The translations under genes were made by a program, and so were the position numbers. A DNA stretch of 64,000 nucleotides. Source: Actinomyces radicidentis. GTDB lineage: Bacteria; Actinomycetota; Actinomycetes; Actinomycetales; Actinomycetaceae. Location of the stretch: positions 2,418,001 through 2,482,000 of the forward strand of contig NZ_CP014228.1 in assembly GCF_001553565.1 (NCBI RefSeq), read 5' to 3'. Positions 1-64,000 of this stretch are shown piece after piece (within the stretch, counting starts at the first letter, position 1; each line of letters begins with the position of its first letter). The notes beneath the pieces were generated by a model. The model was not told where the DNA came from. It ran no database searches and saw nothing but the letters and a program-made list of their open reading frames with translations.

Positions 1-1117
1 TGGAGGACTGGCGGGAGACCTCGACCTGAACCGGGTCGGTCATGTGCTGACGGGCGACACGCTGGATGGCGGCCGGCATGGTCGCGGAGAACAGCGCGGT
101 GCGGCGGTCCTCCGGCAGCGAGGCGGCGATGGTCTCGACGTCCTCGGCGAAGCCCATGCGGAGCATCTCGTCGGCCTCGTCCAGGACGAAGTAGCGGACG
201 CTGCCCAGGCGCAGGGCGCCCTTCTCGATGAGGTCGATGACGCGGCCCGGGGTTCCGACGACGACCTGGGCGCCGCCCTTGAGGGCGCTGATCTGCGGGC
301 CGTAGGGGGAGCCGCCGTAGACCGCGACGACGTCGAGGCCGCGGGAGCGGTGGGCCATGTCGGTGATGGCCTCGGCGCTCTGGAGGGCGAGCTCGCGGGT
401 GGGGGCCAGGACGAGGGCCTGGACCTCGCCGTCGTGGGCGTCGACGGCGTCGAGGAGCGGCAGGCCGAAGGCGGCGGTCTTGCCGGTGCCGGTCTGGGCG
501 ACGCCGACGACGTCGCGGCCGAACAGGAGGGTCGGGATGGCCTCGCGCTGGATGTCGGTGGGCGTCGTGAAGCCCATGTCGGTGACGGCCTTGAGGAGGT
601 CGGCGGGCAGGCCGAGGTCGGCGAAGGTGACCTCCTCGGGCTTCTTGGCCGCGGGGGCGCCCTCCTGGTCCTCGGAGTCGTCCTCGTCGTCGCCGTCGAG
701 GAAGGGGGCGCGGCCGTCGACCTCGTCCTCGTCGACCTCGATGCCGTCGTCGGCGTCCTCGTCGTCCTCGTCCTCGGGGTCGGACTCGGGCAGGGCCAGC
801 TCCGCGGCGGTGTCGACGTCGTCCTCCTCGTCCTCGTGGTCGACGTCCTCCGGGTCCTCGGGGGAGTCGGAGGAGGTCGGGGTCGCGAAGGAGGGCGCCG
901 AGGGGGCGGAGGGGGCCGAGGCCGCGGAGTCGGGGGACTGCGAGATGCTGCGGTGCGGGGCGGCGAGCTCCTCGGGGCCGGCGGGCTCGGGCCCGTCCGT
1001 CTCGGACCCGGGGGCCTCAGGGCTCTCCGGGGCGGGAGCGCCCATGGCGTCGCTGAAGAGGTCGTCCAGGCCGAGGGGGCGGCCGGTGGGCGCACTGGTG
1101 ACGTTGTTCGTGCTCAT
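1..1117 (-). CDS. DEAD-box ATP-dependent RNA helicase (partial, C-terminus beyond the left edge)
   Basis: This gene unwinds short RNA duplexes using ATP; relatives act in ribosome assembly, mRNA decay and cold adaptation in the cytoplasm. Read leftwards from the ATG at 1117, the frame shows a Q-motif region (FADLGLPADLLKAV, near residue 165), Walker A AQTGTGKT near residue 205, PTRELA, GTPGR, the DEAD box near residue 311 and SAT near residue 342. The window ends at residue 372, before the second RecA domain. GGGAAGAA lies just upstream of the ATG. The first 160 residues are not helicase: they are Ser/Pro-rich, then strongly acidic with runs of Asp and Glu. Family assignment is firm; the subfamily (CsdA/DeaD or RhlE-like) cannot be decided without the C-terminal half. 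Confidence 0.93.
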   Translation of the reverse strand, partial: MSTNNVTSAPTGRPLGLDDLFSDAMGAPAPESPEAPGSETDGPEPAGPEELAAPHRSISQSPDSAASAPSAPSAPSFATPTSSDSPEDPEDVDHEDEEDDVDTAAELALPESDPEDEDDEDADDGIEVDEDEVDGRAPFLDGDDEDDSEDQEGAPAAKKPEEVTFADLGLPADLLKAVTDMGFTTPTDIQREAIPTLLFGRDVVGVAQTGTGKTAAFGLPLLDAVDAHDGEVQALVLAPTRELALQSAEAITDMAHRSRGLDVVAVYGGSPYGPQISALKGGAQVVVGTPGRVIDLIEKGALRLGSVRYFVLDEADEMLRMGFAEDVETIAASLPEDRRTALFSATMPAAIQRVARQHMTDPVQVEVSRQSS

Positions 1118-1474
1118 ATCGGTGTTCTTCCCGTTCACGTCCCCACCGCGGGGGACTCACGCGGAGTGTGGGGACAGCTCGTTTGGCGGCCCTCTTGCCG
1201 CGCCGCACCCACCACACTCGCCCTGCACCGGGGCGTCCTCGCGGACGACGGCGGCTTACGGGCTTCACGCACAGACTCACGGGGTCGCTCCCGGCTCGTG
1301 CCGGTGACCCGGCGCCGACGCCGGAGCCCCGAACGGGGTTCACAGCACGGATCGCTCCGGGGTCCACCCTACGGGAGGCGGGTGCGCGGCGGTGCGAGCG
1401 TCCTCCTCATCCGCACGAGGTCACACGTGAACCTTGTCTCCTGGGTCTAGCCGCTTGACGAGGAGCATAGGGAC
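1118..1474 (-). promoter_or_regulatory. Long leader and upstream region of the helicase gene; chromosome/IS-island junction
   Basis: No protein-coding signal is convincing in this 357-base stretch. Reading the minus strand, a TANNNT-type hexamer TAGGGT lies at about 1366-1371, which would give a transcript leader of roughly 240 nt. A small hairpin, CCCCG-TT-CGGGG, lies near 1333-1345. Long structured leaders are common for cold-induced DEAD-box helicase genes; that this one is regulatory is inference. The left end of the IS3 element lies near 1475. Confidence 0.35.
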
Positions 1475-1508
1475 TTGACCCGTCCCGGGTGTTGTGGAGG
1501 GTGCGTAG

Positions 1509-1808
1509 TCACGCGGCGGCCGGCTGGCTGCCGCTTTGTCGATCGTAGAGCGCCTCGACGATGGCCGGAGGCATGTCGTCGGGGTTGGCCCGATGCGGTC
1601 GCGTCGAGTTGTACCAGGACACCCACTGGGCGGTGGCTTTCTCCACCTCGTCGCGTCCGGGCCAGGTTCGACGCCAGATGACCTCCCGCTTGTAAGACTT
1701 GTTCAGCGCCTCAGCAGCGGCGTTGTCGTACGACGATCCGACCTTGTCGGTGGATGCTTCGATCCCCTCGGAGGCGAGCCTCTCGGAATACCGGATCGAC
1801 AGGTACTG
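1509..1808 (-). pseudogene. IS3-family orfB transposase, C-terminal part (severed by IS30)
   Basis: This is the end of a DDE transposase catalytic domain, with segments such as YLSIRYSERLASEG, GSSYDNAAAEALNKSYKREV and WYNSTRPHR typical of IS3 OrfB, and a stop at 1509-1511. It continues the reading frame that breaks off at HHSDRGVQ near 4726; with the IS30 element and one copy of the CTG target duplication removed, the join reads HHSDRGVQYLS. It is not functional as it stands. Confidence 0.85.
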
Positions 1809-1815
1809 GGCGGAT

Positions 1816-2793
1816 TCAAGGGGTGGTCGCAACACGTGTGTGTTGGAGGGAGTGTAGGTGATGGTTGAAGACCTCGTTGGGGTTCTTCCATCCCAGGATC
1901 TTTCGGGGCCTGTCATTCAGGGTGTGGGCGACGGCCTGGAGGTCCTGGGCGCTCCATCGTGATAGGTCCGTGCCCTTGGGGAAGTACTGGCGCAGGAGTC
2001 CGTTGGTGTTCTCGTTGCTGGGACGCTGCCACGGGCTGTGGGGGTCGGCGAAGTAGATCTTGGTGCCGGTGGCGGCGGTGAGGGCGGCGTGGGCGGCCAT
2101 CTGCCCTCCCCGGTCCCAGGTGATGGTCTTGCGCATTTCCAGTGGGAGGTGGCTGAGTGCCTCCTCCAGGGCCGTGGCGACCGCGTCGGCGCTGTAGCCG
2201 GAGGGGCGGGACCTCACCCGCCCGGGCTCCTGATGGAGGTCCTCGCGCTCGGTACGCGGCAGGTGGACGAGGATCGTCATGCGGCTGACGCGCTCGACCA
2301 GCGTCGCGACGGCGGACCGGCCCGTGCCGATGATCAGGTCTCCCTCCCAGTGCCCGACGACGCTGCGGTCCGAGGCCTCCTGGGGACGCTGAGCGATGAG
2401 AGTGTCGGCAGTGACGTGCCCCTGGGGCTTGCTGCGTCGTCGCTGGCGAGGCTTGCGAAGCGCCCGCCCCGTGCGCAGGCACGCGGTCATCTCGCGCTCC
2501 AGAGCACCGCGTCCCTGGATGAACAGCGCCTGGTAGATCGCCTCGTGACTGATCCGCATCGACTCATCAGAGGGAAAGTCGACCTTGAGGCGGTTGCTGA
2601 TCTGCTCCGGGCTCCACCCCCTGGACCACGGGCGGTCGGCCCTGCGCGGCTTGCCCCGCCCCTTCCAGCCCGGTACCTCCGGACCGCGCACGGCCTGCCC
2701 GTGCGCGTCGGTCACCCTGCCGGCCAGGGCGTCAACGACGTACTGGCCAAGACGCGGGTTGGAGGCCAGCTTCGTCTCCTTGGGGCGCCTGGC
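1816..2793 (-). pseudogene. IS30-family transposase, C-terminal part (severed by IS256)
   Basis: This is the downstream portion of the IS30 transposase, starting at PKETKLASNPRLGQYV and including the catalytic core: GHWEGDLIIG (first Asp), TWDRGGQMAAH (second Asp) and SNENTNGLLRQYFPKG (Glu). It ends with VATTP and a stop inside the terminal repeat. The first half lies at 4238-4672. Removing the IS256 element and one 8-bp duplication restores the 470-residue frame of copy 2. Confidence 0.88.
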
Positions 2794-4229
2794 GGGCCTG
2801 TTCAATGGTTTGTGTAAGCCCTCCTGGAAGGACTGACACTGATGACCATGACGGACGAGAAGACGCCCTCGGGTGGCGCGGGTCGTGAGGCGGTCGAGGC
2901 GCTGGTGGCCTCCGGTGGCCTGGACGGCCTGTTCGAGCAGATCAACTCAGGGCAGGTCGCCCTGACCGGCTCGGACGGGCTGCTGCCGGCGCTGCTGAAG
3001 GAGACCCTGGAGCGGGGCCTGCAGGCCGAGCTGACCGACCACCTGGGCTACGACAAGGGCGAGCGAGCCCCGGCGGCGCGGGGCAACGCCCGCAACGGAT
3101 CCAGCGTCAAGACGATGGACTCCGAGGTGGGCCCCTTCGAGATCGAGGTGCCTCGGGACCGTGCCGGCACCTTCACGCCCCGTCTGGTGCGCAAGGGTCA
3201 GCGGCGTATGGACGGCCTGGATGGCATGATCATCAGCCTGTACGCCGGGGGTATGACGGTGCGCGAGATCCGCCACCACCTGGAGTCCACCCTCGGGGCG
3301 GGGGCTGTCGGCGGGGACGATCAGCAACATCACCGACGCGGTCGCTGACGCCGTCCTGGAGTGGCAGATGCGGCCGTTGGAGGAGTTCTACCCGGTGATC
3401 TACCTCGACGCGATCCGCGTCAAGATCCGTGACCAGGGGCGCGTGTCCAACAGGGCGGCCCACATCGCCGTCGGGGTCGACATGGAGGGCGTTAAGCACG
3501 TCCTGGGGATCTGGGTGCAGGCCGACGAGGGCGCCTCCTTGAAGGGCGGCGCGTGTGCGCCCGGGCTCGGGGCCGCGGCATCCAGGACGTCCTGATCGTG
3601 TGCTGCGACGGGCTGACGGGCCTTGCCGAAGCGGTCGAGGCGACGTGGCCCGACTCGATGGTGCAGACCTGCGTGGTGCACCTGATCCGCTCCTCGATGA
3701 GGTTCGTGTCCTACGGGGACCGCAAGAAGGTCGCAGCCGCCCTCAAGCCCGTCTACACCGCCTCCAGCGCCGATGCCGCCGCGGCGGCCCTGGACCGGGT
3801 CCGCGGCCTCACCGCTGGGGACCCGCTACCCCGACACGGTCGGGGTGCGGGAGAGGGCCTGGGAGCGGTTCACGCCGTTCCTGGCCCTCCCTCCGGCCCT
3901 GCGGCGCGTCATCTACACGACCAACTCGATCGAGTCGCTGAACTACCAGCTGCGCAAGGTCACCAAGAACCGCGGACACTTCCCCTCCGACGCCGCAGCC
4001 GTGAAGCTGTTGTGGCCGGCAGGTGTGCAACATCGAGGACAAGCGAGCCGCTGAGAGGACCAAGGAGACCGGCCTGACTGCCGAGCAGCGCCGCAGCCGA
4101 GGACGACTCATCCAAGGACAGGCCACCAACGGCTGGAAGCAGGCCCTCGCCCAGCTCACCGCCGCCTACCCCAACCGAATCAACCCCTACCTCTGACAAC
4201 CCCACTTACACAAAAACATTGACAGGCTC
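2794..4229 (+). mobile_element. IS256-family element inserted in the IS30 transposase
   Basis: The insertion is 1436 bp and is flanked by the 8-bp direct repeat CGCCTGGC (2786-2793 and 4230-4237), the size expected for IS256. The ends read GGGCCTGTTCAATGG at left and, on the minus strand, GAGCCTGTCAATG at right, continuing to a shared TTTGTGTAAG. The length agrees exactly with the excess of IS30 copy 1 over copy 2 (1444 bp = 1436 + 8). It carries one transposase gene on the + strand, opposite to its IS30 host. Confidence 0.9.
2842..4196 (+). pseudogene. IS256-family (mutator-type) transposase with four frameshifts
   Basis: An ATG at 2842 follows GGAAGGACTG and opens a typical IS256 transposase (LTDHLGYDKGE, NGSSVKTMDSEVG, MIISLYAGGMTVREIRHHL). 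The frame then changes near 3300 (to ITDAVADAVLEWQMRPLEE...VIYLDAIRVK), near 3545 (to RGIQDVLIVCCDGLTGL), near 3820 (to GTRYPDTV...YTTNSIESLNYQLRK) and near 4020 (to CNIEDKRAAERTKETG, stop TGA 4194-4196). All segments of a family-typical protein of about 440 residues are present in order, so this is one gene broken by single-base changes. The breaks sit in G/C-rich runs, so sequencing error is an alternative to decay. Confidence 0.85.
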
Positions 4230-4237
4230 CGCCTGGC

Positions 4238-4672
4238 GGCCTGCTCGGCCTTCCACTGGGCCACGCTGGCCCTGTACACCACCGCCCCGCCGCGGGTAGC
4301 GGCGTTCCGACGCAGCTCACGACTCACCGTCGCCGCGCTGCGGCCGATCGCACGAGCGATGCTGCGCACGCCCTCGCCCTTGGCGTGAAGGACGGCGATC
4401 TCCTCTCGCTCGTCAAGGCTCAGGTATCGGCCGGCGGGCTCGGCCAACGACATCGGTGCCATCCCGCCACCTTGGCGGAACCATCGGGCCCCCACGGCCG
4501 CCGACACGCCGACGGCCTGCGCAGCCTGCTCACTGGAGAACCCCTCAGCCACCAGGCGCCAGAAGTCGCGGCACGCGACCCTGGACACCGGCGGTCGCCC
4601 CGGAGAACGCATCACCTCACGAACCGCACGATCCGCCCGCCACTGCCGACGCCGACCCTGATCCTCAACCAC
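4238..4672 (-). pseudogene. IS30-family transposase, N-terminal part (severed by IS256)
   Basis: This is the first part of the copy 1 transposase: a helix-turn-helix region (RDFWRLVAEGFSSEQAAQAVGVS), then SLDEREEIAVLHAKGEG and RSAATVSRELRRN, typical of the IS30 DNA-binding N-terminus. The likely start is the GTG at 4672 by comparison with copy 2, where GGAGGGG stands 6 nt before the matching GTG. The frame is cut after QAARR by the IS256 insertion. Confidence 0.85.
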
Positions 4673-4722
4673 CGACAACCCCTCCGATCCTCGCAGTGTT
4701 GCGACCACCCCTTGAATCCGCC

Positions 4723-5391
4723 CTGCACCCCACGGTCGGAGTGGTGGACGAGGCCAGCAAGATCAGCGCCGTCCTTGTGGCGTTGCCAGATGCCCATGTT
4801 CAGGGCGTCCAGGGCGAGGTCGGTGCGCACGGGCTGGCGGGTGGTCTGCCAGCCCACGATGCGACGCGAGTTCACGTCCGTGACAAAGGCGACGTACACC
4901 CACCCCGAGAAGGTACGCACGTAGGAGGGGGTACCTCCCGCTTGCGGGGGAATGTCGGCGACCCACAGCTCATTGGGCTGGAATGCCGAGAAGTGGCGGT
5001 CCACCAGGTCCGCGGGGCACTGCTCACGCGGTGCGGAGCGCGTCGTGTGAGGCGTCTTGGCTCGCCGGGTGCCCCGCAGCCCCAGGCTCCGCATGAGGCG
5101 CTCGACCGTGCAACGGGTCACGTTTCCCTGCCCGTGCCTCTCGGCGACCAGGGACCGGTTCAGCATGACCTGCATCTTGCGGGCCCCGAACGCCGAGTAG
5201 TTCTCAGCATGAACGGCACGGATCTCGTCCTTGAGGACCTCGTCGCGCCTGGCGCGTGGTGAGGGCGGGCGGGTCCTTGCCGCGTCGACGGTGGAGGGGG
5301 CGATCTTGACGCCGGCGCTTGTCAGCGTGGAGCAGATCGGCACAGGCCCCGAACTCGTCCTTCTTGGACTCCACGTAGCGGCAGATCAGCG
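4723..5391 (-). pseudogene. IS3-family orfB transposase, N-terminal part
   Basis: This begins in the frame ICRYVESKKDEFG just downstream of orfA and continues after an apparent +1 shift near 5345 as VPICSTLTSAGVKIAPSTVD. The HTH_21 region (HAENYSAFGARKMQVMLNR) and the first part of the DDE domain follow, with FQPNELWVADI and YVAFVTDVNSRRIVGW. It breaks at HHSDRGVQ where IS30 entered. OrfB is normally made as an OrfAB fusion by programmed -1 frameshifting; here the extra shift and the insertion make it dead. Confidence 0.82.
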
Positions 5392-5700
5392 GGACGGGCG
5401 GCCTGGCTCCGCCGCGAAAAAAGCCGAGGCACTCTTCAGGATCGTGTTAGCCCTACGAAGCTCGCGGACCTCCAACGCCGGCTCCTTGATCCTCTCAGCC
5501 TCGCTCGTGGTGGTACCGGGGCGGGTGCCCTGGTCCACCTCGGCCTGTCGGACCCAGGTGCGCAGAGCCTCCGGGTGAATGACGAGCTCATCGGCGATCC
5601 TCTTGAGCGCTCCCTTAGACCTGGCCGGGTCCGCCAGAGCCTCCAGCGTCATCCTCGTCGCCCGCTCACGAAGCTCGATCGGGTACTTCCTTGAGTCCCA
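5386..5700 (-). pseudogene. IS3-family orfA (helix-turn-helix subunit), start probably lost
   Basis: The protein reads SRKYPIELRERATRM, then a helix-turn-helix segment (KRIADELVIHPEALRTWVRQAEVDQG) and a leucine-zipper-like tail (EVRELRRANTILKSASAFFAAE), the standard OrfA layout of about 100 residues, with the stop at 5386. No start codon is in frame at the expected place. The minus strand reads CATGGGACTCAAGG, and removing one G would give ATG GAC TCA AGG AAG, the expected beginning. I infer a one-base insertion just after the start codon. Confidence 0.72.
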
Positions 5701-5749
5701 TGCGCAGTAATCCTTCCTGTCATCACTGCCTCCATCAAACCCGGGGCGC

Positions 5750-6208
5750 AACAAACAGCCGGTGTCCTTCGGCCAGGACCGCATCGTTGGCGGTGTGCCA
5801 CGCCACACCCAGCCCCTCGGCGACACGAGCCATGGACAGGTGGCCAACCACGATCCCAACCAGAGCCCAGGCCAGCCCGCCCCGGGAGATCCTCGCCCGC
5901 GGCTCAGCCGCCGCGGTGGTGTCCTGACGCCACACATGCGAGCACTCCGCGCACCGGTACCGACGCACCGTCACCAGCAGGGTGGTGGGACGCCACCCGA
6001 ACGGCGCGTGCGCGAGCCGACGGACGACAGTGTCCCTGGCCACGCCCTGACAACCACACCGACGACACCAGTCGCCGGGTTCCACGACCCGACACTTCAA
6101 AACGGCGCGGTCTCGGTTGAGCAGCTGGCCGGTCACCTCCAGGCCGAGCTCGTCCAGCCGGGTGAAGGTAGTCAGGTCAGGGCAGGCGAAGGTAGTAGCG
6201 TCAGCCAC
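5750..6208 (-). pseudogene. ISL3-family transposase, N-terminal fragment
   Basis: A GTG at 6208 opens about 150 residues with the ISL3 N-terminal zinc-finger region (VEPGDWCRRCGCQGVARDT, HAPFGWRPTTLLVTVRRYRC, CSHVWRQDTT) and the following helix-turn-helix segment (ISRGGLAWALVGIVVGHLS). The frame leaves ISL3 homology after AEGHRLFV at the junction with IS3 and ends a few codons later. The catalytic DDE domain is missing. Confidence 0.85.
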
Positions 6209-6318
6209 GTCGAGGTCTTTCGGATGGGCGGTGTGAGAACTCCCATCATCGGAAGACCTCGACCCTCATCCAGCCAGCGACGCACGGACGACCTCTACAC
6301 CCTCAACTGCGAAGAGCC
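5750..6318 (-). mobile_element. ISL3-family element, 5-prime remnant
   Basis: The outer end at 6318 reads GGCTCTTCGCAGTTGAGG on the minus strand, matching the ends of the second ISL3 element (GGCTCTTCACGAACGAGG at 8224). Only the first 0.57 kb remains; it stops where the IS3 element begins, near 5750. Its transposase fragment is clearly different in sequence from the second copy, so the two are separate ISL3 elements and not a duplication. Confidence 0.8.
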
Positions 6319-6457
6319 GAAGAACCACATCGGCAACATCCAGCACGGCACCCCAGAACAAACATACACCGCATTCACCAACTACATCACCAGCCGCACC
6401 TTCGACTACAACTTCGAACACCTACCAACAACCCACCCAAACAACGATCTTGTTTAA
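6319..6457 (+). pseudogene. C-terminal tail of an unrecognised, probably transposon-borne ORF
   Basis: Between the ISL3 end and the exporter gene, one + frame runs to a TAA at 6455-6457 with strong third-position C bias. It reads HIGNIQHGTPEQTYTAFTN, then YITSRTFDYNFEHLPTT, and ends NNDLV. The 19 bases TTGTTTAAAGCCAGCCATA spanning the stop (6450-6468) recur at 12592-12610, where a related tail ending NNTPEYGFV is restored if IS30 copy 2 is removed. I do not recognise the family; two copies in an IS island suggest the 3-prime end of a mobile element. Confidence 0.45.
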
Positions 6458-6482
6458 AGCCAGCCATAGCACCCAAATTCGT

Positions 6483-8183
6483 TCATTTTCCAGCACCTTC
6501 CAAGGTTATGATCTGGTCAGCAGCCTCAGCAAGCGTAGAGCGATGCGTACTTAGAATTATTGTCATCTGCGAGGAAAACTTCTTGAGAACAGAAATCAGC
6601 CTGACCTCATTCGCAGAGTCCACCTGAGCCGTCGGTTCATCGAGGATCAGAATTCGGGGGCGCCGCAGTAGCGCCCTTGCAATCGCAATCCGCTGTCGCT
6701 CCCCTCCGGACAGGCTTACACCGTGGTCGTCGACGTGAGAGTCAAGTCCGTTGGGCAGACGGCCGATTGTCCTCCCCAATCCGAGGAGTGAAACCATCTC
6801 CGTCAAATGATCTTCGTTTGGAATATAGTGATGGACGCCATAAGTGAGATTCTCGCGAATGGTACCCCAAAAGATCGGAGCTTCTTGCTGCACGAATGCC
6901 GTAAGGCTGCTCGCTTCTGCGAAAGAGCGAGGATTGAGCAGTGCACCGTCTACACGCACCTCTCCTGCTTCCGGATCCTCAAGTCCACAAAGAATGTGTA
7001 GGAGAGTCGTCTTCCCACTTCCTGACGGCCCTCGTATCGCCGTGATTCCGCCCGGCGCAGCCTCCATGGAAAAATCCTTAAGGACAGGATGTTCCGATCC
7101 TGGGTATCTGAAACTGATATTCTGCACAGCAACTTTTACTGGCAATGCCGAGGTGAAGGCTGGGTTCGATACAGAATCGTCTTCGACAGCATCTGTCACT
7201 GCGGGCTCCTCGAGAACCTCGTTGATACGATGAAGAGCTCCCAGTCCTCGATGAATGGTGGTCATGGCTTGAAATCCGACGATCACGGGCGGGATGAGGG
7301 CGCCGAAGTACAAGACGAAGGAGACAAACTCTGCGAGGCCCAGCGCGCCGGATGCAACCCGAACACCTCCAAGGCCGAAGACGACAAGAAAGGCAAGGTT
7401 TGCCCCGAAAAGCAGGACAGGCGTAGTCATCGCGTCCCAGGTTGCAGCACGCAGTCCAGATCGCCATGCCCGCACGGCTCTCGCGACAAGACGATCTCTC
7501 TCTTTAGACCGCATACCGGAGGTGATCACCGTGATAAAGCCGCCGAGGACCCTATCAAGATCTGCTGACAGCTCCCCCACGTAGTGGTTGACTTCTTCAG
7601 TCTCTTTTGTAATCCTTGACAGGAACGTCCAGGATACAATCCCGGCGACCACGAAGATAGCAAGGCTTGCGGCAAACAGCACCGGATCAATTATGACCAT
7701 CAGCACGATCGCCCCGAGGAACGTGAGAACTGCTCCTACAGCGTCAATCGTACCATCGCTAAAAATTGATCGGAGACTGTTGACGTCGTTGCCGGTCCGT
7801 GCGACAAGATCCCCGCGGCGAAATCTCCGATAGCTCGAAAGCCTCCAGAACAAGATGCTTCCTACAAGTCTCTTCCGCGCATCCAGTACTACATGCTCGC
7901 CGACCCGTAGAAGCACCCACGATTGCACACCGGAGACAATTACGTCTAATAGGAGCAAGACGCTTAGAATGCATAACGGAACTGTGAATCCGCTATCCTG
8001 CAAGGCGGCGTTGATGATCTGCATCATCGCGATTGGCTGCGCCACAGAGATGCTAGCGCCGACAACAGAAAGTGTGACCCCAGCGAAAACATTCAACCGA
8101 TACGGTTTCAGGAAAAACCATAGTTCACGAGCGCGCGCCTGGGGTCCCAAGTCAGGGAGCCGGCTATCGGTTCGTGTTTCCAC
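6483..8183 (-). CDS. ABC exporter, fused membrane and ATPase domains (type I half-transporter)
   Basis: This 566-residue half-transporter would act as a dimer in the cytoplasmic membrane to export a substrate. Six membrane segments occupy about residues 25-300 and the ATPase the rest: Walker A GPSGSGKTT (near 390), signature LSGGERQRIAIARAL (near 493), Walker B ILILDEPT (near 512) and the H-loop STHR (near 545). It starts at a GTG (8183) preceded by AGGAGGAG about 9 nt upstream. Base composition is far lower in GC than the chromosome, with many A/T-ending codons, so it was probably acquired. No partner genes survive: it is bounded by ISL3 ends and IS debris, and its own promoter would lie across the ISL3 end at 8224. 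The family includes peptide, antibiotic and lipid exporters; the substrate is unknown. Confidence 0.9.
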   Translation of the reverse strand: METRTDSRLPDLGPQARARELWFFLKPYRLNVFAGVTLSVVGASISVAQPIAMMQIINAALQDSGFTVPLCILSVLLLLDVIVSGVQSWVLLRVGEHVVLDARKRLVGSILFWRLSSYRRFRRGDLVARTGNDVNSLRSIFSDGTIDAVGAVLTFLGAIVLMVIIDPVLFAASLAIFVVAGIVSWTFLSRITKETEEVNHYVGELSADLDRVLGGFITVITSGMRSKERDRLVARAVRAWRSGLRAATWDAMTTPVLLFGANLAFLVVFGLGGVRVASGALGLAEFVSFVLYFGALIPPVIVGFQAMTTIHRGLGALHRINEVLEEPAVTDAVEDDSVSNPAFTSALPVKVAVQNISFRYPGSEHPVLKDFSMEAAPGGITAIRGPSGSGKTTLLHILCGLEDPEAGEVRVDGALLNPRSFAEASSLTAFVQQEAPIFWGTIRENLTYGVHHYIPNEDHLTEMVSLLGLGRTIGRLPNGLDSHVDDHGVSLSGGERQRIAIARALLRRPRILILDEPTAQVDSANEVRLISVLKKFSSQMTIILSTHRSTLAEAADQIITLEGAGK

Positions 8184-8335
8184 GGTGATTTTCTCCTCCT
8201 AGATGGGCGGTCAGATCTTATCCGGCTCTTCACGAACGAGGGTGTAGTCGGTTGAGCGCGTCGGTGGCCGGGTAGGGGTCGAGGTCTCCCGGATGATGGA
8301 AGTTCTTCACGCTCGCCATCCCGGAAGACCTCGAC

Positions 8336-9523
8336 GTGCTCCACCCTACTTTCGTGACCCCTGACCCCACCGTGTTCTGCCGCCTCGACGAGCTCGGCCT
8401 CGTCGCCGTCGGCCAGCTGATCGAGCCGGATCGGGCCACGATCGAATGCCGCGTCGTCGAGGACGACCCGTGGTGTCGGAAGTGCGGTGTCGAGGGCGTG
8501 CCGCGGGACACGGTCACGCGTCGACTGGCGCACGAGCCGTTCGGGCACCGGCCGACGACCCTGCTGGTGCGGGTGCGCCGGTACCGGTGCGGACACTGCC
8601 GGCGCACGTGGCGCCAGGACATGACGCGGGCAGCGGCGCCGCGTGCGAAGATCTCCCGCGGCGGCCTGGAGTGGGCGCTGGGGGGCATCGTCATCGACCA
8701 CCTCACCGTCACCGGCGTCGCCGCAGGTCTCGGGGTGTCCTGGAGTGCCGCGAACGCCGCCGTCCTCACGGAAGGCAAGCGGCGCCTGGTCGACGACCCC
8801 GCCCGGTTCGACGGGGTCACCACGATCGGTGTCGACGAGCACGTCTGGCGACACACGAGGCTGGGCGACAAGTACGTCACCGTGATCATCGACCTCACGC
8901 CCGCGAGGAACAAGACCGGGCCGGCCAGGCTGCTGGACATGGTCGAGGGCCGCTCCAAGGCGGTGTTCAAGCAGTGGCTCGCCGCCCGCCCTGCGGACTG
9001 GGCGAAGCGGATCGAGGTGGTCGCGATGGACGGCTTCGCCGGGTTCAAGACCGCTGCCGCCGAGGAACTCCCCGACGCCGTCCCCGTCATGGACCCGTTC
9101 CACGTGGTCCGCCTCGTCGGCGACGCGCTGGATGTCTGCCGGCGTCGGGTCCAGCAAGACACCACCGGTCACCGCGGGCTCAAGGGCGACCCGCTCTACA
9201 AGGCCCGCCGCACCCTGCACACCGGGGCGAGCCTGCTCACCGACCGGCAGCGGGCACGCCTGGACGCAGTGTTCGCAAGCGAGGAGCACGTCGAGGTCGA
9301 GGCGACCTGGGGCATCTACCAGCGCATCGTCGCGGCCTACCGGGAGCCCGACAAGAACAAAGCGAAGGCGATGATGCAGGAGGTGATCGCTGCGATCAGC
9401 AGCGGCGTTCCCGCGGCGCTCGTCGAGGTCCGCAAGCTCGGCCGGACCATGAAGCAGCGGGCGGGCGACATCCTCGCGTTCTTCGACCGCCCCGGCACCA
9501 GCAACGGTCCCACGGAGGCGATC
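8336..9523 (+). pseudogene. ISL3-family transposase, interrupted near its C-terminus by IS110
   Basis: The GTG at 8336 opens an ISL3 transposase with the N-terminal CxxC zinc finger (WCRKCGVEGVPRDT, YRCGHCRRTWRQD), a helix-turn-helix and the DDE domain: TTIGVDEHVWRH (first Asp), VVAMDGFAGFKTA (second Asp), DPFHVVRLVGDALD. The frame reaches GTSNGPTEAI at 9523, where the IS110 element enters. The remaining 40 residues (NGRPEHLRGSALGFRNLTHY onward) lie at 10914-11033. Without the insertion the protein would be about 435 residues and apparently intact. Confidence 0.9.
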
Positions 9524-9589
9524 TGTGAGTCTGGAATCGGCCGGTCTGGGACTGGCTGGTCATGATGGATGTCGGCCGTGTCGACCGGG

Positions 9590-9745
9590 GTGTGACTCTC
9601 GAAGCAATTGGCCCGCTTGCGGTGTCTTTCCGTTGAATTGTCCGCCCGGGTCGGCGCGGCCGGCGCCGTCCGGCCCACCTCGGTGGCCTCATCAGGAGAC
9701 TGCCCGACCCCTGCGGGGTCGTGGCCCATCACAGATTCGCCCCGA
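9590..9745 (+). ncRNA. Candidate IS110 bridge RNA (target- and donor-binding loops)
   Basis: Elements related to IS621 transcribe a bridge RNA from the left non-coding end; its two loops pair with target and donor DNA. Here CCGTTGA (9630-9636) is the exact complement of core plus right target, TCAACGG. GAAGCAATT (9601-9609) resembles the left target GAGGCGATC at 6 of 9 positions. TCACAGA (9729-9735) is the exact complement of core plus left element end, TCTGTGA. AGGAGA (9694-9699) repeats the right element end at 10905-10910. A perfect 6-bp hairpin, GACCCC-TGC-GGGGTC (9706-9720), sits between the two donor segments. The order target loop then donor loop agrees with IS621. Boundaries are approximate and the RNA itself is inferred. 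Confidence 0.55.
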
Positions 9746-9823
9746 CGTGACCTCTTCCCGGACCGGTGCCGGCCGCTCAGCGACCGTGACCCTGTCGGTT
9801 TGAAGAGAGGAGCGTCGATCGCC

Positions 9824-10897
9824 ATGGCTATCGTCGCGCATGCCCGCCCGTTCGTCATCGGCGTGGATACCCACGCCCGCAACCACGCCATCTCGATCCT
9901 GGCCTGCCCCACCGGTGAGATCGTCGATGAGGCCCAGTTCCCCGCCACCGCAGCGGGTCTGTCACGAGCCGTGTCCTGGGGCGGACGACGCACCGGCGGC
10001 GACGCCGGCGTGCTCTGGGTGATCGAGGGCACCGGAACCTACGGGGCACGCCTGGCGCGCGCCGCATCGGATGCTGGATACGCGGTCGTCGAGGCCCCGC
10101 GCATGAACGCCCGCGCGAACCGCGGCATCGGCAAGTCCGACCCGTTGGACGCCCGCCGCATCGCCGCCGCAGCGCTCCCGCTCCAGGACACGCAGCTGCG
10201 CGAACCGCGCGCTGACGACGGTATCCGCGCCGCCGTCAAGGTGCTGCTGGCATCTCGTGATCACATGAGCACCGAGCGCACCGCGACGATCAACGCGCTC
10301 ACCGCGCTGCTGCGAGTGGTCGACCTCGGAATCGACGCCCGCCGCCCGCTCACCGCGACGCAGATCGTCACGATCGCGGCATGGAGAACACGCGACGAAA
10401 ACCTCGCCACCGCTACAGCCCGAGGCGAAGCCACCCGTCTCGCCAAGCGCGTCGCCGCACTCGACACTGAACTCAAGGACATCACCAAGCGGATCACCGA
10501 TCTCGTCCGCCAGAGCCCTGCAGGCACGCTCCTTGACCAGCCCGGAATCGGGCCGGTCACCGCCGCCGTCGCGTTGACCGCCTGGTCGCATCTGGGTCGC
10601 ATCAGATCCGAGGCCGCGTTCGCCAGCCTCGCCGGTGTCAGCCCGATCCCCGCGTCCTCGGGCAACACCGTCCGGCACCGCATCAACCGCGGCGGTGACC
10701 GACGCCTGAACCGCGCCCTCCACATGGCCATCGTCACCCGCATGCGCATGGACCCCCGCACCCGCGCCTACGTCGAGCGCCGCACCGCCGAAGGACGCAG
10801 CCTCCGCGAGATTCGTCGCTGCCTCAAGCGATACCTCGCCCGTGAGATCTACCGACACCTCAACACCGCAGCCCGGGCCCAGCTCAAGACGACTTGA
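9824..10897 (+). CDS. IS110-family transposase (DEDD recombinase)
   Basis: This 357-residue recombinase catalyses RNA-guided insertion and excision of its element through a RuvC-like DEDD domain plus a C-terminal serine domain. Visible are the first catalytic Asp in VIGVDTHARNHAI, EGTGTYG, NARANRGIGKSDPLDARRIA in the N-terminal domain, then a coiled-coil stretch, the Transposase_20 core DQPGIGPVTAAVALTAW, and the region SLAGVSPIPASSGNT, which should carry the nucleophilic Ser. I chose the ATG at 9824 (AGGAG 11 nt upstream) because the family starts close to the first Asp, although the frame is open further upstream through the candidate bridge RNA. It appears intact and is the best candidate for a still-active element here, with IS30 copy 2. 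Confidence 0.93.
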   Translation: MAIVAHARPFVIGVDTHARNHAISILACPTGEIVDEAQFPATAAGLSRAVSWGGRRTGGDAGVLWVIEGTGTYGARLARAASDAGYAVVEAPRMNARANRGIGKSDPLDARRIAAAALPLQDTQLREPRADDGIRAAVKVLLASRDHMSTERTATINALTALLRVVDLGIDARRPLTATQIVTIAAWRTRDENLATATARGEATRLAKRVAALDTELKDITKRITDLVRQSPAGTLLDQPGIGPVTAAVALTAWSHLGRIRSEAAFASLAGVSPIPASSGNTVRHRINRGGDRRLNRALHMAIVTRMRMDPRTRAYVERRTAEGRSLREIRRCLKRYLAREIYRHLNTAARAQLKTT

Positions 10898-10913
10898 CAG
10901 ACATAGGAGATTC

Positions 10914-11033
10914 AACGGGCGACCCGAACACCTCCGCGGCTCCGCCCTCGGCTTCCGCAACCTCACCCACTACATCGCCAGATCCCTGCTCGAAGCCGGA
11001 GGGTTCAGACCCGCGCTACACCCTCGTTCGTGA
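10914..11033 (+). pseudogene. ISL3-family transposase, C-terminal 39 codons
   Basis: The segment reads NGRPEHLRGSALGFRNLTHY and ends GGFRPALHPRS before TGA, the conserved C-terminus of ISL3 transposases. It continues the frame cut at 9523. Confidence 0.88.
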
Positions 11034-11039
11034 AGAGCC

Positions 11040-11111
11040 GTGTTACGTCAACCAGCATGCACCCGTTCTATATCGCGACCGCATCACTCTCCACCCAACA
11101 ACACGCCGGAA
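11040..11111. other. Short unassigned spacer between ISL3 and IS30 copy 2
   Basis: These 72 bp end in the GAA target duplication (11109-11111). Joined to the sequence after IS30 copy 2 they restore a frame ending NNTPEYGFV and a stop, related to the tail at 6319-6457. Nothing else is recognisable. Confidence 0.4.
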
Positions 11112-12581
11112 GGCGGATTCAAGGGGTGGTCGCAACACTGCGAGGATCGGAGGGGTTGTCGGTGGTTGAGGATCAGGGTCGGCGTCGGCAGTGGCGGGCG
11201 GATCGTGCGGTTCGTGAGGTGATGCGTTCTCCGGGGCGACCGCCGGTGTCCAGGGTCGCGTGCCGCGACTTCTGGCGCCTGGTGGCTGAGGGGTTCTCCA
11301 GTGAGCAGGCTGCGCAGGCCGTCGGCGTGTCGGCGGCCGTGGGGGCCCGATGGTTCCGCCAAGGTGGCGGGATGGCACCGATGTCGTTGGCCGAGCCCGC
11401 CGGCCGATACCTGAGCCTTGACGAGCGAGAGGAGATCGCCGTCCTTCACGCCAAGGGCGAGGGCGTGCGCAGCATCGCTCGTGCGATCGGCCGCAGCGCG
11501 GCGACGGTGAGTCGTGAGCTGCGTCGGAACGCCGCTACCCGCGGCGGGGCGGTGGTGTACAGGGCCAGCGTGGCCCAGTGGAAGGCCGAGCAGGCCGCCA
11601 GGCGCCCCAAGGAGACGAAGCTGGCCTCCAACCCGCGTCTTGGCCAGTACGTCGTTGACGCCCTGGCCGGCAGGGTGACCGACGCGCACGGGCAGGCCGT
11701 GCGCGGTCCGGAGGTACCGGGCTGGAAGGGGCGGGGCAAGCCGCGCAGGGCCGACCGCCCGTGGTCCAGGGGGTGGAGCCCGGAGCAGATCAGCAACCGC
11801 CTCAAGGTCGACTTTCCCTCTGATGAGTCGATGCGGATCAGTCACGAGGCGATCTACCAGGCGCTGTTCATCCAGGGACGCGGTGCTCTGGAGCGCGAGA
11901 TGACCGCGTGCCTGCGCACGGGGCGGGCGCTTCGCAAGCCTCGCCAGCGACGACACAGCAAGCCCCAGGGGCACGTCACTGCCGACACTCTCATCGCTCA
12001 GCGTCCCCAGGAGGCCTCGGACCGCAGCGTCGTCGGGCACTGGGAGGGAGACCTGATCATCGGCACGGGCCGGTCCGCCGTCGCGACGCTGGTCGAGCGC
12101 GTCAGCCGCATGACGATCCTCGTCCACCTGCCGCGTACCGAGCGCGAGGACCTCCATCAGGAGCCCGGGCGGGTGAGGTCCCGCCCCTCCGGCTACAGCG
12201 CCGACGCGGTCGCCACGGCCCTGGAGGAGGCACTCAGCCACCTCCCACTGGAAATGCGCAAGACCATCACCTGGGACCGGGGAGGGCAGATGGCCGCCCA
12301 CGCCGCCCTCACCGCCGCCACCGGCACCAAGATCTACTTCGCCGACCCCCACAGCCCGTGGCAGCGTCCCAGCAACGAGAACACCAACGGACTCCTGCGC
12401 CAGTACTTCCCCAAGGGCACGGACCTATCACGATGGAGCGCCCAGGACCTCCAGGCCGTCGCCCACACCCTGAATGACAGGCCCCGAAAGATCCTGGGCT
12501 GGAAGAACCCCAACGAGGTCTTCAACCATCACCTACACTCCCTCCAACACACACGTGTTGCGACCACCCCTTGAATCCGCC
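11112..12581 (+). mobile_element. IS30-family element, copy 2 (intact)
   Basis: It is 1470 bp, starting GGCGGATTCAAGGGG and ending with its complement, with a terminal repeat of about 26 bp. It is flanked by the 3-bp direct repeat GAA (11109-11111 and 12582-12584), which differs from the CTG of copy 1, so each copy arrived by its own transposition. It lies inverted to copy 1 at 1809-4722. Confidence 0.93.
11162..12574 (+). CDS. IS30-family transposase (intact copy)
   Basis: This 470-residue DDE transposase moves the IS30 element. It has an N-terminal helix-turn-helix region (FSSEQAAQAVGVS), a second DNA-binding segment (SLDEREEIAVLHAKG, SAATVSRELRRN), and the catalytic core with GHWEGDLIIG (Asp), WDRGGQMAAH (Asp) and NENTNGLLRQYFPKG (Glu). 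I chose the GTG at 11162 because GGAGGGG stands 6 nt before it; the frame is open further upstream and an earlier GTG at 11126 lies within the terminal repeat. The last codons (VATTP, stop) lie inside the right terminal repeat. All catalytic residues are present, so it could act on both copies. Confidence 0.92.
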   Translation: MVEDQGRRRQWRADRAVREVMRSPGRPPVSRVACRDFWRLVAEGFSSEQAAQAVGVSAAVGARWFRQGGGMAPMSLAEPAGRYLSLDEREEIAVLHAKGEGVRSIARAIGRSAATVSRELRRNAATRGGAVVYRASVAQWKAEQAARRPKETKLASNPRLGQYVVDALAGRVTDAHGQAVRGPEVPGWKGRGKPRRADRPWSRGWSPEQISNRLKVDFPSDESMRISHEAIYQALFIQGRGALEREMTACLRTGRALRKPRQRRHSKPQGHVTADTLIAQRPQEASDRSVVGHWEGDLIIGTGRSAVATLVERVSRMTILVHLPRTEREDLHQEPGRVRSRPSGYSADAVATALEEALSHLPLEMRKTITWDRGGQMAAHAALTAATGTKIYFADPHSPWQRPSNENTNGLLRQYFPKGTDLSRWSAQDLQAVAHTLNDRPRKILGWKNPNEVFNHHLHSLQHTRVATTP

Positions 12582-12610
12582 GAATACGGTTTTGTTTAAA
12601 GCCAGCCATA

Positions 12611-12915
12611 CCGACAACAGCGCCAGCTACCGGGCCGGGGCCTTCACCCGCACCGTGGAGGGGCTGGCCAGCCGTCACCAGCGGATCCGGCCCTACACGC
12701 CGCACCACAACGGCAAGGCCGAGCGCAACAACCGGATCATGGCCGAAGAGTGCCTCTACACCCGCGAGCTCACCTCACAGACCCAACGCCGCAAGGCGAT
12801 CGCCGTGGTCAACACCCACGACAACTACTATCGCCCCCACCCCGCCTGCCGAGACCAGTCACCCGCCACCCGAGTCCCCACCACCATCAACAACCTCACG
12901 ATCCCATACATCTAG
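12611..12915 (+). pseudogene. IS481-like transposase, C-terminal remnant
   Basis: About 100 residues of a DDE transposase end: TDNSASYRAGAFTRTVEGLA, RIRPYTPHHNGKAERNNRIM, then NTHDNYYRPHPACRDQSPATR and a stop at 12913-12915. The pattern YTPxxNGKAER is characteristic of IS481 and related IS3-type integrase cores. The N-terminal two-thirds are gone, replaced at the left by the 19-bp segment also seen at 6450-6468. This marks the right edge of the IS island. Confidence 0.8.
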
Positions 12916-12950
12916 CGGCGCTGACGGCCAGGTCGGCGGCGTCACCGGGC

Positions 12951-12981
12951 CCGTCGGGGTGATCGGGCTGGGCCCCGACGG
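12951..12981 (-). terminator. Hairpin after the NitT/TauT-type operon
   Basis: CCGTCGGGG (12951-12959) pairs with CCCCGACGG (12973-12981) across a 13-nt loop. It lies just downstream of the last gene of the leftward operon (stop at 13007). There is no U-run, as is common in GC-rich actinobacteria. Confidence 0.5.
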
Positions 12982-13006
12982 CTCGGGCTCGCGTCCCCGG
13001 CGCCGC

Positions 13007-13894
13007 TCAGCGGCCCAGCAGGTGCAGGATCCGGCGCCGCAGGCGCAGGAACTCGGCGCCGCCCTCGTCGCCGCGCACCTCCGGCGGAACCACGACGTCC
13101 TCGAGGACGTGCGCCGGGCGCTCGGAGAGCACGACCACCCGGTCGGAGAGCCGGAGCGCCTCGTCGACGTCGTGGGTGACGAGGACGGCGGTGAAGCCCT
13201 GCGAGCGCCACAGGCGGGCGATCTCGTCCTGGAGCTGGAGCCGGGTGAGGGCGTCGAGCTTGCCGAAGGGCTCGTCGAGCAGAAACAGTCGGGGGCGGTT
13301 GACGAGGGCCCGGGCGAGGGCGGCGCGCTGCGCCATGCCGCCGGAGAGCGTCGAGGGGTAGGAGTCGGCGAAGTCGCGCAGGCCCACGAGCTCCAGGGCC
13401 GCGGTGATGCGGCGCTCGTCCTTCTCGAGGCGGCCGCGGGCCTGCGGGCCCAGGGCGACGTTCTCGCGGACGGTCCGCCACGGCAGGAGGGTCGAGTCCT
13501 GGAAGGCCATGGCCCGTTCGGGGGCCGGGCCGGTGACGGGCTCTCCGTCGACGAGGACCCGCCCGTGGCGCGGTGCGTCCAGGCCGGCGAGGAGCCGCAG
13601 GATCGTCGACTTGCCGCAGCCGGACTGGCCGACGAGGGAGATGAACTCGCCGGGCTCGATGCTGAGGTCGATGCCGTCGAGCACGTCGAGGGTGTCGGGC
13701 TTGGCGAGCTCGGCCTCGTGGCGGGCGCGCGCGGCGGGGGAGACGAGGCGGATCGCGGACTGCACCCACCCGTGGTCGAGGTCGTGGCTCAGCGGGAACG
13801 AGTGCGAGACGGCCTCGAGGCGGACGGCCGCCCCGCGCGGGGCGGTCGGGCGCGCCGGGGCCGTGCCGGGGACGGAGGAGGTCGGGCCAGTCAT
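13007..13894 (-). CDS. NitT/TauT-family ABC importer, ATP-binding protein
   Basis: This 295-residue ATPase drives import by the permease and binding protein encoded just upstream. It shows Walker A GQSGCGKST, signature LSGGMAQRAALARAL, Walker B LFLLDEPFGKLD and the switch His in VTHDVDEAL; the ending of Walker B (EPFGKLD) is typical of the nitrate/sulfonate/taurine (SsuB/TauB/NrtD) group. The ATG at 13894 comes 5 nt after the permease stop, so translation is probably coupled. Residues 30-75 form an insertion between the first strand and the P-loop, longer than in SsuB. The substrate cannot be read from the ATPase. Confidence 0.93.
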   Translation of the reverse strand: MTGPTSSVPGTAPARPTAPRGAAVRLEAVSHSFPLSHDLDHGWVQSAIRLVSPAARARHEAELAKPDTLDVLDGIDLSIEPGEFISLVGQSGCGKSTILRLLAGLDAPRHGRVLVDGEPVTGPAPERAMAFQDSTLLPWRTVRENVALGPQARGRLEKDERRITAALELVGLRDFADSYPSTLSGGMAQRAALARALVNRPRLFLLDEPFGKLDALTRLQLQDEIARLWRSQGFTAVLVTHDVDEALRLSDRVVVLSERPAHVLEDVVVPPEVRGDEGGAEFLRLRRRILHLLGR

Positions 13895-13899
13895 GGGGG

Positions 13900-14955
13900 T
13901 CACCACCGGACGAGGTCCTGCTGCCAGGCGAGCAGGGAGGAGCGGAGCTTGAACAGGAGCACCATGAGGGCGCGGCAGAACACGATGAGGACGACGAGCC
14001 CGACGTACATCCTCGGGTAGTCGGCCCAGCCCTTGACCCAGTTGATGTACCAGGCCAGGCCGCGGTCGACGCCGACCAGCTCGGCGGTCATGAGGGCGGC
14101 GAGCGATGTGCCCAGGCCCGTGAAGAGACCGGTGAGGACGTCGGGCAGGGCCGCCGGGATCGCGAGGCGGCGGATGAGGAAGGACTGGTCGGCGCCCAGG
14201 GTGCGGGCGACGTCGATGTAGGTGCGGGGCACGGCGCGGACGCCGGCGCGCGTCATCGTCGCCATCGGGAACCAGGCGCCGAAGGCGACGATGAAGGCGG
14301 CTCCCAGGTAGGTGGTCGGCAGGACGAGGACGGCGAGCGGCAGGAGGGCCGCAGCCGGCACCGGGCCGATGGTCTGGAGGAGCGGGTGGAGCCAGTAGTC
14401 GGCGCGGCGCGACCAGCCCATGAGGAGACCGGTGACGAAGCCGGCGACGGAGCCGATCGCGTAGCCGGTGAGGAAGAGCAGGGCGGAGGACCCCAGGCAC
14501 GACAGGAGGAGGCGCCAGTCCTCGCCGAGCCCCGCGAGCAGTACCTCCGGGGCCGCGAAGTACGGCGGGTGGAGCAGGTTCGACTTCACGGTCGTCAGCT
14601 GCCACGCGATGAACCAGGCTCCTCCGAAGAGGATCCAGGGCAGCCGGTGCGCGAGTGCGGCCGCGGCGTCGGACGCCGGGCGCGCGACGGCGGCGCCGAC
14701 CCAGGCGGCCAGCCCGACGGTGAGGACGCCGACGACGGAGAGCAGAGGCCCGTGCGGCGCGGTGAGGGCGCCGTCGGCGTCGGGCAGGAGGGCGACGACG
14801 GCGAGGTAGACGACCCAGACGGCGAGTGCGGCACCGCCCCGGGTGAGGATCATCGGGCGCGCGCTCGCGCTCGCGGCAGGGGCCGCGGACGGGCGTGCGG
14901 GAGGCGCGGGCTCGTTGCCCGTCGTCGGTGCTGGAGAGGCGGCTTGCTGTGTCAC
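13900..14955 (-). CDS. NitT/TauT-family ABC importer, permease
   Basis: This inner-membrane subunit forms the translocation path. Hydrophobic segments include AALAVWVVYLAVVALL, LSVVGVLTVGLAAWVG and four or five more. The EAA-type coupling loop for the ATPase is DVARTLGADQSFLIRRLAIP, and the segment GTSLAALMTAELVGVDRGL is typical of SsuC/TauC permeases. The frame is open to a GTG at 15036, but I prefer the GTG at 14955, preceded by GGGAGAACG, giving 351 residues; that is still longer than the usual 260 because of two additional N-terminal membrane segments. It lies between the binding-protein and ATPase genes. Confidence 0.9.
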   Translation of the reverse strand: MTQQAASPAPTTGNEPAPPARPSAAPAASASARPMILTRGGAALAVWVVYLAVVALLPDADGALTAPHGPLLSVVGVLTVGLAAWVGAAVARPASDAAAALAHRLPWILFGGAWFIAWQLTTVKSNLLHPPYFAAPEVLLAGLGEDWRLLLSCLGSSALLFLTGYAIGSVAGFVTGLLMGWSRRADYWLHPLLQTIGPVPAAALLPLAVLVLPTTYLGAAFIVAFGAWFPMATMTRAGVRAVPRTYIDVARTLGADQSFLIRRLAIPAALPDVLTGLFTGLGTSLAALMTAELVGVDRGLAWYINWVKGWADYPRMYVGLVVLIVFCRALMVLLFKLRSSLLAWQQDLVRW

Positions 14956-15057
14956 GGTGCTTCGTTCTCCCGGTGGGTCGGGGGGCCAGGTGGTGCGCGT
15001 GGGTGCGCTGCGCGCGGCGGGCTCCGTGCCGGTCACGGGGCCCGCCGCCCGGGGCGG

Positions 15058-16212
15058 TCAGCGCGTGATGCCGAGGTCGACGTAGACCTTGTCCGCCAGG
15101 GTCTTCGCGTCGATCGACGAGCTGATGAAGCCCGTCTTCTTGAACTCGCCGATCCCCGGCTCGATCGCCTTGCGGAAGTCGACGGCGGACGCGGTCCAGC
15201 CGTAGGTCTTGAGCACCTTGAGAACCGTCGCCTCGTCCGTGGCGACGTAGTCGTTGTCCACCTCGGTCTTCGCCATCTCGGCGAGATGGTCGTCGCCGGC
15301 GGCCAGCCAGTCGGAGCCCTTGAACCACGCCTCGGTGAGGGCCTTCGCCTCGGCCCGGTGCTCCTTGACGAAGGTGCCGTTGAGAGCGACGGAGCAGCAG
15401 AACGCGGCGTCGTCGTTGTTGGCGAGCTCGTGGGCGGTCCCCTTGAGGACGGGGAGGAGCGCGCCCGGGTCGGAGCCGGTGATGGCGTCGACCGTTCCGT
15501 CGGCGAGCGCGGTGCCGAGGGAGTCCTGGTCGACCGTCGTCCAGGTGATCTGGCCGGCCTTCGGGTCCGGGTCGATCCCGGCGTCCGTGAGCCCGATGGA
15601 GAAGTAGGCGAAGGCGGAGGACGCGAGCGAGGGCACGCCGATCTTCTTGCCCTTGAGGTCGGCCAGGGAGGTGATGGGCGAGTCGTTCCCGACGACCATC
15701 CGGAGGCACCCGGAGTGGAACCCTCCGGCGAGCCTGGCGTCCAGGCCGTTGTAGATCGGCTCGAGCCAGGAGAAGAAGATGCCGGGCGCACCGGTGTACT
15801 TGCCGGAGCCGACGGCATCCTTGGCGTCCTCGGTCAGCTGGGTGCGGACCAGCTTGACGTTGAGGTTGGCGTCGTCGAAGTAGCCCTGGTGGTAGGCGGC
15901 GTAGAGGGGCGCGGCGCAGATGTCGCCGCCGATGACGAGCTTGATCTCCTCGGCGGCGCCGGTGACGCCGTCGGCGCCCTTGTTGGAGCGGGTCGCCCAC
16001 CAGCCGCCGCCGACGGCGAGGGCGGCGACGGCCACGCCTCCGCCGATGAGGAGGTTGCGGCGGCTCGTGCCCTTGCGGGCGGGGGCCGTGTCCTCGGCGT
16101 CGTCCGCCGCGAGGATGTCGGCGGCGTTCTCGCTCGTCACCTCGTCGTTCGCGGGGACGGCCTGCTGCTCGGGCTGCTGGGAGGGGGTGGTGTGGTCGTT
16201 GGGGGTGGGCAT
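15058..16212 (-). CDS. NitT/TauT-family ABC importer, substrate-binding protein (Tat-type signal)
   Basis: This 384-residue protein should capture the substrate outside the membrane. It begins MPTPNDHTTP after GAGGAG, with an unusually long polar N-terminus of 48 residues, a twin-arginine motif TSRRNLLIGGG (Arg 51-52) and a hydrophobic stretch AVAALAVGGGWW. No lipobox Cys is visible, so it may stay membrane-anchored by its signal. The mature part has the NMT1/SsuA layout: GGDICAAPLYAAYHQGYFDD, then LADLKGKKIGVPSLASS. The family takes up sulfonates, taurine, nitrate, thiamine precursors and similar ligands; the Cys-rich small ORF upstream favours a sulfur compound, which is inference. Confidence 0.88.
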   Translation of the reverse strand: MPTPNDHTTPSQQPEQQAVPANDEVTSENAADILAADDAEDTAPARKGTSRRNLLIGGGVAVAALAVGGGWWATRSNKGADGVTGAAEEIKLVIGGDICAAPLYAAYHQGYFDDANLNVKLVRTQLTEDAKDAVGSGKYTGAPGIFFSWLEPIYNGLDARLAGGFHSGCLRMVVGNDSPITSLADLKGKKIGVPSLASSAFAYFSIGLTDAGIDPDPKAGQITWTTVDQDSLGTALADGTVDAITGSDPGALLPVLKGTAHELANNDDAAFCCSVALNGTFVKEHRAEAKALTEAWFKGSDWLAAGDDHLAEMAKTEVDNDYVATDEATVLKVLKTYGWTASAVDFRKAIEPGIGEFKKTGFISSSIDAKTLADKVYVDLGITR

Positions 16213-16401
16213 GAGGGCTCCTCGCGGGGTGCGTGGGTGGGAGGTGGGGGGCGTCCCAGGGGGATCGGGGGAGGGGGCTGCCAGGCTCGGGGCGGTGGAC
16301 GGAGCGAGGAGGTCCCGGGGCGCGCGCCGGCGCGGGCCGGCTCTCACCGGCTGCGGGGACCTCAGAGGCTGTCGGGCGGCGTCATCGCCTGCGGGACGGG
16401 G

Positions 16402-16500
16402 TCACCGGGCCTGACAGCGGCAACACGCCATGACGTCGCACAAGGCCACGAGCACGAGGGTGCCGCGGGCGGTGCTGGACGTGGATGCGCCGGTTGCCAT
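16402..16500 (-). CDS. Cys-rich leader peptide (candidate cysteine attenuator)
   Basis: This 32-codon ORF reads from an ATG at 16500 to a TGA at 16402 and ends MACCRCQAR, with four Cys codons in the last third (LCDVM, then CC and RC). It lies 190 nt upstream of the binding-protein gene in the same direction. TACCGT (a TANNNT hexamer) ends 7 nt before the ATG, so the start codon would be close to the first transcribed base, that is, leaderless. Leaderless polycysteine ORFs that sense cysteinyl-tRNA and attenuate downstream sulfur genes are known in mycobacteria; this resembles them in size, position and Cys clustering. Translation is unproven. Confidence 0.55.
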   Translation of the reverse strand: MATGASTSSTARGTLVLVALCDVMACCRCQAR

Positions 16501-16953
16501 GGCACGGACGGTATCCCCGGCGGGCGCTCGCGGGACCGGGCCGTTCGTCACGATGACGGGACGGGCCGCGCTCCGGCGCCCGGACTCGCGCCGCGCACTT
16601 GCGGGTTTTCCGCAGAATGACGCCGTGACAAAACAGAGACCTTCGTGATCGTGAGGGTGGTCACGATGGCGGAAGGCGTCCACGATGCGACCCTTTCGGC
16701 GGTCTCACGCCGATGCGTCGTACTCAGAGGTGGTTCGCATCGCGCTGACAGGTTCTTTGCCAGGACCGCGAGAAGCGCAAGATCCCCGCAAGCCCCGGCC
16801 CACCGCCCGATCGGGACGATACGATCCATTTGCGACGGAATACTGCGCGTCCGCGGCCAAGGCCGCGCGGCCCGTCGCAGTGAGCCGCACTGACGTCCCC
16901 CGAGCGCCGCCCGCGCGGATCAGATCCCCACGACCGGCCGCCTCAGGACTCCC
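16501..16953. other. Intergenic region, divergent promoters
   Basis: No reading frame here has coding character. On the minus side TACCGT (about 16508-16513) is the likely -10 for the NitT/TauT operon. On the plus side candidate hexamers such as TACGAT near 16827 precede the surface-protein gene. Several short inverted repeats occur (for example GCGGGTTTTCCGC near 16603), with no clear role. Confidence 0.3.
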
Positions 16954-19900
16954 TTGACCGCACAGAACGCTCGCGACCTCGGTTCGCGACGCTCCCGTCG
17001 CGCCTCGTCGGTGCGACGGGCGCTGGCCGTGCCCGCGGTCGCCGGGATCGTGCTGTCGAGCTCGGTCATGGGCAGTGCCGCACTCGCCACGGAGGCCACC
17101 GCTCCCGCCCAGGACGCCGGCGCCGCCACGACCGCCGAGCCGACCCGGGCCGCCGCCTCCGCCGGCCCCGCGACCGGTGAGCGGACGGCGCCCGCCGTCG
17201 ACGCGACCGCTCCCGCCCAGGGTGCCGTGGAGACCCCCTCGCCCGCGGCCGCCGAGCCGCGGGCCACGACGGGCGCCGACGTGCCCACCGCCCAGCCCTC
17301 CAGCACCCCGGCCCAGGACGGCGCCACCGAGGCGACCAGCACTCCGACGGCCCAGGCGAGCGGGGCCGCGTCGGCAGCGCCGAGCGCCGCGCCCGAGGCG
17401 ACGACTCCCGCCCCCGCCGTGACGCCCGGGACCGGGACGACCGCCTCCGGCGCCTCCTACGACACCGCCTCATCGACCGTGCGGCCCCTGCTGTCCTTCA
17501 AGGGCTGGCGCGACGCCGACGGCGAGCTCCTCGACTCCTCCGACGGCGTGCCGGTCGAGATCGCCCTCGTCGACGCCGACGGCAACGCCCAGACCGCGAC
17601 GATCCTCCTCAAGTTCGTCGACGGCGTCTCCGCCTACGGCCTCCCCCTGTGGCCCTTCACCAAGAACATGGACCCCCACGAGGGCGACTACACGATCCGC
17701 TACCGGGTCAAGGGCGCTGAGGCCTGGACCGACGCCGGCACGGTCCACCTCACCGTCTCCCTGCCCGCCGCCGGGAGCAGCGCGACGCTCGTCGGCACCG
17801 GCACGGGCCTCACGGGCACCGGCTGGAGCTTCGACGGCAGGACGAACATCGGCGGCGTCTTCAAGGTCGCCGTCCGCCTCACCGACGCCCAGCGGCGCAC
17901 CCACGACGTCGACGCCCCCGCCTCCTTCACCTCCGGCACCTTCACCATCAGCCCGGAGCAGCTGGCGACGGTCGCGCCCTCCGGCGGAGTCGTCTCCGTC
18001 CAGGCGCTGAGCGGCTCCGAGGTCGTCGGGGACGCCGTGACGGTCGCCCCCAGGGCCTCAGTCGCGGCCGCCACGGTCACCGTGGACGGCCGCCTCGCCC
18101 TCGAGGTCGCCGACTGGCGCTCCCTCGACGGAGCCGCCCTGCGCGGGCCCTCGCTCACGCTCAACGCCCTCGATCCCGAGACGGGCGAGGTCCTGCGCAG
18201 CTACGACCTCGGCCAGAGCGTCGTCCTGCCGTCCTCCGGCGCGAGCAGCTACGACCTGGACGTCGCCGGCATCCTGGCCCGCGCGGGCCTCGAGGGCGAC
18301 GGCTCGCCGCTCGGCACCGGCAGCTACTCGCTCACGCTCGCGAACGAGGACGGCTGGACGGCGACCACCGACGCCTTCACCGTCACCGCGGGTCTGCCGA
18401 CAGACGCGCCCACGGAGGATCCGACGAGCGAGCCCTCCACCGAGCCCACCGCGACCCCGACGGCTGAGCCGACGACGCAGCCCGCGAACAAGCCGACCGC
18501 CTCGCCCAGCGCCACGGCTGAGCCCTCCGCTCAGCCGACCACGGAGCCCACGACCGAGCCGACGACCGCACCCACCGCGGACGCCGAGGTCGTCACCGCC
18601 ACCAGGGCTGGCGTCGGGACCCTGCAGCGCATCGGTCAGGCCGGAGCCAAGGACGGCCCCTACGCGGACGGCGAGGTCGCCACCTCCGCGGAGGGCAAGA
18701 TCCAGCTCACCTTCGGCGGCTGGACCACGGCAGACGGCAGCCCCCTCGCCGCCGGCTCGACCACCACCGTCGAGGTGCGCCTCGTCGCGGCCGACGGCAC
18801 CGGCTCCCGCCCCGTCACGATCGAGATCACCGTCCCCGATGCCGGCTCCGACGCCTCCAAGTGGGTCCAGCTCTGGACCCTCACGAAGGGGCTCGCCCCC
18901 TCGGGCGCCGCCACCTACACGATCCAGTACCGGGCTCCCGGCCAGTCGGACTCCGACTGGCGCGACCTCGGCCCCGTCACCATGAGCGTCTCCGCCGCGA
19001 CCCCCGGCGCGAAGGCCTCCGTGTCCGTCTCAGCGGACGGCACGACGGTCACCGGCACCGGCTGGACCTTCAACGACTCGACCACCGGCGCCGTCCCCGG
19101 CCTCACTGAGGGCGGCGACCTCTACGCCGTCACCCTCACCGGGTCCTGGGGAACGAGCCCCGCCGGCGTGCCGCTCCTCGCGCCCTTCACGAACGGCTCC
19201 TTCACCACCTCCGTCAGCGCCATCGCGGCGGCCCTCAAGGCCGCCGGCGTGGCCGCCGGGACCTACGACGTCTCCCTCGGCGCCGGGGAGCCCGTCAGCG
19301 TCACCGTGCCCGCCGACGCCCAGCCCGGGCCGGTGCCCACCCCGGTCGCCACCGACCAGCCCGTCGAGCCGATCACGCCCGTGGACCCCAGCACGCCCTC
19401 CCCGGGCGCCACGGACCAGCCGATCACGCCCGTCGACCCGGCCCAGCCCGGCCAGGACGCTCAGAACGGTGCGGCCGGCGGCCGCGACGTCGTCGTCACC
19501 CCCGGCGAGGACGTCACCCCGGTCCGGCCCGCCACGGATCCCGTGCCCTCCAACCCAGGCTCCGACGACGCCGCCTCCCGCGCCCTGCGCGACGCCGCCG
19601 AGCGCCTCGCCGAGGGCCGCACCCCGACGACGACGGCGGTGGACGCGGCCGCGGCGGCCGAGGCCGCCCGCACCGTCCGGCCCGCCTCGAGCCCGGTCTC
19701 GCCGGTCGCCGACGCCTCCGCCCTCACCGTCGCCAACGCCGGCTCGCTCTCCGGCGGCCGCGAGGGCGACATCGTCCAGCTCATCCTGCCCAGCTCGAAG
19801 GCGCAGGCGGGCGACTGGGTCTCCGTCTTCCTCTTCCCCGGGGGCACGACGAGCGGCTGGGCGCAGGTCGACTCGGACAACTCCGTCTCGATCGACGTCT

Positions 19901-20157
19901 CCGCGCTCGGCGCGGGCACCTACCAGCTGGCCGTCGCCGACCGCGACAACGCGCTCCTCGGCTGGGCGCAGCTCGAGATCTCCGGCACCCGGGCGACGAC
20001 GGACCCCGACGCGGGGATCATCGCCGTGGACGGGACCCGCGGGGCCCTCCTCGGTCCGAGCGACTGGATGCTCATCTCCGCCGGCGGCCTGCTCATGATC
20101 GGCGCCGCGTCCTTCGTCGTGCTGGCCAATCCGGCCCGCGTCTCACCGCGTCGCTGA
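16954..20157 (+). CDS. Large secreted, membrane-anchored surface protein with repeated modules
   Basis: This 1067-residue protein is probably displayed on the cell surface. From the TTG at 16954 (AGGA 6 nt upstream) it has a basic region, a hydrophobic signal (ALAVPAVAGIVLSSSVMGS) and an Ala/Thr/Pro-rich stretch to residue 170. A first beta-rich module follows (about 175-350, LLSFKGWRDADGE). A T/P/E linker (480-545) leads to a second, homologous module (about 580-785, LTFGGWTTADGS; both contain TGTGW[ST]F). Then come a Pro-rich linker, a C-terminal domain (920-1012, SVFLFPGGTTSGWAQVDSD) and one membrane segment (MLISAGGLLMIGAASFVVL) with a short basic tail. There is no LPXTG motif, so anchoring is by the membrane segment. 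Function is unknown; adhesion or ligand binding are possible. Confidence 0.8.
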   Translation: MTAQNARDLGSRRSRRASSVRRALAVPAVAGIVLSSSVMGSAALATEATAPAQDAGAATTAEPTRAAASAGPATGERTAPAVDATAPAQGAVETPSPAAAEPRATTGADVPTAQPSSTPAQDGATEATSTPTAQASGAASAAPSAAPEATTPAPAVTPGTGTTASGASYDTASSTVRPLLSFKGWRDADGELLDSSDGVPVEIALVDADGNAQTATILLKFVDGVSAYGLPLWPFTKNMDPHEGDYTIRYRVKGAEAWTDAGTVHLTVSLPAAGSSATLVGTGTGLTGTGWSFDGRTNIGGVFKVAVRLTDAQRRTHDVDAPASFTSGTFTISPEQLATVAPSGGVVSVQALSGSEVVGDAVTVAPRASVAAATVTVDGRLALEVADWRSLDGAALRGPSLTLNALDPETGEVLRSYDLGQSVVLPSSGASSYDLDVAGILARAGLEGDGSPLGTGSYSLTLANEDGWTATTDAFTVTAGLPTDAPTEDPTSEPSTEPTATPTAEPTTQPANKPTASPSATAEPSAQPTTEPTTEPTTAPTADAEVVTATRAGVGTLQRIGQAGAKDGPYADGEVATSAEGKIQLTFGGWTTADGSPLAAGSTTTVEVRLVAADGTGSRPVTIEITVPDAGSDASKWVQLWTLTKGLAPSGAATYTIQYRAPGQSDSDWRDLGPVTMSVSAATPGAKASVSVSADGTTVTGTGWTFNDSTTGAVPGLTEGGDLYAVTLTGSWGTSPAGVPLLAPFTNGSFTTSVSAIAAALKAAGVAAGTYDVSLGAGEPVSVTVPADAQPGPVPTPVATDQPVEPITPVDPSTPSPGATDQPITPVDPAQPGQDAQNGAAGGRDVVVTPGEDVTPVRPATDPVPSNPGSDDAASRALRDAAERLAEGRTPTTTAVDAAAAAEAARTVRPASSPVSPVADASALTVANAGSLSGGREGDIVQLILPSSKAQAGDWVSVFLFPGGTTSGWAQVDSDNSVSIDVSALGAGTYQLAVADRDNALLGWAQLEISGTRATTDPDAGIIAVDGTRGALLGPSDWMLISAGGLLMIGAASFVVLANPARVSPRR

Positions 20158-20197
20158 CCTGTGAGAGGATCGCGGATGCATCACGGAAGGAGGGGCT

Positions 20198-20959
20198 GTG
20201 CAGCACCGCTCGCGGTCGCACGCTCGCGCCCAGGCGCCTGACGCCGGGGCGGACCGCCGGTCCCTCCGCACCCTGGCGCTGCTCCAGGCGGGCGCCGTCG
20301 TGCTGTGCGCCTCCGCCGTGACCCCCGCCGAGGCCCTCCCCGCGGACACCACCACCGGCCCCTCGACCACCGGGACCGCCTCCACCGTGAGCCCCTCGAC
20401 GATCGCCGTCGGGGGCACCTTGACGTACACGCTGTCGGGCTTCCCCAAGGAGTCCACCGTCCAGGTCCTCGTCGACGACGGCGACCTCGACAGCCAGGAC
20501 CCCGTCGTCTCCGAGGTGCCCGTGGACGAGGACGGCACCACCTCCGGGCACATCGAGCTCCCCGGGTACGTGGACGAGGGCACCCACTGGCTGCGCTTCC
20601 GCGTCTCGGCCGGTGAGGACGTCCCCACCTCGCAGGTGCGCACCGCGGACTACACGAACAAGAGCCCCTACTTCACCGTCGCCGGCGTCACCATCATCGG
20701 CGGCGGCGACTCCGCGGCCGCCTCGCAGCCGACCGCGACCGGGGTCCCGACCGTGCCCGCGCCGACCTCGACGGCGACCCCGGCGGCCGCCGCCGGCGGT
20801 GCGGACGCGTCGAGCGGCGAGTCGGAGCCGCACGGCTTCCCCGTCATCGGGGCCTCCTTCCTCGGCCTCGGCATCATCATGGTCGGCCTCGCCGGCTTCG
20901 TCGTGCGCAACCGCCGGCGCCTCGCCGCGCACGAGCGCGCCCTCGCCGAGGAGGGCTGA
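20198..20959 (+). CDS. Secreted, membrane-anchored protein (hypothetical)
   Basis: The product has 253 residues and starts with a GTG after a strong GGAAGGAGG. It has a signal peptide (LALLQAGAVVLCASAVTPAEA), an extracellular Ig-like stretch (STIAVGGTLTYTLSGFPKES and beyond), an Ala/Thr/Pro linker and a C-terminal membrane segment (SFLGLGIIMVGLAGFVV) followed by the basic tail RNRRRLAAHERA. It follows the large surface protein by 40 nt on the same strand, so the two probably form one operon and act together at the surface. I do not recognise a specific family. Confidence 0.75.
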   Translation: MQHRSRSHARAQAPDAGADRRSLRTLALLQAGAVVLCASAVTPAEALPADTTTGPSTTGTASTVSPSTIAVGGTLTYTLSGFPKESTVQVLVDDGDLDSQDPVVSEVPVDEDGTTSGHIELPGYVDEGTHWLRFRVSAGEDVPTSQVRTADYTNKSPYFTVAGVTIIGGGDSAAASQPTATGVPTVPAPTSTATPAAAAGGADASSGESEPHGFPVIGASFLGLGIIMVGLAGFVVRNRRRLAAHERALAEEG

Positions 20960-21151
20960 GGCCCGGCGCCGTACGGGGGCCGTCGGCGGCGCGGGAGCGC
21001 CGTCCCGCGCGTGTTGACCCGTCACCCCGCCCGATCCGGGCTCGGGCCGCCGAGGCGCGCGGCGATAGGATCGCGGCGGCGCCCGCCCGTCTCGCGGTGC
21101 GCCTCGCCGGGCACCGGAACCAGTGCCCCCAGCTGGAAGGAACACAGCATC

Positions 21152-22984
21152 GTGCTGCGAACCCGCAACGCAGGCTCCCTGCGCGCCGCCGACATCGGCA
21201 CCACCGTCACCCTCACGGGCTGGGTGGACCGCCGCCGCGACCACGGAGGCGTCGCCTTCATCGACCTCCGCGACGCCTCGGGCATCGCCCAGGTCGTCAT
21301 CCGCGAGGAGGTCGCCCACGACCTGCGCGCCGAGTACGTCCTCAAGGTCACCGGCGAGGTCACCGCCCGCCCCGAGGGCAACGCCAACCCGAACCTCCCC
21401 ACGGGCGAGATCGAGGTCGTCGTCTCGGACGTCGAGATCCTCAACCCCGCCGCCCCGCTGCCCTTCCAGGTCTCCGACCACGCCGAGGACGCCGGCCAGG
21501 TCGGCGAGGAGACGCGCCTCAAGTACCGCTACCTCGACCTGCGCCGCTCGAGCATGCAGCACGCCATCCGTCTGCGCTCCAAGGTCTCCCAGGCCGCGCG
21601 CCGCGTCCTCGACTCCCACGACTTCGTCGAGATCGAGACCCCGACGCTCACCCGCTCGACCCCGGAGGGCGCCCGCGACTTCCTCGTCCCGGCCCGCCTC
21701 GCCCCCGGTTCCTGGTACGCCCTGCCGCAGAGCCCCCAGCTGTTCAAGCAGCTCCTCATGGTCGCCGGCATGGAGCGCTACTACCAGATCGCCCGCTGCT
21801 ACCGCGACGAGGACTTCCGCGCCGACCGCCAGCCCGAGTTCACCCAGCTCGACGTCGAGATGTCCTTCGTCGGGCAGGACGACGTCATCGCCGTCGCCGA
21901 GGACGTCCTCAAGGAGGTCTGGGCCCTCATCGGCTACGACCTGCCCACGCCGATCCCGCGCATGACCTACAAGGACGCGATGGAGAAGTACGGCTCGGAC
22001 AAGCCGGACCTCCGCTTCGGCCTCGAGCTCGTCGACCTCACCGAGTACTTCAAGGACACGACCTTCCGCGTGTTCCAGAACGAGTACGTCGGCGCCGTCG
22101 TCATGCCCGGCGGCGCCTCGCAGTCCCGCCGCACCTTCGACGCCTGGCAGGACTGGGCCAAGTCCCGCGGTGCCAAGGGCCTCGCCTACGTCACCATCGC
22201 CGACGACGGCACCCTCGGCGGCCCCGTCGCCAAGAACATCACCGACGCCGAGCGCGAGGGCCTCGCCGCCGCCACGGGCGCCAACCCCGGCGACGCGATC
22301 TTCTTCGCGGCCGGCAAGGTCGACGCCTCCCGCGCCCTGCTCGGCGCCGCCCGCCTTGAGGTCGGCAAGCGCTGCGGCCTCATCGACGACGACGCCTGGG
22401 CCTTCACCTGGGTCGTCGACGCCCCGCTGTTCAAGCCGTCCGCCGAGGCCAAGGCCGAGGGCGACGTCGCCCTGGGCAAGTCCGCCTGGACCGCCGTCCA
22501 CCACGCCTTCACCTCCCCGAAGCCGGAGTGGCTCGACTCGTTCGACGAGGACCCGGGCAACGCCCTGGCCTACGCCTACGACATCGTCTGCAACGGCAAC
22601 GAGATCGGCGGCGGCTCGATCCGTATCCACTCCCACGACGTCCAGGAGCGCGTCTTCAAGGTCATGGGCATCGGCGAGGAGGAGGCCCAGGAGAAGTTCG
22701 GCTTCCTGCTCGACGCCTTCCAGTTCGGCGCCCCGCCGCACGGCGGCATCGCCTTCGGCTGGGACCGCATCGTCTCCCTGCTCACCAGGGCCGAGTCCAT
22801 CCGCGACGTCATCGCCTTCCCGAAGTCCGGCGGCGGCTACGACCCGCTCACCGAGGCGCCCGCCCCGATCACCCCGGAGCAGCGCAAGGAGGCCGGCGTG
22901 GACGCCGATCCCGAGGACAAGGGCGCTGAGAAGGCGGAGAAGAAGGCTGCCAAGGCCGCTGAGAAGGCCGAGAAGAAGGCCTGA
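21152..22984 (+). CDS. aspS: Aspartyl-tRNA synthetase
   Basis: This enzyme charges tRNA-Asp with aspartate; many actinobacteria use a non-discriminating form that also charges tRNA-Asn, which cannot be decided here. It has an N-terminal OB-fold ([20 protein letters not shown]), class II motif 2 ([18 protein letters not shown]), the bacterial GAD insertion, and motif 3 ([13 protein letters not shown]). The frame is open from 21011, but the family starts at LRTRxAGSLR, so I chose the GTG at 21152 with GGAAGGA upstream (610 residues). The last 25 residues form a Lys/Ala/Glu-rich tail ([16 protein letters not shown]), an extension beyond the usual 590-residue enzyme. Confidence 0.97.
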
Positions 22985-23004
22985 CACCGAGCCTGGGGCG
23001 CTCA

Positions 23005-23048
23005 GACGAACGGCGGCCCGCTCCACGTGGAGCGGGCCGCCGTTCGTC
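23005..23048. terminator. Bidirectional hairpin terminator between aspS and the metal-binding gene
   Basis: A perfect 22-bp palindrome is centred between 23026 and 23027; each arm contains ACGAACGGCGGCCCGCTCCA or its complement. It lies between two convergent genes (stops at 22984 and 23079), so it can serve both. No T-run follows. Confidence 0.8.
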
Positions 23049-23078
23049 GTCGCGACCGGGGCGCGACGGAGCGGGGCC

Positions 23079-23402
23079 TCAGGCCGCGTGGTGGCAGGTG
23101 GGGCAGGTGCAGTCCTCGCAGGCGCAGGACGAGCAGCTGTCCGAGCAGTGCTCGCAGGAGCACGCCGCGTGGTTGCACGTCGGACAGGTGCAGCCCTCGC
23201 ACTCGCAGACGGCGCAGACGTCGTCGCAGTCACCGCACTGGCAGGTGGTGCACTCGTCGTAGTGGCCGTTGTCCTCGTGGTGGGCGTGGCCGTCGTGGAT
23301 GTAGTCCACGTGGTCGCCGTGGATGACGGCTCGGTGGCCGCAGCTCGGGCCGTGGGTGTGGTGGTGGGTCTCGGCGGGGCGGTGCTCGATCGTGGCGGTC
23401 AT
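23079..23402 (-). CDS. Small His/Cys-rich, probably zinc-binding protein
   Basis: This 107-residue protein contains about 20 Cys and 17 His. The N-terminal half is His/Asp-rich (HHHTHGPSCGH, HGDHVDYIHDGHAHHEDNGH). The C-terminal half is Cys-rich with a tandem duplication (CECEGCTCPTCNHAA, then CACEDCTCPTCHHAA). This predicts binding of several metal ions, as in a metallothionein or storage protein, but it does not match a metallothionein family I know. No signal peptide is visible, so it should be cytoplasmic. The ATG at 23402 follows AGGAG by 6 nt. A Zur-like operator lies between its -35 and -10 elements, suggesting expression under zinc shortage. Function is inferred from composition and promoter. 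Confidence 0.8.
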   Translation of the reverse strand: MTATIEHRPAETHHHTHGPSCGHRAVIHGDHVDYIHDGHAHHEDNGHYDECTTCQCGDCDDVCAVCECEGCTCPTCNHAACSCEHCSDSCSSCACEDCTCPTCHHAA

Positions 23403-23462
23403 GGGGTGCTCCTGGCTCGTGATGGCGTCCGTGCGTCCTCCGCACGGATCGATGACCCCCGA

Positions 23463-23534
23463 AGAATAATTCTGAAAATGGTTTTCCGGCAAACATGGGA
23501 ATGCTTCTCGACCGCTTTTCAAAAATGATTCTCA
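23463..23534 (-). promoter_or_regulatory. Promoter with two Zur-like operators
   Basis: Reading leftwards, TTGCCG (23492-23487) and TATTCT (23468-23463) are separated by 18 nt. The spacer is almost exactly a near-palindrome, TGAAAATGGTTTTCC on the + strand (23473-23487), which matches 13 of 15 positions of the actinobacterial Zur box TGAAAATGATTTTCA. A second candidate, CAAAAATGATTCTCA at 23520-23534, matches 12 of 15. The region is strikingly AT-rich for this genome. Fur-family repressors such as Zur bind here when metal-loaded; identifying Zur rather than Fur rests on box length and on the product. Confidence 0.6.
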
Positions 23535-23776
23535 ATGCATTTTCGTCATGAATACCGTTCTCGTCGGCCACCGCCGTCCGAACCCGTCTCGCGCTCGGAG
23601 CGCGCGGTCCGCCGCGCTCGTCCGGAACCCGGCCCTCCCGAGGCGGCGCTCGTGATGAACGGCTTCACCGTCGGGACCACCGGCGCCCACCGCCCGGGCG
23701 TCGGGAGCGACGTCGAGCACCGGCCGCTCGCCGGCGCCGCGCCCCGCGCGAGCGGCGCCGGGCGCACAATGGAGCC
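23535..23776. other. Intergenic remainder upstream of the Sua5/YciO-like gene
   Basis: Between the Zur-like sites and 23777 I see no convincing gene. A 35-codon + frame starts at ATG 23550, but it has no ribosome binding site or recognisable sequence. CACAAT (23765-23770) ends 6 nt before the next start codon and may be a -10 element for a leaderless transcript. Confidence 0.3.
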
Positions 23777-24394
23777 ATGTCGCGCTACGTCGAGCTCCAC
23801 CCCGCCAACCCGCAGGCCCGCCGCGTCGAGAAGATCGTCGAGGAGATCCGCTCCGGCGGCATCGTCGCCTACCCGACCGACTCCGGCTACGCCCTCGGCT
23901 GCGCCCCCGGCAACAAGGAGGGCCTCGACCGCATCCGGGCCATCCGCCAGCTCGACGACAAGCACAACTTCACCTTCATGTGCGCCGACTTCGCCCAGGC
24001 CGGCCCCATCGCCATCGTCGGCAACAACGCCTTCCGCCTCATCAAGCGCCTCACCCCCGGCCCCTGGACCTTCATCCTCAAGGGGACCAAGGAGGTGCCC
24101 CGCATGACCCTCAACGCCAAGAAGCACACCCTGGGCGTGCGCATCCCGGAGAACCCCATCACCCAGGCCCTCGTCGCGGGCTTCGGGGCGCCCCTGCTCT
24201 CCTCGACCTTCATCCGTCCCGGCAACGACCAGCCCGAGACCAACGGGTGGGAGATCGAGGACTTCCTCGGCCACCTCATCGACGTCGTCATCGAGGGCCC
24301 CGTCGGCTCCACCGAGCCCACCACCGTCGTCGACCTCACGAGCGACGTCCCCGAGGTGCTGCGCGAGGGCGCCGGCGACCCGGACCTCCTCTGA
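23777..24394 (+). CDS. Sua5/YciO/YrdC family protein
   Basis: This 205-residue protein has the double-stranded-RNA-binding fold of threonylcarbamoyl-AMP synthases, which make the intermediate for t6A modification of ANN-decoding tRNAs from threonine, bicarbonate and ATP. Signature segments: GGIVAYPTDSGYALGC, IRQLDDKHNFTFMC (the YciO form of KxR), RLTPGPWTFILKGTKEVPR and LGVRIPENPITQAL. The phrase PTDSGYALG and the length point to the YciO-like subgroup, whose role in t6A synthesis is less certain than that of TsaC/Sua5. A start at 23777 with little leader is supported by the N-terminal homology. Confidence 0.9.
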   Translation: MSRYVELHPANPQARRVEKIVEEIRSGGIVAYPTDSGYALGCAPGNKEGLDRIRAIRQLDDKHNFTFMCADFAQAGPIAIVGNNAFRLIKRLTPGPWTFILKGTKEVPRMTLNAKKHTLGVRIPENPITQALVAGFGAPLLSSTFIRPGNDQPETNGWEIEDFLGHLIDVVIEGPVGSTEPTTVVDLTSDVPEVLREGAGDPDLL

Positions 24395-24548
24395 GGCCTC
24401 GCCGAGCGGACGCGGGGCCGCGCTCCGTCCGGGCCCGGGCGGGGCGCACCGGATTGCCCTGACAGCGTGAGCCCTGGCGCCGCTCGCCGAGGCGGTAGGA
24501 CGGTGGCACCACGGGCGGGGGAGATCCTCGGCCGCGAGAGGAGGCACC

Positions 24549-25293
24549 ATGAGGATCGCCGTCATCGGAGCCACCGGGACCGCCGGACGCCCCACCGTCC
24601 GCCACTCCGAGGCCGCCAGCCACGACGTCCGCGCCCTGTGCCGCGCTACCGGCGTCGACCTGCTCACCGGTGACGGACTCGCCGAGGCCTTCGACGCCGT
24701 CATCTCCGCCGCGACGCCCGTCCCCACCGACGCCCCCGACGTCATCGAGGCGCTCACCGCCGTCACCGAGCGGATCGTCCGCGCCGCCGAGGGCGCAGGC
24801 GTGCGCCACCTCGTCGACCTGTCCATCGCCGGGATCGACGACCCCGGCCTCGCCGGCTTCGACTACTACCGCGACAAGCTCGCCGAGGAGGGCGTCATCG
24901 CCGACTCCTCCGTCCCCGGCTCGATCGTCCGCTCGGCCCAGTGGTACGAGTTCGCCCTCAACCCGGCGGCGGTCGAGGAGGACGAGGATGAGGTCCGCGT
25001 CCAGGACTGGTACGTCCAGCCGCTCGCCGTCGACGCCGTCGGCGCGGCGCTCGTCGCCGCTGCCGAGGCCGAGCCGCGCGACGTCGCCCTCGGCAGCGGC
25101 GACGAGCCGCTCCACCTGCCCGACCCTCACCGCCCGCCTGCTCGCGGCGACCGGCGACGCGCGCCGCGTCGTGCCCGTCCCGCCGGTGCTGCCGGCTCTG
25201 GGCTCGGGAGTCCTCCTGGCTGCGCCCGGGGCCGAGATCCTCGGCCCCACGGCGGCGGACTGGGTCGAGGAGCAGTCCGCTCAGTGGGCCTGA
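24549..25293 (+). pseudogene. NmrA-like NAD(P)-binding oxidoreductase with a frameshift
   Basis: The ATG at 24549 (GAGAGGAGG upstream) opens a Rossmann-fold protein of the atypical SDR/NmrA type: MRIAVIGATGTAGRPTV (dinucleotide loop), GVRHLVDLSIAGID, FDYYRDKLAEEG and SAQWYEFAL. Family sequence runs to about residue 190 (GSGDEPLHL). It then continues only in the +1 frame as LTARLLAATGDARRVVPVPP, ending with WVEEQSAQWA and TGA at 25293. The original frame instead runs on as Arg/Pro-rich nonsense to 25397. One indel near 25110-25125 explains this; whether it is a true mutation or a sequencing error is open. The substrate is unknown. Confidence 0.75.
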
Positions 25294-25378
25294 GGCCCGC
25301 CCTCGAGGAGTCCGGTGCCCCGGCCGCGCCCGGGCTCCACCTGGGCGTCGGCCGGGGCTCTCCGCGGACCGGAGCGCC

Positions 25379-27661
25379 TCAGTGCTCGATCCGGTAGCGC
25401 TCGTAGACCCGCCGCAGGGGAGCGGGCGCCCACCAGTTCCAGCTGCCCAGCAGAGTCATCGTCGCCGGGACGAGCAGCATGCGGACGACGGTGGCGTCGA
25501 GCGCGACGATGATCGCCATCGCCACGCCGATCTCCTTGACCGCGAGGAGGTCCCCGGCGACGAAGCCGAGGAACACCGTCACCATGATGAGCGCCGCCGA
25601 GGTCACCACGCGGCCCGAGCGCTGCAGACCGCGCTCCACGGCGGTGTCGTTGTCGCAGCCGGAGTCCCAGTACTCCTTGATACGGGCCAGGAGGAAGACC
25701 TCGTAGTCCATGGCGAGGCCGAAGCCCACCCCGACCGCGGTGATGACGACGTAGCTCTCCAGGCCCCCCACCGAGGTGAAGCCGAGCGTGCCCTCCAGGT
25801 GCCCCTCCTGGAAGACCCAGGTGAGCGCGCCCATCGAGGCCGCCAGGGAGATCGAGTTGATGATGAGCGCCTTGAGCGGGACGAGCACCGAGCCGGTCAT
25901 GAGGAAGAGCAGGACGAAGGTCGCCAGCACGATCGTGCCGAGCACCCACGGCAGGCCGTGCTCGATCGCGAGGCGGAAGTCGAGCTGGGTGGCGGCCTGG
26001 CCGGTCACCCACCGGTCCGCGGGGGCGCTCACGTCCCGGACGGAGGCCACGGCGTCCTCCGCCTCGCTGCTCGACGGGCCGCCGGCGAGGTCGAGGTAGA
26101 CGACCGTGTAGCTGCCGGCGGTCGCCGTCGAGAGGACCGAGTCGACGCCGTCGGCCTGCGCGACGCGCCCGACGTAGTCGGTGACCCGCTGACCGGTCCC
26201 CGCGATGACGAGGGTCGCGTCCGGCTGCGCGGCGGCCGGGTAGTCCTCCTCGAGGACCCGCAGGTAGTCGCGCTGGTCCGAGTGCGGCGGCAGCATCTCC
26301 GTCGTCGAGGACAGCATGTGCAGGTGGCGCACCGGCGCCGCCAGGACGACGAGCAGGACGAGGCAGGCGACCAGCACCAGCCACGGCACGCGGTGCACGG
26401 CGTGCGCCAGTCGGGAGAAGACGCCCTCCTCGCTCGTCACGTCGCCCATCCGGCGCTGGAGCGAGCCGAGCAGCGGCACGCGGGACAGGACCGAGGGGCG
26501 TCGCAGGCGGTCCCCGAGCAGGACGAGCACCGCGGGGACGAGGGTCACGGCTGCGGCGACCGTGATGAGGACCACGGCGACGCCCGCGAGCCCGATCGAG
26601 TGCAGGACGCTCGTGCCCATGAGCAGCAGCCCCAGCATCCCGATGGCGACCGTGAGCGCCGAGAACATGACGGTGCGCCCCGTCGTCATGATCGTCGTCC
26701 TCATCGCCGTCGCGACGACCGGACGGCGACGGCGGCGCCGTCCCCCGCTGACCTCGGGGGAGGCGTCGGCGGAGTCGAGGCGGGCCAGCTCCTCCCGGTA
26801 GCGGGACGTGATGAGCAGCCCGTAGTCGATCGACAGGCCCAGCCCGATGACCGTGACGATGCTGACGACGAAGGACTGCAGGTCCATGACGTACGTCAGT
26901 CCGTACAGGACGCCGAGGGAGCCGGCGATCGCCGCCAGCGCCCCGATGAGCGGCATCCCCGCGGCGAGGAAGCCGCCGAAGACGAGGACCATGATGAGCA
27001 GGGAGAGCGGGAGCGAGATGAGCTCGCCGGTGACGAGGTCCTTCTCGACCTGGTCGGTCACGGCGGAGGCGAGGAGCGAGTCGTCGGAGACCGTGCCGCG
27101 CGCCTGGGGGGCGACGTCGTGCAGGGCGGCGGGGACGGCGCGCAGGCGGTCCTCGACCTTGCCGACGAGCTCGTCGAGCTGCTCGTGGTACTGGTCGTCG
27201 TCCGCGGAGGCGACCTCGTCCCCGTTGGGGTCGACGGTGACGACGACGAGGAAGCCGTCCTGGTCCTTGGAGGCGAGCACCTGCGCTGCGGGCTCGGTGA
27301 GGCCGCCGGGGATGACGAAGGGGTCGAGGACGGAGCCCTCGCCGAGGAGGTCGTTGAGGGCGGTGTGCGTGGGCTCGAGGTTCTTCGTGATGCCCTCGAC
27401 GACCGCGGGGTCGGACAGGTCCGTGCCCGTGACCTGGAGGGTGACGGTCTCCCCGTCGCCGGCGAGGGTGTCGAGGAGCTCCTGGCCCTCCGCGGACTCC
27501 GTGCCGTCGACGCCGACGGTGCCGCCCTCGAGCCGGTCGAAGAGGGCCTTGCCCCCGAGGCCGGTGAGGGTCAGCGTCAGCAGGAGCGCCGCGAGGACCA
27601 CCCAGGCCCCGACGACGACCCAGGCGTCCTTGACGACCCTGTTGGCGAGATGCTCCAGCAC
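25379..27661 (-). CDS. MMPL-family RND-type transporter
   Basis: This 760-residue membrane protein has two repeats of the MMPL fold: one membrane helix, a large extracellular domain (residues 30-190 and 440-560) and a bundle of five or six helices. Typical motifs are [18 protein letters not shown] in the first half and [20 protein letters not shown] in the second, where buried Asp-Tyr pairs carry the proton relay. MMPL proteins export lipids, siderophores or drugs by proton motive force. The start is the GTG at 27661, with the family-typical [17 protein letters not shown]-like opening. It is divergent from rarA and no substrate clue lies nearby. Confidence 0.93.
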
Positions 27662-27731
27662 GCGCTCATTCTTGCATCCCGGGTGCGACGGTCGGCGCCG
27701 GCCCGGCTGCGTGGCACCCCTGCCGTGGCGA

Positions 27732-27744
27732 TAGTCTCGGCGGC
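27732..27744 (+). promoter_or_regulatory. -10 element of rarA, leaderless transcript
   Basis: TAGTCT (27732-27737) ends 7 nt before the ATG at 27745, which places the expected transcription start at or next to the start codon. No Shine-Dalgarno sequence is present. The same spacing is seen at fmt (62407-62412). Confidence 0.55.
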
Positions 27745-29178
27745 ATGGATCTCTTCGAGGCGGCGGGCACCGACGACGTCGGTCTGCCCGTGGACGCCCA
27801 CGCGCCGCTGGCCGTGCGCATGCGCCCCCGCACCCTCGACGAGGTCCTCGGCCAGTCCCACCTCCTCGCCCCCGGCTCGCCCCTGCGGCGCCTCGTCGAG
27901 CCCGCCCGTCCTGGCGCGGGCCGCGGCGCCGGCGTCTCCTCCGTCGTCCTGTGGGGACCGCCCGGCACCGGGAAGACGACGCTCGCCTACCTCGTGGCAC
28001 GCGGCTCCGGGCGCCGCTTCGTCGAGCTCTCCGCCGTGACCGCCGGCGTCAAGGACGTGCGCGCCGTCGTCGAGGACGCGCGCCGCCGGCTGGCCGCCTC
28101 GGGGGAGGAGACCGTCCTCTTCGTCGACGAGGTCCACCGCTTCTCCCGCTCGCAGCAGGACGCACTCCTGCCCAGCGTCGAGAACCGCTGGGTGACCCTC
28201 GTGGCCGCGACGACCGAGAACCCGAGCTTCTCCGTGGTCTCCCCGCTCCTGTCCCGCTCCCTGCTCCTCACCCTCCACCCGCTCGCCGCCGACGACGTGC
28301 GCGCCCTCATCGACCGGGCCGTCACCGACGAGCGGGGCCTGGCCGGAGCGGTCACCATCGACGAGGACGCGCGCGAGCAGGTCATCCGCATGGCCGGCTC
28401 CGACGCCCGCAAGTCCCTCACCGTCCTCGAGGCTGCCGCCGGGGCGGTCCTCGCCGCCCGCCGCCCCGCGGCCCTCGCCCCGGACGACGACGGCGCCCCG
28501 GACGCCGACGGGGCGCAGGACCCGCAGGCGCCCCGCGCCGTCCCCGCCATCACCCTCGCGGACGTCGAGCAGGCCGCCGACGTCGCCGCCGTCCGCTACG
28601 ACCGGCAGGGGGACCAGCACTACGACGTCGTCTCGGCCTTCATCAAGTCCATGCGCGGCTCCGACCCCGACGCCACCCTCCACTACCTCGCCCGCATGAT
28701 GGCCGCGGGGGAGGACCCCCGCTACATCGCCCGCCGCATCACCATCCACGCCGCCGAGGACGTCGGTCTCGCCGACCCCGCCGTCCTCCAGACCGCCGTC
28801 GCCGCCCAGCAGGCCGTCGCCCTCATCGGCATGCCCGAGGCCCAGCTGGTCCTGGCCGAGGCCGCCCTCGCCGTCGCCACCGCGCCCAAGTCCAACGCCG
28901 TCACCACCGCCATCGGCGCCGCCATGAAGGACGTCGCCGCCGGCCGTGGGGGAGCGGTCCCGCCCCACCTGCGCGACGCCCACTACGCCGGCGCCGAGAA
29001 GCTCGGCCACGGCACTGACTACCTCTACCCCCACGACTTCCCCCACGCCGTCGTCGCCCAGCAGTACCTCCCCGACGAGCTCGACGGCGCCCGCTACTAC
29101 GAGCCCACCGCCAACGGATTCGAGAAGCAGATCTCGGCCCGCCTCGACGCGGTGCGCCGGATCACGGAGCAGCAGTGA
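27745..29178 (+). CDS. rarA: Replication-associated recombination protein A (AAA+ ATPase)
   Basis: RarA (MgsA) is a homotetrameric AAA+ ATPase related to clamp-loader subunits; it acts at stalled replication forks. Visible: [16 protein letters not shown], Walker [11 protein letters not shown], Walker [20 protein letters not shown], sensor 1 [11 protein letters not shown], arginine finger region LSRSLLLTL, and the C-terminal tetramerisation domain ([37 protein letters not shown]). The length of 477 is slightly above average because of an acidic insertion near residue 245-265 ([16 protein letters not shown]). It overlaps the next gene by 4 nt. Confidence 0.96.
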
Positions 29179-30089
29179 GCCATCCCGCCCCCACCAGCCC
29201 GAGCGACCCCGGGGCCGCCGAGCCGGACGGAGTCCGGGACCCCACCGGCCGCGGCCGCCTCACGACCTCCCTCCTCGTCCTCGTCACGGGCCTGGCCGCC
29301 GGCTTCCTCTCCGGCCTCTTCGGCGTCGGCGGCGGCCTCGTCATCGTCCCCGCCCTCATGAGCGTGCGCGGCATGTCCCAGCGCCGCGCCGCGGCCACCT
29401 CGCTCGCCGCGATCGTGCTCACGGCCGCCGTCGGCACGAGCTCCTACGCGCTGCGCGGCGAGGTCTCCCTCGTCGCCGCCGTCCTCCTCGTCCTGGGGTC
29501 CTTCGTCGGCGCCCAGATCGGCACGTGGCTCCTGCGCCGCCTCCCCGCCAGGGTCCTGCCCTGGATCTTCGTCGCCTTCGCCGTCTTCGTCATCGTCTCC
29601 CAGCAGCTCCAGGTCCCAGTGCGCGAGGCCGGGCTCGTCCTCGACCCCGTCCGCGGCGTCGGCCTCGTCGCCGTCGGCCTCCTCGCCGGGATCCTCTCCG
29701 GACTCGTCGGCGTCGGCGGCGGCAGCGTCATCGTGCCGGGCCTCGAGCTCATCGTCGGCGTCGGGGACCTCCTGGCGCGCGGCACCTCGCTCCTCGTCAT
29801 GATCCCGACGGCGATCATGGGCACCTGGTCCAACGCCCGCCACGGCGTCGTCGACCTGCGCGCCGGCCTCATCGTCGGCGTCGGCGCCGCGGTCGCCGCA
29901 CCGCTCGGCACCATGACGGCCGCGGCGATCAGCCCCGCGACCGGCAGCCTCCTGTTCAGCCTCTTCCTCGTCTGCGTCGTCCTCAACACCCTGCGCAAGG
30001 AACAGCAGCGCCGGCGCCGCGAGCGGAGCGCCGTCGAGTCCGCCCTTGACGGCGTGCCCTCCGACGGCCGGGACGGTCGTCGGCCCTGA
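29175..30089 (+). CDS. TSUP family (TauE/SafE-like) membrane transporter
   Basis: This 304-residue protein of the 4-toluene sulfonate uptake permease family should export or import sulfite, organosulfonates or other small organic anions. It has about eight membrane segments in two repeats, each opening with the family motif: [19 protein letters not shown] and [19 protein letters not shown]. The GTG at 29175 overlaps the rarA stop as GTGA, so translation is coupled. A hydrophilic 30-residue N-terminus and a basic C-terminal tail lie in the cytoplasm. The substrate cannot be told from sequence. Confidence 0.9.
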
Positions 30090-30300
30090 GGATCGCCTCA
30101 CATCGGGGCGTCGCGGCGTGCGCGGGCCGGCCGCGGTCCGCTAGGGTCTCAGGGCTGCCGTCCGGGGCCCCGCTCCCCGCCCGGCACTCCTGGGGTCCCG
30201 GCCCACCGCGCCGCAGCTGCGGCACGTCACGAGGCTGACCCCGCGCCGCAGGCACCCGCCCGCGACGTGCGAACAACTCCGACAGGAAGAAGAGACGAGC

Positions 30301-30924
30301 ATGAGCTCCTCCCGCTCCCGCCGCCAGGTGCGCCTCTCGCGCGCCCTCGGCATCCCGCTGACCCCCAAGGCCGTCCGCTACTTCGAGAAGCGCCCCTACG
30401 GCCCCGGCGAGCACGGCCGCGCCCGCCGCCGCACCGAGTCGGACTACGCCGTCCGCCTCAAGGAGAAGCAGCGCCTGCGCGCCCAGTACGGCATCCGCGA
30501 GGCCCAGCTCCAGCGCGTGTTCGAGGAGGCCCGTCGCGAGAAGGGCCTGACCGGTGAGTCCCTCGTCGAGCTCCTCGAGATGCGCCTCGACGCCCTCGTC
30601 CTGCGCTCCGGCTTCGCCCGCACCATCGCCCAGGCCCGCCAGGACGTCGTGCACCGCCACATCCTCGTCGACGGCAAGGTCGTCGACCGCCCCTCCTTCC
30701 GCGTCAAGCCCGGCCAGACCATCCAGGTCCGCCCGCGCTCCCAGGTGATGGTCCCCTTCCAGATCGCCGCCGCCGGCGCCCACCGCGACGTCCTCCCGGC
30801 CGTCCCGGACTACCTCTCCGTCGAGCTCGAGAAGCTCCAGGCCACCCTGGTCCGCCGCCCCAAGCGCGACGAGGTCCCCGTGAACTGCGACGTCCAGATG
30901 GTCGTCGAGTACTACTCCCGCTGA
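30301..30924 (+). CDS. rpsD: Ribosomal protein S4
   Basis: S4 binds 16S rRNA early in assembly of the small subunit and helps decoding accuracy. It shows KRPYGPGEHGRARRRTESDY, the S4 RNA-binding domain (MRLDALVLRSGFARTIAQAR, VVHRHILVDGKVVDRPSFRV) and the C-terminal VNCDVQMVVEYYSR. The N-terminus has no zinc-binding cysteines, so it is the C-minus form. The ATG at 30301 follows GGAAGAAGAGACGAGC. TAGGGT at about 30142 is a possible -10, giving a leader of about 150 nt. It stands apart from the main ribosomal-protein operons. Confidence 0.97.
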   Translation: MSSSRSRRQVRLSRALGIPLTPKAVRYFEKRPYGPGEHGRARRRTESDYAVRLKEKQRLRAQYGIREAQLQRVFEEARREKGLTGESLVELLEMRLDALVLRSGFARTIAQARQDVVHRHILVDGKVVDRPSFRVKPGQTIQVRPRSQVMVPFQIAAAGAHRDVLPAVPDYLSVELEKLQATLVRRPKRDEVPVNCDVQMVVEYYSR

Positions 30925-30946
30925 TCGCGCCCGGCGCGACAGCCCC

Positions 30947-30983
30947 GGGACGCCCCGAACCGGTCTCCGGTTCGGGGCGTCCC
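30947..30983 (+). terminator. rpsD terminator hairpin
   Basis: GGGACGCCCCGAACCGG (30947-30963) pairs perfectly over 17 bp with 30967-30983 around the loop TCT. A second short hairpin follows at 30991-31010 (CCGGGGTA and TACCCCGG around GTCT); its TAGTCT may also serve as the -10 of alaS. Confidence 0.8.
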
Positions 30984-31087
30984 CGCCTTCCGGGGTAGTC
31001 TTACCCCGGTCCACCTGACCCACGCCGCGTCCGAGAGCCCGCCGCAGGCCGGACGCGCACCACGAGCACGAACAGGACGAGGAACCG

Positions 31088-33802
31088 ATGCGCACCTCAG
31101 AGATCCGCAGCCGCTGGCTGGACTACTTCGCCGCGAACGGCCACGAGATCCGCCCCTCGGTCCCGCTCATCTCCCCGGACCCCTCCATCCTGTTCACCGT
31201 CGCCGGCATGGTGCCCTTCATCCCCTACATCCTGGGCACCGAGGAGGCGCCGTGGCCCCGCGCCGCGAGCGTGCAGAAGTGCATCCGCACCAACGACATC
31301 GACAACGTCGGCAACACGACCCGCCACGGCACGTTCTTCCAGATGAACGGCAACTTCTCCTTCGGGGACTACTTCAAGGAGGGCGCCATCGGCTACGCCT
31401 GGGACCTCCTCACCGGCCCCGTGGCCGAGGGCAAGTACGGCCTCGACGGCGACCGCCTCTGGATGACGGTCTGGGAGAAGGACGAGGTCGCCTGGAACTA
31501 CCTCACCAAGGAGATCGGCGTCCCGGAGAGCCACGTCCAGAAGCTCCCCTTCGCCGAGATCTCGTGGTCCACCGGCCAGCCGGGTCCGGCCGGCGCCTGC
31601 TGCGAGATCCACTACGACCGCGGCCCCGCGTACGGGCCCGACGGCGGCCCCGTCGCCGACGTCCAGGGCGACCGCTTCATCGAGATCTGGAACCTGGTCT
31701 TCGACGAGTTCATCCGCGGCGAGGGCGTCGGCCACGACTTCGAGCTCGTCGGCAAGCTCGACAAGACCGCCATCGACACCGGTGCGGGCCTCGAGCGACT
31801 CGCCTTCATCATGCAGGACAAGCCGAACATGTACGAGACGGACGAGGTCTGGCCCGTCATCGCCGCGGCCCAGGAGCTCTCCGGCAGGAAGTACGGCCTC
31901 GGCGCGGCCGGTCCCTCCGCCGGCGCCGCCTACGACGACGACGTCCGCATGCGCGTCGTCGCCGACCACGTCCGCTCCTCCCTCATGCTCATCGGCGACG
32001 GCGTGCGCCCGGGCAACGACGGCCGAGGCTACGTCCTGCGCCGCCTCATCCGCCGCGCCGTGCGCTCCATGCGCCTCCTCGGCGTCGACGAGGCCACCAT
32101 GCCCACGCTCCTGACGACCTCCAAGGACGTCATGAAGCTCTCGTACCCCGAGCTCGAGACCAACTGGGACCAGATCTTCCAGGTCGCCTACGGCGAGGAG
32201 GAGGCCTTCCGCCGCACGCTGGCCGCTGGCACCACCATCCTCGACACCGCCGTCGCCGACGCCAAGCAGAAGGCGGCCAAGGCCGGCCGCAAGGCGGTCG
32301 TCCCCGGCGCCGAGGCATTCACCCTCCACGACACCTACGGCTTCCCCATCGACCTCACCCTCGAGATGGCCGCCGAGCAGGGCGTCGCCGTCGACGAGGA
32401 CGCTTTCCGCACGCTCATGAACGAGCAGAAGGAGCGCGCCCGCGCCGACGCCCGGTCCAAGAAGACCGGCCACGCCGACATCCGCGCCTTCCAGGAGATC
32501 GAGAGGACGATGGGAGGCGGCTCCACCTTCCTCGGTTACACCGAGACCGCCGCCGACGCCACCGTCACCGGCATCCTCATCGACGGCGTCCCGAGCCCCG
32601 TCGCCACCGCCCCCGCCGAGGTCGAGATCGTCCTCGACCGCACCCCCTTCTACGCCGAGATGGGCGGCCAGCTCGCCGACCAGGGCGTCATCCGCCTCGC
32701 CGACGGCGGCGTCATCGAGGTCTCCGACGTCCAGGCCCCCATCAAGGGCCTGTCCGTCCACCGCGGCACCCTCACCGAGGGCACCGCCGCCGTGGGGGAG
32801 AAGGCCTTCGCCGAGATCGACGCCGTGCGCCGCCTCGCCATCGCCCGCGCCCACACCGGTACGCACATGGTCTACGCGGGCCTGCGCAACGTGGTCTCCG
32901 AGCACGCTGACCAGGCCGGGTCCGAGAACTCGCCCTCGCGCCTGCGCTTCGACTTCCGCCACAACAGCGCCCTCACCGGCGCCCAGGTCGACGACATCGA
33001 GTCCCTCGTCAACGAGAAGCTCGCCGAGGACCTCACCGTCCGCACCGACGTCATGAGCATCGAGGACGCCCACAGGACCGGCGCCATCGCGCTCTTCGGC
33101 GAGAAGTACGGCAAGGAGGTCCGCGTCGTCACCATCGGCGACGGCTTCGACGTCGAGTTCTGCGGCGGCACCCACGTGCCCTCCACCGGGCACATCGGCC
33201 GCGTCGCCGTCCTGGGGGAGTCCTCCATCGGCTCCGGCGTGCGGCGCATCGACGCCCTCGTCGGCGACGGCGCCTACGGCTTCCAGGCCAAGGAGCACGC
33301 CCTCGTCTCCCAGATCTCGACCCTGGTCGGCGCCCGCGCCGACGAGCTCCCCGAGCGCATTGAGGGCCTCATGGCCCGCCTCAAGGACGCCGAGAAGAAG
33401 CTGGCGGCCGCCGAGCAGGCCCAGATCATGGGCCGCGCCTCCCAGATCGTCGACGGCGCCGTGCGCGCCGGCGAGGTCCTCCTCGCCTCGGCCGAGCTGG
33501 GCGCCGTCGGCAACGCCGACGCCCTGCGCACCCTCGCCCTCGACGTCCGCTCCCGCCTCGGGGAGTCCGAGCCCGCCGTCGTCGCCGTCGCCGGCGTCGC
33601 GAACGAGCGCCCCCTCGTCGTCGTGGCCACCAACCAGGCCGCCCGGGACAAGGGCGTCAAGGCCGGCGACCTCGTCCGACTCGCCGCCAAGACCCTCGGC
33701 GGCGGCGGTGGCGGCAAGCCCGACCTCGCCCAGGGCGGCGGCCAGGACGCCTCCGCCGTCCCCGCGGCCCTGCAGGCCGTGGGCCGCGAGCTGGGCGCCT
33801 GA
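31088..33802 (+). CDS. alaS: Alanyl-tRNA synthetase
   Basis: This 904-residue class II enzyme charges tRNA-Ala and hydrolyses mischarged Ser/Gly-tRNA-Ala. It starts MRTSEIRSRWLDYFAANGH. It contains the aminoacylation core (TNDIDNVGNTTRHGTFFQMN), the tRNA-recognition region, the editing domain with zinc-binding AHTGTHMVYAGL (HxxxH) and EFCGGTHVPSTG (CxxxH), and the C-Ala domain ending GGGGGKPDLAQGGGQD. GAGGA lies upstream of the ATG. ruvX and mltG follow closely, a gene order common in actinobacteria. Confidence 0.98.
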   Translation: MRTSEIRSRWLDYFAANGHEIRPSVPLISPDPSILFTVAGMVPFIPYILGTEEAPWPRAASVQKCIRTNDIDNVGNTTRHGTFFQMNGNFSFGDYFKEGAIGYAWDLLTGPVAEGKYGLDGDRLWMTVWEKDEVAWNYLTKEIGVPESHVQKLPFAEISWSTGQPGPAGACCEIHYDRGPAYGPDGGPVADVQGDRFIEIWNLVFDEFIRGEGVGHDFELVGKLDKTAIDTGAGLERLAFIMQDKPNMYETDEVWPVIAAAQELSGRKYGLGAAGPSAGAAYDDDVRMRVVADHVRSSLMLIGDGVRPGNDGRGYVLRRLIRRAVRSMRLLGVDEATMPTLLTTSKDVMKLSYPELETNWDQIFQVAYGEEEAFRRTLAAGTTILDTAVADAKQKAAKAGRKAVVPGAEAFTLHDTYGFPIDLTLEMAAEQGVAVDEDAFRTLMNEQKERARADARSKKTGHADIRAFQEIERTMGGGSTFLGYTETAADATVTGILIDGVPSPVATAPAEVEIVLDRTPFYAEMGGQLADQGVIRLADGGVIEVSDVQAPIKGLSVHRGTLTEGTAAVGEKAFAEIDAVRRLAIARAHTGTHMVYAGLRNVVSEHADQAGSENSPSRLRFDFRHNSALTGAQVDDIESLVNEKLAEDLTVRTDVMSIEDAHRTGAIALFGEKYGKEVRVVTIGDGFDVEFCGGTHVPSTGHIGRVAVLGESSIGSGVRRIDALVGDGAYGFQAKEHALVSQISTLVGARADELPERIEGLMARLKDAEKKLAAAEQAQIMGRASQIVDGAVRAGEVLLASAELGAVGNADALRTLALDVRSRLGESEPAVVAVAGVANERPLVVVATNQAARDKGVKAGDLVRLAAKTLGGGGGGKPDLAQGGGQDASAVPAALQAVGRELGA

Positions 33803-33812
33803 CGGGCCGAGC

Positions 33813-34289
33813 GTGAGGCCCGGGACCCGGCTCGCCTTCGACGTCGGCAAGGCCCGCGTCGGCGTCGCCCGCTGCGACGCCGAGGCGATCCTCGCCGTCC
33901 CCGTCGTCACGCTGCGGCGCGACCGTTACGGCGCCGACCTCGAGGAGGCCGCCGAGCTCGTCGCCGAGCACGACGCGATGGAGGTCGTCGTCGGGCTCCC
34001 CAGGCACATGGGCGGGGGCTCCTCCTCGTCCACCAAGGACGCCCGCCGATGGGCGCGCGAGCTCGCCGGGATGATCACCCCGGTGCGCGTCCGGCTCGTC
34101 GACGAGCGCCTCACCACCGTCACGGCCCACCAGGCGCTCCACGCCTCGGGCCGCCACGAGAAGGACTTCCGCGGCGTCGTCGACCAGGCGGCCGCCGTCG
34201 TCATCCTCAACCAGGCCCTCGAGGCCGAGCGAGCCACCGGGCGCCCCGCCGGTGAGCCCGTCGCACCGACCCAGGGAGGCAGACCATGA
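33813..34289 (+). CDS. ruvX: YqgF/RuvX family putative pre-16S rRNA nuclease
   Basis: This small RNase H-fold nuclease of 158 residues is known in E. coli to mature the 16S rRNA 5-prime end and was earlier called a putative Holliday junction resolvase. It shows RLAFDVGKARVGVARCD (first catalytic Asp), EVVVGLPRHMGGG and RLVDERLTTVTAHQALH (Asp/Glu), and VDQAAAVVILNQAL. I chose the GTG at 33813, 11 nt after the alaS stop, since the homology starts a few residues later. The TGA overlaps the ATG of mltG (ATGA). Confidence 0.92.
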   Translation: MRPGTRLAFDVGKARVGVARCDAEAILAVPVVTLRRDRYGADLEEAAELVAEHDAMEVVVGLPRHMGGGSSSSTKDARRWARELAGMITPVRVRLVDERLTTVTAHQALHASGRHEKDFRGVVDQAAAVVILNQALEAERATGRPAGEPVAPTQGGRP

Positions 34290-35533
34290 GCAGCGACGAC
34301 CTCTTCGGCACCGAGCCCGAGGACGAGGCCACCGCGGCCGCCGACGACGGCGGCCTCGAGTCCGTGCTCGTCGGCGACGAGGACGCCGCCGAGGACCGGC
34401 GCGCCCGTCGCCGCCGCCGCGTGCGCGCCCGCATCATCTCCTTCCTCGTCCTCGCCCTCGTCCTCGCGGGCGTCGCCTACGTCGGCATGCGCGCCCTCGG
34501 CTCCGTCCGCGACGTCGCGGCCGAGCAGACGCAGGTCTCCGACTACACCGGCACCGGCGAGGACGACGTCGTCGTCACGATCCCCGACGGCGCCTCCGGA
34601 TCCGACATCGGCCAGGTCCTCAAGGACGCCGACGTCGTCGTCTCCGTCGGCGCCTTCACCGACGCCTACAACGCCAACGCCCACTCCGGGAACATCCAGG
34701 CCGGCACCTACAGCCTCAAGACCCACATGTCGGCCGCCAACGCCGTCGCCGCCCTGCTCGACCCCGCCTCCAAGTCGGACCACACCCTCACCATCCCCGA
34801 GGGCTCCACCAAGGCCCAGGTCAAGGAGCGCCTCGTCAGCGTCGGGGGCTTCACCTCGGCCGAGGTCGACGCCGCCTTCAAGGACACCGACGGGATCGGC
34901 CTGCCCGACGCCGCGGGCGGCGACGTCGAGGGCTGGCTCGCCCCGTCGAGCTACGACGTCCCCGAGGACGCCGACGCGACCGACGTGGTCGCCTCGATGG
35001 TCGCCAAGACCGTGAGCACGCTGAAGTCCCTCGGCATCGACGAGAAGGACTGGGAGAAGGACCTCACCGAGGCCTCGATCGTCGAGCGCGAGGTGTCCTC
35101 CTCGACCTACTACGGCCAGGTCGCCCGCGTCATCGAGAACCGGCTCACGCAGAAGGACGCCGAGACCAAGGGCTACCTCCAGATGGACTCCACGGTCCTC
35201 TACGGCCTCGGCCGCACCGGGGGCATCCCGAGCAGCGACGAGATCGCCGACAAGTCCAACAAGTACAACACCTACCAGCACGCCGGACTCACCCCGACCC
35301 CGATCGGCAGCCCCTCCCAGGAGGCCCTCTCCGCGGTCGCCGACCCGCCGGAGGGCGACTGGCTCTACTTCGTCACCGTGGACCTCGAGAGCGGGGAGAC
35401 GCTCTTCGCGACGAGCCTCGACGAGCAGAAGAAGAACACGGAGAAGCTGACCGAGTACTGCAAGAAGAACGCCGACGTCTGCTCCGGCTCCACGGCCTCC
35501 GCCGACCCGAGCGACGCGGCGACGAAGGGCTGA
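34286..35533 (+). CDS. mltG: Endolytic murein transglycosylase
   Basis: MltG cleaves nascent glycan strands at the membrane and sets peptidoglycan chain length. The 415-residue protein has an acidic cytoplasmic N-terminus, a basic stop-transfer region ([13 protein letters not shown]), one membrane helix (about residues 50-70, ISFLVLALVLAGVAYVG), a LysM-like part (VTIPDGASGSDIGQVLKD) and the YceG catalytic domain with the conserved Glu in LTEASIVEREV, then YLQMDSTVLYGLGR, NKYNTYQHAGLTPTPIGSPS and YFVTVD. A 4-nt overlap couples it to ruvX. Confidence 0.95.
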   Translation: MSSDDLFGTEPEDEATAAADDGGLESVLVGDEDAAEDRRARRRRRVRARIISFLVLALVLAGVAYVGMRALGSVRDVAAEQTQVSDYTGTGEDDVVVTIPDGASGSDIGQVLKDADVVVSVGAFTDAYNANAHSGNIQAGTYSLKTHMSAANAVAALLDPASKSDHTLTIPEGSTKAQVKERLVSVGGFTSAEVDAAFKDTDGIGLPDAAGGDVEGWLAPSSYDVPEDADATDVVASMVAKTVSTLKSLGIDEKDWEKDLTEASIVEREVSSSTYYGQVARVIENRLTQKDAETKGYLQMDSTVLYGLGRTGGIPSSDEIADKSNKYNTYQHAGLTPTPIGSPSQEALSAVADPPEGDWLYFVTVDLESGETLFATSLDEQKKNTEKLTEYCKKNADVCSGSTASADPSDAATKG

Positions 35534-35540
35534 GGCGGAC

Positions 35541-36527
35541 GTGACGAGCAGCGACGCACCCGTCCGCTTCCGGGCCGGCGTCATCGGCCACCCGGCCGCC
35601 CACTCACTCTCACCGGTGCTCCACCGCGCTGCCTACGTCTCGCTCGGGCTGACCGACTGGGAGTACGACCTGCGCGACGTCGAGCCCGCGGGGCTCTCCG
35701 AGGTCCTCGCCGAGCTCGCGGCGCCCGCCGGCGACGGCCCGGTCCGCACCGGCCTGTCCGTGACGATGCCGCACAAGCAGGCGATGCTCCCGCGGCTCGA
35801 CGCCGTCGACCCCCTCGCCTCCATGGTGGGCGCCGCGAACACCGTGGTCGCGCAGCGCTCCGGCCGGGGACCCGCCCTTCTGACAGGCTTCAACACCGAC
35901 GTCGCCGGCATCGTCGAGTCGCTCCGCGAGACCATGCCCGAGCCGCCGGCGGTCGCCGGCACCGGCTTCGGGCACGCCGACGAGCAGGGCGTCCCCGCGG
36001 GGCGCACCGGCCGCCGCGCCGTCGTCATCGGCTCCGGCGCCACCGCCTGCTCCGCCCTCGCGGCCCTCACGGAGCTCGGCGCCACCGACGTCACCGTCGC
36101 CGCCCGCCGTCATGCCGGTCCCGGCCGCGCCATGACCGCGGCCCACCGCATGGGCCTCGAGATCGCCACGATCACCTGGCGGCCCGGCGAGGCGGTTTCC
36201 GACGAGGAGGTCGCCGAGGCCGTCGCCGACGCCGACCTCGTCGTCTCCACCCTGCCCTCCCACGCCGCCGACACCCTGGGAGCGCCCGTCTCCCGCGCCC
36301 TCGAGCGCAACGGCGGCGCCCGGCCCGGCGCCGCGGCCCTCGACGTCGTCTACGCCCCCTGGCCCACCCGGCTCGGCGCCGCCCTCACCGGCGGCGGCGT
36401 CGCCGTCGCCCCCGGCTGGCTCATGCTCCTCCACCAGGCCGTTCCCCAGGTCGCCCTCATGACCGGGCACCGTCCGGAGACCGGCCCGATGCGCGAGGCC
36501 GTCCTCGCCGCCCTCGCCGAGCGCTGA
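35541..36527 (+). CDS. aroE: Shikimate dehydrogenase
   Basis: This enzyme reduces 3-dehydroshikimate to shikimate with NADPH. Visible: substrate-binding GHPAAHSLSPVLHRAAY, the catalytic Lys in VTMPHKQAML, AANTVV, the catalytic Asp in FNTDVAGIVESL, the Rossmann loop VIGSGATACSALAALTELG, VSTLPSHAAD and, at the end, GWLMLLHQAVPQVALMTG. The start is a GTG at 35541, 5 nt after the mltG stop, with GAGGCGGAC upstream. It opens the aromatic set aroE-aroC-aroKB. At 328 residues it is longer than the usual 270-290, with an insertion near residues 130-150. Confidence 0.95.
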   Translation: MTSSDAPVRFRAGVIGHPAAHSLSPVLHRAAYVSLGLTDWEYDLRDVEPAGLSEVLAELAAPAGDGPVRTGLSVTMPHKQAMLPRLDAVDPLASMVGAANTVVAQRSGRGPALLTGFNTDVAGIVESLRETMPEPPAVAGTGFGHADEQGVPAGRTGRRAVVIGSGATACSALAALTELGATDVTVAARRHAGPGRAMTAAHRMGLEIATITWRPGEAVSDEEVAEAVADADLVVSTLPSHAADTLGAPVSRALERNGGARPGAAALDVVYAPWPTRLGAALTGGGVAVAPGWLMLLHQAVPQVALMTGHRPETGPMREAVLAALAER

Positions 36528-36590
36528 GCCTCCCGCGACGCGGGCCGGGCGCCGCCCGGGACGACGCCGGGCCTGTGGGATGATCGCCCC

Positions 36591-37811
36591 ATGCTTCGAT
36601 GGATGACCGCCGGCGAGTCGCACGGCGAGGCCTTGACCGCGCTCATCGAGGGCGTCCCCGCCGGCGTCGACATCACCAGCGAGGACATCCGCTCCGCCCT
36701 CGCCCGCCGCCGACTCGGCCACGGGCGCGGCGCCCGCCAGAAGTTCGAGCAGGACCAGCTCGCCGTCCTCGGCGGCATCCGGCACGGCTCCACCATCGGC
36801 AGCCCCATCGCCCTCCGGATCGGCAACTCCGAGTGGCCCAAGTGGCGCGACGTCATGAGCGCCGACCCCGTCGACCCCGCCGCCCTCCTCAAGGACGCCG
36901 GCACCGGCGACGAGCGCGAGATCGCCCGCAACCGGCCGCTCACGAAGCCCCGCCCCGGGCACGCCGACCTCCCCGGGCTCCTCAAGTACGACCTGGCCGA
37001 CGCGCGCCCCGTCCTCGAGCGCGCCAGCGCCCGCGAGACCGCCGCCCGCGTCGCCCTCGGCGCCGTCGCGGAGGCCCTCCTCGACCAGGTCGCCGGCATC
37101 CGCCTCGTCTCCCACGTCGTGCGCGTCGGCTCCGTCGCCCTGCCCGACGACGCGCCTCGCCCCGTCCCCGACGATGAGGCCCGCCTCTCCGCGGACCCGT
37201 GCCGCTGCACCGACCCCGACGTCTCCGCAGCGATGGTCACCGAGATCGACGCCGCCAAGAAGGACGGCGACACCCTCGGCGGCGTCGTCGAGGTCATCGC
37301 CGCCGGCGTCCCCATCGGCCTGGGCACCCACGTCGACTCCAGCCGACGGCTCGACGCCCGCCTCGCCGCCGCGCTCATGGGCATCCAGGCCGTCAAGGGC
37401 GTCGAGATCGGCGACGGCTTCGCCGAGGCGGCCCGACGCGGCTCCCAGGCCCATGACGAGATCCTCGCCGTGCGCGACGGCGCCGTCACCCGCGCCAGCA
37501 ACCGCGCCGGCGGCGTCGAGGGCGGCACCTCCAACGGCTCGCCCGTCGTCGTCCGGGCCGCCATCAAGCCCATCTCCACCGTCCCGCGCGCTCTGCGCAC
37601 CGTCGACCTCGCCACCGGGGAGGAGGCCACCGGCCTCCACCAGCGCTCCGACACGACCGCCGTCGTCCCCGGCGCCGTCATCGCCGAGGCCATGGTCGCG
37701 CTCGTCCTGGCCGACGCGCTCCTGGAGAAGACCGGCGGCGACTCCGTCGCCGAGGCACGACGCAACCTCGAGGCCTACCGCGCCCGCCTCGCGGAGCGGA
37801 CCCAGTGGTGA
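36591..37811 (+). CDS. aroC: Chorismate synthase
   Basis: AroC converts 5-enolpyruvylshikimate-3-phosphate to chorismate using reduced FMN. It starts [20 protein letters not shown] with the first signature (GESHG), then [47 protein letters not shown] and [13 protein letters not shown]. The length (406) is standard. The ATG is preceded by GGGATGATCGCCCC, without a clear Shine-Dalgarno sequence. aroKB follows 29 nt after its stop. Confidence 0.97.
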
Positions 37812-37839
37812 GCGCGGGAACCGACTGAGGAGAACGCCC

Positions 37840-39768
37840 GTGTCCAGCCACCGCCCCGCACCCCGTGTCGCCGTCGCCGACGCCGACCTGCCCCTCGTCC
37901 TCGTCGGCCTGCCCGGTGCCGGCAAGACGACCGTCGCGCGCCTCCTCGCCTCCGCGCTCGGCGTCCAGGTCACCGACACCGACGCGGAGATCCGCCGCCG
38001 GTCCCGCATGACCATCCCGGAGATCTTCGCCAGCGAGGGGGAGGACGGCTTCCGCGACCGCGAGACCCGGGCGCTGCGCGCCGTGCTCGAGTCCGAGGCG
38101 GGCGCCCAGGGCGTCATCGCGCTCGGCGGAGGAGCGATCCTCCGCGCGGAGAACCGGGCCATGCTCGCCCCGCGCACGGTCGTGCACCTCTCAGCGACCC
38201 CCGAGACGGCCGCGTCCCACGTCGGCGACGGCACCGGACGTCCCCTCGTGTCCCCGGGAACCGACCCCGGCGCCGACTCCGACGCCGCCGAGGCCGCCGC
38301 GGAGCACCCCGCCGGCGGGCCCGCCGACCCTGGGGCCGGGCGCGCCGCCGTCCTGGCCCGCATGGAGGCCCTCCACCAGCAGCGCTCCCCGCTGTACGCG
38401 GAGGTCGCCGACGTCGTCGTGCCGACGGACGGGCTCACCCCCGAGCAGGTTGCCGCGCTCGTCCTCGTCGCCCTCGGAGCCGACGCGCCCGACACGGCAC
38501 GCGCCCTGTCAGCGGCGGGCGCCGCCGCCCACCGCATCCACGCCGCCGGCACCGCGGGGAAGGACCCTGCGAGCGCCCCCGCCGCCATCGAGGGGACTGA
38601 GGACCCAGTCCTCGTCCCGCCCTCCCGGTCCCTCCGGCCCGACCCCGACGGCCGACTGCGCATCGGCGTGCCCGGAGCCCGTCCCTACGACGTCGTCATC
38701 GGGCACGGGCTCGCCGACGAGGTCCTCGCCGGCGTGCGCGCCGCCAAGGGTGCCGGTGCGGGCGGGGTCGCCGTCGTCCACGCCGCCGAGCTCGCCGGAA
38801 CCACGGACGGCTACCTCGCCGCCCTGCGCGAGGCCGGTCTGCGCGTCGAGGACGTCGTCGTCCCCGGCGGCGAGGCCTCCAAGACCACCGCCGTGCTCGA
38901 CACGATCTGGGAGGCCCTCGGCGCCATGCGCATGGGCCGCGACGGCTGCGTCGTCGCCGTCGGCGGAGGGGCGACCACCGACCTCGCGGGCTTCGCCGCG
39001 GCCACCTGGCTGCGCGGCGTGCCCGTCGTCCAGGTCCCCACGACGCTCCTCGCCATGGTCGACGCCGCCGTCGGAGGCAAGACCGGTATCGACACCGCCC
39101 ACGGCAAGAACCTCGTCGGCGCCTTCCACGCCCCGACGGCCGTCGTCTGCGACCTCGACGCCCTCGAGACCCTGCCCGCCGACGAGCTGCGCGCTGGCCT
39201 CGGCGAGGTCGTCAAGTGCGGCCTCATCGCCGACCCCGTCATCCTCGACCGCGTCCTGTCCGACGCGGACGACGCCGCCGCCCTCACCCGCTGGGACGCC
39301 CCCGTCCTCGCCGAGCTCGTCGCCCGCGCCGTGGCCGTCAAGGCCGCCGTCGTGGGCGAGGACCTCACCGAGGCGGGCCTGCGCGAGATCCTCAACTACG
39401 GGCACACCTACGCCCACGCCGTCGAGACGGTCTCCGGGTACGCCTGGCGGCACGGCGAGGCCGTCGCCGTCGGCTGCGTCTTCGCCGCCGAGGTCGCCCA
39501 CCGTCTGGGCCGCCTCGACGCCGACGTCGTCGCGCTCCACCGCGAGGCCTTCGCTGCCGCGGGCCTGCGCACCTCCTTCCCCGAGGGCGCGGGCCGTTTC
39601 GAGGACGTGCTCGAGGTCATGCGCTCTGACAAGAAGGTCCGCGCCGGCGTCATCCGCATGGTCCTGCTCGACGAGGTCGCCGTCCCCGCACGGGGCGTCG
39701 AGCCCGGCGTCGAGGTGCTGCGCGCCGCTCACGAGTCCGTCACCGCCGAGAAGGGAGCCGCCGCGTGA
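37840..39768 (+). CDS. aroKB: Bifunctional shikimate kinase / 3-dehydroquinate synthase (fusion)
   Basis: One polypeptide of 642 residues carries two shikimate-pathway steps. Residues 1-210 form the shikimate kinase: LVGLPGAGKTTVARLLA (Walker A), DTDAEIRRR (DxD), GEDGFRDRETRAL and ALGGGAIL. A Pro/Ala-rich linker (about 215-265) leads to 3-dehydroquinate synthase: VVIGHGLADEVL, VPGGEASKT, VAVGGGATTDLAGFAAATWL, VPTTLLAMVDAAVGGKTGID, EVVKCGLI, and the zinc His residues in NYGHTYAHAVET and WRHGEAVAVG. The start is a GTG with AGGAGA 7 nt upstream. Such fusions are known in some actinobacteria. Confidence 0.95.
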   Translation: MSSHRPAPRVAVADADLPLVLVGLPGAGKTTVARLLASALGVQVTDTDAEIRRRSRMTIPEIFASEGEDGFRDRETRALRAVLESEAGAQGVIALGGGAILRAENRAMLAPRTVVHLSATPETAASHVGDGTGRPLVSPGTDPGADSDAAEAAAEHPAGGPADPGAGRAAVLARMEALHQQRSPLYAEVADVVVPTDGLTPEQVAALVLVALGADAPDTARALSAAGAAAHRIHAAGTAGKDPASAPAAIEGTEDPVLVPPSRSLRPDPDGRLRIGVPGARPYDVVIGHGLADEVLAGVRAAKGAGAGGVAVVHAAELAGTTDGYLAALREAGLRVEDVVVPGGEASKTTAVLDTIWEALGAMRMGRDGCVVAVGGGATTDLAGFAAATWLRGVPVVQVPTTLLAMVDAAVGGKTGIDTAHGKNLVGAFHAPTAVVCDLDALETLPADELRAGLGEVVKCGLIADPVILDRVLSDADDAAALTRWDAPVLAELVARAVAVKAAVVGEDLTEAGLREILNYGHTYAHAVETVSGYAWRHGEAVAVGCVFAAEVAHRLGRLDADVVALHREAFAAAGLRTSFPEGAGRFEDVLEVMRSDKKVRAGVIRMVLLDEVAVPARGVEPGVEVLRAAHESVTAEKGAAA

Positions 39769-40304
39769 TCACGGCCGCCTGCGACCTCACCGCCTCCGTC
39801 GTCCTCGTCGGGGTGCCCGGCGCCGGCTGCTCGAGCGTCTCCGAGGCTCTCGGCGGGCTCACCGGGGCGCCCGTGGCCGACCTCGCCGCCATCGTCGCCG
39901 AGGAGCTCGGCACCGCCCCCGAGCTCGCCCTCGTGGCCGTGCCCGAGGCCCGCTACCGCGAGGTCGAGAGCGCGACGGCCCTCGCGCTGCTGTCCGAGGC
40001 GACGGCGCGCCCCGGTGTCGTCGCCCTCGGCTCCGGGTGCCTGGCGGACGAGGACGTCGTCGCCGCCCTCGACGAGGTCCGTGGAGCGGACGGACGGGTC
40101 GTCGCCCTCACCGCGAGCACGCGCCGGCTGTCCACCCGCAACGGGCTGGACGCGCCGCGCTCGGTCGGGCTGGGCAACGTGCACCACGAGTTCGTCCAGG
40201 CCCTCCACGCCCGCGAGGCCCGGTGCCGGGAGGTCGCCGACGCCGTCGTCGACACGAGCGAGACGACGCCCGCCGAGGCGGCTCAGGCGGTCCTGGGGGC
40301 CTGA
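39765..40304 (+). CDS. Degenerate shikimate-kinase-like protein (P-loop Lys lost)
   Basis: The 179-residue product overlaps the end of aroKB (GTGA). It follows the shikimate-kinase layout: VVLVGVPGAGCSSVSEALGG in place of a P-loop, ARYREVESATALALL aligning with FRDRETRAL, VVALGSGCLADE in place of ALGGGAIL, and a lid-like region TRRLSTRNGLDAPR. The Walker A lysine is Cys (GAGCSS instead of GAGKTT), the DxD substrate/magnesium motif is absent and GGG is GSG, so kinase activity is unlikely. It may regulate or stabilise AroKB, or be a decaying paralogue. No frameshift or stop is present and codon use is normal, which argues it is maintained. Confidence 0.7.
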   Translation: MITAACDLTASVVLVGVPGAGCSSVSEALGGLTGAPVADLAAIVAEELGTAPELALVAVPEARYREVESATALALLSEATARPGVVALGSGCLADEDVVAALDEVRGADGRVVALTASTRRLSTRNGLDAPRSVGLGNVHHEFVQALHAREARCREVADAVVDTSETTPAEAAQAVLGA

Positions 40305-40405
40305 GGGGTCGGGACGCGCGCCCGGGTGCCCCGCGCCGCCGCGGCCCCGGCTCCGCCGTGACCGACCTCGCCCGCCGCCGCCCGGGGCGCGCGGTCGCCG
40401 CGCGG

Positions 40406-40411
40406 TAGACT
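40406..40411 (+). promoter_or_regulatory. -10 element of efp-nusB
   Basis: TAGACT stands 49 nt before the efp start codon. The same hexamer precedes rpoZ (52657), metK (55949) and fmt (62407), so it looks like a favoured sigma-A -10 form here. No clear -35 is visible. Confidence 0.5.
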
Positions 40412-40460
40412 CGCGAGGTCCCAAGACTTGCAAGTCCCCCCAACAGTGAGGAATCCGCTC

Positions 40461-41024
40461 GTGGCAACGACGAACGACCTGAAGAACGGCCTGGTTCTCA
40501 ACATCGAGGGCCAGCTGTGGCAGGTGGTCGAGTTCCAGCACGTCAAGCCGGGCAAGGGCCCCGCCTTCGTGCGCACCAAGCTGAAGAACGTCCTGTCCGG
40601 CAAGACCGTGGACAAGACCTTCAACGCCGGCCTCAAGATCGAGACCGCGACCGTCGACCGCCGCGACATGCAGTACTCCTACAAGGACGGCGACGACTTC
40701 GTGTTCATGGACATGAGCACCTACGAGCAGACCTACGTTTCCGCCGCCACGGTCGGCGACGCCGCCAAGTACATGCTCGAGGGCCAGGACGTCATCGTCG
40801 CCTTCCACGAGGAGAACGTCCTCTTCGTCGAGCTCCCCGCCGCCGTCGTCCTCACCGTCTCCCACACGGAGCCGGGCCTCCAGGGCGACCGCTCCAGCGC
40901 CGGCACCAAGCCCGCGACGCTCGAGACCGGCACCGAGATCCAGGTCCCGCTCTTCCTCAACGAGGGCGACAAGGTCAAGGTCGACACCCGCTCGGGCAGC
41001 TACATCTCCCGCGTCACCGACTGA
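40461..41024 (+). CDS. efp: Elongation factor P
   Basis: EF-P enters the ribosomal E site and helps form peptide bonds at proline stretches. The frame is open from 40428, but the GTG at 40461 ([17 protein letters not shown]), preceded by GTGAGGAATCC, gives the canonical 187 residues. Domain I carries the tip loop [16 protein letters not shown] with a Lys at the modified position; no modification enzyme is seen in the window. The C-terminal signature lies near [20 protein letters not shown]. nusB starts 14 nt after its stop. Confidence 0.97.
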
Positions 41025-41037
41025 CGCGCCCCACCGC

Positions 41038-41763
41038 ATGAGCGACACCGAGAACGCCGCCCAGGCCGGGAGCCCCGCCGTCGACACCGACGGCGGGGCC
41101 TCCCGCGCCAAGGGCGCTCAGGTCAAGCACACGGTCACGGCCCGCACCAAGGCCCGTCGCCGCGCCGTCGAGATCCTCTTCGAGGCCGACCAGCGAGGTC
41201 TTCTGCGCGTCAACAACGCGGAGACCGCGGAGGACGCTCGCGACGACCGCGAGGGCGACGACCGCGACTCCCGGCCCGGTTGGGACCGCGACTTCCGCTC
41301 CCGCGAGGAGCGCGAGCGCGAGATCGAGGACCGGATGAACCGCGAGGACTGGTACCTCGTCGAGGACGCGGACGACACCGCGCTGTCCGAGCCCGACGAC
41401 GAGCGCGAGCCCGCCGAGCGCCTGCGCGAGTTCGCCGCCGAGCGAGCCGTGCACTCCGCGAACCACACCGAGGCCCCCGCCTACGCCCGGGAGGTCCTCA
41501 CCGGCGTCGCCGACCACCTCGCCGAGGTCGACGACACCATCGAGACCTACGCGCAGGGCTGGACGCTCTCCCGCATGCCCGCCGTGGACCGGGCCATCGC
41601 CCGCGTCGCCACGTGGGAGATCGTCTGGAACGACGACGTCGACGCGCCCGTGGCCGTTGACGAGGCCATGACGCTCGCCCGGATGCTCTCCACCGACGAG
41701 TCCCCGCGCTACCTCAACGGCCTCCTCGGCCGCATCGGCGACCTCGCCGACACCCTGCGCTGA
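41038..41763 (+). CDS. nusB: Transcription antitermination protein NusB with a charged insertion
   Basis: NusB pairs with NusE (S10) on boxA to prevent early termination in rRNA operons. The conserved parts are RTKARRRAVEILFEADQRG near the start, YAREVLTGVADHLAEVDDTI, and the C-terminal GWTLSRMPAVDRAIARVATW and DEAMTLARMLSTDESPRYLNG. At 241 residues it is about 80 longer than usual. Part is a disordered N-terminus (residues 1-30) and part a highly charged insertion at about 60-130 (for example REEREREIEDRMNREDWY) between the first and second conserved blocks. The function of the insertion is unknown. Confidence 0.92.
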   Translation: MSDTENAAQAGSPAVDTDGGASRAKGAQVKHTVTARTKARRRAVEILFEADQRGLLRVNNAETAEDARDDREGDDRDSRPGWDRDFRSREEREREIEDRMNREDWYLVEDADDTALSEPDDEREPAERLREFAAERAVHSANHTEAPAYAREVLTGVADHLAEVDDTIETYAQGWTLSRMPAVDRAIARVATWEIVWNDDVDAPVAVDEAMTLARMLSTDESPRYLNGLLGRIGDLADTLR

Positions 41764-41799
41764 GCGGACCGGGACCGAGCCGCGGGTCCGAAGAGCCCC

Positions 41800-41840
41800 G
41801 ACGACGCCGTCGTTCTCCCTCCGGGGACGACGGCGTCGTC
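41800..41840 (+). terminator. efp-nusB terminator hairpin
   Basis: GACGACGCCGTCGT (41800-41813) pairs with ACGACGGCGTCGTC (41827-41840), a 14-bp stem with a 13-nt loop, 36 nt after the nusB stop. Confidence 0.75.
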
Positions 41841-41909
41841 GCTCGCCGGCCCGGTCCGGTCGGCGAGCCCCGGGTGCGGTGGCGCCCGTCACGGGGGCAC
41901 GATGCCCTC

Positions 41910-42839
41910 ATGACCACGAACTCCTCGAGCCCCGTCGTCGTCGGCGTCACAGGCGCCACCGGCCGCGTCGGCGGCGCCGTCGCCGGGCTCCTCCGCCACG
42001 CGCACGTCCACCAGCGACTCATCGTGCGCGACCCCTCCCGCGCGCCCCTGTGGGCCCGCCTCGACCAGGAGCTCACGGCGGTCCGGTCCGACGAGGCCGC
42101 TCCCGCAGCACTCCCGACCGCCACCGTGGCCGTCGCCGAGTACGGCGACCTCGCCGCCGCCCGTGCCGCCCTCGAGGGCGTCCGCGTCCTCCTCATGGTC
42201 TCCGCCGCCGAGTCCGAGGACCGCCTCGAGCAGCACCGGACGCTCATCGACGCCGCACGCCTCGCCGGCGTCGAGCACGTCGTCTACACGAGCTTCCTCG
42301 GCGCGGCCCCCGACGCCACCTTCACCCTCGCGCGCGACCACTGGGCCACGGAGGAGCACCTGCGCCGCTCGGGCATGACCTGGACGATGCTGCGCGACTC
42401 CTTCTACCTGGACTTCCTGCCCGACCTCGCCGTCGACGGCGTCATCGCCGGGCCCGCGGGGGAGGGGCGCGTCGGCGCCGTCGCCCGCGCCGACGTCGCG
42501 CGGGCCGCCTCGGCCGTCCTCCTCGACGTCGTCACCGGCTCCTCCCGGCACGACGGCGCCACCTACGAGCTCACCGGTCCCGCGGCCCTCACCCTCGCCG
42601 AGGCCGCGCACACGATCTCCGAGGTCACCGGCATCCCCACCGCCTACCGCGAGGAGAGCGTCGAGGAGGCCTACGCCTCGCGCACCTCGTACGACGCACC
42701 GCAGTGGCAGCTCGACGCCTGGGTGTCGACGTACACCGCCATCGCCTCAGGTGAGCTGGCGGCGGTCACCGACGACGTCCGCCGCCTCACCAGCCGAGCC
42801 CCTCTCTCGCTCGAGCAGCTCCTCCGGGGCGATTCCTGA
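41910..42839 (+). CDS. NmrA/atypical SDR-family NAD(P)-binding protein
   Basis: This 309-residue Rossmann protein starts at the ATG at 41910. The dinucleotide loop is VVGVTGATGRVGGAVAGLL. Further family marks are LLMVSAAESEDRLEQHRTLI, GVEHVVYTSFLGAAPDATFT and SGMTWTMLRDSFYLDFLP, as in NmrA-like and triphenylmethane-reductase-type proteins that reduce quinones or act as redox sensors. It is single, between the nusB terminator and the pyr promoter. The substrate is unknown. The product is distinct from the frameshifted NmrA-like gene at 24549. Confidence 0.88.
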   Translation: MTTNSSSPVVVGVTGATGRVGGAVAGLLRHAHVHQRLIVRDPSRAPLWARLDQELTAVRSDEAAPAALPTATVAVAEYGDLAAARAALEGVRVLLMVSAAESEDRLEQHRTLIDAARLAGVEHVVYTSFLGAAPDATFTLARDHWATEEHLRRSGMTWTMLRDSFYLDFLPDLAVDGVIAGPAGEGRVGAVARADVARAASAVLLDVVTGSSRHDGATYELTGPAALTLAEAAHTISEVTGIPTAYREESVEEAYASRTSYDAPQWQLDAWVSTYTAIASGELAAVTDDVRRLTSRAPLSLEQLLRGDS

Positions 42840-42931
42840 TGAACTGCATACATATGCACCTACATGCGTGAAGTTGCTCACGAGTGCGTCCACGACGGCG
42901 GCCCCGGTGCCCGTGCCCTGAGCGGAGGCGC

Positions 42932-42990
42932 TACCATCGGGGCCGTCAGACATCCTTGAAGCCCGTCCCGTGAGGCGGGGAAGGAGGTCC
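42932..42990 (+). promoter_or_regulatory. pyr operon promoter and PyrR-binding hairpin
   Basis: TACCAT (42932-42937) is a likely -10, giving a leader of about 54 nt. The leader contains the hairpin CCCG-TGAGG-CGGG (42967-42979), whose loop has the GAGG core recognised by PyrR. It is followed at once by AAGGAGG (42981-42987), the ribosome binding site of pyrR. In mycobacteria PyrR represses translation by binding such a hairpin next to the Shine-Dalgarno sequence when UMP is high; the same layout is seen here. There is no terminator between hairpin and gene. Confidence 0.7.
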
Positions 42991-42997
42991 ACGCACC

Positions 42998-43617
<620 letters not shown>

Positions 43618-43621
<4 letters not shown>

Positions 43622-44610
43622 AGCACCTGCTCTCCGCCAAGGACCTGAGCCGCCAGGACGCCCTCCAGCTCCTCGACACCGCCGAGGCCATGGCCGCCAC
43701 CCAGCGCCACGCCGTCAAGAAGCTCCCGACGCTGCGCGGCAAGACCGTCGTCAACCTCTTCTTCGAGGACTCGACCCGCACCCGCCTCTCCTTCGAGGCG
43801 GCCGCCAAGCGCCTGAGCGCCGACGTCATCAACTTCTCCGCCAAGGGCTCCAGCGTCTCCAAGGGCGAGTCCCTCAAGGACACCGCCCAGACGATCATGG
43901 CCATGGGCGCCGACGCGGTCGTCGTCCGGCACAGCGCCGACGGCGCCGCCCACCTCCTCGCCCACGCGGGCTGGATCGACGTCCCCGTCCTCAACGCCGG
44001 CGACGGCAAGCACCAGCACCCCACCCAGGCGCTCCTCGACGCCATGACCCTGCGCCGCTGGTACGTCCCCGGCCAGCCCGCCGGCGCCGCCGACGGGTCC
44101 CCCGCCCCGGCCGGCCGCGACCTGGAGGGGGCCGAGGTCGTCATCGTCGGCGACGTCCTCCACTCCCGCGTCGCCCGCTCCAACGTCGACCTGCTCACCA
44201 CCCTCGGCGCGCACGTCACCCTCGTCGCCCCGCCCACGCTCCTGCCCGTCGGCATGGAGTCCTGGACCTGCGACGTCTCCTACGACCTGGACGAGACCAT
44301 CGCGGCCGTCCGCCCGGACGCCGTCATGATGCTGCGCGTCCAGCGCGAGCGCATGAGCGCCGCCGGCGGCGGCTTCTTCCCGAGCCCCGCCGAGTACTCC
44401 CACGCCTACGGCCTCAACCTCGCACGCCGCGAGGCCATGCCCGAGCACGCCATCGTCATGCACCCCGGCCCGATGAACCGCGGCCTGGAGATCACCGCCG
44501 AGGCCGCCGACGACCCGCGCTCGCGCGTCATCGAGCAGGTCGGCAACGGCGTCTCCGTCCGCATGGCCGCCCTCTACCTCCTCCTCGCCGACGAAGGGAA
44601 CCAGCTGTGA
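43618..44610 (+). CDS. pyrB: Aspartate carbamoyltransferase, catalytic chain
   Basis: This enzyme joins carbamoyl phosphate and aspartate, the second step to UMP. Motifs: [19 protein letters not shown] (carbamoyl phosphate), [47 protein letters not shown] and [11 protein letters not shown]. Length 330 is slightly above average because of an insertion ([16 protein letters not shown]) near residue 145-165. No pyrI regulatory chain is present. It overlaps pyrR and pyrC by 4 nt each. Confidence 0.97.
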
Positions 44611-45926
44611 CCTCCCACCTCCTCACCGGAGTCCGCCCCTACGGCGAGGACGCCGTCGACATCCTCGTCACCGACGGCGTCATCGCCGCCGTCGGCGCCG
44701 ACGGCGCCGACCAGGCGCCCGAGGACGTCGTCCGTCACGACCTCGCCGGACTCGTGGCCCTGCCCGGCCTCGTCGACCTGCACACCCACCTGCGCGAGCC
44801 CGGCGGCGAGTCCGCCGAGACGGTCCTGTCCGGCACACGCGCCGCCGCCGCCGGCGGCTACACGGCCGTGTTCGCCATGGCCAACACCGACCCCGTCCAG
44901 GACAACGCCGGCGTCGTCGAGCAGGTCCTGCGCCTGGGGCACGAGGCCGGCTACGTCGACGTCCACCCCATCGGCGCCGTCAGCCAGGGGCGCAAGGGCG
45001 AGCACCTCTCCGAGATGGGCGCCATGGCGCAGTCCGCCGCCCACGTGCGCGTCTTCTCCGACGACGGCTCCTGCGTCTCCGACCCCGTCCTCATGCGCCG
45101 GGCCCTGGAGTACGTCAAGGCCTTCGACGGCGTCATCGCCCAGCACGCCCAGGACCCCCGCCTCACCGAGGGCGCCCAGATGCACGAGGGCGCCGTCTCC
45201 GCGGAGCTCGGCCTGCGCGGCTGGCCCGCCGTCGCCGAGGAGTCGGTCATCGCCCGCGACGTCCTCCTCGCCGAGCACGTCGGGTCCCGCCTCCACGTCT
45301 GCCACGTCTCCACCGCCGGCAGCGTCGACATCATCCGCTGGGCCAAGGGCCGCGGCATCGACGTCACTGCCGAGGTCACCCCCCACCACCTCCTCCTCAC
45401 CGACGAGATGGCGCGCACCTACTCGCCCCTGTACAAGGTCAACCCGCCGCTGCGCACCGCGGACGACGTCGAGGCCCTGCGCGAGGCGCTCGCCGACGGC
45501 ACCATCGACGTCATCGGCACCGACCACGCGCCCCACCCGCTGGAGTCCAAGGACTGCGAGTGGCAGGCCGGCGCCTTCGGCATGACCGGGCTCGAGACGG
45601 CCCTGTCCGTCCTCATCGAGACGATGGTCGCCCCCGGCCGCATGAGCTGGCGCGACCTCGCCCGGGTCATGTCCACCGCCCCCGCCCTCATCGGCCGCGC
45701 CGCCGACCAGGGCCAGGGCCTCGAGGTCGGCGCCCCGGCCAACATCGCCGTCGTCGACCCCGAGGTGCGCCGCACCGTGGACCCGCGGGCCCAGTGGACG
45801 CACTCGACCAACACCCCGTACGCGGGGATGGAGCTGCCCGGCAAGGTGGTCGCCACCTTCCTGCACGGGCGGCCCACCGTCCTGGACGGCGAGCCCGTCG
45901 CCCACCCGACCGACCAGGAGGACTGA
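44607..45926 (+). CDS. pyrC: Dihydroorotase
   Basis: This zinc enzyme closes carbamoyl aspartate to dihydroorotate. It is a type I dihydroorotase of 439 residues with the zinc motif [44 protein letters not shown], the metal His in [30 protein letters not shown] and the Asp in [17 protein letters not shown]. The start is a GTG overlapping the pyrB stop (GTGA). Confidence 0.96.
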
Positions 45927-45931
45927 GTCGC

Positions 45932-47221
45932 ATGACCTCCCCCGCCAGCACCACCGAGGGTCCCACGGCCCGTTCCACGAGCGCGCGGGGGACCGCGCTG
46001 CTCGTCCTCGAGGACGGCTACGTCCTGCGCGGACGCGCCTACGGCGCCACGGGGCGGACGGTCGGTGAGATCGTCTTCAACACCGGCATGACCGGCTACC
46101 AGGAGACCCTCACCGACCCGTCCTACCACCGCCAGATCGTCGTTCAGACGGCACCGCACATCGGCAACACAGGCGTCAACGACGAGGACCCCGAGTCCGC
46201 CCGCATCTGGGTGGCCGGCTACGTCGTCCGCGACCCCGCCCGCCGCGCCTCCTCCTGGCGCGCCCGCCGCGAGCTGGAGGACGATCTCGCCGCCTCCGAC
46301 GTCGTCGGGATCTGCGAGGTCGACACCCGCGCGCTCACCCGTCACCTGCGCGAGAGGGGCGCCATGCGCGCCGGCATCTTCTCCGGTGACGCCCTGCCCG
46401 CCGGGGCCGCCGACGCCGCAGGGCCCTCCCAGGCCGCCGTCGACGTCTGCCTCGGCACCGTCCGCGCCGAGCCGGAGATGACCGGCCAGGCCCTCGCCGC
46501 CGAGGTCTCCACCCCCGAGGGCTACGTCGTCGAGCCCTCCGGCGAGTACGAGGGCCGCGAGCCGGTCGCCGTCGTCGCCGCCATCGACCTCGGCATCAAG
46601 GCCCGCACCCCCTGGCAGCTCGCCGAGCGCGGCGTGCGCGTCCACGTCCTGCCCCAGTCGGCCACCTTCGACGAGGTGCTCGCCCTGAGCCCCGACGGCG
46701 TCTTCTTCTCCAACGGCCCGGGCGACCCCGGCACCGCCACGAGCGAGGTCGAGCTGCTGCGCGGCGTCCTCGACGCCCGGATCCCCTTCTTCGGGATCTG
46801 CCTCGGCAACCAGATCCTCGGCCGGGCCCTGGGCTACGGGACCTACAAGCTCGCCTACGGCCACCGCGGCGTCAACCAGCCGGTCCTCGACCGCGCCACC
46901 GGCCGCGTCGAGATCACCGCCCACAACCACGGCTTCGCCGTCGACGCCCCCGCCGACGCGCCGTCGGTCGCCCCCTACGACGACGGCCGCTACGGACGCG
47001 TCGAGGTCTCCCACACGGACCTCAACGACGGCGTCGTCGAGGGCCTGCGCGCCCTCGACCTGCCCGCCTTCTCCGTCCAGTACCACCCCGAGGCCGCCGC
47101 CGGCCCCCACGACGGCGAGCACCTCTTCGACCGCTTCATCCGCCTCATGCGCGAGAACCGCGAGGCCACCGCGACCGACCCGACCGCCGCGCCCACCGCG
47201 CCGGCGGGGGAGGAGAACTGA
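45932..47221 (+). CDS. carA: Carbamoyl-phosphate synthase, small (glutaminase) subunit
   Basis: CarA releases ammonia from glutamine for CarB. The ATG at 45932 follows GGAGG. The N-terminal domain shows [18 protein letters not shown] and [17 protein letters not shown]. The class I amidotransferase domain has [12 protein letters not shown], the nucleophile Cys in [16 protein letters not shown] and the His-Glu pair in [14 protein letters not shown]. The length (429) is normal with a disordered C-terminus. carB begins 1 nt after its stop. Confidence 0.97.
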
Positions 47222-47222
47222 C

Positions 47223-50608
<3,386 letters not shown>

Positions 50609-50612
<4 letters not shown>

Positions 50613-51508
50613 GCGACGGCCTCACCAACGAGGTCCGCGAGGACCTGCCCGGCACCCTGCCCTTCGGGGCCCGTCTGGCCGAGGCCATGGACGAGCGCGG
50701 CCCCCTGTGCGTCGGCATCGACCCGCACGGGGCGCTCCTGGAGTCCTGGGGCCTGCCGGACACGCCGGCCGGCCTGCGCGACTTCGCCCTGCGCGTCGTC
50801 GACGCCGTCGGCGGGCGCGTCGCCGCGGTCAAGCCCCAGTCGGCGTTCTTCGAGCGGCACGGCTCCGCCGGCGTCGCCGTCCTCGAGGAGACCCTCGCGG
50901 CCGTGCGCGAGGCGGGGACCCTGTCCATCCTCGACGTCAAGCGCGGCGACATCGGCTCCACCATGGGCGGCTACGCCCAGGCCTACCTCGCCGACGGCGC
51001 CCCGCTCGCCGCCGACGCCATCACCGTCTCGCCCTACCTCGGCTACGGCTCGCTCGCCCCGGCGCTCGACCTGGCCGCGCAGACCGGCCGCGGCGTCTTC
51101 GTCCTCGCGCTCACCTCGAATCCGGAGGGGGCCTCGGTGCAGCACGCGGTGGGGGAGTCGGAGCGCTCCGTCGCGCGCTCCGTCGTCGAGGGCGCGGCCG
51201 GCTCCAACGCGGTCGCGCGCGCGGCCGGGACGCTCGGCAGCGTCGGCCTCGTCGTCGGCGCCACGATCGGCGACGCCGTCGACCGGCTCGGGATCGACCT
51301 GGCCGCGGCCAACGCGCCCCTGCTCGCCCCCGGCGTCGGCGCCCAGGGCGCCGGGGCCGCCGAGCTCGAGGCCGTCTTCGGGGCGGCCCGCCGCAACGTC
51401 CTCGCGTCGACCTCCAGGGGCGTGCTGCGCGCCGGCCCGGACGCGGCGGACCTGCGCGAGGCCGCGAGGACCGCGACGGACCAGGCGGCGCGCGCGCTGC
51501 GCGCCTGA
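50609..51508 (+). CDS. pyrF: Orotidine 5-phosphate decarboxylase (type 2)
   Basis: This enzyme decarboxylates OMP to UMP, the last step of the pathway. The 299-residue protein belongs to the longer type 2 subfamily: [33 protein letters not shown], the catalytic Lys in [44 protein letters not shown] and [10 protein letters not shown]. It is the last gene of the operon; pyrD and pyrE are not in the window. Confidence 0.96.
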
Positions 51509-51564
51509 CGAGCGACCCGCACTAGCACGCCAGGTGCGACCCTCGCCACACCGCGAGGCCCTGA

Positions 51565-51608
51565 GCAGCGGGGTCGCCTCCGGAAACCGTCGGAGACGAC
51601 CCCGCTGC
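51565..51608 (+). terminator. pyr operon terminator
   Basis: GCAGCGGGGTCG (51565-51576) pairs with CGACCCCGCTGC (51597-51608). An inner CTCCG/CGGAG stem closes a GAAACCGT loop, making a nearly continuous 17-bp hairpin 56 nt after the pyrF stop. Confidence 0.78.
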
Positions 51609-51701
51609 GGCGCCCACGCCGGGCGTTCGGCCCCCGAAGGCCGGGTTCGCACCGTATCCTTGCCTCGTCCGACGATTGTCTATCGACGAAGGAGACCGGC
51701 C

Positions 51702-52013
51702 ATGGCGCTGCCTGTGCTCACCCAGGAGCAGCGAGCCGACGCCCTCGCCCGGGCCGCACGGGCCCGCACCCGCCGCGCCGAGGTCAAGGTGTCCCTCAAG
51801 AACGGCTCCATGCGCCTGTCGGAGTTCCTCGACGCCGCGAAGGACGACGAGGTCCTCGGCAAGATGAAGGTCGTCTCCCTCCTCCAGTCCATGCCCCGCG
51901 TCGGCGCCACCACCGCCGGCGCCGTCATGGCCGAGGTCGGCATCTCCTCCTCCCGCCGCGTCCGCGGCCTGGGCGCCCACCAGCGCGCCGAGCTCGTCCG
52001 CCGCTTCGGCTGA
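51702..52013 (+). CDS. mihF: Actinobacterial integration host factor MihF
   Basis: This 103-residue nucleoid protein bends DNA and stabilises nucleoid structure; it is specific to actinobacteria and unrelated to proteobacterial IHF. Characteristic segments are [40 protein letters not shown] and the helix-two-turn-helix region [20 protein letters not shown], then [19 protein letters not shown]. The ATG at 51702 follows GAAGGAGA. TATCCT at 51655-51660 is a likely -10. The position between pyrF and gmk is conserved in the phylum. Confidence 0.95.
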
Positions 52014-52080
52014 GCGTGAGCCTCGCGACGGTGCCCCTCCCCGTCTTCGTCAGCGCCGCCGCGTGAGCGATGATCGGGTC

Positions 52081-52659
52081 ATGAGCGCGCCCACCCCGTC
52101 CCGAGCCCCCCGCCTCACCGTCGTCGCCGGTCCCACCGCCGTCGGCAAGGGGACGATCGTGGCCGAGCTGCGCCGCCGCCACCCCGAGCTCTTCATCTCC
52201 GTCTCCGCGACCACCCGCTTGCCCCGCCCCGGCGAGGTCGACGGGGTGCACTACCACTTCGTCTCCGACGAGCAGTTCGACCGCCTCGTCGCCGACGGCC
52301 AGATGCTCGAGTGGGCCCTCGTCCACGGCCAGAACCGCTACGGGACGCCCCGCGGCCCGGTCCAGGGCGAGCTCGACGCCGGGCGCCCGGCCCTCCTCGA
52401 GATCGACCTCGCCGGCGCCCGTCAGGTCCGCCACTCCATGCCGGAGGCGCAGCTCGTGTTCATCGCGCCGCCCTCCTGGGACGAGCTCGTCTCCCGGCTC
52501 GTCGGGCGCGGCACCGAGGGCGAGGCCGAGCGGGAGCGGCGACTGGCCACCGCCCGGGTCGAGATGGACGCGGCCGATGAGTTCGACCGGGTCATCGTCA
52601 ACGACACCGTGGCGCGTGCCACGGACGAGCTCGAGGAGCTCCTCGGCCTGGCGGGCTAG
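52081..52659 (+). CDS. gmk: Guanylate kinase
   Basis: Gmk phosphorylates GMP to GDP. Visible: P-loop [20 protein letters not shown], the GMP-binding [59 protein letters not shown] and [14 protein letters not shown]. The more usual P-loop text is SGPSGVGKGT; here the changes leave the Gly-Lys core intact. I used the ATG at 52081 rather than the in-frame GTG at 52063 (192 residues). Its stop codon TAG is part of the -10 hexamer of rpoZ. Confidence 0.95.
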
Positions 52660-52662
52660 ACT
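52657..52662 (+). promoter_or_regulatory. -10 element of rpoZ overlapping the gmk stop codon
   Basis: TAGACT begins with the TAG stop of gmk; a transcript from here would have a leader of about 34 nt before the rpoZ ATG. Confidence 0.45.
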
Positions 52663-52702
52663 GTCACGGTTGCAACCGCGTCCACGAAAGCAGGAGAAGC
52701 AC

Positions 52703-53113
52703 ATGCTCGGAACCTCCGCTCAGCCCGAGGGCATCACCAACCCGCCCATCGACGAGCTGCTCGAGAAGGTCGACTCCAAGTACGCGCTCGTGGTGGAGGC
52801 CGCCAAGCGCGCCCGCCAGATCAACAGCTACACCCAGCAGCTCGAGGACAACCAGTTCGACTACTTCGGCCCCCTCGTCGAGACCGAGGCCGAGGAGAAG
52901 CCGCTCGGCATCGCCCTGCGCGAGATCGCCGGCGACAAGCTCGAGGTCATCCCCGGCGACGAGGCCCGCGCCCGCCGCGCCGAGGCCGAGGCCGCCCGCC
53001 AGGCCGCCGAGGAGGACATGTTCGCCGACATCTCCCTCGACTCCCCGATCACGCTGGGCGACGAGGGCCAGGACGGCGGCACCGCCACGTCCCTGGACGA
53101 CATCCAGTTCTGA
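52703..53113 (+). CDS. rpoZ: RNA polymerase omega subunit
   Basis: Omega assists folding and assembly of the beta-prime subunit. The ATG at 52703 (AGGAG upstream) starts [20 protein letters not shown], then the conserved [20 protein letters not shown] and [18 protein letters not shown]. The 136 residues exceed the usual 90-110 through an acidic Ala-rich C-terminal tail ([18 protein letters not shown] and beyond). coaBC follows 44 nt downstream. Confidence 0.95.
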
Positions 53114-53157
53114 CACCCGGCCGGGCCCAGCCCACCGGAACGAGGAGCGACCGAGCC

Positions 53158-54507
53158 ATGAGCAGCTCGCCCCAGCGCGCCGCGACCCCCACGGGGACGC
53201 GGCGCGTTGTCGTCGGCGTCTCCGGGTCCATCGCGGCCTACAAGGCGCCCTTCGTCGTCCGCCTGCTGCGGGCCGCCGGCCACGAGGTCCGCGTCGTTCC
53301 GACCGAGGCCGCCCTGCGCTTCATCGGCGCCCCGGCGCTCGCCGCCGTCTCCGGGCACCCGGTCGACACGGGCGTCTTCGACGACCCGGCCGCCGTCGAG
53401 CACGTCGCCGTGGGGGAGTGGGCCGAGCTCGTCCTCATCGCACCCGCCAGCGCGGACCTCCTCGCGCGCCTGGCCGCCGGCCGCGCCGACGACCTCCTCA
53501 CCGCCACGGTCCTCACGACGACGGCGCCCGTCGTCGTCGCCCCGGCCATGCACACCCAGATGTGGCTCAACCCCGCCACCGTCGAGAACGTCGCCACGCT
53601 GCGCCGTCGCGGGGTCACCGTCATCGAGCCGGACTCCGGCCGCCTCACCGGGGCCGACTCCGGCGTCGGCCGCTTCCCCGAGCCCGAGCGCGTGGTCGCC
53701 GAGGCACTCGCCGTGCTCGGGGGCGACGGCGCCCCGCGTGCCGGCGCTCCGGCGGCGCTCACGGACCAGGACCTCGCTGGACGGCACGTCGTCGTCTCGG
53801 CGGGCGGCACCCGCGAGCCCCTCGACCCGGTCCGCTTCCTCGGCAACCGCTCCTCGGGGCGCCTCGGCACCCTCATCGCCGCCGAGGCCGCGCGGCACGG
53901 CGCCCGCGCCACCCTCGTCGCCGCCAACGTCGGCTCCGACGTGCTCGCCCTGCTGCCCGCAGGCGTCGAGGTCGTTCCCGTCGGCACCGCCCTCGAGCTC
54001 GAGGCCGCCGTCCGCACCGCATGCGCGGACGCCGCCGCCGTCGTCATGACCGCCGCCGTCGCCGACTTCCGCCCCGCCGTCGTCTCCGGCACCAAGATCA
54101 AGAAGCACGGCCTCGACGGGGACGGCGCAGGGCATGGCGGAGCGTCGGGCGCTGCGAAGGGAGACGCGCGCCCGGCGCCCATCGAGCTCGTCGAGAACCC
54201 CGACGTGCTCGCCGGCCTCGTTACCCGCCCGCCGCGCACCGACGGCGGGCGCACCCTCGTCGTCGGCTTCGCCGCGGAGACCGGCGACGCCACCGGTGAC
54301 GTCCTCGCCCACGGCGCCGCCAAGGCCCGCCGCAAGGGCGCCGACCTGCTCGCCGTCAACGCCGTCGGCGACGGCGTCGGCTTCGGTGACGTCGACTCCG
54401 CCGTCGTCGTGCTCGACCGCGACGGCGCGGAGGTGGCTCGGGCGGCCGGCTCCAAGGGCCACATCGCCGCTGGCCTCGTCAACCTGATCGCGGCGCGTCT
54501 GGCCTGA
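53158..54507 (+). CDS. coaBC: Phosphopantothenoylcysteine decarboxylase / phosphopantothenate-cysteine ligase
   Basis: This bifunctional enzyme performs two successive coenzyme A steps. The FMN-dependent CoaC half shows VVVGVSGSIAAYKAPFVVRL, IAPASADLLARLA and APAMHTQMWLNPATVENV. The CoaB ligase half shows VVSAGGTREPLDPVRFLGNR, MTAAVADFRP, the KIKK motif and GFAAETGD. An insertion of about 20 residues (GDGAGHGGASGAAKGDARPA) follows KIKK. The 449 residues start at the ATG at 53158. Position after rpoZ is typical for actinobacteria. Confidence 0.96.
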   Translation: MSSSPQRAATPTGTRRVVVGVSGSIAAYKAPFVVRLLRAAGHEVRVVPTEAALRFIGAPALAAVSGHPVDTGVFDDPAAVEHVAVGEWAELVLIAPASADLLARLAAGRADDLLTATVLTTTAPVVVAPAMHTQMWLNPATVENVATLRRRGVTVIEPDSGRLTGADSGVGRFPEPERVVAEALAVLGGDGAPRAGAPAALTDQDLAGRHVVVSAGGTREPLDPVRFLGNRSSGRLGTLIAAEAARHGARATLVAANVGSDVLALLPAGVEVVPVGTALELEAAVRTACADAAAVVMTAAVADFRPAVVSGTKIKKHGLDGDGAGHGGASGAAKGDARPAPIELVENPDVLAGLVTRPPRTDGGRTLVVGFAAETGDATGDVLAHGAAKARRKGADLLAVNAVGDGVGFGDVDSAVVVLDRDGAEVARAAGSKGHIAAGLVNLIAARLA

Positions 54508-54513
54508 CTATCT

Positions 54514-54547
54514 TCTCACCCGGGACCACCCGGTCCGGGAGGTGAGA
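54514..54547 (+). terminator. coaBC terminator hairpin
   Basis: TCTCACC-CGGGACC (54514-54527) pairs with GGTCCGG and GGTGAGA (to 54547) around ACCC, beginning 7 nt after the coaBC stop, with one bulged base. Confidence 0.7.
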
Positions 54548-54624
54548 CCCGTGCCTATGGTGGCCGTGAGGGCCGACCGCGCGGCGGCCCTCGGAAACCG
54601 GCACCGCGCGCGGAAGTGACCTGC

Positions 54625-55923
54625 ATGACCCGAGCGTCCACCAGAGAGATGACCGTCGCCGAGATGATCGAGGCGGTGCTGCGCCCGCCCCTGCCGGTGC
54701 GCTTCACCGGCTACGACGGCAGCTCGACGGGACCCGAGGACGCGACCGTCACCTTCCACGTCGTCCGCCCCCGCGCCATCCGCTACGCCCTCACCGCCCC
54801 CGGCGACCTCGGCCTCGCCCGCGCCTACCTCATGGGCGACATCACCACTGAGGGCGTCGAGCCAGGCAACCCCTACGAGGCCTTCGGCGACCTCGAGAAG
54901 CTCAAGCACTGCCTGCGCCGCCCCTCGGCCTCCCAGGCCCGCCGGATGCTCGCCACCGTCGGCGTGCGCAACCTGCGCACCCCCGAGATCCCCGAGACCG
55001 AGGCCGACCCCATGTGGAAGCGCACCCTCAAGGGACTGCGCCCCCACTCCGAGAGGGCCGACTCCGAGACCGTCTCCTCCCACTACGACCGCTCCAACGC
55101 CTACTACCGGCTCGTGCTCGGTCCCTCGATGACCTACACCTGCGCCTGCTTCGAGGACTCCTCCGACTCGCTCGAGGACGCCGAGTGGAACAAGATCCGG
55201 CTCGTCCTCGACAAGCTCGACCTCCAGCCCGGTCAGCGGCTCCTCGACATCGGCTGCGGCTGGGGCAGCGTCCTCGTCGCAGCGGCGCGCAGGGGGATCA
55301 AGGGCATCGGCGTCACCCTGTCGGCCGCCCAGGCCTCCTACGCCAACGCGTGGCTCCAGCGGGAGGGCCTCGACCACCTCGCCGAGGCCCGCGTCATGGA
55401 CTACCGGGAGATCCCCGAGAGGGACTTCGACGGGATCTGCTCGCTCGGCATGATGGAGCACGTCGGGGTGCGGCACTACGACGAGTACTTCGCCAAGATG
55501 TTCGCGATGCTCCGCCCCGGCGGCCGCCTCCTCAACCACCAGATCACCCGCCGCGACGCCCGTCAGGGCAACCGCGCCGGCGCCTTCATCGACCGGTACG
55601 TCTTCCCCGACGGCGAGCTCGCCTCGCCCGGCGTCGTGCACCGCCACCTCGAGGACTCCGGGCTCGAGGTCGTCCACGAGGAGAACCTCCGCCAGCACTA
55701 CGCCTGGACCCTGCAGCACTGGTGCGAGAACCTCCAGGAGCACTGGGACGAGGCCGTCGAGGCCGTCGGACCGCAGACGCCCCTCCTGTGGGGCCTGTAC
55801 ATGGCGGGCTCACGGTGGAACTTCGAGCGCAACAACATCCAGATCCACCAGTTCCTCGCCGTCCGCCCCACCGACGACCCCAAGGGCCACTACTACCCCC
55901 AGCGTCCCTGGTGGCGGGCCTGA
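54625..55923 (+). CDS. Cyclopropane-fatty-acyl-phospholipid synthase family methyltransferase
   Basis: The 432-residue SAM-dependent enzyme should add a methylene or methyl carbon to double bonds of membrane phospholipid acyl chains. It has an N-terminal lipid-binding part (VRPRAIRYALTAPGDLGLAR), then SSHYDRSNAYYRLVLGPSMT and YTCACFEDSSDSLEDAE, SAM-binding LLDIGCGWGSVLVAAARRG, GVTLSAAQASYANAW, the catalytic-Glu region SLGMMEHVGVRHYDEYFAKM and the end WNFERNNIQIHQFLAVRP. A GTG at 54616 is an alternative start 9 nt upstream. metK, which makes its cofactor SAM, is the next gene. Confidence 0.93.
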   Translation: MTRASTREMTVAEMIEAVLRPPLPVRFTGYDGSSTGPEDATVTFHVVRPRAIRYALTAPGDLGLARAYLMGDITTEGVEPGNPYEAFGDLEKLKHCLRRPSASQARRMLATVGVRNLRTPEIPETEADPMWKRTLKGLRPHSERADSETVSSHYDRSNAYYRLVLGPSMTYTCACFEDSSDSLEDAEWNKIRLVLDKLDLQPGQRLLDIGCGWGSVLVAAARRGIKGIGVTLSAAQASYANAWLQREGLDHLAEARVMDYREIPERDFDGICSLGMMEHVGVRHYDEYFAKMFAMLRPGGRLLNHQITRRDARQGNRAGAFIDRYVFPDGELASPGVVHRHLEDSGLEVVHEENLRQHYAWTLQHWCENLQEHWDEAVEAVGPQTPLLWGLYMAGSRWNFERNNIQIHQFLAVRPTDDPKGHYYPQRPWWRA

Positions 55924-55948
55924 CAGCCGCGCCGCCCGCCGCACCCCT

Positions 55949-55954
55949 TAGACT
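55949..55954 (+). promoter_or_regulatory. -10 element of metK
   Basis: TAGACT lies 38 nt before the metK ATG. The 69-nt intergenic space is too short for a SAM riboswitch and none is seen. Confidence 0.5.
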
Positions 55955-55992
55955 CCACTGAGCCCACTACCGCACCGAGGACCGACACCGAC

Positions 55993-57201
55993 ATGGCATC
56001 CAGCTCTCTCCGCCTCTTCACCTCCGAGTCCGTCACCGAGGGACACCCCGACAAGGTCTGCGACCGCGTCTCGGACTCCATCCTCGACGCGATCCTTGAG
56101 CAGGACCCCCACGCGCACGTCGCCGTCGAGACCATGGTGACCACCGGCCTCGTCCACGTCGCCGGCGAGGTCACCACCTCCGCCTACGTCGAGATCCCCG
56201 AGATCGTCCGATCCGAGATCGTCGCCATCGGGTACGACTCCTCCGACGTGTGCTTCGACGGCACCTCCTGCGGCGTCTCCGTCTCCATCGGCCAGCAGTC
56301 GCCCGACATCGCCGCCGGCGTCGACAAGGCTCTCGAGGTCCGCGACGACTCCGGCGACATCGACCCCCTCGACTTCCAGGGCGCCGGCGACCAGGGCCTC
56401 ATGTTCGGCTACGCGTGCACGGACACCGCCGAGCTCATGCCGCTGCCGATCCACCTCGCCCACCGTCTCGCCGAGCGCCTCACCGCCGTGCGCAAGCAGG
56501 GGATCGTCGAGGGCCTGCGCCCCGACGGCAAGACCCAGGTCACCATCGGCTACGACGGGAACGACGCCGTCACGCTCGAGAACGTCGTCGTCTCCACCCA
56601 GCACGACGCCGACCGCAGCCGGGCCTGGCTCACCGAGGCCCTCACCCGCGAGGTCATCCGCCCCGTCCTCGAGGCCGAGGAGGCCAAGGGACTCACGCTG
56701 GCCACCGCCGACGCCGAGGTCCTCGTCAACCCGTCGGGCCAGTTCGTCATCGGCGGCCCCGCCGGCGACGCCGGCCTCACCGGCCGCAAGATCATCGTCG
56801 ACACCTACGGCGGCATGGCCCGCCACGGCGGCGGCGCCTTCTCCGGGAAGGACCCGTCGAAGGTCGACCGCTCCGCCGCCTACGCGATGCGCTGGGTCGC
56901 CAAGAACGTCGTCGCCGCCGGCCTCGCCGAGCGCTGCGAGATCCAGGTCGCCTACGCGATCGGCTCCGCGCGCCCCGTCGGCGTCTACGTCGAGACCTTC
57001 GGCACCGAGAAGGTGCCGGTCGCCTCGATCCAGGCCGCCGTCGACGAGGTCTTCGACCTGCGCCCGGCCGCGATCATCCGCGACCTGGACCTGCTCCACC
57101 CGATCTACCGGGCGACGAGCGCCTACGGCCACTTCGGCCGCCCGGGCTTCACCTGGGAGGAGACGAACCGCGTCGAGGCTCTCCGCGCCGCCGTCGCGTG
57201 A
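55993..57201 (+). CDS. metK: S-adenosylmethionine synthetase
   Basis: MetK makes S-adenosylmethionine from ATP and methionine. The 402-residue protein has [20 protein letters not shown] (ATP), the signature [15 protein letters not shown], the phosphate-binding [20 protein letters not shown] and [20 protein letters not shown]. The length and motifs are normal. Confidence 0.98.
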
Positions 57202-57256
57202 GGAACGTCTGACCGCCCGACCCACGAGCCCGCCGCCCGTCGAGAGCGCCGCGCCC

Positions 57257-57310
57257 GAACGGGGCCACCCCACCCGGACCGTCACGGTCCCGGTCGGGCG
57301 GCCCCGTTCG
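57257..57310 (+). terminator. metK terminator hairpin
   Basis: GAACGGGGCC (57257-57266) pairs with GGCCCCGTTC (57300-57309), with further pairing between CCCGGACCG and CGGTCCCGG inside. A TACCCT hexamer at 57327-57332 just beyond may be the -10 of priA. Confidence 0.7.
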
Positions 57311-57367
57311 CGTCGTGGGCCCGGGCTACCCTGGGCCCGGACCGCAGGACGACCGTGAGGAGGGGCC

Positions 57368-59479
57368 ATGGGGGAGACCGCCGTCGCGGCCCCGCTCGGG
57401 ATCGGCCCTGCGGGACCGGGGCAGGGCGTGCCCGGTCAGGGGCCGACCGGTCAGGGCGCGCTGCTCGCCTCCCCTGCGCCCGCCGAGCGCGAGGTGACCG
57501 GCACCGGCGTCGACCTGCCCGTCGCGCGCGTCCTCCTCGACACTCCCGTCCCGCACCTGGACCGGCCCTTCGACTACCTCGTCCCGCCCGAGCTCGACGT
57601 CGCCGCCGGCGTCGGCACGCGCGTCACCGTCCGCTTCGGCGGCCAGGAGATGCACGGCTGGGTCTGGGAGCGCTCCCGCACGACGACCCACCCCGGCCGC
57701 CTCACCGCCCTGCGCCGCGTCGTCTCCGACCTCCCCGTCCTCCCCGAGGCGACGCGCCGCCTCGTCGACGCCGTCGCCGTGCGCGCCGCAGGCACGCGCT
57801 CCGACGTCATCCGCCTCGCCGTCCCCGCCCGGCACGCGACGACCGAGCGCTCCGAGCGTGGCAAGGCCGAACCGGAGCCGCCCACCTGGACCGCGCCGGA
57901 GGCTGACGCCCAGGGCTGGGGCGCCTACGAGGGCGGTGCCGGGCTGCTCACCGCCCTCGCCGGGGGCGGGGCGCCTCGGGCCGCCTGGTCCGTCCTCCCC
58001 GAGCGGGAGGGGCTCGTGCGCGGCTGGGTGGCGCTCGTGGCCGAGGCCGCCGCCGCGAGCCTCGCCTCCGGCCGCGGGGTGCTCGTCATCGTCGCCACGA
58101 CGGACCAGGCCGAGGCGGTCGCCGCGGCACTGGCCGCCGAGCTCGACGGAGAGCCCGTCGTCACCCTCGCCGCGGAGCACGGCCCGGCCCGCCGCTACCG
58201 CGCCTTCCTCCGCCTCCTGCTCGGGCACACGCGCGTCGCCGTCGGTACCCGAGCCGCCGCCTTCGCGCCCGTGAGGGACCTCGGGCTCATGGTCCTGTGG
58301 GACGACGGCGACGACCGCCTCGATGAGCGCCACGCCCCCTACGTCCACGCCCGCACCGTCCTCGCCCTGCGCTCCGGCCTCGAGGGCGCCGGCCTGCTCC
58401 TGGCGGCGCACTCCCGCTCCGTCGAGGCCCAGTCCTACGTCGAGGCCGGCTGGGCGGGGGACCTGCGGGCCCCGCGCGCGCTCGTGCGCCGCGCCCTGCC
58501 CCGCGTCGAGGTGCCCGGGGAGATCGAGCTCGGCGCCGAGGGCGCCTCCGGACGGGCACGCATCCCCTCCCTGGCGCACCGCGCCGTGCGCGAGGCCCTC
58601 GCCGACGGCCCCGTCCTCGTCCAGGTGCCGCGCGGCGGCTACGCGCCCGTCGTCGCCTGCGCCCGCTGCCGCACCGCCGCCCGCTGCCCCTCCTGCGCCG
58701 GCCCGCTGTCCATGGACCGCGAGGGGCGCGTCACCTGCCGCTGGTGCGGGCGCCTCCTCGGGGCCTTCGCCTGCGCGAGCTGTGGTAACCACGCCCTGCG
58801 CATGGTGAGCGTCGGCTCCGCGCGCACCGCGGAGGAGCTCGGGCGCGCCTTCCCCGGCGTCCCCGTCGTCGTCTCCGGCGCCCGCGAGAGCCACGGGATC
58901 ATCGACGAGGTCGACGACGCACCGCGCCTCGTCGTCGCCACCCCCGGAGCCGAGCCCACCGCCCTCGGCGGCTATCGCGCCGCCCTCCTCCTCGACGGCG
59001 CCGCCCTGTCCGCCCGGCCCGATCTCGGGGCCGTCGGCGAGGCGATGCGCCGCTGGTCCAACGCCGTCGTCCTCGTCCAGCCGGGCGCCCGCGTCATCCT
59101 CCTCGGCGGCGCCGAGCCGACCGCCGCCCAGGCCCTCGTGCGCTGGGACCAGCCCGGCCTCGCCCGGCGCGAGCTCGCCGAGCGCGCCGAGCTCCACCTC
59201 CCGCCTGCCTGGCGCACCGCGAGGCTCGACGGGCCCCGCCGTGCCGTCGACGCCGTCCTCGCGGAGGCCGCCGCGGCAGGCTATGAGGTGCTCGGCCCCG
59301 TCGAGGCGCCGCCGGCGCGCGGGCAGACCGCTCGCGCGGGCGAGGTCCGCGGGCTCGTGCGCGCACCCGTGAGCCGCGGGCGCGAGCTCGCAGCCCTTCT
59401 ACGGGTGCGGTCGCGCGAGCGGTCCGCGCGGCGCGAGGAGCCGCTGCGCGTCGAGCTCGATCCGACCGTCCTGTGGTGA
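57368..59479 (+). CDS. priA: PriA-like primosomal protein without helicase motifs
   Basis: PriA restarts stalled replication forks. This 703-residue protein keeps the N-terminal DNA-binding domain (VARVLLDTPVPHLDRPFDYL, VRFGGQEMHGWVW) and the eight zinc-binding cysteines (CARC, CPSC, CRWC, CASC). As in other actinobacteria it has no GKT P-loop; the DEAH position reads DDGDDRLDERHAPYVHART. It probably cannot unwind DNA and acts as a structural or loading factor. An N-terminal Gly/Pro-rich extension of about 45 residues is unusual. The ATG at 57368 follows GAGGAGGGGCC. Confidence 0.9.
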   Translation: MGETAVAAPLGIGPAGPGQGVPGQGPTGQGALLASPAPAEREVTGTGVDLPVARVLLDTPVPHLDRPFDYLVPPELDVAAGVGTRVTVRFGGQEMHGWVWERSRTTTHPGRLTALRRVVSDLPVLPEATRRLVDAVAVRAAGTRSDVIRLAVPARHATTERSERGKAEPEPPTWTAPEADAQGWGAYEGGAGLLTALAGGGAPRAAWSVLPEREGLVRGWVALVAEAAAASLASGRGVLVIVATTDQAEAVAAALAAELDGEPVVTLAAEHGPARRYRAFLRLLLGHTRVAVGTRAAAFAPVRDLGLMVLWDDGDDRLDERHAPYVHARTVLALRSGLEGAGLLLAAHSRSVEAQSYVEAGWAGDLRAPRALVRRALPRVEVPGEIELGAEGASGRARIPSLAHRAVREALADGPVLVQVPRGGYAPVVACARCRTAARCPSCAGPLSMDREGRVTCRWCGRLLGAFACASCGNHALRMVSVGSARTAEELGRAFPGVPVVVSGARESHGIIDEVDDAPRLVVATPGAEPTALGGYRAALLLDGAALSARPDLGAVGEAMRRWSNAVVLVQPGARVILLGGAEPTAAQALVRWDQPGLARRELAERAELHLPPAWRTARLDGPRRAVDAVLAEAAAAGYEVLGPVEAPPARGQTARAGEVRGLVRAPVSRGRELAALLRVRSRERSARREEPLRVELDPTVLW

Positions 59480-59736
59480 GGCGCGGCACCGTCGTCGGGA
59501 GGCCCCCGGGAGGTGGTGAGCAGGCCAGGCGGCGCTGCCCGTACCCCGGCACGCTCACGGCGGCTGACCAGCGCGAACGCAGGACAGATACAGGTTCGTA
59601 TTCCTAGACTCGTCCTCGTTGGACGGGCACCGCAGCCCGCGCCCGCCCGGCTGCAGCACAGGGCTGCTCCACGACCGGTGAGGACCGGCACGTGACGCCA
59701 GTGCCGGCCACGGCCGGCGGGACCAGCGAGGCGACC

Positions 59737-61524
59737 ATGACCAACACGCAGCACGTCTACCAGCGCACCTACCCCGTCAACCCAGACGGCAAGCCCTACG
59801 TGCACAACGACCTCGGCCTCTACACGCACAACCACCCGACCCCGCCCGCCGACGTCGCCGAGCGGCACGCCTGGCTCGTCGGCTCCGGCATCGGCTCCCT
59901 CCTCGCCGCCGCCTACCTCGTGCGCGACGGCCGCATGCCGGGCGAGAACATCACCATCCTCGAGCAGCTCTCCGTCCCCGGCGGCTCCTTCGACGGCGCA
60001 GGCGACACCGAGCGCGGCTTCATCGCCCGCGGAGGCCGTGAGATGGGCCAGCACTTCGAGTGCTTCTGGGACATCATGCGCGAGATCCCCGCCCTGGAGA
60101 TGCCCGAGCCCTACACCGTCCTCGACGAGTTCCGCACCGTCAACGAGAACGACCCCAACATCGACCCCTGCCGCGTCATCCACCACCAGGGCAAGCGCCG
60201 CGACACCTACAAGATGGGGCTCAACAAGAAGGGGCAGCTCGCCATGGTCCGCCTCCTCCTCGCCAAGGAGGAGGACACCTACTACAAGACCATCGAGGAC
60301 TGGTTCGACGCCGACTTCCTCGCCTCGAACTTCTACACGCTGTTCAAGACGATGTTCGCCTTCGAGCAGTACGAGTCCCTCACCGAGATGAAGCGCTACA
60401 TGCACCGCTTCCTCCAGTACTTCCCCGGCTTCTCCGACCTGTCCTGCCTGCGCTTCAGCCGCTACAACCAGTTCGAGTCCTTCGTCCTGCCGCTCACCAG
60501 CTGGCTCGAGGACAAGGGCGTGCGCTTCCAGTACGACACCTGCGTCGACGACCTCGACATGGACATCACCGCTGGCCGCAAGACGGTCACCGCCATCCGG
60601 TACCACCGCGCGGACGGCACGCAGGAGACCATCGACGTGGCCCCCAAGGACCTCGTCCTGGCCACCATCGGATCCTGCACCGAGTCCACCGGGTACGGCG
60701 ACATGGACACCGTCCCGCCCTTCTACACCGACCGCCCCGGCGGTGCCTGGACCCTGTGGCGCAACCTCGCCAAGAAGTCCTCCGTCTTCGGCCGCCCCGA
60801 CGTCTTCTGCTCCCACCCGCACGAGACCGTCTGGGAGTCCGTCTCCTTCAGCTTCATCGGCGAGGACCACCCCTTCCTGCGCAAGATCCGTGAGCTCACC
60901 GGCAACGACCCGCTCTCCGGTCGCACCGTCACCGGCGGCATCATCACCGCCGAGGACTCCGGCTGGTGCCTGAGCCTCACGATGAACCGCCAGCCGCAGT
61001 TCCGCGCCCAGCCCAAGGACTGGGGCGTCGCCTGGGCCTACGGCCTCTACCCGCACGCGAAGGGCGACTGCGTGCGCAAGCCGATGATCGAGTGCACCGG
61101 CGAGGAGATCCTCAAGGAGTACTGCTACCACTTCGGGCTCCTCGACCAGTTCGAGGAGATCAAGGCCCGCACCAAGGTCCGCCTCGCCACGATGCCCTAC
61201 ATCACGTCCTTCTTCTGGCCGCGCGGCAAGGGCGACCGCCCCGACGTCGTCCCCGAGGGCTGCACCAACCTCGGCCTCCTCGGCCAGTTCGTCGAGACCC
61301 CCGACGACTGCATCTTCACCACCGAGGGCAGCGCCCGCACCGCCATGATGGCCGTGTACCAGCTCCTCGACCTGGACCGCGACGTCCCTCCGATCTGGCC
61401 CGCCCAGTACGACGTGCGCGCGCTCCTCGCGGCCGCCAAGACCATGAACGACGGCAAGCTCCCCGGCGGGAAGGTCATCACCCGGATGCTCAAGGGCACC
61501 TACTACGAGGACATCCTGCCGTGA
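59737..61524 (+). CDS. ohyA: Oleate hydratase (FAD-dependent fatty acid double-bond hydratase)
   Basis: This enzyme adds water to the cis-9 double bond of unsaturated fatty acids, giving 10-hydroxy acids; in host-associated bacteria it detoxifies free fatty acids. The 595-residue protein has the FAD-binding HAWLVGSGIGSLLAAAYLVR, ITILEQLSVPGGSFDGAGD, GFIARGGREMGQHFECFWD, SRYNQFESFVLPLTSWLED, LATIGSCTESTGYGDMD and RQPQFRAQPKDWGVAWAYGL. The frame is open from a GTG at 59692, but the ATG at 59737, with GAGGCGACC upstream, fits the family start. It is a single gene, surrounded by housekeeping genes. Confidence 0.95.
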   Translation: MTNTQHVYQRTYPVNPDGKPYVHNDLGLYTHNHPTPPADVAERHAWLVGSGIGSLLAAAYLVRDGRMPGENITILEQLSVPGGSFDGAGDTERGFIARGGREMGQHFECFWDIMREIPALEMPEPYTVLDEFRTVNENDPNIDPCRVIHHQGKRRDTYKMGLNKKGQLAMVRLLLAKEEDTYYKTIEDWFDADFLASNFYTLFKTMFAFEQYESLTEMKRYMHRFLQYFPGFSDLSCLRFSRYNQFESFVLPLTSWLEDKGVRFQYDTCVDDLDMDITAGRKTVTAIRYHRADGTQETIDVAPKDLVLATIGSCTESTGYGDMDTVPPFYTDRPGGAWTLWRNLAKKSSVFGRPDVFCSHPHETVWESVSFSFIGEDHPFLRKIRELTGNDPLSGRTVTGGIITAEDSGWCLSLTMNRQPQFRAQPKDWGVAWAYGLYPHAKGDCVRKPMIECTGEEILKEYCYHFGLLDQFEEIKARTKVRLATMPYITSFFWPRGKGDRPDVVPEGCTNLGLLGQFVETPDDCIFTTEGSARTAMMAVYQLLDLDRDVPPIWPAQYDVRALLAAAKTMNDGKLPGGKVITRMLKGTYYEDILP

Positions 61525-61536
61525 CAGCATGAGGGC

Positions 61537-62280
61537 ATGAGCGAGCAGACGCAGTCCGCCGGCGCGACCGCGCCGACGAACCTCGCGAGCGCCCAGGCGC
61601 CCGTCAACCCCTCGGCCGGTCCCTGCGCGGTCGGGACCGACCGAGGGGAGTCGGCGGTCCCGGTCGACGCCGTCGTCCTCGACTACGGCAACGTCCTCTA
61701 CACGTGGGACGCCGTCGCGGCCGTCGCCGGGCGGGTGCCCGTGGCCCAGTGGGACGAGTACGTCGCGAGCGGCGAGTTCGACCGCCTCAACGCCATGGCC
61801 GACCGCGGCACCCCCTTCGAGGGGATCCTCGCCGAGCTGCGCGACGCCCACCCGGAGCGCCCCGACTGGGAGCACCTCCAGCGCCTCTACTGGGAGCACT
61901 TCGCGGACACGAAGACGGGGCCCGTGCCCGGCACCGGTGTGATCGTCGACGAGCTCCTCGACGCCGCGGTCCCGCTCTACGCCCTCACGAACTTCCACGA
62001 CGTGCTCTTCGAGCGCACCCGGCACATGGTGCCGCAGCTCACGCGCTTCACCGGGATCGTCGTCTCCGGCGAGGAGCACCTCGCCAAGCCCGACCCCGCC
62101 GTCTACCGGGTCCTCCTCGAGCGCTACGGCCTGGACGCCGGCCGCACGCTCTTCGTCGACGACTCGCCCGCCAACATCGAGGGGGCCCGCGCCGTCGGCA
62201 TGCGCGCGCACCTCTTCGTCGGCGCCGGGCGACTCCGGGCCGAGCTCACGGAGCGCGGTCTGCTGCCGCCGCGGGGCTGA
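61537..62280 (+). CDS. HAD-superfamily hydrolase, subfamily IA
   Basis: This 247-residue phosphatase-like protein starts 12 nt after the oleate hydratase stop. Motif I is VVLDYGNVLYTWD, where the second position usually occupied by Asp is Gly; motif II is YALTNFHDVLFER; motif III/IV is KPDPAVYRVLLER and TLFVDDSPANIEGARAVG. The DxGNV form of motif I is found in YihX-like sugar-phosphate phosphatases and in dehalogenase-like relatives. The substrate is unknown. The first 40 residues are a low-complexity extension. Confidence 0.88.
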   Translation: MSEQTQSAGATAPTNLASAQAPVNPSAGPCAVGTDRGESAVPVDAVVLDYGNVLYTWDAVAAVAGRVPVAQWDEYVASGEFDRLNAMADRGTPFEGILAELRDAHPERPDWEHLQRLYWEHFADTKTGPVPGTGVIVDELLDAAVPLYALTNFHDVLFERTRHMVPQLTRFTGIVVSGEEHLAKPDPAVYRVLLERYGLDAGRTLFVDDSPANIEGARAVGMRAHLFVGAGRLRAELTERGLLPPRG

Positions 62281-62406
62281 CGACGGCGGACGCCCTGGTC
62301 GGTCGACAGTGCCATGGGGCAGCCGTACGACCACGGGCCGGGGACGCGGGCGGCTGAGCGCAGCCGACTCCGAGGGCGCCCGGCGGGCTCAGCCGGACCG
62401 CGCCCC

Positions 62407-62419
62407 TAGACTGGGACCC
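62407..62419 (+). promoter_or_regulatory. -10 element of fmt, leaderless transcript
   Basis: TAGACT (62407-62412) ends 7 nt before the fmt ATG at 62420, so transcription should begin at or next to the start codon. No Shine-Dalgarno sequence is present. Confidence 0.55.
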
Positions 62420-63394
62420 ATGCGCGTCCTCTTCGCCGGCACCCCCGAGGTGGCCCTGCCCGTCCTGCACTCCCTCCTCGACTCGCCCGAGCACGAGGTC
62501 GTCGGCGTCCTCACCCGTGCGGACGCGCGCAAGGGCCGCGGCCGTACGCTTCATCCCTCGCCCGTCGCCGCCGCCGCCCGCGCGGCCGGGCTCGACGTCC
62601 GCACCCCGCGCACCCTGCGCGACGAGGAGACCCAGGACTGGGCCCGCGGCCTCGACGCCGACGTCGCCGTCGTCGTCGCCTACGGGCGCCTCGTGCCCGC
62701 CGAGCTCCTCGACGTGCCCCGGCACGGCTGGCTCAACCTCCACTTCTCCCTCCTGCCGCGCTGGCGCGGCGCCGCCCCCGTCCAGCGCGCCGTCATCGCC
62801 GGCGACGACGTCACCGGCGCCTGCGTCTTCGAGCTCGAGGAGGGCCTCGACACCGGCCCCGTCCTCGCCCGCATGGAGGAGCAGATCCGCCCCGAGGACA
62901 CCTCCGGCGACCTCCTCGACCGCCTCGCCCGGGCCGGCGGCCCGCTCGTCCTCGACGTCCTGTCCGCGCTCCACGCCGGCACCGCGGCCGCTGAGCCCCA
63001 GGCCGACGAGGGCGTCACCCTCGCGCCCATGCTCGCCACCGCCGACGGCGAGGTCGTCTGGACGGCGCCCACCGCGGTCATCGACCGCCTCGTGCGTGGC
63101 GTGACCCCTGCGCCGGGCGCCCGCACCGTGTACGACGAGGCCCGCTTCCGCCTCGGGCCCGTCACCCCGGTCGACGGCGTCACCGACCTCGCCCCCGGCG
63201 AGATCCGGGCGTCCAAGCACGAGGTCCTCGTCGGCACCGGCGACGGCGCCGTGCGCCTCGGGCAGGTAGCCCCCGCCGGCAAGTCCTGGATGCCCGCCGA
63301 CGCCTGGGCGCGCGGCGCCCACCCGGATCCCGGGGCGCGCCTCGGCCTCGATACGAGTGACGCGGCGGCGACGACCACGGGGGAGGAGGCCTGA
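62420..63394 (+). CDS. fmt: Methionyl-tRNA formyltransferase
   Basis: Fmt formylates initiator Met-tRNA with 10-formyl-tetrahydrofolate. The 324-residue protein starts MRVLFAGTPEVALPVLHSLL, has the catalytic region VVVAYGRLVPAELLDVPRHG and NLHFSLLPRWRGAAPVQRAV, then TGACVFELEEGLDTGPVL, and a C-terminal tRNA-binding domain. The frame is open upstream, but the family start and the -10 spacing support 62420. Its stop overlaps the rsmB start (TGATG). Confidence 0.97.
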   Translation: MRVLFAGTPEVALPVLHSLLDSPEHEVVGVLTRADARKGRGRTLHPSPVAAAARAAGLDVRTPRTLRDEETQDWARGLDADVAVVVAYGRLVPAELLDVPRHGWLNLHFSLLPRWRGAAPVQRAVIAGDDVTGACVFELEEGLDTGPVLARMEEQIRPEDTSGDLLDRLARAGGPLVLDVLSALHAGTAAAEPQADEGVTLAPMLATADGEVVWTAPTAVIDRLVRGVTPAPGARTVYDEARFRLGPVTPVDGVTDLAPGEIRASKHEVLVGTGDGAVRLGQVAPAGKSWMPADAWARGAHPDPGARLGLDTSDAAATTTGEEA

Positions 63395-64000
63395 TGGCCG
63401 GCTACAACGGCGGCCGCAGCGGCGGTCGGGGCAACGGCCACGGCGGCGGACGCCCCGGCCGCCAGAGGGGCGGCCAGCGACGCTCGCAGGCCGGGGCGCA
63501 GCGCCGCGGCCAGGGGCGCGAGCGCAGCCGCGGCAACGAGGAGGGCCGCAACAACCGCGCCCGCCGGGATCGCCGCGACGACGTCGCCGAGCGGTCCCAG
63601 GCAGGCCGTGGATCGCGCTATCAGCACGACGAGCCGCGACGCGACGACCGACGTCGGGACAGGCAGAACAACCAGGGCGGCGACCGTCGTCGTCGGAACG
63701 ACCGCGACCAGCGCTCGCGCCGCACGGACGCCCACGGCAGCGCCCGCGTGGACGAGGCCCGCCTTGTCGCCCTCGAGGTCCTCACCAAGGTCCGCGAGGA
63801 CGGCGCCTTCGCCAACCTCGTCCTGCCGCCCCTGCTCGATGAGGCCCGCCTCGGCCGTCGCGACTCCGGCTTCGCCACCGCCCTCACCTACGGCACGCTC
63901 CGGCTCCAGGGCCGCTACGACGCCATCCTCGCCCGCTGCGTCGACCGCCCCCTGAACCGTCTCGCCCCCGTCGTCCTGGACTGCCTGCGCCTGGGCGCCC
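63394..64000 (+). CDS. rsmB: 16S rRNA m5C methyltransferase RsmB with an Arg/Gly-rich extension (partial)
   Basis: RsmB methylates C967 of 16S rRNA using SAM. The ATG at 63394 overlaps the fmt stop. The first 115 residues are a disordered Gly/Arg/Asn/Gln-rich region (GRSGGRGNGHGGGRPGRQRG, then RRDDRRRDRQNNQGGDRRRR). The RsmB N-terminal NusB-like domain follows: DEARLVALEVLTKVREDGAF, LLDEARLGRRDSGFATALTY and GRYDAILARCVDRPLNRL. The window ends at residue 202, before the SAM domain with its catalytic Cys pair, so the assignment rests on the NusB-like part and the fmt-rsmB order. Confidence 0.88.
   Translation, partial: MAGYNGGRSGGRGNGHGGGRPGRQRGGQRRSQAGAQRRGQGRERSRGNEEGRNNRARRDRRDDVAERSQAGRGSRYQHDEPRRDDRRRDRQNNQGGDRRRRNDRDQRSRRTDAHGSARVDEARLVALEVLTKVREDGAFANLVLPPLLDEARLGRRDSGFATALTYGTLRLQGRYDAILARCVDRPLNRLAPVVLDCLRLGA

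Follow-up and report, generated by a model that had tools for sequence, protein, structure and literature searches.

The window, a 64,000-nucleotide stretch of Actinomyces radicidentis DNA, carries on its minus strand an operon for an ABC importer, comprising the genes for a binding protein of the NMT1/SsuA type (15058 to 16212; 384 amino acids, with a likely twin-arginine signal), a BPD_transp_1 permease (13900 to 15036; 378 amino acids), and an ABC_tran ATP-binding subunit (13007 to 13918; about 303 amino acids, the start not being fixed). The presence in one operon of an NMT1 domain above its gathering score, a BPD permease, and an ABC_tran ATPase placed the system among the NMT1/SsuA-like ABC importers in the broad sense. 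The binding-protein gene has a strong Shine-Dalgarno (SD) sequence, GAGGAG, at 16218 to 16223 on the minus strand. Directly downstream of the ATPase gene, an IS30-like transposase and an integrase-core-like fragment (11030 to 12915) were recognized by eye from the translation. In relatives, a DEAD-box helicase-like gene adjoins the operon (L034 8251, L037 8743, L040 9599, and L049 2992); it has a common in-frame upstream stretch (VWWxRCGKSGG...LPHTPQ) resembling a palindromic RNA element before the start.

Upstream of the binding-protein gene and on the same strand lies a short ORF (sORF) of 32 codons, MATGASTSSTARGTLVLVALCDVMACCRCQAR, which runs from an ATG at 16500-16498 to a stop codon ending at 16402 and leaves a gap of 189 nt before the binding-protein ATG (16212). 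Its C-terminal sequence is MACCRCQAR, and its four Cys codons (16438-16440, 16423-16425, 16420-16422, and 16414-16416) all lie near the C terminus. A -10 element, TACCGT, at 16508 to 16513 ends 7 nt before the ATG, and no SD sequence was seen in the window at a working distance from this start. A -35-like TTGCA, seen in many relatives, is absent from the window. An in-frame extension of the sORF back to a GTG at 16683 (93 amino acids) is also present, but this open frame was not conserved among relatives (about 35 to >500 amino acids), whereas the ATG spaced from the -10 element was.

The binding-protein gene was found in 28 of 49 Actinomyces genomes and in 20 of 200 sampled genomes of the family, the carriers being Actinomyces only. 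All 28 operon-bearing genomes had a leader ORF with a C-terminal Cys cluster 187 to 364 nt upstream of the gene; its length ranged from 31 to 39 codons, most genomes having 32, the A. oris group 31, and the timonensis group 39. These genomes are related, and the conservation counts are therefore not independent events. In 25 aligned leaders the -10 hexamer stood exactly 7 nt before the ATG, with T at -13 in 25 of 25, A at -12 in 24 of 25, and T at -8 in 24 of 25, and the three longer leaders had a -10 element at the same 7-nt spacing (TAGGCT in L019 and L046). Given this constant distance, the predicted 5' end of the transcript is the first base, A, of the sORF start codon. The original prediction had described the Cys-tailed 32-codon ORF, the hexamer 7 nt before its ATG, and the missing SD sequence, with coordinates, spacing, and sequence that proved accurate; it had also pointed to loss of the Cys codons or of the start in relatives as evidence against it, and both were conserved in 28 of 28.

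A 29th genome with the leader, G013, has lost the binding-protein gene, and its permease and ATPase frames are disrupted; in this decaying copy of the operon (L049 1411-1800), the leader and both RNA helices described below are nevertheless intact. G013 was one of two weak profile matches in other Actinomyces; the second, in G016, was discarded because it lacked an open frame with a start codon. When 396 genomes of the order were searched with a profile, nothing convincing as a leader emerged outside Actinomyces. A genome from another family of the order has, between proC-like and ileS-like genes (L071 1462-1563), the short ORF MTLSTVSNHDQRSTLSVMGRVCLSCCCQPVTFR and, after it, a hairpin of GACGCCCC and GGGGGCGTC; this is possibly a Cys leader belonging to an unrelated operon.

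The rarity of such ORFs was gauged by scanning both strands of 320 kb, made up of the window and relatives, for TANNNT followed at 6 to 8 nt by RTG and a short ORF with at least three Cys in its last 14 residues. Besides 17 orthologous leaders, only two other matches were obtained, both at a single locus shared by a pair of close relatives (L036 9307 and L048 8892, both on the plus strand). There, downstream of the operon, lies a leaderless-looking Cys-tailed short ORF, MGPPGTAPTVFCC(T/P)PG(P/V)CR.

When single leaders were folded with RNAfold, the Cys end of the sORF formed pairs with a downstream block, and a search for the longest complementary run returned the same partner in most leaders. 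In the window, all on the minus strand, the 5' strand of this helix (S1) is arm a, GCUGUCAGGC (16409 to 16418), which covers the last Cys codon, the Gln codon, and most of the Ala codon; it pairs with arm a', GCCUGGCAGC (16277 to 16286). Across most species, a' reads GCCUGRCAGC and lies 114 to 244 nt past the sORF stop and 46 to 112 nt before the binding-protein ATG. A second helix (S2) is formed by arm b, CGUCCC (16393 to 16398), which begins 3 nt past the stop codon (4 nt for its GUCC core), and arm b', GGGACG (16252 to 16257). In the compared leaders, GUCC(G/C) follows the sORF stop, its core at 4 to 6 nt, and (C/G)GGAC occurs 8 to 22 nt past a'.

S1 was evaluated as a 12-bp helix in 17 distinct leaders, including three from the groups with a nearer a'. 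Paired cells amounted to 92%, compared with 85% after shuffling, and double changes to 14 cells, compared with 5.1; the covariation score was reached in 0 of 500 shuffles, and sliding the partner abolished the signal. At the last pair of the helix, G-C, U-A, A-U, and C-G were all seen. For S2, 88% of cells were paired, compared with 80% after shuffling, double changes occurred at four of the six pairs, and the covariation score was again reached in 0 of 500 shuffles; an example is GUCCC:GGGAC in the window and in its nearest relative, A. haliotis, versus GUCCG:CGGAC elsewhere. In the alignments A2 and A4, the arms were joined by a fixed linker and placed by complementarity, which favors pairing, so that the weight there rests on the double changes and not on the percentage paired. 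The summed complementarity of b and b' was 215, compared with 162 +/- 8 for shuffled b' regions; it was not clearly higher than that of species-swapped pairs (203 +/- 8), because the b and b' motifs are nearly invariant. S2 is less sure than S1, since arm b is almost constant and since the anchors in two leaders, L004 and L015, were positioned by eye.

The order of the arms, a-b-a'-b', is that of a predicted covarying pseudoknot in the 14 leaders compared. In the A. oris/naeslundii and timonensis groups, the partner of arm a lies only 40 to 62 nt past the stop, and no clear b:b' pairing was found there. RNAalifold applied to whole leaders recovered S1 in the main group and, with leader lengths so variable, did not resolve the rest. 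No Rfam match was found for the leader RNA.

Codon usage within the sORF differed sharply from that of the gene it precedes. The sORF Cys codons comprised 92 UGU and 37 UGC, compared with 2 and 107, respectively, in the binding-protein genes (Fisher P = 2e-32), and a strong bias persisted for Cys codons outside arm a (50 UGU and 21 UGC; P = 5e-25); these P values are descriptive, as the species are related and not independent. Only 21% of the other pyrimidine-ending codons of the sORF ended in T. Rare UGU codons are the expected choice for a sensor of Cys-tRNA. The peptide itself varied: among the 28 genomes the number of Cys residues ranged from two to six, and Met1 and one Cys column were the only invariant positions. 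Differences between species in codons 1 to 18 were spread evenly over the three codon positions, and this absence of third-position bias implies that the N-terminal peptide sequence is unselected.

These patterns bear on what the sORF is for. One explanation, judged improbable, is that the conserved bases serve the pseudoknot, which might be a protein or metabolite binding site, and that the ORF is an untranslated by-product. It would account for the position of the last Cys, Gln, and Ala codons, which lie in arm a and covary with a', and for N-terminal codons without amino-acid selection, but not for the Cys codons outside arm a (-12, -11, -9, -7, and -6), which are frequent and UGU rich, nor for a frame held at 31 to 32 codons across the main groups with a fixed ATG and 7-nt spacing to the -10 element. 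It also conflicts with the sister leader described below, which keeps an MCC(Q/R)A ending despite a different RNA layout. A functional Cys-rich small protein, such as a metal-binding peptide or a membrane peptide partnering the transporter, appears less probable still: the four Cys near the C terminus and the constant company of the same operon would suit it, whereas the variable Cys number, the near lack of invariant columns, the absence of a family match, and the missing codon-position signature of protein selection argue against it. A chance ORF without function, of the kind that GC-rich genomes produce mechanically in large numbers, is already refuted by the 28/28 conservation, the rarity of such ORFs in 320 kb, the codon bias, and the covariation.

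A connection of the leader with sulfur came from elsewhere in the same genome, which has two genes of the PAPS-reductase type (cysH/cysD). A scan around them identified a second leaderless ORF, MTAARSTTTEGTRPSDVLRAHGWVMCCQA (G000:C1:1992188; locus L082 12189, minus strand), which ends in UGUUGUCAGGCCUGA and lies 174 nt upstream of the gene for sulfite reductase (sir). This sir leader was present in 28 of 28 Actinomyces genomes with a sulfite reductase of the same type, with the ending MCC(Q/R)A(x), a -10-like TANNNT 6 to 8 nt before the start, and Cys codons comprising 53 UGU and 7 UGC. Directly past the stop, its RNA has GCGCCUGA; a UCCGGCGC...GCGUCCGGA hairpin is also present, and CCGGACGCUC precedes the SD sequence in most species. 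The transporter leader has these same words, as a', b, and b', in a different arrangement. Mutually exclusive pairs (1:2, 2:3, 3:4, and 4:5) can be drawn from the sequence, which is too invariant for a covariation test, and the pairing to the SD sequence was marginal (13/200). No leaderless Cys ORF was found around the cysK-like, metB-like, luciferase-like, and SsuA-paralog genes of this genome.

Because the sister leader precedes sir-cysH-cysD, the leader device is tied to cysteine and sulfur, and the transporter operon would thus belong to a cysteine regulon that also holds sir-cysH-cysD. The transporter and sir were both present in 21 genomes, each was present alone in 7, and 14 had neither (P = 0.008, ignoring relatedness). 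A more tentative proposal, for which the odds seem somewhat below even, is that Actinomyces arranges a single small vocabulary of RNA words, made up of the Cys-codon end UGUCAGGC and its complement GCGCCUGAC together with GUCCGG and CCGGAC, in two orders: before sir, as neighboring, mutually exclusive hairpins (1:2, 3:4, and 4:5), and before the transporter, reordered as a long-range pseudoknot that spans the stop codon of the sORF. If this is true, the cysteine attenuator would be modular, with wiring that differs between operons of one regulon.

With regard to the original prediction, its reading of the ORF as a leaderless cysteine-responsive attenuator was strongly supported by the conservation in 28 of 28 genomes, the fixed spacing, the rare codons, the covarying RNA, and the sister leader before sir, whereas the sulfonate that it had suggested as the transported substrate was not borne out. 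The binding protein scored below all curated sulfonate and taurine cutoffs (72.9 bits versus 163.5 for TIGR01728 and 18 versus 304 for the taurine model), and no sequence relative of it was found in the PDB. Its AlphaFold model (pLDDT of 60, which is weak) fitted the Thi5/NMT1, nitrate, and SsuA folds alike and so indicates a fold class only. In addition, seven genomes, two of them 82 to 89% complete, keep the transporter and leader without any NIR_SIR protein; in these seven, no known route would carry sulfonate-derived sulfite on to cysteine, which makes a sulfonate doubtful. The more likely substrate would be a sulfur compound that is reduced or organic, such as cystine, glutathione, or a methionine-like compound. 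Four Cys residues of the binding protein (99, 169, 272, and 273) are invariant in 15 aligned proteins, within GGDICAAPLY, GC(L), and FCCSV, and possibly form disulfides or ligand contacts.

The ORF is conserved in its start, its spacing, and its Cys cluster, its Cys codons are biased, the helices covary, and a sister leader exists; the sORF is most probably (roughly 85%) a cis-acting, cysteine-sensing attenuator of the transporter operon. The following model is proposed for the steps from the start of transcription through translation and stalling to the sign of the response and its output. RNA polymerase would initiate with the A of the start codon, and, to judge from the spacing, the leaderless AUG would be bound directly by a ribosome. 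A shortage of charged tRNA-Cys would make this ribosome stall on the UGU-rich Cys cluster, cover arm a, and block a:a' pairing; when cysteine is plentiful, it would finish and depart, so that a:a' (10 to 14 bp) and b:b' (4 to 6 bp) could form the long-range pseudoknot and expression of the transporter would fall. This sign of the response, with cysteine acting downward, would follow the mycobacterial precedent in the cited portions of two reports (PMC9031893 and PMC13236596).

The output step may be either a block of binding-protein translation or a Rho-dependent stop in the C-rich stretch before the gene. No intrinsic terminator was found in 16100-16700. The stretch after a' is 51% C and 19% G, a C-rich, G-poor composition that suits Rho, short of proof. 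Sequestration of the SD sequence was considered and rejected: when 28 leaders were folded by partition function with a ribosome positioned over the Cys codons or over the stop, SD pairing did not shift consistently (0.73 versus 0.72 to 0.73), and the anti-SD complementarity between a' and the SD sequence in the transporter leader was no better than in shuffles (83/200).

Polycysteine leaderless sORF attenuators were reportedly demonstrated by experiment in mycobacteria by Canestrari et al. in 2020. The transporter leader has what characterizes such attenuators, a short ORF with Cys codons clustered near the stop, upstream of a sulfur-related operon, the sulfur link being made through the sir-cysH-cysD sister leader. 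In the cited portions of three reports, the mycobacterial attenuators are polycysteine leaderless sORFs before sulfur-related operons (PMC9031893, PMC13236596, and PMC9094748). As far as those portions extend, the likeness lies in a short ORF with Cys codons (predicted to be leaderless in Actinomyces), a sulfur-related operon, and a proposed dependence of ribosome speed on cysteine; the differences lie in the genus, Actinomyces, in the SsuA/NMT1-type importer, in a Cys-codon end that pairs 114 to 244 nt downstream, and in the pseudoknot predicted in most species.

An earlier prediction by Seliverstov et al. in 2005 assigned Cys leader peptides to the cys operons of Mycobacterium and P. acnes and to cbs of B. 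longum (PMC1262725). In the excerpts cited here, it found no terminator, left the mode of regulation open, saw no hairpin conserved among the cys leaders of mycobacteria, and remarked that other parts of an attenuator were missing from the actinobacterial Cys leaders; the A. naeslundii genome was included, and these excerpts name no Actinomyces case (PMC1262725). On this basis, the Actinomyces leaders resemble those predictions in their shortness, in carrying runs of Cys codons close to the stop, and in having no intrinsic terminator, but there are two of them, both with conserved RNA pairing modules. According to the same excerpts, the LEU element of actinobacterial leuA pairs leucine codons with the leuA SD box and has a conserved pseudoknot (PMC1262725). 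The transporter leader shares with it the pairing of leader-peptide amino-acid codons with a downstream element and the conserved pseudoknot, but differs, so far as that description reaches, in that a' lies 46 to 112 nt ahead of the binding-protein ATG in most species and SD pairing was unsupported.

The transporter leader is a variant of the known mycobacterial polycysteine attenuators, and what is new is the pairing of its Cys codons with downstream RNA and the covarying pseudoknot. Actinomyces becomes a second actinobacterial genus with two Cys leaders in one genome, one before an importer and one before sulfate assimilation; in the importer leader, the Cys codons have covarying RNA partners. 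The Actinomyces cysteine regulon would gain an importer of unassigned substrate, with an RNA model that can be tested.
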